A stretch of 47,226 nt of DNA, taken from Deltaproteobacteria bacterium (GTDB taxonomy: Bacteria; Desulfobacterota; Dissulfuribacteria; Dissulfuribacterales; QOAL01). The position numbers and the translations under genes were made by a program. The DNA is taken from positions 1 through 47,226 of the forward strand of contig WGBG01000088.1 in the NCBI GenBank assembly GCA_015494395.1. The letters run 5' to 3'. Shown here in pieces: positions 1-47,226 of this stretch. The first letter of the stretch is position 1. Every line of letters starts with the position of its first letter. The notes below the pieces were generated by a model. It did not search any database, was not told where the DNA came from, and worked only from the letters and a program-made list of their open reading frames with translations.

Positions 1-1
1 A

Positions 2-922
2 AACACCTGGTCAGTACTTGGGGAGTACCGGTGGGATCTGAGCAGCAATTGGACCCTGTTTGCAGGGGGACGAATGGATAAACACAGCTATACTGACTGG
101 CTTTATTCCCCACGGGCTGCCATCATCTTCAAACCCACAGAGCATGATACACTTAAGTTCATTGGGAACCAGTCAGTGCGCAGGGCAGGGGATGATGAAC
201 TGCGTGCCCAGTACGTGGCTGATAAGGGGTACAGTGATTCCGAAAAGATACGTTCTGGTGAGGTCAGGTATGAGCGCATGTTCGGCAATAAGGCTTTTTC
301 AGCCATCTCTGCCTTTTACCAGGATATAGAACTTGTGGCCTGGAATACACAGTTGCGGCGGAGCAATCACTTGGCAGATTACAAGATTTATGGCATTGAG
401 GCAGAGTTCAGGTGGCAGGATAATGGGTATATTTTGAGCTTGTCGCATTCCTATACAAAGCTGCTGGACTTTGACCTTGTAGAGCCTGGAACTGTGCAAC
501 CCTGGTCGGCAGAGCCTTATGGATATGGTCATTCACTTGCAATCTGGTCTGAAAACCTGACAAAGCTATTTGCCTCATACAATTTTACCCCTGGATTTTC
601 TGTTGATGGATCACTCCAGATATACTGGGGCTTTCCCGGTGCCCATGACCAGACAAGGTACAATAACAGGGAGGGAACATTCCCTGACAGCATCGGCTTG
701 GGGCTGTCTGATTCAGGATATGACAAGGCATTTGGTGGAAATTATTATCTTAATCTAGGTACAGAGTACAGGTTTACCCCTCACTGGCAGGCCCGTCTTG
801 ATCTTTTTAATATCCTGGGTTGGCTTGATAAAGATTTGAACAAGCGTAACTATGCGGAACGGGTCTCGGAATACAGGTCGGAAGCGCCCTCTCTCGGACT
901 TTCTCTTAGGTACTCATTTTGA
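2..922 (+). CDS. TonB-dependent outer-membrane receptor, C-terminal part (5' end outside window)
   Basis: Frame is open from base 2 (NTWSVLGEYRWDLSSNWTLFAGGRMDKHSYT...). Beta-barrel-type alternating pattern, ends in aromatic ...LSLRYSF as TonB receptors do. Confidence 0.85.
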   Translation, partial: NTWSVLGEYRWDLSSNWTLFAGGRMDKHSYTDWLYSPRAAIIFKPTEHDTLKFIGNQSVRRAGDDELRAQYVADKGYSDSEKIRSGEVRYERMFGNKAFSAISAFYQDIELVAWNTQLRRSNHLADYKIYGIEAEFRWQDNGYILSLSHSYTKLLDFDLVEPGTVQPWSAEPYGYGHSLAIWSENLTKLFASYNFTPGFSVDGSLQIYWGFPGAHDQTRYNNREGTFPDSIGLGLSDSGYDKAFGGNYYLNLGTEYRFTPHWQARLDLFNILGWLDKDLNKRNYAERVSEYRSEAPSLGLSLRYSF

Positions 923-1595
923 AAAAGCGAGTGCTTATGTAAGGGGGAATGTATATGGCTGGGTCTTGGCGAAACCCTGTAGTGTTCTGAGAGGCAGGCA
1001 TGAGGAAGAGGCGGAGGGATACGGTATAAACTCGTATAAAAGGCATATATTATCTCTGAACATAGCTGTAATTTTGGCTATTATCTCTACTGTTGACGCA
1101 TATGCTGCTGTGGAGACATGCCGTTTACGTGCAGTTGTACTTATGAGAATTGCAATGGATGTGCAATGGCTCGAGAAAACAGTGTCACGGCTGACTGTGG
1201 GGATAATAGAAAAGAACCACACCTTATGCTCGGCAACATTTAGTGACGTTGCCAAGAGCATGAGGGAGAACGGCATGGATATTAATATCCGGGTATTTCA
1301 GTGCGATGACAGGCTATCTGATCAGGAAACAGATGCCCTTTCCCGTTTTATCCGCAGTTGCAAAATTATTTATGTAGGCTCGGACATGAAGGAGTATTAC
1401 GGGTCAGTTCTAGAATTGACAAAAGGGCTAGACGTGCTAACAGTGGGTGATGAAGAGGATTTTTGTAAGTCCAACGGGATGATTTGTCTTTATGTACAAA
1501 GGAAAAGATGGCGCATAATGGTTAATATGCGGGCTGTCCAAGAGGCAGGTATCAGGATAAGCAGCGAGGTGTTGAGGCACTCAACTATTATTTAG
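852..1595 (+). CDS. YfiR-like (DUF4154) periplasmic protein; true start uncertain and downstream of the ORF-track start
   Basis: C-terminal pattern VLTVGDEEDFCKSNGMICLYVQRKRWRIMVNMRAVQEAGIRISSEVLRHSTII resembles the YfiR family; directly follows a TonB receptor. No good in-frame start with RBS before about 1030. Confidence 0.55.
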   Translation: MRNGSRNTGRKRPLSDFLLGTHFEKASAYVRGNVYGWVLAKPCSVLRGRHEEEAEGYGINSYKRHILSLNIAVILAIISTVDAYAAVETCRLRAVVLMRIAMDVQWLEKTVSRLTVGIIEKNHTLCSATFSDVAKSMRENGMDINIRVFQCDDRLSDQETDALSRFIRSCKIIYVGSDMKEYYGSVLELTKGLDVLTVGDEEDFCKSNGMICLYVQRKRWRIMVNMRAVQEAGIRISSEVLRHSTII

Positions 1596-1662
1596 GCCCT
1601 GTTCATACTTACACTGACCAGGGAATTGTGCAAGAGTCAAATAAAGACCTGACCCCGGCATC

Positions 1663-1690
1663 AAAAAAAACGGGACTCAGACAGTCCCGC
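1663..1690 (-). terminator. Rho-independent terminator for the minus-strand LamG gene
   Basis: CGGGACT-CAGAC-AGTCCCG hairpin (1671-1689) followed on the minus strand by T8. Confidence 0.8.
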
Positions 1691-1722
1691 CTTATTAAAT
1701 AGTTGCTGGAACGAATGAGGAT

Positions 1723-2475
1723 TTATTGCCTTTTTAATCGGTTCCTTAACCCCGCGAACCCGATTAGTCCCGAGCCAAGCAGCCATACAGCGCCGGGGAT
1801 GGGAACTGGAGCCAAGGGTTGATCTGAGATTCTGAAGTCGTCTATATAGCCCTTAAAACCGAGGCCGCCAAAATTGAGCTGATCGCCGATGCGAAAAGGG
1901 TTGACACCGTCGCTGATTGTCCCCCGTGGACGCTGGACCGCCAGTTGGCCGTTAATATAAAGCGAAACCTGGTTCGTGTCAGCCGATACCATTATATGAT
2001 TCCAATTGTTGAGATTCACCAAACCGGGCTTGGTACGATCCTCCGTAAGCCTTCCGAACCATCCGTCATAGCCCCATCCGTCCATGTATCCACCATCAAA
2101 ACGTATGTCCACACCATTTCCGTAATCAGGACGGCTTTCGCCAGCGATATACTGGTTCATGCTGGTTCCATCCAACGGAAATATGTAGAAATCGATGGTA
2201 AACCGGCCACCGAAATCAAATACCGACGAATCTGATACCCCGATGTAATCATTGTTTCCGTCAAAATAGGCACTGGAGCCGCTTGATACAGCCTGGGCAG
2301 AGCTAATATGAACATCCCCTGAGGCGGTCCAGGTATTGCCCATGGTATCTATGAACGTCGTACTTCCGTCTGTTCCATCCATGGGAAGGAAGGCCACAGT
2401 CTGGGCAAGCGACGATCCCATTTCCAGGATAAGACATGCAAGAGCCAGGCCCAATGCAAACAATAATCTCTTCAT
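1723..2475 (-). CDS. Secreted LamG/concanavalin-like domain protein with VPxPA/PEP-CTERM-type sorting tail
   Basis: N-terminal signal peptide; LamG-like ...FDGNNDYIGVSDSSVFDFGGRFTIDFYIFPLDG...GYIDDFRISDQPL; tail VPIPGAVWLLGSGLIGFAGLRNRLKRQ. RBS AAAGGAG upstream of ATG. Confidence 0.8.
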   Translation of the reverse strand: MKRLLFALGLALACLILEMGSSLAQTVAFLPMDGTDGSTTFIDTMGNTWTASGDVHISSAQAVSSGSSAYFDGNNDYIGVSDSSVFDFGGRFTIDFYIFPLDGTSMNQYIAGESRPDYGNGVDIRFDGGYMDGWGYDGWFGRLTEDRTKPGLVNLNNWNHIMVSADTNQVSLYINGQLAVQRPRGTISDGVNPFRIGDQLNFGGLGFKGYIDDFRISDQPLAPVPIPGAVWLLGSGLIGFAGLRNRLKRQ

Positions 2476-2754
2476 AATTTATTTACTCCTTTTGCCATGA
2501 TTTATTATGTAAAGAGGGACCATAGCTTTATAAATTTACATCATTACGCTGATCACTTGCCAATTATCACTTCAAGAATTATGCCATATTTTTGTCTCTT
2601 TATTTGGAAAAATTTGGACCATACTGCGGCCAAATGGACATTTCGAAGTCGCGGGTTTGAAAAAAATTCCCCTAAAAAGAAAAGTTTTTCCATGAAAAAG
2701 CTTTCCTTAGCAGGGGATAAATCTTTAGTCAGCCGACTTAAACCTTAATAATCC

Positions 2755-2949
2755 GTTCCTTTGAATGGAATGGCATTGTTTCTTCGTTCCGTTGAATAAT
2801 TTCTTGTGTTCGCTCCGCAAAAAACACAAAACGCGCTGGTGCCCCGCTCAGCTATAGGCGATTTTTATGGCTGCGCTTCGCCAAGAAAAACTACAAAATT
2901 CTTTAGAGTCACTCCAAAACAAGGCCATTCACTTCGCTGAATAGATTTC
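2755..2949 (-). repeat. Family I MITE-like element, diverged and truncated copy (copy A)
   Basis: Shares GCGATTTTTATGGCTGCGCTTCGCCAAGAAAAACTAC.AAATTCTT..AGTCACTCCAAAACAAG.CCATTCAC..CGCTGAATAGAT with 13429-13655; the TIR at its 5' (+ strand) end is not recognisable. Confidence 0.75.
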
Positions 2950-5106
2950 CTGCCTGGGCGGACCAAGCAAGGTTCGAATTTTGGGGAGGATGTCGTTGAT
3001 TTTAAAAGGCTTATGTATTATGTCTGCAATGCCTGCTTCCTTTACCTTGCTGAGGTGCTCCTCACCGGCATAGCCAGTGGCAATAAGTACTTTGATATGC
3101 GGACTTAGTTTTTTCAGCTCAATAAGGCAATTATATCCACCCATGCCGGGCATGTTGATGTCAAGTATTACAAGGCCTATCTCATCCCCATGTTTTTTAA
3201 AGATTTCCAGGGCCTCCTCTCCGCTTCTGGCTGTAATGACCCCGTAATGATGCATGAGAATCATTTCTTTTTCAATTTCGAGAATGCCGGGTTCATCATC
3301 CACTATGAGTATCAGCCCGTTTTCTCCATGCCCGATGGCTCGCTCTTTTGCCTCATACTCTTCTGGTGCCTCTTTTTCCGGCTTTTCCTGGTAAACAGGC
3401 AGGAAAATGGAAAAGGAGGTGCCATGACCTGGCGTGCTGGAGCAGTAAATAACCCCACCATGTTTTTTTACAATGCCGTAAACCATGGCTAGGCCCAGTC
3501 CAGTGCCCTTTCCTTCCTCTTTTGTGCTGAAGAAAGGCTCAAAGATTCGGCGAAGAGTCTTTTCATCCATGCCTGTCCCGGTGTCGGAGACTTTAAGCAG
3601 TACATAATCCCCTCTATTTAGTCCTGCGTGTTTTCTTGCCATGGATTTATCAACATGAATATTTTCCGTACTGATGTCCAGTCTGCCGCCATCAGGCATG
3701 GCATCCCTTGCATTTACAGCAAGGTTCATAATGACCTGCTCAAATTGTATGGGCTCTGCCTCTATACGTTTGAGATCTCCCTGAAGGTGAAGGTTAATGG
3801 ATATCATGCGGGGTATGGTGCGCTCAAGAAGACGGCAGACAGTGACAATGTGCTCATTTACATCAATGGGCACAGGATTAAAATCCGTTTTCCTGCTGTA
3901 CATTAAAAGCTGTCGGGTAATATGGGATGCACGGTCAACGGCCTTTTTAATGTTCTTTACAAGCCGTTGTCCTTCATCGTTGCAGAGTTGCCGGATTTCA
4001 AGGAGCTGGATATAGCCGGTTATAATTTGTAGTACGTTGTTGAAGTCATGGGCTATGCCACCTGCAAGCGTACCAATAGCCTCCATCTTCTGTGCCTGTA
4101 AAAGTTCAGCTTCAAGTCTCTGTCTCTCTGTAATGTCCCGGACGAAGTGGAGCAATGCCTTTCTGCCTCTCAATTCCACAGGGACAATGGTGAGCATTAC
4201 CACGCGGATATCTTTGTCTGCAGGGCTTATCTTAATTGCATCAAGCGTTATGGTCTTGTTCCAGCCGGCTACCTCAAGGTATGCATCAAGTACCTGCTCC
4301 CTGTGTTCCGGGACTACGAAGTCAATAAAGTTGAAGCAACCCAGTTCCCGCCTGTCATGTCCTAAAAGGTTGGCAGTACTGGGATTGGGAAAGGTGATGA
4401 CATCATCTTCCAGGACAAATATTGCCTCTTCTGCATTGTTTACCAGTGTGGCATAGTTGGCTTCTGATTCTGCCACCCTGCTCTCCAGAAGATCGGTGTA
4501 CTGGTGGAGCTTGGCACTTGTCCTGTCAAGTTCCCGCCTGTAGTTGTACTCTCTCAACCTGGTCTTGAAGTTGGAATGTACTGCAATGAGCAGAACAAGG
4601 GTGGTGGTCACCATGAATACGTTGTTTATCACGCAGAGCTTGTAGTTGTTACAGTTGCCGGCAAGGAATACAGCGGCTACAAAGAGCAGGTAAAGGGCTC
4701 CAACATGAAATGCAATGCGCCATGTATCAAGTGGAATTACAGTACAGATGCCCACAAATACAAGAAGTAGTCCTGCGTAGTACTGGCTTATTGCCCCTTC
4801 GGTTGCAACTATCATCCATATAATGCTTGTGCCTGTGAGGTAGTACCCGATAATGCCAGCCCAAGATATGAATCGGGCATCTGGCCTGCTCCTGTCAATT
4901 ATCAGGATAATGACGCAGTAAAGGGTGATAAAGGAGCGGATTAAGAGGAAATCTTTCCAGTGCTGAGGATAGTAGAAGTAATCCACCAGGGAAAAGAGCG
5001 GGACAAGCACAGCGCCAAGTCCTGCAAACAGCCTGAAGCGCTGGCGTATGAGGTTCTGCTGGGATTCCCAGAACTTTTCCATGTTGGTAAAACTGGTCAT
5101 CTCCAA
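2929..5106 (-). CDS. Membrane-bound PAS sensor histidine kinase with C-terminal receiver domain
   Basis: Multi-TM N-terminus, PAS, H-box (GGIAHDFNNVLQIITGY), N-box NLAVNARDAM, G-box GTGLGLAMV, REC (VILDINMPGMGG...HKPF). Confidence 0.9.
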   Translation of the reverse strand: MEMTSFTNMEKFWESQQNLIRQRFRLFAGLGAVLVPLFSLVDYFYYPQHWKDFLLIRSFITLYCVIILIIDRSRPDARFISWAGIIGYYLTGTSIIWMIVATEGAISQYYAGLLLVFVGICTVIPLDTWRIAFHVGALYLLFVAAVFLAGNCNNYKLCVINNVFMVTTTLVLLIAVHSNFKTRLREYNYRRELDRTSAKLHQYTDLLESRVAESEANYATLVNNAEEAIFVLEDDVITFPNPSTANLLGHDRRELGCFNFIDFVVPEHREQVLDAYLEVAGWNKTITLDAIKISPADKDIRVVMLTIVPVELRGRKALLHFVRDITERQRLEAELLQAQKMEAIGTLAGGIAHDFNNVLQIITGYIQLLEIRQLCNDEGQRLVKNIKKAVDRASHITRQLLMYSRKTDFNPVPIDVNEHIVTVCRLLERTIPRMISINLHLQGDLKRIEAEPIQFEQVIMNLAVNARDAMPDGGRLDISTENIHVDKSMARKHAGLNRGDYVLLKVSDTGTGMDEKTLRRIFEPFFSTKEEGKGTGLGLAMVYGIVKKHGGVIYCSSTPGHGTSFSIFLPVYQEKPEKEAPEEYEAKERAIGHGENGLILIVDDEPGILEIEKEMILMHHYGVITARSGEEALEIFKKHGDEIGLVILDINMPGMGGYNCLIELKKLSPHIKVLIATGYAGEEHLSKVKEAGIADIIHKPFKINDILPKIRTLLGPPRQEIYSAK

Positions 5107-5108
5107 GT

Positions 5109-6626
5109 TTATCCCTCTTTCCTAGCAATGGCAAAGATGGTAATGCCCTCTTCTTCAGTAAACAGTTTCATGGTCTTGCCAAACCTGCTCTTTTCAAAAA
5201 GCCGTTCCATTTCAGGCTCGTCTCGGTAGATGAGCTTCCACTGCAGCAGCTGGTCCATCCACGATTTATGGGGGAATCGGTCTGCAAAGTTGCATATAAT
5301 CGCAATGCCACCAGGGTTAAGGAATTCATAAATGCGGTTAAGCAGAATGATGAAAAGCCGTTCATCCAGGTAGTCTGTCAAGCCGGCTGAGTAGATAATG
5401 TCCTGTTTGCCGAATTCATGTCTGACCCTGCCAATGGCCCACTTCACCACGTTGTCCTTCATAAGGTGTATTGTGGCGTTGTGGGCAAAGGTGTTTACGT
5501 TTTTATCTGTGTATTCAAGGGCGTCCTGGTCGGCATCCACGCAAATGGCTGAAATTTTGGATGTGTCAGGGCACTCCTTTATGAAATCAAAAAGTTCCCT
5601 GTTTGACCCGCAGGCAAGGTTCATGATGTGTACCTTGCTGCCTTGCTCAATCAGGGGGGCGGAGTACTCTTTAAGGAGTGATGAGAGAGCCCTGCGTCTT
5701 CCTCGAACAGCACGTGAGGCCGGAGCATCAAGGCAGTAGGCATCTATGAGAACCCCGAGGTTGCCATCACCTTCCGGGCTGTTCTGGTAAATGAGTTCCA
5801 TCATCAGAAAATCACCAGCATACCCCTTTGGCTTAAAGTATGTCCGCTGTGCAAATCGGCTGCGCATAAAATAGGGAAATATCTCCTTGAAAATATAACC
5901 CATGAGATAGTTTTTAAGTTTACCGTCTTCCAGGCTCTTATCAAGCTGATCCAGGGCGTTGTTAAAGCTGCTGATTATGGCACCGCATTTACTGTAGTGT
6001 TCAGGTAATAGATCATCTCGGGAGAGCATCTGCACCGAATTTGCCAGGTCATACATGGCAGCCTTGAAGCCTTCCACCTGGCTGTGAACCTCTTTCCATA
6101 CCTCCATGTCATATAGGCTGTCGGGAATTGGAGAGACAATATTAAACAGTTGCCGTCTTCCCTCTGTAAGTGAGGCGGCATAGGTCTTCGGTGTTTCCCT
6201 TTCTTCAAGCAACCTGCGGAATTTGCGGCATATGGACTGTGCGGTATGAAACAGAAAATCTGCGTACAGTCCGGGGTCTTTTTCCCTCATTGTGGCTATA
6301 TTTTCCTTTGTCCAAATGCATATTCTTGTTTTTTCGGTAGTTGCAATGTCGCGTACCCTGCTTATTCCATCAAAAAAGCCAATTTCTCCAAAGAATTCAC
6401 CCGCACCAATAAGGGCTACTATTACCTTTGTGCCGTTTGTGGAGTAACTGACCTCCACCACTCCCATGTCCACGTAATATAGGGCCGATGCGTCCTGGCC
6501 ATGAACAACGATTTTATCCCCGGTACCGTATTCCATGATTGTGGCGTAGGGCCTGATCCGTTCAATCATGGTATTGGTGTTCATGGCACCAGGCTTAACG
6601 CCGGCTGTGGCGGGTTGATTAAACAT
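5109..6626 (-). CDS. Cyclic-nucleotide-binding domain fused to class I SAM-dependent methyltransferase (possibly PhcB/3-OH-PAME-synthase-like)
   Basis: N-terminal cNMP fold (GAGEFFGEIGFFDGISRVRDIATTEKT); methyltransferase part with KPKGYAGDFLMMELIY and HIMNLACGSNRELFDF. Two bases separate it from the kinase start. Confidence 0.75.
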   Translation of the reverse strand: MFNQPATAGVKPGAMNTNTMIERIRPYATIMEYGTGDKIVVHGQDASALYYVDMGVVEVSYSTNGTKVIVALIGAGEFFGEIGFFDGISRVRDIATTEKTRICIWTKENIATMREKDPGLYADFLFHTAQSICRKFRRLLEERETPKTYAASLTEGRRQLFNIVSPIPDSLYDMEVWKEVHSQVEGFKAAMYDLANSVQMLSRDDLLPEHYSKCGAIISSFNNALDQLDKSLEDGKLKNYLMGYIFKEIFPYFMRSRFAQRTYFKPKGYAGDFLMMELIYQNSPEGDGNLGVLIDAYCLDAPASRAVRGRRRALSSLLKEYSAPLIEQGSKVHIMNLACGSNRELFDFIKECPDTSKISAICVDADQDALEYTDKNVNTFAHNATIHLMKDNVVKWAIGRVRHEFGKQDIIYSAGLTDYLDERLFIILLNRIYEFLNPGGIAIICNFADRFPHKSWMDQLLQWKLIYRDEPEMERLFEKSRFGKTMKLFTEEEGITIFAIARKEG

Positions 6627-6988
6627 TGTCTGTTTTACCTCCCTGGTTTTTATGTGCGTGCTTTCACAGTTTTCCCTCTCTCATTTTTTGTTGTGCAAAA
6701 ATGAACAGGTATGCAATTATGTTTTACTTTTCGGATGTCTGCCTCAATTGTTTAATGATTTTATTATATTGCTAATCGGATTTTCGCAATTTGTATGAAA
6801 ATATTATCATCCTTGCCTATAAAAAGGTTCAATACTATCCTTAAAAAGGGTATGGTAATTAAGTCACTCTGAGCTGCCATATTCCCGGGAGGTGTGCAGA
6901 TATAACCCGTAATGTTGTGTTCATAATGGTTACCCAACGCTCATATATAGCTTATATAACAATTTAATAATTTTCCAGAAAATAAAAC

Positions 6989-9742
6989 ATGTTAATAAGG
7001 TCACTTAAATCACTTTTTGCTCCCGAGCGTATAGCTGTTAACGGTTTTACTGCTACAGGGGAATGTCCAGGTACAATGGTGCTGCGGAATATCCTGACTG
7101 CGGATTTCAAGGGGGTGGTCTATCCACTTCATTCAGGCAGGGTCTCTGTCAGGGGTATCCCAGCCTTTGGCAGCCTTGAACAGATCGGGGAGCCGGTGGA
7201 CCTCATTGTGCTGGCTGGGCCTCCTGATGACGTACCTAAAGAGCTTGAGAGAGCAGCAAAGGCGGGTGTCGGGGCCGCAATCGTGCTTGCAAATGATTTT
7301 CGTTCCAGGATGAAGGCACCTGAGATACTCATGGAAGCAATAAAGGATATATCAGACAGATATGCTCTCCCTGTGCTTGGCCCAAACTCCCTTGGTCTCC
7401 AGCGCCCCAGGAGCGGACTCAATATCAGTATGGCGCACAAGTGTCCTCCGCCAGGCCGTCTTGCCTTTGTCTCACAGAGCGCAACCCTTGCAAACGGTAT
7501 CCTTGATTTTGCAGCATCCAAGAATGTGGGTCTCAGCACCTTTGTGTCGGTTGGCGCCCAGGCCTCTGTTGATATTGCTGACATTATTGATTTCCTGGCT
7601 GTTGATCCGTTTACCAGAGGCATAGTTCTCTATCTTGAATCTGTGCTTGATGGACGAAAGTTTGTCAGCGCTGCCAGGGCATTTGCAAAGACCAAACCCC
7701 TGGTTGTGGTAAAGGGAGGCAGGTACTTTGAATCCAGGCAGGCTGCGCTGACCCATTCAGGTGTGCTTGCAGGTGAGGATCTGGTTTATGATGCGGTGTT
7801 TAAGCGTGCCGGTATGGTGCGGGTGGACGAGATTCTGGAGCTTTTTAATGTCTCTGAGGCAATATCCAAGCAGCCTGCACCTGTGTCAAGCAGGCTTGCA
7901 ATCATCAGCAATGCAGGGGGGCCTGCGGTTATGGCAACGGATATGCTTATCAAGATGGGCGGACATCTGGCACAGCTGAACGCTGGGGAAAAGAAAGAGA
8001 TCAGGGATGTGCTGCCCAAGTGGGCAACAGTGGAAAATCCGGTTGATCTGCTTTCAGACGCATCTGCTCAGCGTTATGCAACAGCACTTGAGACATGCCT
8101 CAGGAGCAGAGGAACAGATGGAGTGCTGGTAATTCTGACCCCACAGTTTGCCACAGCACCAGAGGAGACAGCGGCAAAGCTGGTGGAAATATCAAAGAAA
8201 TATCCCAAAAAGCCGGTTCTTGCCTGCTGGATGGGGAGCGAGATAATGAGTCAGGGCAGGGAGCTTCTTAACAGGGGAGGGATTCCCACCTTCGTGACCC
8301 CCGAGCATGCAGTAAAGAGCTTTGTTTACCTCTACAGGCATGATCGTATTGTAAAACTGCTTACAGAGACCCCGGCCAACATAATTGATGATTTTGCCCC
8401 TGATTACCAGGTGGTAGAGGAGATCTTTGCAAGGGCTGCTTCAGAAAAACGTTTTCTCCTTACAGAGCGTGAATCCAAGGAGATATTTGAGGCATATCAT
8501 ATACCTTCGCCGCCAATGGAGCTTGCCAGCACTCCTGAGGAGGCGCTTGAAATCGCAAGGGGCATGGGGTTTCCGGTGGTAATGAAGCTGGAGTCCCATG
8601 ATGTTACCCACAAGGGCAGTGTTGGAGGAGTGCTGCTTAATGTGGAAGAGTCCCAGGTAAAAGAATCATTTGAAACCATACTGAACAACCTTAAAGAGAC
8701 AAGGCCTGATGCCCACTTTGCCGGTGTGACGCTGCAGCCCATGATTCACTGGCCAGGCATTGAGCTTGCACTTGGCGCAAAACGGGACCCTACCTTTGGC
8801 TCGGTTATACTCTTTGGTGCAGGGGGCAAGCTGTTTGAGGCTATGGAAGACTTTGCCGTGGGCCTGCCGCCCCTTAATCAGAATCTTGCAGCGCAGCTCA
8901 TGCAGGATACCCGCATCTGTCGTTATGAGCGCTCAACCAAAACGCTGGGCATTCCCTTTGAACTGCTTGAGCAGATACTGGTGAAATTTTCAAATTTCAT
9001 TACGGATTTTCCACAGGTTCTGGAGGTGGATATTAACCCCTTTTATGCAGGCAGGCATGGCGGGCTTTGCCTGGATGGCAGAATTGTGCTTGACCATACC
9101 ATTGTTGACGGTATCAGAAGATTTCGTGGAGGCGCGCCGGAACATCTTGCCATTGCTCCCTATCCTGTACAGTTTACCTGGAAGGCAAAGATGCGGGATG
9201 GCACGCCATATACCATCCGCCCGATAAAACCTGAAGATGAGCCCCTGATGAACGAGCTCTTTAATACCTTTTCAGCAGAGACCATCCTGTTGAGATTTTT
9301 CCAGCCAATCAAGGAGCTTAGCCATGAGAACCTGGTGCGCTACTGCCAGGTGGACTACTACAGGGAACTTGCACTTGTAGCAGAAATCAGGGAAGACGGA
9401 AGGAAGAGGATTGTGGGCTCAGGGAGGATAACAATGCTTCCTGACCGTGAGTCCGCTGAGCTTGCCTTTGCCGTTGGTGATCCCTGGCAGGGTCAGGCCA
9501 TTGGAACCGAGCTTATGAAGAGAACTCTTGAGGCAGCTCAAAAATCCGGCATAAAGACCATTTATATGAACGTATTAAGACAAAATACCGCAATGAAGGG
9601 CCTTGCTGAAAAGTTCGGTTTTTATCCTGTTCCCTCTGACGATAATGACATTCTGGTGTACCGTCTGGACCTGGGCAGTGAGGCAAAGAAAAAGAAGACC
9701 TCAAAGGCTAGGAAAAAGAAGACGGCCAATAAGAGAAGGTAG
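6989..9742 (+). CDS. Bifunctional ADP-forming acetate/acyl-CoA ligase family protein with C-terminal GNAT domain
   Basis: CoA-binding, succinyl-CoA-ligase-like (ALTHSGVLAGEDLVYDAVFKRAG), ATP-grasp (GFPVVMKLESHDVTHKGSVGGVLLNV) and GNAT (VGDPWQGQAIGTELMKRTLEAA) segments. Confidence 0.9.
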   Translation: MLIRSLKSLFAPERIAVNGFTATGECPGTMVLRNILTADFKGVVYPLHSGRVSVRGIPAFGSLEQIGEPVDLIVLAGPPDDVPKELERAAKAGVGAAIVLANDFRSRMKAPEILMEAIKDISDRYALPVLGPNSLGLQRPRSGLNISMAHKCPPPGRLAFVSQSATLANGILDFAASKNVGLSTFVSVGAQASVDIADIIDFLAVDPFTRGIVLYLESVLDGRKFVSAARAFAKTKPLVVVKGGRYFESRQAALTHSGVLAGEDLVYDAVFKRAGMVRVDEILELFNVSEAISKQPAPVSSRLAIISNAGGPAVMATDMLIKMGGHLAQLNAGEKKEIRDVLPKWATVENPVDLLSDASAQRYATALETCLRSRGTDGVLVILTPQFATAPEETAAKLVEISKKYPKKPVLACWMGSEIMSQGRELLNRGGIPTFVTPEHAVKSFVYLYRHDRIVKLLTETPANIIDDFAPDYQVVEEIFARAASEKRFLLTERESKEIFEAYHIPSPPMELASTPEEALEIARGMGFPVVMKLESHDVTHKGSVGGVLLNVEESQVKESFETILNNLKETRPDAHFAGVTLQPMIHWPGIELALGAKRDPTFGSVILFGAGGKLFEAMEDFAVGLPPLNQNLAAQLMQDTRICRYERSTKTLGIPFELLEQILVKFSNFITDFPQVLEVDINPFYAGRHGGLCLDGRIVLDHTIVDGIRRFRGGAPEHLAIAPYPVQFTWKAKMRDGTPYTIRPIKPEDEPLMNELFNTFSAETILLRFFQPIKELSHENLVRYCQVDYYRELALVAEIREDGRKRIVGSGRITMLPDRESAELAFAVGDPWQGQAIGTELMKRTLEAAQKSGIKTIYMNVLRQNTAMKGLAEKFGFYPVPSDDNDILVYRLDLGSEAKKKKTSKARKKKTANKRR

Positions 9743-9913
9743 AGCCAGAGTGGCTACTGGGCAGTTTTGAAGACTTTTGTATTTTTCAACAATATATTTT
9801 TCAACAATATAATGTATTATTTATTATATAGCGTAAAAGTAGGATAATGGCATACTTATACCACTATTTGCCCCTGCGCCTATTAATTTAGGCCTTTCAA
9901 GGAGGAGATTACA

Positions 9914-12900
9914 ATGAAAAAGGCCAGAGTATTAACAGCATTTTTTACAATTATAGCTCTGTTGGCTATTTTATGCCCTGTGGCAGGTGCTTGGACCTAT
10001 AGCATCCGTCAGGTGGAGTACGTGGGCAGTTCTGATATTATCGGGACAAAGAATGGCAAGACGTATTCCTTCCGCGTAGGGGTAATAACCAATGACAGTG
10101 CCCAAGCCATGCCGCTGGAACTCAGGTTTAACTATCTTGAAAATTTCATAGGCCAGTTCTGGTACAGCATTGATGACGGGGCAAGCTGGATTGAGGTTCC
10201 AAAGGGGGCGCCATCTGCCACAGTGCCTGACGTTGCCCCAGGCGCTTCAGTGCAGGTTCGTGCAGTAATCAACTACTATCGCTATCTCTCCACGTCCCCA
10301 TGGGGAGATGCTGACCAGAGCATTGGAGATGACTACTACTTTGCCTTTGCCCCGGGTGGCAGGTACTACCAGCCCGGGACCACCAATGTTGATAAAACAG
10401 GTTTTGTTATTGTAACAAATGTGCCGTCTTCCGGTGCCTGGACCTATAGCATCCGTCAGGTCGAATACGTGGGCAGTTTTGATATTATCGGGACAAAGAA
10501 TGGCAAGACGTATTCTTTCAGGGTAGGGGTGATAACCAATGCCAGCTCTGATGCCATGCCGCTGGAGCTCAGGTTTAACTATCTTGAAAATTTCATAGGC
10601 CAGTTCTGGTACAGCATTGATGACGGGGCAAGCTGGATTGAGGTTCCAAAGGGGGCGCTATCTGCTACAGTGCCTGATGTTGCCCCAGGCGCTTCAGTGC
10701 AGGTTCGTGCAGTAATCAACTACTATCGCTATCTCTCTACGTCCCCCTGGGGAGAGGCTGACCAGAGCATTGGAGATGACTACTACTTTGCCTTTGCCCC
10801 GGGTGGCAGGTACTACGAACCCGGGACCACCAATGTTGATAAAACAGGTTTTGTCATCGTGGTGGCCTATTCAGAGCCCCCAGAGGATCTAGACAACGAT
10901 GGCCAGACCGTGAGCCAGGGCGACTGCAATGACAATGATCCCTCCATCTATACAGGAGCACCTGAAATATGCGGAGATGGTATTGACCAGGATTGTGACG
11001 GTGCGGACCTGGCCTGCCTGGTACAGACTGTGACATCGGCAGGAGGGCTTGTATGGATGGACAGAAATCTTGGCGCTTTCCGTGCTGCTTCAAGCATGAC
11101 AGATGAGTGGGCCTTTGGTGATTATTACCAGTGGGGCAGGGGCGCTGACGGGCATGAGAAGAAAGACAGCAACGTAACCTCTTTACTCAGCACTGATGAT
11201 AATCCGGGGCACGGTGATTTTATCACCACCGATACAGCTCCATACGACTGGAGAGCTCCACAGAATGATAACCTGTGGCAGGGTGAGGCAGGAATAAACA
11301 ACCCATGCCCTCCCGGCTTCAGGCTGCCAACTGCTACGGAATTCAGCATTGAAAGGGCATCATGGTCTTCCAGCAACCCTGATGCCTATCCCTTTGAGCT
11401 TGCTTTTGCCTCGCCGCTTAAACTTGTGGGCGCTGGCGCACGCTTTACCAACGGAAGTTTACATCCCGGAAATCACTGGGGGAATTACTGGACCAGCACG
11501 GTGGCTGGCACAGAGGCGCGAATTTTTGAGTTTGATGCGGCATGGGCAGGCATTCGCTCCGAGTACCGTTCCCAGGGAAGCAGTGTGCGCTGTATCCAGG
11601 ATTATTCTGACCAGGACATGGATGGCGATGGTCAGAGTGCAAATGATGGAGACTGTAATGACCTGGACAACACCATTTATGCAGGTGCGCCTGAGATATG
11701 CGAAGATGGCATTGACCAGGACTGTGATGGTGAAGATGCCGTGTGTCCTGACGCAGATGGAGACGGACAGACTGCTGCCCAGGGTGACTGCAATGATGAA
11801 GACAGCACCATTTACAGGGGTGCGCCGGAGATATGCGGGGACAGCATTGACCAGGACTGTGATGGATGGGACAGACCCTGCGGACTGCCGGAAGGTGCGG
11901 TTCTATCAGCAGGTCAGATATGGCTTGACCGCAATCTTGGGGCATCTCGCGTGGCTCTAAGCGCAAATGATACCGAGGCATACGGCGACCTTTACCAGTG
12001 GGGGAGGCTTGCCGATGGACACGAGAAGCGTACCAGTGCAATCACTAATGACCGGAGCAGGAACGATGTGCCAGGCCATGGTGATTTCATCGCCACAAGC
12101 ATTTCTCCGTTTGACTGGAGATATGCTCAGAATAATGATTTGTGGCAGGGTGTGGACGGCATCAACAATCCCTGTCCGTCCGGTTACAGACTGCCCACGG
12201 CTACAGAGCTTGAAATAGAGAGGCTTTCCTGGAAGACAAGGAATGCAGCCGGTGCCTTCAACTCTCCTGCCAGATTTGTCAAGGCAGGTTACCGTGATCC
12301 GCGTACCGGGGAAATAATGGACACGGGAAACGTGATGAAGTACTGGTCAAGCACCGTTGCCGGTACTCATGCAGAATACCTGTATGCCAGTGAGAATAAC
12401 TCCGGGATCTACCATTACGGAAGGGCGGAGGGCAACAGCGTCCGCTGTATCATGGACAATAATCCTGACCTGGATATTGACCAGGACGGCCAGACCGCAA
12501 ATGATGGTGACTGTGATGATCTTGATGTCAATATTTATGCAGGTGCGCCTGAGGTTTGTGAAGACGGCATAGACCAGGACTGCGACGGACTTGATGCCCC
12601 GTGCACAGATAATGATGGAGATGGACAGGCAGTGAGCCAGGGTGACTGTAATGACTCTGATAATTCCATTTATACCGGGGCCCCGGAGATATGCGGAGAT
12701 GGGATCGACCAGGATTGTGATGGTGAGGATGAACCTTGCCCTGTAACCGTTACATCAGCAGGCCAGGTCTGGATGGATCGGAATCTTGGTGCATCACGGC
12801 AAGCCACAAGTTATGATGATCCTCAGGCCTTTGGTGATCTGTACCAGTGGGGCCGTCTTAAGGACGGTCATGAGAAGCGGACAAGCGAAACCACCGCAAA

Positions 12901-13324
12901 CCGAAGCAATCTGGATGTGCCAGGGCACGGCGATTTCATTACCGTTTCCTCCCCGTATTCCAATTGGCGGGAACCTGAGAACGACAACCTGTGGCAGGGT
13001 GAATCCGGTATCAACAATCCCTGTCCATCAGGTTTCAGGCTGCCTACTGCAACCGAGCTTCAAGTGGAAAGGGCATCCTGGCAGCCTCAAAATTCCGCTG
13101 GTGCCTATGCCTCTCCAGCCAAGTTCGTTGTTGGTGGTTACAGGGATGCTGAAACAGGTGATGTAGAGGTGGCAGGCAGGGAAGGGTATTACTGGTCAAG
13201 CACCGTTACCGAGCGTCGTTTTGGTAAAAGGGCTGATTATCTGGTGATAAGGCCTGGCAACACCGAAATGTCTTACGTGAATAACCAGGCTACAGGCCAG
13301 AGTGTGCGTTGTATTCAGGATTAA
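9914..13324 (+). CDS. Large secreted repetitive protein: two 149-aa tandem repeats, then alternating MopE-type metal-binding motifs and FISUMP-like domains
   Basis: Signal peptide; repeated DGDGQ..(N/Q)(D/G)DCND.D..IY.GAPEICGDGIDQDCDG; three GxxWMDRNLGA(S/F)R...YQWGR..DGHEK...NNPCPxGFRLPTATE...SVRCIQD units. RBS AAGGAGGAG. Confidence 0.85.
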   Translation: MKKARVLTAFFTIIALLAILCPVAGAWTYSIRQVEYVGSSDIIGTKNGKTYSFRVGVITNDSAQAMPLELRFNYLENFIGQFWYSIDDGASWIEVPKGAPSATVPDVAPGASVQVRAVINYYRYLSTSPWGDADQSIGDDYYFAFAPGGRYYQPGTTNVDKTGFVIVTNVPSSGAWTYSIRQVEYVGSFDIIGTKNGKTYSFRVGVITNASSDAMPLELRFNYLENFIGQFWYSIDDGASWIEVPKGALSATVPDVAPGASVQVRAVINYYRYLSTSPWGEADQSIGDDYYFAFAPGGRYYEPGTTNVDKTGFVIVVAYSEPPEDLDNDGQTVSQGDCNDNDPSIYTGAPEICGDGIDQDCDGADLACLVQTVTSAGGLVWMDRNLGAFRAASSMTDEWAFGDYYQWGRGADGHEKKDSNVTSLLSTDDNPGHGDFITTDTAPYDWRAPQNDNLWQGEAGINNPCPPGFRLPTATEFSIERASWSSSNPDAYPFELAFASPLKLVGAGARFTNGSLHPGNHWGNYWTSTVAGTEARIFEFDAAWAGIRSEYRSQGSSVRCIQDYSDQDMDGDGQSANDGDCNDLDNTIYAGAPEICEDGIDQDCDGEDAVCPDADGDGQTAAQGDCNDEDSTIYRGAPEICGDSIDQDCDGWDRPCGLPEGAVLSAGQIWLDRNLGASRVALSANDTEAYGDLYQWGRLADGHEKRTSAITNDRSRNDVPGHGDFIATSISPFDWRYAQNNDLWQGVDGINNPCPSGYRLPTATELEIERLSWKTRNAAGAFNSPARFVKAGYRDPRTGEIMDTGNVMKYWSSTVAGTHAEYLYASENNSGIYHYGRAEGNSVRCIMDNNPDLDIDQDGQTANDGDCDDLDVNIYAGAPEVCEDGIDQDCDGLDAPCTDNDGDGQAVSQGDCNDSDNSIYTGAPEICGDGIDQDCDGEDEPCPVTVTSAGQVWMDRNLGASRQATSYDDPQAFGDLYQWGRLKDGHEKRTSETTANRSNLDVPGHGDFITVSSPYSNWREPENDNLWQGESGINNPCPSGFRLPTATELQVERASWQPQNSAGAYASPAKFVVGGYRDAETGDVEVAGREGYYWSSTVTERRFGKRADYLVIRPGNTEMSYVNNQATGQSVRCIQD
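9992..10862 (+). repeat. Two-copy tandem coding repeat, 447-bp period
   Basis: TGGACCTATAGCATCCGTCAGGT... at 9992 and 10439 with near-identical downstream sequence. Confidence 0.9.
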
Positions 13325-13354
13325 TATACACCTGAAGAGTGTAAGCCTTTCTTA

Positions 13355-13386
13355 CCGCCGTACCAATTCAGGTGCGGCGGTTTTTT
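13355..13386 (+). terminator. Rho-independent terminator
   Basis: CCGCCGTACC-AATTCA-GGTGCGGCGG followed by T6. Confidence 0.85.
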
Positions 13387-13428
13387 ATTGTTGTGTATGC
13401 TTTGGTGCTGCTTTGAATAATAATTTGT

Positions 13429-13655
13429 GTAACTGTTCAGCGTATTGATGGTAATTGAGGTTAGTGAATGGCCTTGTTTTTCCGTTCCGGTGAACAATTT
13501 CTTGTTTTTCTAAGGCTTGCTACGCCAAAATCGCGAAACTCGCTCGTACCTCGCTCAGACAGACGCGATTTTTATGGCTGCGCTTCGCCAAGAAAAACTA
13601 CGAAATTCTTCATAGTCACTCCAAAACAAGACCATTCACTACGCTGAATAGATAC
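13429..13655 (-). mobile_element. Family I MITE-like element (copy B), 8-bp target duplication TAATTTGT
   Basis: TIRs GTAACTGTTCAGCGT and ACGCTGAATAGATAC; identical TAATTTGT at 13421-13428 and 13656-13663. Confidence 0.9.
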
Positions 13656-13678
13656 TAATTTGTATAAATAATAATGAT

Positions 13679-14815
13679 ATGAAAACATGCTTTAATGTTG
13701 CCAAACTGCTGGTTTTGTTCTGGGCAGCCGGTTTGCAGGTTGCTATGGCATCGTTTGTCCTGGAGTCTGATCTGGAACCTAAGGAAGATGTCCATATAAC
13801 AGTAAAGATCTATGACGGCTTGAAAGAGGATGTTCTTTTCGAGGGGCCTTTAGCCTCAGGCACCAGGAAGATCATCAGCACAGGTTACCAGGGGCTTGCC
13901 CTGCTCACTTTTGAAAAGGGTCGCGTATTTCCTGTGATCCTTGGAAACAAGACCTTTGTTGTTCATATAAAGAGCAGACATGCCCTGCCCTCTTTTACCA
14001 ACAGTCCTGAAAATGAATTTTTTTATAAATTGCTTACGGGTTCAGAGCCTGGCCCTGAAAAATATGAATTTGCTTTGTTGATGATACAGGCAAAGAAAAT
14101 GCTTGGCGAGAGCCAGTCAATCCGGACTGTTCAAGAGCTGAAGGCAATGAAGGACAAATATCATGCCTTTGTTCGGCGCCATTATTCCCAACTGCGGTAC
14201 AGTGACATGCTGAGACGGCTGATTGCACAGTACTTTATGATGCATGAGTATGTTGTTTATCATGTAAAGGGAGAACCGGCTACAGCTATCAAAGCCAGAT
14301 TTAAAAAGGCGGTGCTGGAAGGGGTTAGGCAGTGGTTACAGCTCCTGAAACCCTTCATACCGGCCCATGAAATATTAAACTACTGTGTGTCACTGTATTA
14401 CCAACGGAGCATGGTGAGTCTTGCCCACCTGATTGTGAAAAAATTTAACCAGTACGCCTACTGCCCCGGTAACCCTGACAAAACTGTTATTCTCCCAAAA
14501 GATCTTGCAGTTGTGGATTCTGCTGGAAGAAACAGGGGGATGCTTGGTGATTTTGTGGACAAGGCTGTTGTGTCATTGGTTTCAGATGAGTGTTCAGTTT
14601 CAATGGTGGAAACAGTATTCAAGGCCCGTCAGTTGGCATCAGGGAAGAAGGAGGGGAAGATAATCGTGGTTCCAGTGGGGGAGCTGACCCGGGGGATTAT
14701 TGCAATGCGGAGAATGCTTGTAAAAGACAACATGCTATTTGTTAATGACCCACGAGGTTCCTACATAGAGGATGTTCGCCTGCCCTTTTTTCCTGAAGGG
14801 GCTGTCCAGAAATAA
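13679..14815 (+). CDS. Periplasmic protein of unknown function, possibly a degenerate thioredoxin/TlpA-like protein
   Basis: Complete ORF with N-terminal signal peptide (LLVLFWAAGLQVAMA). Overall layout resembles DUF4369/TlpA proteins but without CxxC. Confidence 0.55.
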   Translation: MKTCFNVAKLLVLFWAAGLQVAMASFVLESDLEPKEDVHITVKIYDGLKEDVLFEGPLASGTRKIISTGYQGLALLTFEKGRVFPVILGNKTFVVHIKSRHALPSFTNSPENEFFYKLLTGSEPGPEKYEFALLMIQAKKMLGESQSIRTVQELKAMKDKYHAFVRRHYSQLRYSDMLRRLIAQYFMMHEYVVYHVKGEPATAIKARFKKAVLEGVRQWLQLLKPFIPAHEILNYCVSLYYQRSMVSLAHLIVKKFNQYAYCPGNPDKTVILPKDLAVVDSAGRNRGMLGDFVDKAVVSLVSDECSVSMVETVFKARQLASGKKEGKIIVVPVGELTRGIIAMRRMLVKDNMLFVNDPRGSYIEDVRLPFFPEGAVQK

Positions 14816-14827
14816 AGAGAGTGATTT

Positions 14828-14851
14828 GGAGCAGGGTGCGCACCCTGCTCC
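14828..14851. terminator. Bidirectional terminator-like perfect palindrome between convergent genes
   Basis: GGAGCAGGGTGC|GCACCCTGCTCC, 12-bp perfect arms, between convergent stops at 14815 and 14886. Confidence 0.6.
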
Positions 14852-14885
14852 TTTAAGCTTTGAGTTATTTTTATCCGATTTTATG

Positions 14886-17800
14886 CTATTGAGGCAGTGG
14901 CATGGCCCATACAGCCGCATACCTTCCGGGCCCGCCATGAGTGCCATAAACCTTGATCTTGACATAACCTGGGAACGCCCCGACTATCCTGGCCGCAGCG
15001 TTTGGACCCGCATCAATCCGGTACCAGGGGGAGTCCGCATCATCCTGTTTTACAAGAATAGGCCATGGATACTGGTAACCGGCAGGTTTTTCCACAATCG
15101 GCATGGACAGAAACAGTGAATCTGCGCTGTTAAACCTTTTCAGTCCAACGCGCACAACAAATGCATCGCCTCCATATATGGCCGGGCCGGCATTAAATGT
15201 AATCTCCTGCAGGCCCTGAACAATACCAAGTTCGGTTATATCATGCTCCAGCTTGATATGTTGGGGGATCTGCATGTAGAGCAGCATATCGTCAGGACCG
15301 TTTACAATCTGGTTGACGTATGTTTCCTCCTTTTCTGCCTGGTTGAGGAATACCTGGTTTACAGAGGGCAGCGCGGTGCCGGCCACGAAATCTTCACCGC
15401 TGAGGTAGAAACGTTCCCTGGCATGGTGCATGGACAGCTCCAGTATGTCAGCGGCTTTTGCACCAAGCACCGTCAGGCCGTTTGCAGGTTCCTGGCCTGC
15501 TGCTGTATTACCCAGCGGCTCTATATATGCGATTTCGCTGTCAACAATGAAGAATCCCCCCTGTCCATCCGTACCGTTATTGTATGTAGGTTCCATCTCG
15601 CCGGTTTCTGGATTGTAAACAAACGAACGGTTGGCTTCCTGGAACCAGGGGGGCTGCCACGGCAGGAAGGTGATTAAACGGTCTGTGGTGCGATGTGCTC
15701 CCGGTTGAATGCCGGGTGCTTCTTCGCTGTTTGCATCGTCTATGTTGTTATGGCAGTCATTACATGAAATGGCGCCAAGAGAGTACTGCCTGGGCTGCAC
15801 ACCATGAGTGTCCGAGAAGTAACGGGCGGTCAGGAAGAGCATGGGTTGGGGATTAATAACGCCTTCTGCCATGAGCACTGTTTCAAGGGCTGCCTGAACA
15901 GCGCGTACATCTTCCACATACCAGATATCCGGGTACATGTCGCCTGTATGGTCATAGATGATATAACCACTGTCCTTGAGTATTATCCTGCCTGCAAGCG
16001 GATCGTCTGCATGGGCTGGATCATTGGGTCCAATCCCGGCAAGGTAGGAAAGGTCAGCCCCAAGCCGGGTAGGAGCCTTGTACTGTTTTATAATGGCATT
16101 CAGTTCCCGTACATAGAGCATGCGGGCTCCGTTATAGGCAAGATTGCTCATGTCACTGCCTTCATGTGGGTTGGCATCAACCCAGGTCATGACCATAATG
16201 GGATTTCCTGTAACAATCTGGGGGTAACCGTTCCGGCCGTTTGACCAGTACAGCGTAGGCAATACCTCATTGTCCCACTGGGGATCATATGACAGTGGAA
16301 GACCTGTGCCTATTTTCGTGTCCAGGTTCATCTGATACATATACTTCCAGAAGTCAAACCGTGGATTGGTTGGCATGCCGTTTACAAGCTGTCCCGGCTC
16401 TCCACTTCGGGTCATCTGGAAATATTCCACCATTTCTGAGACATAGTCCATGGCTGCCACACCATTTTCAGGGTCTGCAGCAATATGCTGGGACACCATG
16501 TTCCGGTGCGGAATTCCGTATGCGGGTGATGTGCCATAAACCGGGCTAAGTGCATATTGTGGGGGATATGCCTTGATTTTCAGGTCAGGCGTCTGGTTCT
16601 GATCCCTGTAATCAAGCACATTGTATCCCATGCGGTTATCCAGGTTGGCGTAATGACCAAGGGAGTTGTCAAATGCCCTGAAGCGCCAGGTCTTCTTGAA
16701 GGGTATGTGACAGGTCTGGCAGGCGATATTCTCAATATGCCTTGCAGTGGTCTCTCCGAATCTTGCCTTATGGGCAGCGGTTGGGTCTGTGCCAACATCA
16801 AGAGTGGTTAAATGACACCTCTCACAGGTTTTGGGCCTGTAGTTGTTGTCAAGATCATTACGCTGCATATGTGCTGTATCAGTACCTTTGAGAAAATTAT
16901 GCATCTTCTCAAGGTCCTTTGTGGGGTGAAAATCCTGCTGCATAAGGTGGCAGGAGCCGCAGCCCATTTTTGCCGGGCTGGAGTCATCCCTGGACATGTG
17001 AACATCATAGCCAGCAGCATCGATATCATCGGTATTGTTAATGAATGCGCCGTTCTTCGCCCAATCAGCCGGCATACCGAGGTTGTACATACGGGCATGT
17101 TCCACACCGGCTGCATTGTCATGTGTCATTACATGGCACTGACCGCATACCCTTATCCACTTGGGCGATTTGGCATCACTGCCGCCGCCGAACATGTGTC
17201 TGTGGACAGACTGGTACGTAACCTCGTCAACTTCCCAGTATAACTTTACATTCCATGTTCCTGTATCCTCATCCTTTATGAGCTGCACGTAGCAGATGGG
17301 AGTTCCATCCTGGTCAAGGTCAAGGCCTATCAGTTCGGCAGATGCCATGGCATCAAAGTGGCTTGGGAGAAAGTCATGTAATGTGCCTGTAATTGCATCC
17401 GGAGGGATAATCCTCCTGTAAAGGTCATCTAAAACTGCATCAGTCATAACCTGACCGGTCTGCTGATCAATGTATGTGTCATCACCCTGCATTGACAGAG
17501 CTATACCATACATGGCGGCATTCCAGGCGATGCCCGTGCGCCCGATATACTCCATGCCTTCACCCTCAACCAGTGGAGCGTGCACGTAGTCACGCACAGA
17601 GGCATAGCAACTGTCCATATTTGTGTAAAAATTCCCTGGCTCATATGCCCGCAGCGGAGTGGGAATGGGCAGCAGCTCCTCACTGGCGCCCTGGCTGCTT
17701 TTGATACTGTAGGCATATATGAAATCATTGAAGAACATTGCCATCAAAGTATCCATGGTGGCATCGGGCGGCATCAATTCATTGTCCTTCATATACTGCA

Positions 17801-20618
17801 GCAACTCGGCGAACAGGTTGTTTATCTCTGCCTCATTGGCAATCAGACGCGCCATTTCGTCTGCCGGGCCTGCGGGATTGGCACAGTACTCAGCCATGAG
17901 TTCATCCCCGTCCCATATCTTTTGCACGTTCTGTCCGTACAGGGCGCAGGGCAGGCGGGTTGTGCCCTGGGCAATGTTCTGGTCCTCAATCTGTTTCAGG
18001 CCCAAAGACCACATATTCATTATCTCGCCGATATCTGCAGCCGGAAGCTCCATGATATCCATCTTTGATGTAGGACGGCCCACACGTTGAGGATCATCCG
18101 TATAGGCCAGGGCGGTCTGGTTTGCAAGTCCTGTGACAAGCGGGGTTCCAAAGGATATTTTTACAACCTTTCCCGCTTCATTCCGCTCTGCAAATATCAT
18201 CAGTCGCGGCCTGTTTGGAAAGACCTTCATACCGTCAGCACACTGTAGGGTCAGGGGAGAGTCAGGGTCAATGTGGCAGAGCATGCAGTCTGCCTCCGCT
18301 ACCCCTGCCTTGGACCAGTCAGCCGCACGTGGCGCGCCCACTGCGTTGATATCATCGCTTATACTGGTGTTTCCATCGCCTGCCACACCATCCTGGCCAA
18401 AGGATGCCCTGACAATATCCATTGAGTCGTAAGTATAGAAATCCCGGTCATAGTCATGGGATGGCGCAAGGGAACTGTCATCATATGGGGTTACCGAATA
18501 GTCAGCCTGCACAATTCCCTCTGCAGGGCCACCGCCTGGGTGACACGAAAGACAGGCGGCGTTCTCCTCAAAGGAGCTGATGTCAAAGAAATAGGGCTTG
18601 TTCTGTGATGTAAACGTGGCGTTTGCTGATCCACGGACACTCTTGGCTGCCAACTGGCGGTAAGGGTAAGGCAGCCAGCCACCATATTGACCTGGTGATG
18701 CAAGGTACGCATAGGTGCTGGCAAGGGATCTGTAAAGAGTACTGTTACCGTTACTGGATGACCAGGTGTCTGAAAGGGTCTGTCCATTGGGGCCTGTGCC
18801 TGCCCTGAAGTGATATGCCCGTGTAATGGCATCGTAATCGTGGCAACCACCACAGGTCTGCCTGGGGCTGTACGCAGGGCCTGCCGCATACTTATGCCCT
18901 TTAAGTGTTATGGTGTCGTTCATGTCAAGTTCAAGGCTTATCATGGAACCATCTCTTGCACGAAGCGCATACTCTGTTTGAACTGGTGGCCCAGGCCGCC
19001 TGAAGGCATCGGATTCGCCAAGGCCGTTGTGCCAGTGGCATGTAGTACATCTCACGTGGGCGTTATGACCATCTCCGGAATTTTCTGTGTAATGGTTTGC
19101 TGTGGTGTGACACACCTGGCATATGCCGTCAAACGGCGCGTTATTCAGGGCATAGTCTGTCCCCGTGGAGGCGTTTGTGAAGGTTACGGCCCTTAAGGCG
19201 GAAGGAATGCCAAAGGCCCCCTGGGTTTCACTGCTTACACGGTCATGAACCATATAGATATTGGAATCTCCGTGCGGGTCATGGCAGTCCCAGCAGAACA
19301 TGCCGCCATCCTGGCCAGAGTGCCTCAGTCCGAAATGGAAGGAATCCACCTTTGCGGAGCTGTTCACATGGAGATAGCTTCCGGAATCATCAGTTGGTGG
19401 CTGGTAGCCCGCACCGTCCGTGGCATGACAGGCAAGACAAACGCCGTTTACACCATGCAGTCCGTCTGTATTTGCAAGCCGAAATGGATTGGAAGGATCG
19501 TTATGGTTTGAATCGTAATCATGACAGTAATTGCAGGACATGCCTGCGCCCTGGTTCCCTGACACAGCGTATGCGGCGCCATTTGCAAGGCCGTGCCCGG
19601 AGCTTTGCCACTGGGTCTGGCTGACAGAGGCCATTATACCGTTTCCAAATAGATAATCATCCGTGTCAGGGCCTTCGGTCATGTGACATCCAGCGCAGTC
19701 ACCCCCTTTTGCCCTGAAACCTTGCTCATGTTCGTGGCAAACGGTACATCGTTGTCCGCTGAAATGGTTTGCCCTGGAACCGTCATTGCGCCAGAACAGT
19801 GTCTGGGTATGACACACCTGGCATACACCGTTTGGAGTTGGGTCAATGCCCGTGCCGGATTCATCCACCGCCATGGTATGTGGTCCCCCGAATTTTACGC
19901 TTGTGGCATCTTCAATGTCTCCACCAACCCTGTGGCCAATTTCATCCTGGATAAACTGGCCATAGACCACCTGCATGGATTGAGGGTTATTTATTGGAGA
20001 CTGGGGGAAATAGGTGGCATCGTTTACAAAGGTAATGGAAGTGCTGTCAGCGCTCACAATCTTGTACCAGTACATTTTGCCACCGATGGTATCAAGCAGG
20101 ACAAGGCCACGGTCAGGCCCTGTTTTGGAACCCCACGTGGCAGGGTCTTCCCAGTCGGAATCATGCACTACCAGATCAGAAATGGTCATTGTGGTCATCG
20201 AATTGGCAGTAACTGCGTAATTTCCGGTAAATTCTGCCAGGATATAGGAGGGATCTGCTATGCCATCCCCTGTAATGCCGTTGTTGTGGTGAGGTTCGTG
20301 ACAGTTTGTGCAGGTCAGCGGATAGGGATTGCCCTGGGAGTCAGTATTCCAGTTGTCCAGGGTGTCGTAACTGGTCCCCAGGAGCGCGTTGGAATGATTT
20401 CCCTTTGCCGGTGCAATATCCGTGCTGTAGGGTGGAGCGTTGGCTGTGTGGCACTGTGTACAGGCAGGGAAGTTACCAGCGCCTGGCCCACCAGGGTGAC
20501 AGTGCCCGCACATATCAAAATCATAATTTCTGCTGTGATAAGCAGATGATATGCCTGGCCAGAGGAGGAGCACACAAAATCCGAGGCATTGTATCCAGAA
20601 TTTTTTTCCCATATCCAT
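14886..20618 (-). CDS. Giant multiheme c-type cytochrome (1910 aa, 19 CxxCH motifs)
   Basis: Signal peptide; CxxCH count by eye: CGHCH, CTQCH, CTNCH, CQVCH, CTVCH, CAGCH, CNYCH, CLACH, CWDCH, CQVCH, CTTCH, CGGCH, CLSCH, CMLCH, CGQCH, CGSCH, CERCH, CQTCH, CNDCH. RBS AAGGAGAAT before ATG. Confidence 0.93.
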   Translation of the reverse strand: MDMGKKFWIQCLGFCVLLLWPGISSAYHSRNYDFDMCGHCHPGGPGAGNFPACTQCHTANAPPYSTDIAPAKGNHSNALLGTSYDTLDNWNTDSQGNPYPLTCTNCHEPHHNNGITGDGIADPSYILAEFTGNYAVTANSMTTMTISDLVVHDSDWEDPATWGSKTGPDRGLVLLDTIGGKMYWYKIVSADSTSITFVNDATYFPQSPINNPQSMQVVYGQFIQDEIGHRVGGDIEDATSVKFGGPHTMAVDESGTGIDPTPNGVCQVCHTQTLFWRNDGSRANHFSGQRCTVCHEHEQGFRAKGGDCAGCHMTEGPDTDDYLFGNGIMASVSQTQWQSSGHGLANGAAYAVSGNQGAGMSCNYCHDYDSNHNDPSNPFRLANTDGLHGVNGVCLACHATDGAGYQPPTDDSGSYLHVNSSAKVDSFHFGLRHSGQDGGMFCWDCHDPHGDSNIYMVHDRVSSETQGAFGIPSALRAVTFTNASTGTDYALNNAPFDGICQVCHTTANHYTENSGDGHNAHVRCTTCHWHNGLGESDAFRRPGPPVQTEYALRARDGSMISLELDMNDTITLKGHKYAAGPAYSPRQTCGGCHDYDAITRAYHFRAGTGPNGQTLSDTWSSSNGNSTLYRSLASTYAYLASPGQYGGWLPYPYRQLAAKSVRGSANATFTSQNKPYFFDISSFEENAACLSCHPGGGPAEGIVQADYSVTPYDDSSLAPSHDYDRDFYTYDSMDIVRASFGQDGVAGDGNTSISDDINAVGAPRAADWSKAGVAEADCMLCHIDPDSPLTLQCADGMKVFPNRPRLMIFAERNEAGKVVKISFGTPLVTGLANQTALAYTDDPQRVGRPTSKMDIMELPAADIGEIMNMWSLGLKQIEDQNIAQGTTRLPCALYGQNVQKIWDGDELMAEYCANPAGPADEMARLIANEAEINNLFAELLQYMKDNELMPPDATMDTLMAMFFNDFIYAYSIKSSQGASEELLPIPTPLRAYEPGNFYTNMDSCYASVRDYVHAPLVEGEGMEYIGRTGIAWNAAMYGIALSMQGDDTYIDQQTGQVMTDAVLDDLYRRIIPPDAITGTLHDFLPSHFDAMASAELIGLDLDQDGTPICYVQLIKDEDTGTWNVKLYWEVDEVTYQSVHRHMFGGGSDAKSPKWIRVCGQCHVMTHDNAAGVEHARMYNLGMPADWAKNGAFINNTDDIDAAGYDVHMSRDDSSPAKMGCGSCHLMQQDFHPTKDLEKMHNFLKGTDTAHMQRNDLDNNYRPKTCERCHLTTLDVGTDPTAAHKARFGETTARHIENIACQTCHIPFKKTWRFRAFDNSLGHYANLDNRMGYNVLDYRDQNQTPDLKIKAYPPQYALSPVYGTSPAYGIPHRNMVSQHIAADPENGVAAMDYVSEMVEYFQMTRSGEPGQLVNGMPTNPRFDFWKYMYQMNLDTKIGTGLPLSYDPQWDNEVLPTLYWSNGRNGYPQIVTGNPIMVMTWVDANPHEGSDMSNLAYNGARMLYVRELNAIIKQYKAPTRLGADLSYLAGIGPNDPAHADDPLAGRIILKDSGYIIYDHTGDMYPDIWYVEDVRAVQAALETVLMAEGVINPQPMLFLTARYFSDTHGVQPRQYSLGAISCNDCHNNIDDANSEEAPGIQPGAHRTTDRLITFLPWQPPWFQEANRSFVYNPETGEMEPTYNNGTDGQGGFFIVDSEIAYIEPLGNTAAGQEPANGLTVLGAKAADILELSMHHARERFYLSGEDFVAGTALPSVNQVFLNQAEKEETYVNQIVNGPDDMLLYMQIPQHIKLEHDITELGIVQGLQEITFNAGPAIYGGDAFVVRVGLKRFNSADSLFLSMPIVEKPAGYQYPWPILVKQDDADSPWYRIDAGPNAAARIVGAFPGYVKIKVYGTHGGPGRYAAVWAMPLPQ

Positions 20619-21205
20619 TCTCCTTGTTCAAGGTTAATCATGATGAACTTCTACACCTGTGAATTTCCCCAGAATTGATACTTTTTTATAATTTAAGATT
20701 ATTCAGTATCTTTCTCCTGGTTTTCAGGAAAAGATAATTGTCTTTAATTTCTTTACGCCTGGGAGGGCTTAGAATAGGCTTTTAGCTAAAGACGCTACGA
20801 TTTGTTACCCATGGAGGGGTTAAAGTCATTACCAGTGTGTTCAGCAGGTATTTTGGACAGTTATTTTGTTTTTTAAAAAAGAGCTAAATTTAAAATCTAT
20901 ATACAGGATGCGGTATCCTGAGTTGCTGAATTTAGAGGTGTCAGTGGCTTTAAAGGCTGGATAGGAAAGTATCTTTCAATGCCTTGTTAAAAAGATATGA
21001 GCAAAAAATATGCCATTATTAAATTTGCATTTGAAAGCTTGATGGGTTGAAAAAAGTGCTCTTTAATTTTTTAAAGAGAAAAAATATAGGAATTGTTTTT
21101 CTCTTTTGGAAAATTTTCTCCATATTGCTTTGTGGAGTGCTTCTCGTACATCCTTCATATAATGTTTGTAGTTTCAGCATATGTTGGTTACCAAACGTTA
21201 AAAAA

Positions 21206-21302
21206 TGAGTTGGTGTTTCAAAAGTCTAATAAAATGATTTTGTACAAAATTAAAAGGAGTTACATCTATTTATACTTTTCAAGTTTTGAAACACTCAATT
21301 CG
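21206..21302 (-). repeat. Decayed, partial relic of the family II element (inner inverted repeat only)
   Basis: GTGTTTCAAAAGTC...AAAATTAAAAGGAGTTA...TTTTGAAACACTCAATTCGGG aligns with the reverse complement of the right half of 44118-44325. Confidence 0.55.
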
Positions 21303-21358
21303 GGGTAGAACTGTTTCATTATAATTCTCTCCTTGGATGTTGCCCTGTTACAGAATGA

Positions 21359-22075
21359 TTGATATTCTTAAACGCCATGAACAGAGATAATGTATCCATG
21401 GAGAGCTTCAGTTATTACCCGCTATTTGCCGACCTTAATGGCAAAAAGGTTGTAGTAGTGGGCGGCGGAAGGGTGGCTGAACGAAAGGTTCAGCCGCTGG
21501 CATCTGCTGGTGCAAAGGTACTGCTTGTCAGCCCTGAGCTTACAGACAATATCCGCAGGATGGCTGATGAGGGGCGTATAACCGTGAAGGAGCGAAAGTT
21601 CAGGCCCCATGACCTTGATGATGCCTGGCTTGTGGTTTCTGCCACTGATGACCGGGACGTTCAGCGTCTGGTGGTGGCAGAGACGGATAAGCGCCACATA
21701 TTCTGCAACGTGGTGGACATACCGGAGATGTGCAGCTTTATAGTCCCCTCAATGGTTCGACGGGGTGATCTCTGCATAGCCATATCTACTGCCGGCAGAA
21801 GCCCTGCGGTTGCAAAGCGTATCCGTATGGACATGGAGGAGGCATATCCTGTTATCTGGGGGCTTTATCTCCAGCTTCTTGGAAGACTGAGAGAGTTTAT
21901 TCTTTCAAGATCTGAGGATTCGGATGAAAAAAAGAGACTTTGCACAGCACTGGCCGACCCTGACATATTGAAATGGCTCACAGAAGATGACTGGGAGAGC
22001 ATAACTGCATGGGCAGAGACAGTATGCGGCCAGGGTGCCGGAAAGACAGTGGAGGATGTCAGGTCAAATGCATGA
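21359..22075 (+). CDS. Precorrin-2 dehydrogenase / sirohydrochlorin ferrochelatase (siroheme synthase N-terminal type)
   Basis: YYPLFADLNGKKVVVVGGGRVAERKVQPLASAGAKVLLVSPELT...FCNVVDIPEMCSFIVPSMVRRGDLCIAISTAGRSPAVAKRIR. Confidence 0.92.
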   Translation: MIFLNAMNRDNVSMESFSYYPLFADLNGKKVVVVGGGRVAERKVQPLASAGAKVLLVSPELTDNIRRMADEGRITVKERKFRPHDLDDAWLVVSATDDRDVQRLVVAETDKRHIFCNVVDIPEMCSFIVPSMVRRGDLCIAISTAGRSPAVAKRIRMDMEEAYPVIWGLYLQLLGRLREFILSRSEDSDEKKRLCTALADPDILKWLTEDDWESITAWAETVCGQGAGKTVEDVRSNA

Positions 22076-22895
22076 TTTCCTGTTCCAGATAGCGCTGTTC
22101 ATTTACTTTTTTGCTGCTGCAGGTTTTGTAGCCCACGTTATTACCATGCGAAAAGGGGCTGAGCGCATAGCTGCAATGGCACTGTCATGCGGATTTGTGG
22201 TGCATACCATTGCAATAGCTCTGCTTTGGCACGCCCTGGGTCATCCTCCCATTGTGAACATGCATGAGACTCTCTCATTCCTTGCATGGGCAATGTCCGG
22301 TTCTTTCCTTATTTTCCATCACTATTCAAAGGTAAAATCAATGGGGGCATTTGCAACCCCGCTGATTGTGGTGGTGATGACAGCATCTTCCATGCAGCAT
22401 GACCGGATGCTTCCCCTTCCCCCTGCACTTAAAAGCCTGTGGCTTCCCATACATGCCACTATCTGCCTGCTGGCTTATGCAGTGCTTGCCCTGGCGTTTG
22501 TTATATCCATTATGTTCCTTCTGCAGGAGAGACAGATTAAACGAAAACGGCTTGGTGGAATATTCCGCAGGCTTCCCTCCCTTGATGCCCTTGATTCCGC
22601 AGCGGAAACGTGCATCAAGATAGGATTTCCCCTGCTGACCCTGGGAATTGTAACCGGGTCAATCTGGGCGGAACAGGCATGGGGAGCCTACTGGAGCTGG
22701 GATCCAAAGGAAACATGGTCCCTGATAACGTGGTTTCTCTATGCAGCACTGCTTCATCAGCGTTTTACAGTGGGCTGGCGCGGAAGGCGGGCGGCAATAA
22801 TGACCATAATAGGATTTTTGACCCTGCTCTTTACATTTATAGGGGTAAACTACCTGCTTCCAGGGGCGCATACCTATGCAACCTGGTATGATTAG
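22068..22895 (+). CDS. ccsA: Cytochrome c biogenesis protein CcsA/CcmC-family (HemX-like)
   Basis: Multi-TM protein with heme-handling motif WAEQAWGAYWSWDPKETWSLITW. Start chosen at MHDFLFQ. Confidence 0.88.
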   Translation: MHDFLFQIALFIYFFAAAGFVAHVITMRKGAERIAAMALSCGFVVHTIAIALLWHALGHPPIVNMHETLSFLAWAMSGSFLIFHHYSKVKSMGAFATPLIVVVMTASSMQHDRMLPLPPALKSLWLPIHATICLLAYAVLALAFVISIMFLLQERQIKRKRLGGIFRRLPSLDALDSAAETCIKIGFPLLTLGIVTGSIWAEQAWGAYWSWDPKETWSLITWFLYAALLHQRFTVGWRGRRAAIMTIIGFLTLLFTFIGVNYLLPGAHTYATWYD

Positions 22896-22981
22896 CCGGA
22901 GAGATAAAGCCGGATCATTGCTCTCAACCAACACCCCTGATAGCCACTAACACTGAACGGTTACTGATTTTATATATAAGT

Positions 22982-24325
22982 ATGAACAAACCAGAAATTA
23001 TCCTCCTTGGGGTGAATCACAAGACAGCCCCGGTAGAGGTTAGAGAAAAACTTGCGCTCAAGGAGGAAGAAACCCCGCCTCTGCAGCTGTTTTCAGAGAT
23101 TCCCGGTTGCCGGGAGACAGTTTTCCTCTCCACGTGCAACCGTGTTGAGGTTATTGCCTGTGCTGATACCCCTGAGCTTATGGGGCATATCAAGGAGTTT
23201 TGGTTCAAGCGTGCAGGGCTTGATGAGGCGGCTGTAAGGGATGCTTTCTATGAGTGCAGGGGCACAGAGGCTGTAAAGCACCTGTTTCGGGTTGCCTCAA
23301 GCCTTGATTCAATGATTGTGGGAGAGCCCCAGATCCTTGGTCAGCTTAAAGATGCATACAGGGCTGCTGCTGAGGCCGGTTCTGCCGGGCTCATCCTTAA
23401 CCGTCTGCTCCACAGGGCATTTTCAGTAGCAAAGCGGGTCCGTACAGAAACACGCATAGCCAGCCAGGCAGTATCTATAAGTTATGCCGCCGTTGAGCTT
23501 GCCAGGAAGATCTTTGGCGACCTCAAGGGGAAAAATGCCCTGCTTGTGGGCGCTGGTGAGATGGCTGAGCTTGCTGCCCAGCACCTTAAGGCAAATGGAG
23601 TAACCGGGCTTGCTGTTGCCAACCGCACCCTGCAGCGTGCTGTTGATCTTGCCAGGGACCTTGGGGGAACCGCTGTATCCCTGGAGGAGCTGGATCAGGA
23701 GCTGGTTCGTGCCGACATAGTGATCAGCTCCACAGGGGCTCCGGGCGTGGTTATAACCGCTGACCAGGTAAGGTCCATCATGCGGCCCAGGCGTCACAGG
23801 TTACTGTTTTTCATAGATATTGCAGTGCCTCGTGATATTGATCCTGAGGTAAACTCCATTGAGAATGTCTTTCTCTATGACATAGATGAACTCAAGGAGG
23901 TTGTTGAGGAAAACAGGGCAGAGCGTGAAAAAGAGGCCATGAAGGCCGAGCGCATGGTGGAGGAGGAGGTATTAAAGTTTGTATCCTGGATCGATTCCCT
24001 TGATATAGTGCCGGTAATTCGTGAAATTATGGCACGTGGGGAACAGATAAGGAAACAGGAGCTTGCCAAAAGCTCAAAGTGTCTTAATGACCTTTCCAAA
24101 AAACAGAAGAAGGCTGTGGAGGCCCTGACCAGGTCAATAGTAAACAAACTGCTCCACCACCCGGTAACTTCAATCAAACAGTGCCGGGACATGCAGAACT
24201 CCGATGAATTTATAGCTGCGGCATGTAGGCTCTTTAACATTGAAGGAGCCGGGCATGAGGAACAGCGGTCAGGTAAGGCGCAAGACAGCCAGGATGGTCA
24301 TGCAGAGCAGGAAAATGTCACCTAA
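22982..24325 (+). CDS. hemA: Glutamyl-tRNA reductase
   Basis: [19 protein letters not shown]...[12 protein letters not shown]...[20 protein letters not shown]...; classic HemA motifs. Confidence 0.96.
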
Positions 24326-27300
24326 GATTATCTCTCGCCCCACATTTTCTTTTAACTGTCCTTGCCAATGTCTTTCCCATCTTCTCCCTGCTTCCCTGCT
24401 CCCTGCCCTTCTGTTCCTTATATTTGCCGGCACTGCCAGTGCTTCTGATTCTATAATACTCACCGGGAATCAGAATGTTTACAAGCTTGGTCCAATGATG
24501 GGCGTGCTTGAGGACCCTGACCATTCCCTTACTATAGACGATGTAGCCTCGGAAAGATTTGCCTCAAAATTTGCGCCTACAGGCAAGGAGGCGCCAGGCT
24601 TTGGCTTCACCTCCTCTGCATACTGGTTTCGTTTCTCTGTTGTCAATATGACACGGGACAGGCGGGAGTATTTTCTTGAGATTGATTATCCCCTGCTTGA
24701 TCATGTTGATCTTTATATACCAGATGGAAACGGCACATGGGAGTGCAAAAGGGCAGGAGACAGGATTCCCTTTGATGAACGTGAGATAAAGCACGTCAAC
24801 TTTCTCTTTCCCATCCAGCTTGATTACGGCAGGCAGGCTACATTTTATATAAGGTGTCAGACTTCAAGCTCCATCAACATGCCCATCACCCTCCTGAGCA
24901 CTGGTGCCCTGGTGAGCAGGACACAGAATGAGGAGCTCATGCTGGGGCTGTACTTCGGCATACTCCTGGCAATGCTTGCTTACAATCTCATTCTCTGCGT
25001 AATGATCCGGGACTGGATCTACTTCTACTATGTCCTCTTTGTGGGATGTTTTGGCATGTTTCAGCTTGGTCTTAATGGCATAGCCTTTGAGTACTTCTGG
25101 CCAAGGAGTATCTGGTGGGCAAATGCAAGCATTCCGTTTTTTATCTGCTCTTCTTATCTTTTCGGCACCCAGTTCACCCGTGCCATTTTGAACACCCGTG
25201 AATTTGTGCCAGGGCTTGACCGTGTGCTCAGGGTAATTATGTACGTTGCTTCAGCAGGGGTGGTTGCAAGCCTTACCATGCCCTATTCCGTGAGCATAAA
25301 GCTTGCGACATTTATCATCCCCGGTGTGCTGGTGCACATTATCTGCGGGTTCATCTGCACAGCCAGGGGGTACAGGCCAGCGTTATATTACGCAGTGGCA
25401 TGGACTGTCTCTCTGGTGGGCATGACCATTTTCTCCCTCAAGACCTTTGGCATTCTGGACAACAACTTCTTTACCACCTGGAGTATGCAGATGGGCTCTG
25501 CCTGGGAGGTAATAATCCTTGCCCTTGCCCTGGCAGACAGGGTTAATGTCATGAAAAGGGAAAAGGAGAAGATTCAGGCAGATTATACAGCCAGGCTTGA
25601 AGAGGCAAACAGGCGTCTTGAGGAGTTTAACTCCCAGCTTGAGCGTGAGGTTGCCGCAAGGACAAGGGAACTGCAGAAGTCCAATGAGTTCCTGAGGCGA
25701 GAGGCAAGGGAGAGAAAGATTGCTGAGGAAAAGGCGGAGGCTGCCAACAGGGCAAAATCCGAGTTCCTTGCCAACATGAGCCACGAGATAAGGACGCCCA
25801 TGAATGCAATCGTGGGCATGACCGCCCTTGCCCTTAACATGGAGCTTCCGGCAAAGATCAGGCAGTATCTCACAGTGGTCAAGGCATCTGCCCACGCCCT
25901 CCTTGGCCTGGTAAACGACATACTTGATTTTTCAAAGATAGAGGCGGGTAAACTTCAGCTTGAGCAGATTCCCTTTGAGCTTAACAGTGTGCTTGACAAC
26001 CTTGCTGATATCTTCTGTGAAAAGGCATCCAGCAAGGGAATTGAGCTGTTATTTCTTGTTGACCACGATGTTCCGGTCTATCTGGCAGGGGACCCTGTAA
26101 GACTGGGCCAGGTGCTCATGAATCTTACATCAAATGCTGTGAAATTTACGGATAACGGGGAGATAATCGTCCACTGTCAGCTTGTTGACATGGAGGATGA
26201 CAAGGTCACCCTGAAGTTTGTTGTGAGTGATTCAGGTATAGGTATTGATGAGGAGCGGATCAATGTCCTGTTTGATGCCTTTACCCAGGCAGACAGCTCC
26301 ATTACCCGGAAGTTCGGCGGAACTGGTCTTGGTCTTGCCATCTGCCGAAACATAGTTGAGCTCATGGATGGCGAGATACAGGCATATAAAAAGCCTGAGG
26401 GAGGCAGTGTGTTCTGGTTTACAGCCGTATTCGCCGTATCAGACCAGGAGCATGACCAGGATGATATAGAGGAAATCAAGCGTCTTGTAGGCGGCAAGCG
26501 GGTGCTTGTGGTGGATGATAACCAGGCCTCCCGGTTGGTCCTTAATACCATGCTTTCCGGCTATGGCATGGATGTTACCGAGGCCTCAAGCGGTGATGAG
26601 GCAGTTGTCAGCGCAGTAAACGCCGCAATAGAGGGAGAGCCCTTTGATATTATTATCATGGACTGGAAGATGCCAGGAAGTGATGGCATTACCGCTGCGG
26701 CTACCATAAGGGCAACCAGGGAGGTGGCTGACACTCCCATTATCATGCTTTCTGCCTTTGGAAAGGATGAGGAGAGGCGCAGGGCAGAAGCCGCGGGTAT
26801 CCGTACATTTTTGCTAAAGCCTGTTAAGGGCAGGGTGCTTATCAGAAAGATCATGGCAGAGCTTGGCCTGGCAGCTGATGAATCCTCGGATGCCGCAGAT
26901 AATGAATCTGAAGGCATGGTGGATTTGGACAGGCTTAAGGGAAGCCGCATACTTCTGGTTGAAGATAATGCCATCAACCAGCAGGTGGCAGTGGAGATAC
27001 TGAAAAATGCCGGTATCAATGTTGTGATAGCATCTGATGGAAAGGAGGCGGTTTCCCTGGCAGGTTCTGATTTTGACGCAATTCTCATGGATATTCAGAT
27101 GCCAGAGATGGATGGCTATGAGGCGACCAGGGCAATAAGAAAGATGCCGGGTATGGAAAATGTCCCTATTATTGCAATGACTGCACATGCACTTAAGGGA
27201 GACAGGGACAAGGCAATTACTGCAGGCATGGATGATTATCTCAGCAAGCCTGTTGAGCCGGAAAAGCTGCTTGCAAAGCTTTCCCGATGGATAACCAGAG

Positions 27301-28040
27301 ATGGTGCGTCTAAAGGGGATTCTTCAGGGGCTGTCACAGGCAATGTCTCTGTTTCTGCCAGTGAGGAAGGCGGAGACAGCGGGCCTGACCGCAGCAGGCT
27401 TCCTGCCTCTGTATCCGGGATTGATATAAAATCCGGGCTCAGGCGGGTTGGTGGAAATGATACCCTTTACATTACCCTGCTTAACACACTTGCAAATGAA
27501 AACAGTGAGGTAGCTGATGAAATCAGGGAACTTGTTGCCCAGGGAAAGATGGAAGAGGCGGCAAGGGTGGTGCATACCCTGAAGGGTACAGCAGGCAATC
27601 TGTCGGTGCTGGATCTTCAGGCAGCGGCAGCTTCTCTTGAAAAGGCCATTGCAGCAGGGCGAAGGGATGGGATTGACCGGGGAATAATGCATCTGGAGTT
27701 TGCCCTTGATACACTTAAATCTGCTGTGAGGGAGCTTTCTGAAATGAATGCCGTCTCTTTTTCGGAAAAGTATTCAGATGACGAAGATACCCGTCAGCAG
27801 GGCACTGAAACCGCTGTTAAGAGAGAGATCCTTGATGGCCTGAGGGAGCTTGAGACCCTTATCAGACATAATGATTTTGATGCACTTGAAAGATTTGAAC
27901 AGCTCCAGGAGCAGTTAGGTGGCCAGGCACAGGATGAGGCATTCACACTACTGCAGGAGGCACTGGAAAGATTTGATTTCCCAATGGCAAGGCATCAGAT
28001 TTCCATCATAATGAAGAGGTTGGGAGTGGGCAGAGCATGA
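24240..28040 (+). CDS. 7TM-DISM hybrid histidine kinase (HisKA-HATPase-REC-REC-HPt); start may be 24299 or 24315
   Basis: 7TMR-DISM extracellular and 7TM segments, H-box [17 protein letters not shown]-box [17 protein letters not shown], two intact RECs, HPt ([15 protein letters not shown]). Confidence 0.92.
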
Positions 28041-30187
28041 ACAGGGCGCAGGGCACGGGCGGACGGGAGCGGACAATACTCCTGGTGGATGATGAACCTC
28101 TGAATATCAGGGTGATGAGCCAGATTCTCAGGGACAGTTACCGCATAATGGTGGCAACAGGGGGGAATGAGGCTTTGAAGTGTGCATCCTCCCCTCACCC
28201 TCCGGACCTGATTCTGCTTGATTTTGTAATGCCTGACCTGGATGGCCTTGCCGTGTGCCGAGAACTGAAAGGTGCAGAGCAGACCAAAAAAATTCCTGTA
28301 ATCATGGTTACAGGCAAGGCATCGGACCAGGATATTGCCCAGATACTTGAAGCAGGGGTCGAGGATTGCATTACCAAGCCTGTACACCCGGAGCTTTTGA
28401 AGAAAAAAGTGGAAAATGCCCTTGAGCTTGCCCGGTGCAGAAAACGTTCTGTAACAGGCAATGAAGTGCTTGCTGCAGCGCTTGAGCAGGAGAAGGAGAC
28501 AAATGCCGCACTTTCTGCAACCATCCGCCGCATGGAAAGGGAGCTTGATTCCTCACGGCAGTACAGGCACATGTTTCTTGCAGAGATGCATCATGAGATA
28601 AAGACCCATCTCACCACAATTACAGGCATGACAGGCCTTGCCCTGCGTAAGGACCTCTCTGAAGAGCTCCTTGATTACATAATCACCATTGAGAAGGCAA
28701 CCACCACCCTGGTAGAGCTCATAAATGATATTGTTGACCTTTCAATGCTTGAAGAAAACGAGCTGGAGCCCGAATACAGGGAGTTCTCCCCTGCCCTTCT
28801 TATAAACGAGGTATGTGATGCGTGCGGGGAGCTGGCATTCAAGAAGAAGGCGGAGCTTGTGCTCGATACCTCACCGGAGCTTCCTGCAATTCTGAAGGGT
28901 TCTCCCACGCGCATACGGCAGCTTGTAACACATCTGGTTCACTACAATATAAAGTGGCTGAACGGAAGAGAGATACTCCTTAAAGCCGGAGGGCGCATGT
29001 CCGGAAATGACGAGTATCTGCTGGAGATATCCATCTCCTGTCTTGATAACAGCCTTACAGACAGTGAGGCAAAGGGGCTTCTTGAGTATGTTGACCCCCT
29101 TGAGCGATCAAGAGGTGCCACGTCAGCTGGCTCCGGCCTGGGGCTTCCAATCTGCAGGCGTATAGTTGAGAGGATGTCAGGTCACATGGATGTTAATGCC
29201 ACAACATACGGAGGCGTTACATTCAGCTGTGTAATTCCCTTTGCCTGTGTAGAGAGGCAGCCTCGTCCCCTGAACATCAGCCCAAGGATCACCCAGGGTT
29301 TAAGGGTGCTGGTTCTTGATGACAGCAGGCTTGCAGCAGGAGTTGTTGCCGGAATGCTTGAACGCCTTGGGTGCAGGGTTGAAACCTGTAATGAATGGGG
29401 TGATGTCCTTGGCCGTATGGACAGCGCCGGTTCTGATAAAACAGAAGATTGTAACTGGGATATCATGCTTATTGACTGGAGCATGCCTGGAATTGACGGC
29501 CTGGAGTTGACACGACGCATAAGGGAAGCCGGTTGTTCTGTGCCAGTGATTATAATGGGAATGCCTGCCCTGTTGATGATGAGAATGGTGCATCAGCGAA
29601 AATTTAATGCAGAGGGAGGGGCAGAAGACAGCACAGGGGGAGAGATAAATACTGGTTTTATTATGAAGCCTCTAAAGACAGAGCCGCTTCTTGAAAAGAT
29701 ACACAAGATGATAAGCGAGGATTCAGGGGAAACCCCGAGGCACGGTTCTGAGGCAGATGATAGCCCCCCTGATGATCTGCATGGCCTGCGAATACTTCTG
29801 GTTGAGGATAATGCCATTAACAGGCAGATAGCAAGACAGCTCCTTGAGATGGCAGATATGGATGTCACCGGGGTATCCACGGGAAACAGTGCTGTTGAGG
29901 CAGCGTCTTCATCCCGATTTGATGTAGTTCTGATGGATATTGAGCTTCCGGATATGAACGGTATGGAGGCAACAGAGCTTATCAGAAAAAACACCTTGAA
30001 TGCCAATACACCGGTTATCGCTCTTACAGCACATTCCTGGGCAAGTCACAGGAGGGCTTACCGCAAGGCAGGAATCGCCTGGTGCATAGAAAAACCCATT
30101 GATCTTGATGAACTTTATGAAACCATCAGGAGGGTGGTTTCAGTAGAAGAGGGGGCGCTGCCAAATGAAAAGAGACAGGAAATTTGA
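28037..30187 (+). CDS. Hybrid kinase-like protein REC-HisKA-(degenerate HATPase)-REC-REC
   Basis: REC1 [12 protein letters not shown]-box [17 protein letters not shown]-box replaced ([10 protein letters not shown]), G-box [11 protein letters not shown]3 [12 protein letters not shown]. Overlaps the upstream kinase stop by 4 bp. Confidence 0.85.
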
Positions 30188-30830
30188 TTCTGTCATTTTT
30201 GACCTTGACGGAACACTTCTTGATACCCTGAAGGATCTGGGAGATGCTATGAACAGGGTGCTCAAGGCACACGGGTGGCCGGAACACCCTGAATCTGCCT
30301 ACAAGAAGTTTGTTGGAAACGGGGCAACCAGGCTCATTGAAAGGGCTGTGCCCGGCGATGTCCGCACCCCGGCGGTCATAAAGGAATGTCTCAGGGAATT
30401 TCTGGATGATTACAGTCAGAACTGGGCAGTAAACACAAGGCCCTATCCAGGGATACCGGAGCTTTTGGAGGGGCTTCAGAGGCATCAGATTATAATGTCT
30501 GTGCTTTCAAACAAGATACATGATTTTACCTTGATGTGTGTAAACAGGTTTCTGCCCTCTTTTACCTTTGCACAGGTCCTGGGCGAGCGGGAGGGTATCC
30601 CCAAAAAACCTGACCCGGCAGGTGCTCTTGAGATCGTTCAGGAAACAGGCATTCCTGCTGAAAAGACCCTGTATGTTGGAGATACAGCCATAGACATGCA
30701 GACAGCAAGGGCAGCGGGCATGTTTGCCGTCGGGGTTCTCTGGGGTTTCAGGGAGAGGGAGGAACTTGAGAAGAACGGCGCTGATGCTTTGGTTGAGCGG
30801 CCAGAGGAGATAATCAGGTTAGCCGTCTAA
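30165..30830 (+). CDS. gph: HAD-superfamily phosphoglycolate phosphatase-like
   Basis: [23 protein letters not shown]...KPDPAGALEIVQETGIPAEKTLYVGDTAIDMQTARAAGMFAVGVLWGFR. Confidence 0.88.
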   Translation: MKRDRKFDSVIFDLDGTLLDTLKDLGDAMNRVLKAHGWPEHPESAYKKFVGNGATRLIERAVPGDVRTPAVIKECLREFLDDYSQNWAVNTRPYPGIPELLEGLQRHQIIMSVLSNKIHDFTLMCVNRFLPSFTFAQVLGEREGIPKKPDPAGALEIVQETGIPAEKTLYVGDTAIDMQTARAAGMFAVGVLWGFREREELEKNGADALVERPEEIIRLAV

Positions 30831-30857
30831 AATTTCATGACATGAAAGTAAGCTCAA

Positions 30858-31065
30858 CCTAGATTGAGCGATTGTCGGATTTGCTGCAGATCCGCGAAAG
30901 AGGAATTTTCATAATAGTCAGCTATATGGAAATTCCTCTGACAAAGGAGATGCAGTGAATACGGCAATCCCGGAGGGTTTCAAAACTGGAAAACTATAAT
31001 TGGTGTAACCTCTTTAAATTTAGTCGAAAAAATAATTTTCCAGATTTTGAAACGCTCAATCTAGG
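30858..31065 (+). mobile_element. Family II MITE-like element, copy 1, 208 bp, target duplication CTCAA
   Basis: CCTAGATTGAGCG ... CGCTCAATCTAGG (13-bp perfect TIR); CTCAA at 30853-30857 and 31066-31070. Confidence 0.92.
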
Positions 31066-31154
31066 CTCAAAGCTCAAGGGCGAAGGTGAAAGCATACAAT
31101 CATTCTTCCTCTTACTTTGAGCCTTGAGCTTTCAGCTTTGAGCCATTTTGTAAT

Positions 31155-32537
31155 ATGCCCAAAAAGACAAAACACAAGACCGAATACCTCTGCAGCTCAT
31201 GCGGCCACGTCTCCCTGAGGTGGTTTGGAAAGTGTCCCTCCTGCGGCAAGTGGGACAGCCTTGAAGAACAGGTGCATGAAACACCGGCAGCCCACCGAAG
31301 CGCAATCCTTACCGGCCCGGACAACCCGGTCCAGCTCTCAACCGTTGATACAGAAAGTTCAGAATCCCGTATCCCCCTTGAGGTGGAGGAGCTTGACAGG
31401 GTGCTTGGAGGCGGGCTTGTGCCAGGCGGCCTGGTGCTTCTGGGCGGTGAGCCTGGAATCGGCAAGTCAACGCTTCTTCTCCAGATACTGATGCGTCTCT
31501 CACGCCGCGGGATGAAGGTCCTCTATGTAAGCGGCGAGGAGTCATTGTCCCAGATTCGTATGCGTGCAGAGCGTCTTGGCACATGCCCTGAGGGGCTCTG
31601 GAGCATGTGTGAGTGCAGTCTTGAAAAGATTCAGGCAACGGTTAAGGAGCTCAAGCCGGGTTTTCTTGCAGTTGATTCCATTCAGACAATGAGTGCACCA
31701 GGTATTTCTTCCGCCCCTGGCAGTGTGGTCCAGGTCCGTGAATCCACTGCCATTATAATGCAGGTTGTAAAGACCATGGCAATACCCACAGTGATTGTGG
31801 GTCATGTCACAAAGGATGGCGCCATTGCCGGTCCAAGGGTCCTGGAACACCTGGTTGATACAGTGCTCTACTTTGAGGGAGACAGGAGCCACAGCTTCAG
31901 GCTGCTTCGTACAGTAAAGAATCGCTATGGTCCCTCCTTTGAGATAGGGGTTTTTGAGATGACCGGCAAGGGATTGAGGCAGGTGACAAACCCCTCACGT
32001 CTCTTTATGGGTGATCACTCAAATCCGGTTGCAGGCGCAGTTACTGTCCCGTGTCTTGAGGGTACCAGGCCAATAATGGTTGAAATACAGGCGCTTGTTA
32101 CACCTTCAAATATGGCCATGCCCCGCCGAACCACTACCGGCATCGACTCAAACCGCCTTGCCATGCTTTCAGCAGTTGCCCAGCGTCAGTTGGGAATACA
32201 TCTTCAGGAGTACGATATATTTGTAAATGTGGCAGGCGGACTTAAGATTGCTGAGCCTGCTGCAGACCTTGGAATCATTGCCGCTGTGGTGTCAAGCGTG
32301 CAGGAGCAGCCTGTCCCTGAAACAATGGCAATGTTTGGAGAGATAAGTTTGACCGGTGAATTACGGGCTGTGGGCAGGAGCGAGTTACGGCTGCGGGAGG
32401 CATCACGCTTGGGCTTTTCTTCCTGTGTCCTGCCAAAGTCCGGGAGCTCTGCCCTGAACGTTCCAGAGGGCATGGAGCTTCACAGCTCTCCTGACATTGT
32501 GCATGCCATGCGCTGTGCTGGATTGCTGGGTGTGTAG
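31155..32537 (+). CDS. radA: DNA repair protein RadA
   Basis: N-terminal zinc finger YLCSSCGHVSLRWFGKCPSCGKWDSL, Walker A GGEPGIGKSTLLLQ, RadA motif and Lon-like C-terminus. Confidence 0.96.
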   Translation: MPKKTKHKTEYLCSSCGHVSLRWFGKCPSCGKWDSLEEQVHETPAAHRSAILTGPDNPVQLSTVDTESSESRIPLEVEELDRVLGGGLVPGGLVLLGGEPGIGKSTLLLQILMRLSRRGMKVLYVSGEESLSQIRMRAERLGTCPEGLWSMCECSLEKIQATVKELKPGFLAVDSIQTMSAPGISSAPGSVVQVRESTAIIMQVVKTMAIPTVIVGHVTKDGAIAGPRVLEHLVDTVLYFEGDRSHSFRLLRTVKNRYGPSFEIGVFEMTGKGLRQVTNPSRLFMGDHSNPVAGAVTVPCLEGTRPIMVEIQALVTPSNMAMPRRTTTGIDSNRLAMLSAVAQRQLGIHLQEYDIFVNVAGGLKIAEPAADLGIIAAVVSSVQEQPVPETMAMFGEISLTGELRAVGRSELRLREASRLGFSSCVLPKSGSSALNVPEGMELHSSPDIVHAMRCAGLLGV

Positions 32538-32560
32538 AGCCCATATAAAAATCGTCATCC

Positions 32561-32836
32561 TTAATTTGTCTGCCCGTGGATTTTGTCCCATGATGGCACA
32601 CGGTTTTGTTCTGGGACACTATCAAGAATACCGGATACTTTCTTTTTCAATTGATTGATATCTTTCATGGAAATTCTTGATTCAATTGCAGATATCGCTT
32701 CTACCTGGCTTAGTTGTGTGGTCAGAAAATAATTGGCAAGGTTGTTTAAAGAAACCCCTTGCTGTCTGGCCTGATTTTCCAATCGTTTTTTAAGTTCTAC
32801 TGGAACACGCAAGGTAATGACTTTTGATTTATTCAT
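32561..32836 (-). CDS. Ribbon-helix-helix/CopG-type antitoxin
   Basis: KVITLRVPVELKKRLENQARQQGVSLNNLANYFLTTQLS; overlaps the upstream PIN-domain ORF. Confidence 0.75.
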   Translation of the reverse strand: MNKSKVITLRVPVELKKRLENQARQQGVSLNNLANYFLTTQLSQVEAISAIESRISMKDINQLKKKVSGILDSVPEQNRVPSWDKIHGQTN

Positions 32837-33263
32837 GATGTGGCCTCCAGAGCCTGTAAAACTCTGCTGGTGTTACAACCTTGAATGGATAACTGATTAA
32901 TTCCGCTCTTTTGAAATCTTTTATATTTGACGTAATAAGATATCTGCTGTTGCTTGTAAAAGCACATTCAATAAATAGATTATCATTTTCATCGAATAAA
33001 TTCGGCCTCATACGAAAATATATCGAATACTTATCAGCTATTAACACCAGTAAATCCAGAATGTCTTCTATGTCGTTTGCCGTGAGCTCTAATTTTTCAA
33101 GCAGTTTTTTTCTTTTGAAAACTGAATCATATTCAAGCAATATTGCTGTAGTAACAGCCATCTTGAGCTTTTCCTCTATTATCAATCTTAGTATTTGATG
33201 TGAGGCCCCTTTTTTGCGCAGTAGGGCTGCCAAAATGACATTTGTATCTATAGTTACTATCAT
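32829..33263 (-). CDS. PIN-domain toxin (putative toxin-antitoxin toxin component)
   Basis: MIVTIDTNVILAALLRKKGASHQILRLI...NLFDENDNLFIECAFTSNSRYLITSNIKDFK; PIN-like acidic residues. Start placed at the internal MIVTI. Confidence 0.8.
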   Translation of the reverse strand: MIVTIDTNVILAALLRKKGASHQILRLIIEEKLKMAVTTAILLEYDSVFKRKKLLEKLELTANDIEDILDLLVLIADKYSIYFRMRPNLFDENDNLFIECAFTSNSRYLITSNIKDFKRAELISYPFKVVTPAEFYRLWRPHHE

Positions 33264-33644
33264 AATTATAAATGATAGCATATATGCTGTCATGTTTCCA
33301 GGGCAGGTTTTTTCTGATAAAAGCGTCATTGAATTGACTAATTTTGTGTTTTCCTGCTGTATCCATCAAGTTTAACACCGGTCTTTTTGACATTTTTTAC
33401 TAAAATACCGGTTTTGCCACCTGTCATTGTGGTAAATAAGCATTTATTTTCTGTAAAAAACATAATGCCGCACCAAAAGCTTCAAAAATACGTCTGTTAA
33501 TACATTTTGTGCCAAGAAACGCATTGGCACACGAAATGTAGCGTTAACCACACTGACAATCTGAACAGGCAGTATGTAAAATCTATCATCCCTTAGTGTC
33601 TGTTTGCCATATCTCTTTGCAATTCCAAGAATTTTATCCCTGCA

Positions 33645-33660
33645 TGGCATCCGTCTTGCT
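33645..33660 (+). promoter_or_regulatory. Candidate sigma-54 promoter (-24/-12)
   Basis: TGGCAT-CCGTC-TTGCT against consensus TGGCAC-N5-TTGCW with exact GG/GC spacing, just upstream of the TPR/sigma-54-regulator/flagellar gene block. Confidence 0.5.
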
Positions 33661-33677
33661 ATTTTGCAGTAAATGTC

Positions 33678-35867
33678 ATGTTGTGTGTCAAAGCCAAAAT
33701 ATCGTGTTTCTGCCTGGGTTTTTTACTGCTGTGGGGCTTAGTGTCCTTCTGCTCAGGTGCTGAAAATACACAGTCAGGAGAGGATGAAGCAGCATGGCAG
33801 GAGCTTTCTGTTGAGAGGAACCGTTTCTGGAAGGATGTGGAAGACAGCCCTGCCCTGGTGGAGCGTTCTGCATGGCCCCTGATCAGGGGGCTCAAGTTTT
33901 TTATCCAGTATTACCCAAACTCCCAGCATGTGCCAGAGGCGTACTACATGCTGGGCCAGGCATATTCCAGCATTGGCTACAATGCCGAGGCCGCTGCCCA
34001 CTGGCGCACGGTTGTACGCTACTATCCTCACAGCAAATGGGCGGGCCCTGCCCTTACCGAGCTTGTAAAACAGCTTGAAGAAACAGGTAACCGGCGGAAG
34101 ATACTTGATTTTTACAGAGAGATTCTTCGTCAATTTCCTGACAGTTCCGCTGCTGTAATGGCAAGGGTCCTTCTGGCTGAAGATGCCCTTAAGCAGGGAC
34201 GCATAGATCTGGTCAACCTGACCATTCAAAAACTTGAAAAGATACCCTCCATTGAACTGAACGTACCTGAATTTCTGCGTCTCAAGGCCCTTATTGCAGA
34301 ACGGGAGGGTCAGTATGCCAAGGCAAGGGAATATCTCCTTCATTATCTGAACCTCATCAAATCAAGGAGACTCAGGGCATCAGCCCTGTTCAGAATTGCT
34401 GAGGATTACCGTGCCCAGGGACGGTATCTGGAGGCAAGGAAGTATTATGCCCTGGTGAAAAGGGATTTTGGCTCGGAACCCGAGGCGCTCTTTGCCCGTT
34501 TTCGCCTGGCACAGCTTGAAGACCGCGCCCGTGGAAGGCTGAGCGTCTATGTGTCATCAGCGCTTAAGCCTGAGGACATGCCTGAAACAGCCAGGCTATA
34601 TGCCCGGATTCTGAAAGAGTTTCCCAGCCACCCTCTGGCCCAGGAGGTTCAGTTTGAGTTCATGCAGCTCAGGATGAAACAGGCAAAGTATCTGGATGCC
34701 CTGAAACTTGGATACGATTTCCTGAAGCGCCTGCCGGAAAGTGTTTATGCTGAAAAGGTAAAGAAGCTCTCTCTTGAGGCGCTGGGCATGCTTGAGAAAC
34801 ACAGGCAGACAGTTCCGGTGCTCATGGAGACGGTCAAATTCGGACTTCCCATTATAAAATCCGCCACACGCAATCATGTGCTTGACTCAGCCATTGAGCA
34901 GGCCATGCCCGGGATATGGCTCAAAATGATGAAACAGATGGTCGGGCACGGGATGAATAAGCAGGCCCTGGAGCAGTACAGAGAGTTTGCATCTGTTTAC
35001 GGTGAGGACAAGGACAGGAACCGTGAGTATATGGCAGAGGCAAGGGAAAGCGCTGCCAATGCCCTCAGGGCGCTGGATGCTGCGTTTATGAAGGGTGAGA
35101 TGTGGACAGGGCTTATAAACTATCATTTTGAGTGGAAGGCCATGATGGATGATCTTGCACTGGCCTCCCACTGGTATGCACTTGCCCGGTGCTGGGATGC
35201 GCTTGAATGTCCTGATGCAGCGCTTCGCGCCTATTTTCACGCATGGAAATTGGGGCCGTCGGACAAGATAAAGTGTCCCCTGCTTAATAACTGGGCTGAC
35301 TGTGCCATAAGGGCAGGGGATGATGTTTCTGCCTCTGCCACGCTGCAGATATTTGACAGTGAATGCCCTGACAGGGCCTTTACTCCTGAGGGGCTTACCC
35401 TGAAGGCAAGGCTTGAGGTGCTTCGTGGCCGGTGGCGGGAGGCAACAGCGCTTTATCGTGATGCAGTACGGGAAGGCGGAGGCTTTTTCAGCCGCAAGGG
35501 GCTTCTTGAAGGCTTGATAATGACTGGAGAATGGCGGACAGCCGCCACCCTTCGTGACCATATCTGGGAAAAGGTACGGGATGATGAAAAGAGGAGGTTA
35601 CTAGCCCTTTGGGGAGATGAGGCATACAGGCTTCAGGAATACGGTATCGCTCTTGATGCCTATGAACGTCTGCTTGCCCTTGAACCGGAAGATCCGGCTG
35701 TGGCCTGGAAACTTGCCCGCACCAGGCAGCTTGATGGTGACGTAAATACTGCAATGGAAGAGTTCAAGGCACTTAGCCAGGCGGATTCACCTCTTTGGGC
35801 AGAGGCTGCAGATGGTGTGCTAAAAAACCGTAAATTCTGGGAAGGGGTGCCGGAGGAGTTGAAATGA
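33678..35867 (+). CDS. Secreted tetratricopeptide-repeat protein
   Basis: Signal peptide, many TPR-like helices (YYMLGQAYSSIGYNAEAAAHWRTVVRYYPHSKWA). 4-bp overlap with the next gene. Confidence 0.8.
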   Translation: MLCVKAKISCFCLGFLLLWGLVSFCSGAENTQSGEDEAAWQELSVERNRFWKDVEDSPALVERSAWPLIRGLKFFIQYYPNSQHVPEAYYMLGQAYSSIGYNAEAAAHWRTVVRYYPHSKWAGPALTELVKQLEETGNRRKILDFYREILRQFPDSSAAVMARVLLAEDALKQGRIDLVNLTIQKLEKIPSIELNVPEFLRLKALIAEREGQYAKAREYLLHYLNLIKSRRLRASALFRIAEDYRAQGRYLEARKYYALVKRDFGSEPEALFARFRLAQLEDRARGRLSVYVSSALKPEDMPETARLYARILKEFPSHPLAQEVQFEFMQLRMKQAKYLDALKLGYDFLKRLPESVYAEKVKKLSLEALGMLEKHRQTVPVLMETVKFGLPIIKSATRNHVLDSAIEQAMPGIWLKMMKQMVGHGMNKQALEQYREFASVYGEDKDRNREYMAEARESAANALRALDAAFMKGEMWTGLINYHFEWKAMMDDLALASHWYALARCWDALECPDAALRAYFHAWKLGPSDKIKCPLLNNWADCAIRAGDDVSASATLQIFDSECPDRAFTPEGLTLKARLEVLRGRWREATALYRDAVREGGGFFSRKGLLEGLIMTGEWRTAATLRDHIWEKVRDDEKRRLLALWGDEAYRLQEYGIALDAYERLLALEPEDPAVAWKLARTRQLDGDVNTAMEEFKALSQADSPLWAEAADGVLKNRKFWEGVPEELK

Positions 35868-37396
35868 CGGTTGCTGTAGCAGAGACAGGAGTGCCTGGCG
35901 TGGTCCCGTCAGGTTCACCCAGGATACTTGTTGCCGCTGACAGTACATCGCGGCGGCTTGAAATAAAAAAGAGTATTGATGGCCTGCGGCTTGAGGCAAG
36001 CCTTGTGCCTGATGCAGAAACAGCACATGCCCTACTTTCAAGGGGCGAGTTCAACCTTGCACTGCTGGTGCATGACCCTGGTACCTTTGATGCCGTCAAG
36101 ATGCTTGAAAAACTTGGCGATACATGCCCTGAGCTTCGGGTAATCGTGCTTGCTGAAAAACCCTCTGTTGAGGATGCCGTTCAGATCATGCGGGCAGGCG
36201 CCCAGAATTTTATCTGTCCGCCCTGGAGTGACGAGATCCTGGGGCATGCCATCTCAGAGGCCCTTGAGGGTGGCAGGGGTATAAGGGCGAACCGGGAGCT
36301 CTCTGCAAAAAAAAAGGTTGCAGAGGGCAGCGAAACTCAGGGGGCCCTGTCAGGAACAACACCAGGCACCGCTGAGGAAGCAGAGCAGGCTTCAGAGGCA
36401 GAAAGCCAGCCGGGCCATGCGCCAGGCGTTGAGGAGCGCCACAGGATATACACCAGAAGCCCTGTCATGGAACAGCTTCTGAAAAAGGCCCGTGGGGTTG
36501 CAAGGAGCAAGGCAACGGTGCTCATTCAGGGAGAGAGCGGTACAGGAAAAGAGCTTCTTGCACGTTTTATCCATGCCCACAGTGACAGGGCATCAGCCCC
36601 CTTTGTGGCACTTAACTGTGCGGCACTTCCTGAAACACTGCTTGAAAGCGAGCTCTTTGGCCACGAAAAGGGTGCTTTCTCCGGTGCGGTCAAGAGAAAG
36701 GCAGGCAAGTTTGAGCTTGCAGACAAGGGTACACTGCTCCTTGACGAGATAACCGAGATGGCACTTTCCCTGCAGGCAAAACTCCTCAGGGTGCTTCAGG
36801 AGGGCGAGGTGGACAGGCTTGGCGGCATGTCACCGGTCAAGGTGGATGTGAGGATAATTGCTACCACCAATCGGGATGTGCTTGCAACGGTCCGGGCAGG
36901 GAACTTCAGGGAAGACCTCTACTTCAGGCTGAATGTTATTCCTCTTAAACTCCCGCCGCTTTCTGCCCGCAGGGAGGACATCTCCTTTCTGGCAGAGCAT
37001 TTTCTTGAACAGTTTTCCACGGAGTATGGCAAAAACGGGATGAAATTTGCAAAAGGAGTCCTTGAGTTCCTGGAAAACAGGCAGTGGCAGGGAAATATCC
37101 GGGAACTTCGCAACCTTGTGGAGCGTGGCGTGCTTCTTGCCTTGGGAGATGAGGTTACCCTGCAGGATATTCTGGGAGAAGATGACCTTCCGGGCAAAAT
37201 TGACACCTCTGACAGCAGCAGCGGAGTCCTTGGAAGGAACGTATTTAACCTGGAAGAGATTGAAAAAGAGATGGTGCAACGGGCACTTTCAAAGACCAAG
37301 GGCAACAGAACCCATGCTGCAAAGCTCCTTGGCATCAGCGTACGGACATTGAGGAACAAGCTTGCAGAGTACAGAAGAACCGGGCTGGTGTTATAA
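35864..37396 (+). CDS. Sigma-54-dependent transcriptional regulator (FlrC/NtrC-type) with atypical receiver domain
   Basis: GESGTGKELLARFIH, ESELFGHEKGAFSGA, Fis-type HTH GNRTHAAKLLGISVRTLRNKLAEY; directly upstream of flgB. Confidence 0.9.
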   Translation: MTVAVAETGVPGVVPSGSPRILVAADSTSRRLEIKKSIDGLRLEASLVPDAETAHALLSRGEFNLALLVHDPGTFDAVKMLEKLGDTCPELRVIVLAEKPSVEDAVQIMRAGAQNFICPPWSDEILGHAISEALEGGRGIRANRELSAKKKVAEGSETQGALSGTTPGTAEEAEQASEAESQPGHAPGVEERHRIYTRSPVMEQLLKKARGVARSKATVLIQGESGTGKELLARFIHAHSDRASAPFVALNCAALPETLLESELFGHEKGAFSGAVKRKAGKFELADKGTLLLDEITEMALSLQAKLLRVLQEGEVDRLGGMSPVKVDVRIIATTNRDVLATVRAGNFREDLYFRLNVIPLKLPPLSARREDISFLAEHFLEQFSTEYGKNGMKFAKGVLEFLENRQWQGNIRELRNLVERGVLLALGDEVTLQDILGEDDLPGKIDTSDSSSGVLGRNVFNLEEIEKEMVQRALSKTKGNRTHAAKLLGISVRTLRNKLAEYRRTGLVL

Positions 37397-37415
37397 CCAA
37401 CAGGAAAATGCAAAG

Positions 37416-37925
37416 ATGAAACTCTTTGACAAAACAATAGGGGTGCTGGAGCAGGCAATAAAGCTCAGAAGCAAACGTAATTCCGTGCTTGCAGGAAATA
37501 TTGCAAATGTTGATACACCTGGCTACAGGCCCAGGGATGTGAAGTTCAGAAAGCTCATGGAAAACTATATGGACAGGCCCGTGGATTCCAGGCTTTCGGT
37601 TACAGACCCTGATCATCTGCTTCCTGCATCCTCCTCCACTGCTGCGGCGCAGGCCTCATCAGCCAGGGACGTTGTTACGCTATCCGGCGCAGCCCGGGGG
37701 GAGCGGCTTGCCACAACTGATCCCCGCCATTTTTCCACAGGCAGCCGGGATGAAAATCCGTCTATAGAGGTTTCAACAGAGCGGGGCGTTCCAAACAGTG
37801 TTGATCTTGACCGGGAGATGGCAGAGCTTGCAGCAAATAATCTGCAGTACCAGGCTGCAGTAAGTGCACTGATAAAGAAATTTGAAGGTCTAATGACCGC
37901 CATAACCGAAGGAGGCAAACAGTGA
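37416..37925 (+). CDS. flgB: Flagellar basal-body rod protein FlgB
   Basis: KLFDKTIGVLEQAIKLRSKRNSVLAGNIANVDTPGYRPRDVKF. Confidence 0.93.
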   Translation: MKLFDKTIGVLEQAIKLRSKRNSVLAGNIANVDTPGYRPRDVKFRKLMENYMDRPVDSRLSVTDPDHLLPASSSTAAAQASSARDVVTLSGAARGERLATTDPRHFSTGSRDENPSIEVSTERGVPNSVDLDREMAELAANNLQYQAAVSALIKKFEGLMTAITEGGKQ

Positions 37926-38362
37926 ATCTTCTTGACTCCATAACCATAAGCGCTACCGGGCTATCAGCCCAGAGGACCAGGCTGAACATAGCCTCCATGA
38001 ATCTTGCCAATGCCAATGTTACACGAACCGTTGACGGAGGGCCTTACAGGGCAAAATCCGTTGTGTTTACAGCGGAAAAATACAGGCCCGAGGCAGAAGG
38101 CACAGGGTTTGAGGCAGAGCTTGAAAAGGCAGTTGAGACCGTGAAGGTGGCAGAGATTGTTGAAGATCCTGATCCATTCATACAGGTTTATGATCCTGGC
38201 CATCCTGATGCAGATGCAGAGGGCATGGTGAGTTATCCCAATGTGAATACCATGGAGCAGATGGTTGATGTAATGAATGCTTCAAGGGCATACGAGGCAA
38301 ATGCGACTGTGCTTGAGACAGCCAAGAGTATGGCGCTCAAGGCAATAGACATAGCCAGGTAA
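37922..38362 (+). CDS. flgC: Flagellar basal-body rod protein FlgC
   Basis: ISATGLSAQRTRLNIASMNLANANVTRTVDGGPYRAKSVVF...YPNVNTMEQMVDVMNASRAYEANATVLETAKSMA. Confidence 0.95.
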   Translation: MNLLDSITISATGLSAQRTRLNIASMNLANANVTRTVDGGPYRAKSVVFTAEKYRPEAEGTGFEAELEKAVETVKVAEIVEDPDPFIQVYDPGHPDADAEGMVSYPNVNTMEQMVDVMNASRAYEANATVLETAKSMALKAIDIAR

Positions 38363-38367
38363 AGATT

Positions 38368-38694
38368 ATGAATATTAATGAACTTAACAGGTTAAATCCT
38401 GGGGCAGGCAGTGCTGTATCGGGTGCGGATGCGTTGGGTAATGGCACTGCTGACGGCATTAAATCCGGGAGGCAGGGCGAATTCGGGGCAATGCTTGAGG
38501 ATGCCCTGGAAAATGTCAATGACCAGATGCTCCAGTCTGGTGAGATGGTTCAGAAAATGGCATCTGGTGAAGATGTTGATATTGCAGATACGATGATATC
38601 TGTAACAAAGGCCGGGATATCATTCCGCATGCTTCTGCAGGTGCGTAACAAGGCGCTTTCAGCCTATGAAGAGATAATGAGAATGTCGGTCTGA
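38368..38694 (+). CDS. fliE: Flagellar hook-basal body protein FliE
   Basis: GEDVDIADTMISVTKAGISFRMLLQVRNKALSAYEEIMRMSV; position after flgC. Confidence 0.92.
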   Translation: MNINELNRLNPGAGSAVSGADALGNGTADGIKSGRQGEFGAMLEDALENVNDQMLQSGEMVQKMASGEDVDIADTMISVTKAGISFRMLLQVRNKALSAYEEIMRMSV

Positions 38695-38725
38695 TTAATA
38701 GCTCAAGGCTGAAAGCAAATGAAGG

Positions 38726-38950
38726 GTATCTATTCAGCGTGGTAACTGGTCTTGCTTTGGAGTGACTTTGAACAATTTCGTAGTTTTTCTTGGCGAAGCG
38801 CAGCCATAAAAATCGCGTCTGTCTGAGCGAGGCACGAGCGAGTTTCGCGATTTTGGCGGAGCAAGCCTTAGAAAAACTAGAAATTGTTCTCCGGAACGGA
38901 AAAACAAGACCATTTACCAACCTCATTCAATAAATGCGCTGGACAGTTAC
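38726..38950 (+). mobile_element. Family I MITE-like element (copy C), 225 bp, target duplication AATGAAGG, between fliE and fliF
   Basis: Begins GTATCTATTCAGCGT, ends GCGCTGGACAGTTAC; AATGAAGG at 38718-38725 and 38951-38958. Confidence 0.92.
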
Positions 38951-39086
38951 AATGAAGGCATGATGGTTTGCCTTTATCTTTCAGCTTCCAGCTTTCAGCG
39001 ACTTTCGTGTCAGGGGGTGACAAATCTGATGTCATGAAAGTTTCAGTACCGGATAAGAGCGATTGCCGGATATCAGGAGAGGTGCT

Positions 39087-40694
39087 ATGGCAGGCGCAAA
39101 GGATTACATAGAGCAGCTAAAGACGCTCTTTACCAACATGGACAGAAGGCAGCAGCTCATTGCAGGAGGCGTGGTGCTGTTTGTCCTGGCAGGGTTTGCT
39201 GCACTTGTCTTTTTTACCAACCGTGTTGACTATGCAACGCTCTATTCTGACATTGATCAGGCCGATGCGGCGGATATTGTAAAGTGGCTGAAGGATGAAA
39301 ATATTCCCTACAGGCTGGCACATGGAGGCACCACGGTTCAGGTGCCTGCAGAAAAGGTCTATGACATAAGGCTTGCCCTTGCAGGCGCAGGGCTTCCAAG
39401 CGGAAAGACCCCGGGCTTCAGCCTGTTTGACAAGACCAATCTGGGCGCAACCGATTTTGTCCAAAGGGTCAACTACCAGCGTGCCCTGCAGGGGGAACTT
39501 GAAAAGACCATTGAACGGTTTCCCCAGGTGAAGTCCGCACGGGTCCATGTTGCCTCTCCAAAGGAGTCGCTTTTTGTAAGTGAAAGGCAGCCGGTGACGG
39601 CATCGGTGGTGCTTACGCTTAAACGAGGCACCGAGATGAGCCCTGAGCAGGTAAAGAGCATTGTTCACCTTGTTGCCAGCGCAGTGCCAAGGCTTCATAA
39701 GGAGCACATATCCGTGGTGGATACCTCGGGAAATGTGCTCTACGAGTACAGGGACAAGAGCCTTCCGGACCAGGCTGCAATGACAAGCGCACAGCTTGTG
39801 TACCAGCGAAGGCTTGAGGAGTATTACAAGCATAAGATATCAACCATGCTTGAAGATGCCCTGGGGCAGGGAAAGGCAGTGGTTCAGGTCTCTGCAGATA
39901 TTGACTTTGATCACACCGAGGTAAACGAGGAGCGTTTTGACCCTGATACCATTGCCGTCAGAAGCGAACAGCTCTCCGAGCAGAAGGAGTATGACAAGAA
40001 CGCCGGGGGAATCCCCGGGGTAAAGGGTGGTCTTGCCAACAAGCTCCAGGGAAATCTTAATAGCGCAGAGGCACAGAATGTAATCTCCAAGAAGAAAGAT
40101 GAAACAAGGAATTACGAGGTAAGCCGTGTCCAGCGCCAGACAAGGGCTGCGCTTGGCAGATTGAAGAGGCTCTCTGTTGGCGTACTTGTTGACGGCACCT
40201 ATACTGAAAAGGATGGCAAAAAGGTCTATACGCCAAGAGCTCCTGAAGAGATGGCAAAACTTCAGAATATAGTCAGGGCTGCAATGGGGTTCAGTGAAGA
40301 GCGTGGCGATGATCTCAGCGTTCAGAACGTGCCGTTTACCAAGACCGTGACTTCTGCTGCCACGCTTCCCCAAATCTTGGATGTGGGTGTCAAGGTGTTG
40401 AAACCTGTTTCCAACCTGCTTTTGGCAATACTGTTTATCTTTCTTGTCCTGAGGCCCCTGCTGAACAAGTATGTGCTTGCAGAAAAGGAGAAAGAGCCTG
40501 GAGAAGAGGAAGCTGCTGGCATGCTTGAGGGGGACCTGCTTGCAGAGGCAGAGACACCCATCCCCTTTGAGCCAACTCCTGACGCCACCCAGGAGCTCAG
40601 GGACCTTGCAAATGATTATCCAGAAAGGGCTGCTGCCCTGATTAAGGTTTGGTTGAGAGAAAAGGGCGGAGGAGAGGATGTCAGTAATAAGTGA
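39087..40694 (+). CDS. fliF: Flagellar M-ring protein FliF
   Basis: TLYSDIDQADAADIVKWLKDENIPYRLAHGGTTVQVPAEKVYDIRLALAGAGLP...; RBS AGGAGAGG before ATG at 39087. Confidence 0.95.
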   Translation: MAGAKDYIEQLKTLFTNMDRRQQLIAGGVVLFVLAGFAALVFFTNRVDYATLYSDIDQADAADIVKWLKDENIPYRLAHGGTTVQVPAEKVYDIRLALAGAGLPSGKTPGFSLFDKTNLGATDFVQRVNYQRALQGELEKTIERFPQVKSARVHVASPKESLFVSERQPVTASVVLTLKRGTEMSPEQVKSIVHLVASAVPRLHKEHISVVDTSGNVLYEYRDKSLPDQAAMTSAQLVYQRRLEEYYKHKISTMLEDALGQGKAVVQVSADIDFDHTEVNEERFDPDTIAVRSEQLSEQKEYDKNAGGIPGVKGGLANKLQGNLNSAEAQNVISKKKDETRNYEVSRVQRQTRAALGRLKRLSVGVLVDGTYTEKDGKKVYTPRAPEEMAKLQNIVRAAMGFSEERGDDLSVQNVPFTKTVTSAATLPQILDVGVKVLKPVSNLLLAILFIFLVLRPLLNKYVLAEKEKEPGEEEAAGMLEGDLLAEAETPIPFEPTPDATQELRDLANDYPERAAALIKVWLREKGGGEDVSNK

Positions 40695-41706
40695 GGGAGA
40701 CCTTCTTAATCCTTCAGGGCCTATAAAGGCTGCTATATTTCTCCTTGCCATGGGGGAAGAGTTCAGTGCCGAGGTGTTCAAGCATCTCAAGGACCAGGAG
40801 GTGCGAAAGGTATCCTCTCTTATGGCTCAGATAAGCAACATACCTGGTGAATCTGTGCAAATGGTGCTGGACGAGGTGAGGGAGAAGATGTCACTTGTCC
40901 AGGGTGAGGTGAGCGTGCCTGTGGAAGATTTCCTGAAAAAGGTCCTGTTCAGCTCCATGCCTGAAGAGCAGGCACGGGAGATCTATGAAGAAATCATGCG
41001 CCAGCTTCATCCTTCCACGTTTCAGAAGTTATCAAGTCTTGAGCCCAAGGTGATCGTAAACTTTCTTGCCAATGAACACCCCCAGACCATTGCCGTTATC
41101 CTGGCACACCTTGAGCCCGATTTTTCAGCCTCGGTGCTCTCGGAGCTTCCGGAGCGTATGCAGGCAGATGTTATGCTCCGAATTGCCAATCTTGAGAAGA
41201 TAAGCCCTGATATTGTGTCAGAGATAGACAGGGTGCTTGAGGAAGAGTTGTTTGCCGTGGAGATGAGTGATGCCACCAAGGTTGGAGGTGCTGAAAAGGT
41301 TGCTGAGATTCTGAATAATGTGGAGCGGACCCTTGAAGACTCACTGATGGAGCAGATAGAGGACAACTCAGAAGAGCTCGCCGAGGAGATCAGGAAGCTG
41401 ATGTTCAAGTTTGAGGATCTGCTTGAGGTGGATGACGGTGCAATCGTTACCATCCTCAAGGAGGTCAGCACTGATGAGCTTAAATTGGCCCTCAAGGCCG
41501 CCTCTGATGAACTTAAAGAGAAGTTCTTCGGTAATATGTCTGAAAGGGCAGGTCTTATGCTCAAGGAAGACCTGGAGATGATGGGGCCGGTAAAACTCAA
41601 GGATGTGGAGCTTGCACAGCAGGCGATTATCCGGGTTGCCAAGCGCCTTGAAAGTGAAGGAAAGATTGTTCTCGGCGGCAAGGGTGGCGAGGAAGTACTG
41701 GTTTAA
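40678..41706 (+). CDS. fliG: Flagellar motor switch protein FliG
   Basis: FLANEHPQTIAVILAHLEPDFSASVLSELPERMQADVMLRIANLE...MFKFEDLLEVDDGAIVTILKEV. Confidence 0.96.
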   Translation: MSVISEGDLLNPSGPIKAAIFLLAMGEEFSAEVFKHLKDQEVRKVSSLMAQISNIPGESVQMVLDEVREKMSLVQGEVSVPVEDFLKKVLFSSMPEEQAREIYEEIMRQLHPSTFQKLSSLEPKVIVNFLANEHPQTIAVILAHLEPDFSASVLSELPERMQADVMLRIANLEKISPDIVSEIDRVLEEELFAVEMSDATKVGGAEKVAEILNNVERTLEDSLMEQIEDNSEELAEEIRKLMFKFEDLLEVDDGAIVTILKEVSTDELKLALKAASDELKEKFFGNMSERAGLMLKEDLEMMGPVKLKDVELAQQAIIRVAKRLESEGKIVLGGKGGEEVLV

Positions 41707-41741
41707 GGGGCTGTACAAAAATAGTAAGGAGTGGCTGAGTC

Positions 41742-42710
41742 TTGGCAAGGATAATCAAAAAGGGACGGTGTGAACACCAGGTTGTCTGTGTCCCTGCGTC
41801 TGCTGACGCAGAGGGTCAGGAAGACGACTGTACCAGTGCGGAAGCAGCACGTTTTGATTTCCTGTCTGCATTCATAGAAACCGATGCTCAGGGGAATTCG
41901 CCTGAACAGGATGAGATTGCATCTGAACAGCCTGTGCCGGACCCTGTGGAGCAGGCACAGGCAGTTGCCAGGGATATAATTGAAAAGAGCCGCAGGTCTG
42001 CCGATGCCCTGCTTGAGGAGGCGCGGGAGGAGCTCAGGCTGGCTCAGAAAAAGAGTGAGGAGATAGAAAGCGAGGCCTATGCCGCAGGTTTTGAACAGGG
42101 CAAGAAAGATGGAGAGGAGATAGGAAGAAAACAGTACCAGGTTGTTGCCCAGCGGCTTGAAAAGCTCATAGAACGGATAAGTGAGGGTGCTGAGGCGCTG
42201 CTTCCGCAGTATGAGGCCCAGATGGTTGAGCTTGCCATGAGCGTTGCAAGACAGGTCATAGCAAGGGAGATAGAGATCTCGCCTGATATTGTGCTTGAAA
42301 GTATCCGGGCTGCCATGGAACAGGTTGTTGAGGGCTGCGCGGTTCATCTTCACCTGAACCCGGAAGATATTGAGAACCTGGAAGATGAGATAAGGGAGAA
42401 GTTTGTTGTGCCTGGAAGACAGGGGCTTGATATTGTGCCTGATCCACGGGTTGGCAGGGGCGGCTGTCTTATTGAGACCGAATATGGCCTGATTGATGCC
42501 ACCACCAAGGCAAAGTGGCAGGCGGTTTCAGATACAATCAAGAGGGTGCTGGCAGAGCGTACAGGGGCTGTATCATATTCCTCTGCCGCCGGTACCGGTG
42601 AAGGGCCTGATGAATCGTATTCTGTTGTGAATGACCAGGTGGAAGGGCCGTATATGTCGCATGATGAGGCAGAGTCACAGAATGAGCCGGAACAAAAGAG
42701 CGGTGAATAA
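41742..42710 (+). CDS. fliH: Flagellar assembly protein FliH (TTG start)
   Basis: Position between fliG and fliI; coiled-coil EEAREELRLAQKKSEEIESEAYAAGFEQGKKDGEE and FliH-type C-terminus. TTG at 41742 preceded by TAAGGAG. Confidence 0.88.
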   Translation: MARIIKKGRCEHQVVCVPASADAEGQEDDCTSAEAARFDFLSAFIETDAQGNSPEQDEIASEQPVPDPVEQAQAVARDIIEKSRRSADALLEEAREELRLAQKKSEEIESEAYAAGFEQGKKDGEEIGRKQYQVVAQRLEKLIERISEGAEALLPQYEAQMVELAMSVARQVIAREIEISPDIVLESIRAAMEQVVEGCAVHLHLNPEDIENLEDEIREKFVVPGRQGLDIVPDPRVGRGGCLIETEYGLIDATTKAKWQAVSDTIKRVLAERTGAVSYSSAAGTGEGPDESYSVVNDQVEGPYMSHDEAESQNEPEQKSGE

Positions 42711-42740
42711 TTTCCTGAACAGGACCAGTTACTAGGCTGA

Positions 42741-44078
42741 ATGGATCCCGGCATGGAAGAATTTGACAGCAGCATAGATTTTCTTCCCTATTTGAGCCAG
42801 GTGCCTGAGGTGCAGACCGTTCGTGCCTGCGGTATCGTCAACCAGGTAATCGGCATGGTGCTTGAAGGGCGCGGGCCTGGTGTTCCTGTGGGGGGGATCT
42901 GCCAGGTTGAGATGAAAAACGGCCCTGCCCTTACAGCCGAGGTGGTTGGGTTCAGGGAGAACCAGGTCCTGCTAATGCCCCTTGGGGATATGAGGGGGGT
43001 TGAGCCTGGGAACAAGATCTGGGTGACAGAGCAGAAGGCAACTGTTGCTGTGGGGCACGGGCTTCTTGGTAGAATCCTCGGGGGCACGGGAGAACCTATT
43101 GACAGAAAGGGGTTTGTTAATCCCGAGGACCATTATCCCCTGTATGCGGAGCCCCTTAACCCGATGGACAGGCCCCGGATCTCCCAGCCTGTGGACGTGG
43201 GAATCCGTGCCATCAATTCCTGCCTTACCCTTGGGAAGGGGCAGCGGATAGGTATCATGGCAGGCTCCGGCGTTGGCAAAAGCACGCTTCTTGGAATGAT
43301 AGCAAGGCATACACGGGCTGATGTCAATGTAATCGCCCTTATTGGTGAGCGTGGCAGGGAGCTTCGTGATTTTATTGAGCGGGACCTTGGCCCAGAGGGG
43401 CTTGCGCGATCCGTGGTGATAGTGGCAACATCTGATCAGCCTCCACTTATCCGCCTGCGGGGTGCGTATCTTGCCATGGCAGTAGCTGAGTTTTTTCGGG
43501 ACCAGGGCAAGGACGTAATACTTATGATGGATTCGGTTACCCGTTTTGCAATGGCCCACAGGGAAGTTGGGCTTGCGGTGGGTGAGCCGCCAACCTCAAG
43601 GGGTTACACCCCTTCTGTTTTTGGGGAGCTTCCAAGGCTCCTTGAGCGTGCCGGAAGCAAGTCCGGTGCAGGAAGCATCACGGGAATTTACACGGTGCTG
43701 GTGGAGGGCGATGACATGAACGAGCCAATTGCCGACTCCGTGCGGTCCATAGTTGATGGGCATATAGTGTTAAAGAGGGAACTGGCACACCGGGGGCATT
43801 ATCCGGCCATTGATATTTTGGCCAGCATAAGCAGGGTTATGCGGGATATTGTGGAGCCTGAGCAGATAGAGGCCTACCAGAAACTTATAAACGTGCTTTC
43901 AGCCTATCAGCGTGCTGAAGACCTGATAAATCTCGGGGCATACACCCACGGAACAAACCCTGAGATTGATTTTGCCATTGGTAAGATTGATGCTGTAAAA
44001 AAATTTCTCTGTCAGGCAGTGGATGAGGCGGCAGATTTTGAAAGCTCAAAAGAGCAGCTTATTAAACTGTTTGCCTGA
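42741..44078 (+). CDS. fliI: Flagellum-specific ATP synthase FliI
   Basis: Walker A GIMAGSGVGKSTLLGMIARHT; GYTPSVFGELPRLLERAG; EGDDMNEPIADSVRSIVDGHIVL. Confidence 0.96.
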   Translation: MDPGMEEFDSSIDFLPYLSQVPEVQTVRACGIVNQVIGMVLEGRGPGVPVGGICQVEMKNGPALTAEVVGFRENQVLLMPLGDMRGVEPGNKIWVTEQKATVAVGHGLLGRILGGTGEPIDRKGFVNPEDHYPLYAEPLNPMDRPRISQPVDVGIRAINSCLTLGKGQRIGIMAGSGVGKSTLLGMIARHTRADVNVIALIGERGRELRDFIERDLGPEGLARSVVIVATSDQPPLIRLRGAYLAMAVAEFFRDQGKDVILMMDSVTRFAMAHREVGLAVGEPPTSRGYTPSVFGELPRLLERAGSKSGAGSITGIYTVLVEGDDMNEPIADSVRSIVDGHIVLKRELAHRGHYPAIDILASISRVMRDIVEPEQIEAYQKLINVLSAYQRAEDLINLGAYTHGTNPEIDFAIGKIDAVKKFLCQAVDEAADFESSKEQLIKLFA

Positions 44079-44117
44079 CGCTTTTCACTCAATCTTGATG
44101 AATTGGTTTTGGTTGTA

Positions 44118-44325
44118 CCTAGATTGAGCGATTGTCGGATTTGCTGCAGATCCGCGAAAGAGGAATTCCCATAATAGTCGGCTATATGGGGATTCCTCTG
44201 ACAAAGGAGATGCAGTAAATACGGCAATCCCGAAGGGTTTCAAAATCTGGAAAGCTATAATCGACATAACTCCTTTTAATTTCATAAAAAAATAATTTTC
44301 CAGATTTTGAAACGCTCAATCTAGG
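44118..44325 (+). mobile_element. Family II MITE-like element, copy 2, 208 bp, target duplication TTGTA, between fliI and fliJ
   Basis: CCTAGATTGAGCG...CGCTCAATCTAGG; TTGTA at 44113-44117 and 44326-44330. Confidence 0.93.
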
Positions 44326-44355
44326 TTGTAGCCTTTTAAGGGAAAGATCACTTAA

Positions 44356-44799
44356 ATGCCATTCAGATTCCGGCTTGAGGCGCTGCTCTCCATGCGGGAG
44401 AGGCAGCAGGAAATGGCAGAAGCGCAGCTTTCCAGGGTGCTTGGGCGTCTGCAAGACTGCCGTGAGGCAATGGATATCCTCGAAAACAGGCTTTCAAAGG
44501 CAAGAAACCAGCTTGCAAGCGGCATTGAGAGCGGTATTACAGCAAGTGAATACTCTGCTCACAGCAACAATATATCAGCCCTTGAGGCGCGCCTTGAGGA
44601 GTTTCGCAAGGAGGAAACCCGTCTCAGGATGGAGGCCAACAGGGCGCGGCATAACCTCAAGGTGGCCCATCGGGAAAGGGAGCTTGTGGACAAGCTCAAG
44701 GCAAGGAAGTATGAGGAGTGGCTTTCCGAGGAGCAGCAAAGAGAGCAGAACGAGGCAGATGACCTCTCAACCATAAGGTATATTCGCCAGCACCAGTAG
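44356..44799 (+). CDS. fliJ: Flagellar export protein FliJ
   Basis: PFRFRLEALLSMRERQQEMAEAQLSRVLGRLQ; coiled coil; position after fliI. Confidence 0.88.
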   Translation: MPFRFRLEALLSMRERQQEMAEAQLSRVLGRLQDCREAMDILENRLSKARNQLASGIESGITASEYSAHSNNISALEARLEEFRKEETRLRMEANRARHNLKVAHRERELVDKLKARKYEEWLSEEQQREQNEADDLSTIRYIRQHQ

Positions 44800-44811
44800 A
44801 GGAATACAGAC

Positions 44812-45378
44812 GTGAATATAAGAATTCTCATAAGGACAGTATTGGTGCTCGTATGTATCAAGTTCATCCTGGCATCCGGCTATCTTTACTTTCAGGCAGC
44901 CCCGGACCCTTCCACTCCGGTTGAGGCAGTTGCAGCCTCATCATCCACAGGTGCAGGCGGCAGGAATATTGGCCCTGATGAACAGGGCTGCCGGCCTGAG
45001 CTAATTGATGTTTTAAAGGCAAGGGCACGCGAACTTGACAAGAGAAAGGCAGAGCTTGACCGCAGGGAGAAGGACATTGAACTTCTTAAAGGCGAGGTTG
45101 AAACCATGCTCAAGGAGCTTAAAAAGCTCCAGCAGCAGCTTGGCACACCTATCAAAAAGGCGCAAAAGGCAAGTGAGGAGCGTTTTCAGCACCTTGTAGG
45201 GGTGTACAGTTCAATGGAGCCCGGTCGTGCAGCGGCACTCCTTGGCAAAATGGATGAGAAGACCGTGACCCGCATATTTGCCTCAATGAAGAGCAAGAAG
45301 GTTGCAGCCATCATGGCGCTCATGGATCCGGATACGGCAGCCTCCATCAGTGCCCGGCTTACACGCATGGGGAAGTAA
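44812..45378 (+). CDS. MotE-like protein (coiled coil plus MgtE-N-like domain); GTG start
   Basis: Single TM, long coiled coil, C-terminal MEPGRAAALLGKMDEKTVTRIFASMKSKKVAAIMALMDPDTAASISARL. Confidence 0.82.
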   Translation: MNIRILIRTVLVLVCIKFILASGYLYFQAAPDPSTPVEAVAASSSTGAGGRNIGPDEQGCRPELIDVLKARARELDKRKAELDRREKDIELLKGEVETMLKELKKLQQQLGTPIKKAQKASEERFQHLVGVYSSMEPGRAAALLGKMDEKTVTRIFASMKSKKVAAIMALMDPDTAASISARLTRMGK

Positions 45379-45397
45379 GAGGTTTCATAAATTCCCA

Positions 45398-45622
45398 GTA
45401 TCTATTCAGTGTGGTAAATGGTCTTGTTTTGGAGTGACTTTGAAGAATTTCGTAGTTTTTCTTGGCGAAGCGCAGCCATAAAAATCGCGTCTGTCTGAGC
45501 GAGGTACGAGCGAGTTTCGCGATTTTGGCGTAGCAAGCCTTAGAAAAACAAGAAATTATTCACTGGAACGGAAAAACAAGACCATTTAAAACCTTATTAA
45601 GATGAATACGCTGAACAGTTAC
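45398..45622 (+). mobile_element. Family I MITE-like element (copy D), 225 bp, imperfect 8-bp flank repeat (AATTCCCA/AATCTCCA)
   Basis: GTATCTATTCAGTGT...ACGCTGAACAGTTAC; interior nearly identical to copies B and C; flanks match 6/8. Confidence 0.88.
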
Positions 45623-47009
45623 AATCTCCATAGAGTTGTTCCAGAGTCCAGAGTCTGATCCGGCTTTCATCAGGAATCTGTACATGGGAGCGAAGAAACA
45701 GAAGTCCATGTATTGTGTAATTTTCTGGGTTTGGAAATGCCGCCATTTTTGCCCTTAACTCCTGTATGAGTTTTGGAGTTGATACAACCTTTCCCCACTT
45801 GCATTCCCCAATATCCACTACACCATCCTGCCTGATACCAACCACATCAATCTGTACATTTTTGTCCCAGTACTCACCAATCTCATAAGAGCAGGTCAAT
45901 CCTTCCCGGAGATATATGCGGGCAAGGGCCTCTTTGCATAAATTTTCAAAACACTGGCCAAAGTATGAGTCAAGTTGAGGTCTGATCAGGTTTACAAAGG
46001 CATTTTTTTCATCCATCTGGTAAATTGCAGAGCCGTTTGGGTATATGAACCTGAACCAGAACCGTAGAAGCGGATCGTCCAGTTTGTAACGAACCTGCCT
46101 TTTGTTTACTTTTTTACCACTCAGAGGATAGTGGCGGGCGATGTATCCCAGCTCTATCAGGGTGTTCTGGTAATAAAAAAGCGATTTTTCCTCAATGCCT
46201 GTGACCTGTGCTATCTGGCGGTTGCTGACTGCACCGGATGCAAGGGCAGTCAGTATGCCAAAGTACTTTTTAAGCTCTTTAAGTTCCTCTCTGAGTAAAA
46301 ATTCCGGCTCCCGGGCAAGTGCTGAAAATTCGTTTAGAAAATTGGTTCTTATGTTGGTTTCCACTGACTGGGAAGGAGAGAAAAATCTGAGATAATAGGG
46401 AATGCCGCCACAGACAAAGTACACCTTTGCCTTGTCTGTAACCGACCATTCAGGGTGAAACTCAGCAGCTTAAAGGTAAGAAAACGGCTTAAGGAGAATC
46501 TGGCGGGATCGGCGTCCGAACAGGGGGCTTTTCTCACCCAGTATCCTTTTCTCCATGAAGCCGATATACGAGCCGCAAATTATCAGAAAGATCTTTCCCC
46601 TGCCTCCCCAACCCTGGTCAATCAGCGCCTGTAATAAGGACGGAAGTTCCGGACTCGCCTCCACTGTCCATTGAAACTCATCCATAACGATTATTAACGA
46701 CTCTTCGGCATTAAGCTGTGAGACAGTTACCGAGATTGCATCCTGCCAGTCATTGACAGAGGTTTTTTCCAGCAGCGGTTGATCAAGGGCAGATGCGGCA
46801 TTGCGCATAAACTCCCGTATTTGAAGACGGGCAGGCGCCTGTTTGCCAAGGAAGTAAACAGCCTTTTTATCCCTGATAAAGTGCTTGATCAGTTCACTCT
46901 TGCCGACCCTGCGTCGGCCGTATATGGGTATAAAGGTATGCTCTGGTCCCCGGTAAGCATCCTCAAGTAGTCGCAATTCCCTTTTTCTGCCTATAAATTT
47001 CGTGATCAT
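45597..47009 (-). pseudogene. AAA ATPase (archaeal-type ATPase/DUF234 family) interrupted by an in-frame TAA at 46470-46472
   Basis: Two ORFs in the same frame: IPIYGRRRVGKSELIKHF...LIIVMDEFQW...LLKPFSYL* then AAEFHPEWSVTDKAKVYFVCGGIPYYLRFF...; family-typical sequence runs through the stop. Confidence 0.8.
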
Positions 47010-47076
47010 AACCCCTCAGGTGGTGTTGTCCTGATAACGCGCACTTTCCGTCTTGAATATACGGTTGTTATAAAGA

Positions 47077-47226
47077 CCTGGATTGAGCGATTGTCGGATT
47101 TGCTGTAGATCCGCGAAAGAGAAATTCCCATAATAGTCGGCTATATGGGAATTTCTCTGACAAAGGAGATGCAGTGAATCCGGCAATCCCGAAGGGTTTC
47201 AAAAGTTGAAGAGTATGATAGATATA
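47077..47226 (+). mobile_element. Family II MITE-like element, copy 3, cut by the window end
   Basis: CCTGGATTGAGCGATTGTCGGATTTGCTGTAGATCCGCGAAAGAG... same order as copies 1 and 2 up to GGGTTTCAAAAGTTGAAG. Confidence 0.9.

Follow-up and report, generated by a model that had tools for sequence, protein, structure and literature searches.

The 208-bp repeat described here raises two linked questions: which transposase moves an element that carries no gene, and what unites it with its relatives in other genomes. The window, by which we mean the whole stretch of DNA analysed (47,226 nucleotides, the entire contig C88), holds the element at 30858-31065 and at 44118-44325. A script check of the sequence bore out the first-pass annotation, which had described two 208-bp copies with perfect 13-bp ends and a 5-bp duplication private to each. 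Both start with CCTAGATTGAGCG and finish with CGCTCAATCTAGG, the termini form a 13/13 inverted match, and the direct repeats are CTCAA/CTCAA around copy 1 and TTGTA/TTGTA around copy 2. The copies are identical in 189 of 209 aligned columns and score 126 bits (copy 1) and 125.8 bits (copy 2) with the covariance model R1 introduced below. The third copy that had been placed at 47077 is also real; its left end carries one mismatch, and the contig end cuts it at 47226. At up to two mismatches the window contains 6 end sites against 1.2 expected. Its features are as follows, with the basis of each in brackets.

30858-31065, + strand: copy 1, 208 bp, lying between a HAD-hydrolase gene (30165-30830) and a radA-like gene (31155-32537) (sequence, Pfam, R1)
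30853-30857, no strand: left-hand target duplication of copy 1, CTCAA (sequence)
31066-31070, no strand: right-hand target duplication of copy 1, CTCAA (sequence)
30870-30969, + strand: conserved core of copy 1, its hairpin 1 (R1 and fold)
30977-31053, + strand: hairpin 2 of copy 1 (fold)
44118-44325, + strand: copy 2, 208 bp, lying between fliI (42741-44078) and fliJ (44356-44799) (sequence, Pfam, R1)
44113-44117, no strand: left-hand target duplication of copy 2, TTGTA (sequence)
44326-44330, no strand: right-hand target duplication of copy 2, TTGTA (sequence)
44118-44130, + strand: left terminal inverted repeat CCTAGATTGAGCG of copy 2 (sequence)
44313-44325, - strand: right terminal inverted repeat CCTAGATTGAGCG of copy 2 (sequence)
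44130-44229, + strand: hairpin 1 of copy 2, the conserved core with a tandem GA/GA internal loop (R1 and fold)
44230-44236, + strand: mini-hairpin of copy 2 at the junction, CCCGAAGGG region (fold)
44237-44313, + strand: hairpin 2 of copy 2, whose arms vary among families with complementarity kept (fold)
47077-47226, + strand: copy 3, truncated where the contig stops, with CCTGGATTGAGCG as its left end (sequence, R1)
21213-21306, - strand: degenerate right-half relic of the element (nhmmer, E=5e-9; also repeat I5/D8)

At 208 bp the element is too short for a transposase gene (its relatives span 197-258 bp) and shows no visible open frame. It is thus short and without a transposase of its own, and it has inverted ends, duplications that differ from site to site and many, mostly intergenic copies, the combination expected of a MITE. 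Our preferred reading, to which we give a probability of roughly 85%, is that it is a non-autonomous MITE whose helper is, or recently was, an IS1380-family DDE transposase acting in trans, and that it belongs to a family in the Desulfobacterota defined by its folded interior. In the mechanism that we envisage, the CCTAGATTGAGCG ends would be the binding sites of the IS1380 transposase, which would place the element at AT-rich intergenic TNNNA sites and duplicate 5 bp. The identity of the family would lie in the interior, comprising an end stem, hairpin 1 with its tandem GA/GA loop, the CCCGAAGGG mini-hairpin and hairpin 2, and not in the ends, which differ between lineages and resemble or match those of different IS1380 subgroups. 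By changing its ends, the core could then exchange its helper transposase for a new one.

The first-pass annotation had based its view of a mobile element on these few copies and proposed a genome-wide BLASTN count, expecting further copies with matching ends and duplications; the host genome (G000) supplies them in number. The end pattern at up to one mismatch occurs at 255 sites in 3.21 Mb, against 0 for a reversed control pattern, which by simple arithmetic corresponds to some 125 copies that make up roughly 0.8% of the genome. At least 40 copies were aligned by BLAST (scoring covered 40 of 277 candidates), median divergence from the consensus is 2.4% among 34 copies, and most of the own-genome copies listed have an identical 5-bp flanking pair. 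Deletion variants also occur, one of 139 bp that has lost most of hairpin 1 and one of 101 bp that consists of hairpin 2 alone and has its own TAAGA duplication, and variants of 473 and 441 bp are the element plus another repeat inserted into it. Contigs C17, C34, C96, C140 and C45, like the window itself at 47226, end inside copies of the element, which probably contributes to the fragmentation of the host assembly.

The history of individual insertions can be read at several loci. Exact 5-bp duplications flank 90 family members with verified ends; in 71 the first base of the duplication is T, and in 75 the fifth is A. Independently of the window, the flanks of one insertion (L021), once joined, align without gaps and at 96.7% identity to 120 bp of a separate repeat copy (L052), and this comparison confirms, directly and precisely, an empty site with a 5-bp duplication. 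In one sister genome (G003) fliI and fliJ are nearly adjacent and free of any insertion, and in another (G001) the element is absent from both window sites, the fliI-fliJ gap and the radA side; the core model found no match on the stretches of these two genomes that correspond to the window sites. The fliI-fliJ gap (window 44078-44356) is thus empty in G003, filled by a different repeat in G001 and occupied by the 208-bp element here, and is apparently an insertion site in the flagellar operon that has been used repeatedly.

Where genes were scored around insertions, no ORF of at least 90 aa spans the insertion (74 of 74). Pfam identifies the genes on either side as fliI and fliJ for copy 2 and as the HAD hydrolase and the radA-like gene for copy 1, and because these neighbours are all on the + strand, both window copies may be co-transcribed with them. 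The orientation of elements relative to neighbouring genes shows no bias, so no regulatory role is indicated, and a promoter and terminator scan of copy 2 (by consensus for an internal promoter) returned neither. A search of plasmid and phage collections with the 208-bp query gave no match at E 0.001.

What the element shares with its relatives is its interior, a conserved folded core common to elements with different ends, which is new relative to the first-pass annotation. The family came to light in a BLAST search that used a relative's core as query, followed by searches with R1, a covariance model of 132 positions and 33 pairs that was built from alignment A1 and covers the half comprising hairpin 1 and the mini-hairpin. 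In A1, RNAalifold places 33 pairs in hairpin 1 and the mini-hairpin, 24 of them with compensatory changes; 95.5% of cells at paired positions can pair, against 78.9% after shuffling and 30-41% for structures slid along the alignment, and double-changed cells number 194 against 61 in the control. Hairpin 1 contains a conserved GA/GA internal loop (A1 columns 33-34 and 96-97). The consensus for the whole element is a four-way arrangement of end stem, hairpin 1, mini-hairpin and hairpin 2, with 60 pairs of which 40 are compensated. Predicted folding energies of the window copies are -97.2 and -87.4 kcal/mol, with z scores of -12.6 and -11.4, a stability that by itself would be expected of any MITE, and the informative part is the compensatory changes. 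In Rfam, the window has no match at the gathering threshold; the best match below threshold, RF02901, was set aside, as it reaches 22 of 97 bits and covers only the 19-bp outer stem.

If the palindrome were a feature of double-stranded DNA, such as a cruciform or a binding site for the transposase or a host factor, rather than an RNA or single-strand structure, then the long and nearly palindromic hairpins, the intergenic and orientation-free placement of the elements and the lack of an internal promoter in the consensus scan of copy 2 would all be accommodated. The pairing is strand-specific, however: hairpin 1 is more stable on the + strand of the element in 48 of 56 non-redundant members (mean -41.4 versus -34.0 kcal/mol), and 30 of 31 whole elements are more stable on the same strand. 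Watson-Crick pairs have also changed to GU about twice as often as to AC (78 versus 38 events, counted by parsimony on a poorly resolved tree, and thus phylogenetically imperfect, from an alignment fitted to the structure), and internal loops such as the tandem GA/GA are conserved. We therefore regard a DNA-level role as possible but unlikely. The strand preference in the modelled folds suggests RNA or single-stranded DNA rather than a cruciform, a strand bias in pairing being equally expected of single-stranded DNA, and on that footing the core appears to have been selected as a structure of one of these two kinds.

Among the genomes of the phylum, R1 matches 51 of 396, in 43 of 247 genera, and both BLAST and R1 recover the same interior in elements with different ends. 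When a single genome of each species was scanned with a DNA pattern, 85 stretches were returned; the ones that the core HMM confirmed carry titles in the Desulfobacterota (for instance Desulfobacterales, Desulfobulbaceae and Desulfogranum marinum), and the remainder look fortuitous. At least five end types occur on the core, of which CCTARATTGAGC, CCTAAATCCTGC, CCC(A/G)GATTATGC and CCTGAATTTTGC go with 5-bp duplications and CCTAAACGTTGC with a 4-bp duplication. Mapped on the starred branches of the core tree, end type has changed at least 3 times for GAGC, at least 4 times for CCTGC and at least 3 times for TATGC, counts that are approximate because the tree rests on 98 columns and resolves few forks. 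These changes may reflect an exchange of ends by recombination or a convergent evolution of ends. In another group of loci (L158, L168, L185, L196, L198, L199, L216 and L224) the elements consist of the ends and hairpin 1 alone, about 115-125 bp in all, which suggests that some lineages can do without hairpin 2.

The first-pass annotation had recognised the ends as IS1380-type by comparison with the ISEcp1 terminus, and the comparison with transposons of this family upholds it. The ISEcp1 end CCTAGATTCTACGT is indeed printed in the literature (PMC7864471), as is a 5-bp ISEcp1 duplication, TATGA, which also fits TNNNA (PMC2887853). Ends that start with CC, in several cases with CCTARATT, and a 5-bp AT-rich target duplication are common to the element and the IS1380 family including ISEcp1, and one subgroup in the phylum has an identical end, CCTAAATTGAGCGATT. 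IS1380-family transposons with that end are found in other genomes at three loci, L093, L104 and L105, and share with the element a subterminal right end of the TTCAAAAC type. L104 is a 1740-bp element with an intact gene for a 485-aa transposase and the duplication TTTCA; L105 encodes a 464-aa protein, has the duplication TATAA and contains a nested transposase gene; L093 is a pseudogene that carries the duplication TGGTT and has a further IS inserted in its right end. All three proteins score above the NF033539 IS1380 cut-off and match PF13701. The same length of duplication, 5 bp, is seen in the IS1380 elements L104, L105, L093, L082 and L096. The IS in L093 occupies 3107-4094, with GGGCTTTTCCACTT ends and a ATCGCTCAA-like duplication.

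Other end types of the family have IS1380 counterparts as well, since similar or identical ends occur in IS1380 elements as CCTGAATTTTGCA (L096, L293), CCTGAATCTTGCAC (L100) and CCTGAATTATGCAC (L082). In one genome (G004) a degraded IS1380 relic without a duplication has the ends CCCGGATTATGCA and CCCAAATTATGCA, which are of the type of that genome's own MITEs.

These likenesses would also be expected if the element were what a plain internal deletion had left of a single IS1380 element; its palindromes would then be incidental and its conservation confined to the ends. The ends, the subterminal TTCAAAA-type bases and the 5-bp duplications fit an IS1380 subgroup, and bacterial MITEs are generally proposed to arise by such deletion (PMC10969869). 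A remnant of that kind is at odds with a core that is conserved in 43 genera, under different ends and with compensated pairs. The core was found neither in 51 IS1380 loci searched with nhmmer nor in 35 searched with the covariance model at E<=1, and simple deletion within those elements therefore does not account for the MITEs. An origin by plain deletion is already strongly disfavoured, and we consider it very improbable.

Under the preferred reading of an IS1380-mobilised MITE, the helper should lie, or should have lain, in the genomes that carry the element. The first-pass annotation had placed an IS1380-like transposase elsewhere in the host genome; the IS1380-type ends stand, whereas the transposase did not appear, a PF13701 search of the host draft having returned no IS1380 match. 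That assembly is fragmented and 92% complete, so the absence of the helper from it is no proof. Genomes of the same genus gave no IS1380 match longer than a 70-residue fragment. Nor was there a longer transposase-coding element with both ends, which the annotation had proposed to look for: 20 stretches around unpaired end sites hold no transposon that shares them, and the IS1380 elements that do lie in other genomes. A MITE and a full-length IS1380 element with the same ends were never found together in one genome among those examined, and GAGC-type IS1380 copies with intact genes occur in genomes that have no R1 match. The missing transposase lowers the probability that the element is being moved now, not that it is of IS1380 type. 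Its ends and duplications argue that an IS1380 transposase would be what moves it. A helper from another family duplicating 5 bp, for instance an IS1634-like or Tn3-like enzyme, would fit the lack of an IS1380 match in the host and the presence there of several PF01609 transposases. It is already a weak proposal and highly improbable, as the IS elements found with PF01609 in the host have ends that differ from those of the element, whereas IS1380 elements in the phylum share them.

The usual description of a MITE is that of a decayed copy of a single parent transposon, defined by the ends of that parent. Here the interior is stable and the ends are variable, and MITEs of this kind would be evolving parasites able to change helper. 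A tentative extension, to which we give somewhat less than an even chance, is that the core is a selfish structured RNA or single-stranded DNA with the MITE as its vehicle. It would have spread in the Desulfobacterota by repeated end exchange, switching IS1380 subgroup each time, with the core itself under selection. What is selected might be, for instance, protection or silencing of the insertion within transcripts of the host, or joint action with a host factor. The covariance model, the end types and the matching IS1380 subgroups define the family well enough for the function of the core to be tested.

Compared with known systems, the element differs from IS1380 transposons in being geneless and in a folded core that is missing from the IS1380 loci examined. 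It resembles bacterial MITEs such as Chunjie of Geobacter uraniireducens, which measures 178-235 bp and is inserted in an operon (PMC10969869), in being short, geneless, intergenic and multicopy, with inverted ends, direct repeats and a stable predicted transcript fold (PMC10969869); it differs, as far as a comparison by description goes, in having one core under several end types in many genera. With the structured RNAs of Rfam it has a conserved fold and compensatory changes in common, and it differs from them in the lack of a window match at the gathering threshold. The literature contained the end sequence as text only in an unrelated conifer paper; no paper combined IS1380, MITE and hairpin, and none paired Desulfobacter with the MITE phrase.

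A second repeat family, of about 200-230 bp and internally palindromic, occurs in the window at 2769-2951, 13456-13656, 38723-38953 and 45397-45625, and GTAACTGTTCAGCG ends one of its copies in another contig. Members of it are inserted within 208-bp elements (L050, L052), one is the target of a 208-bp element (L021), and this family fills the fliI-fliJ gap of sister genome G001. Adjoining copy 1, window 31066-31150 is an imperfect palindrome, CTCAAAGCTCAAGG...CCTTGAGCTTTCAGCTTTGAG, with similar stretches in G001, G002 and G012. Elsewhere in the window, long direct repeats with units of 300 and 110 nt occupy 9986-13081, within the open frame at 9914-13324.
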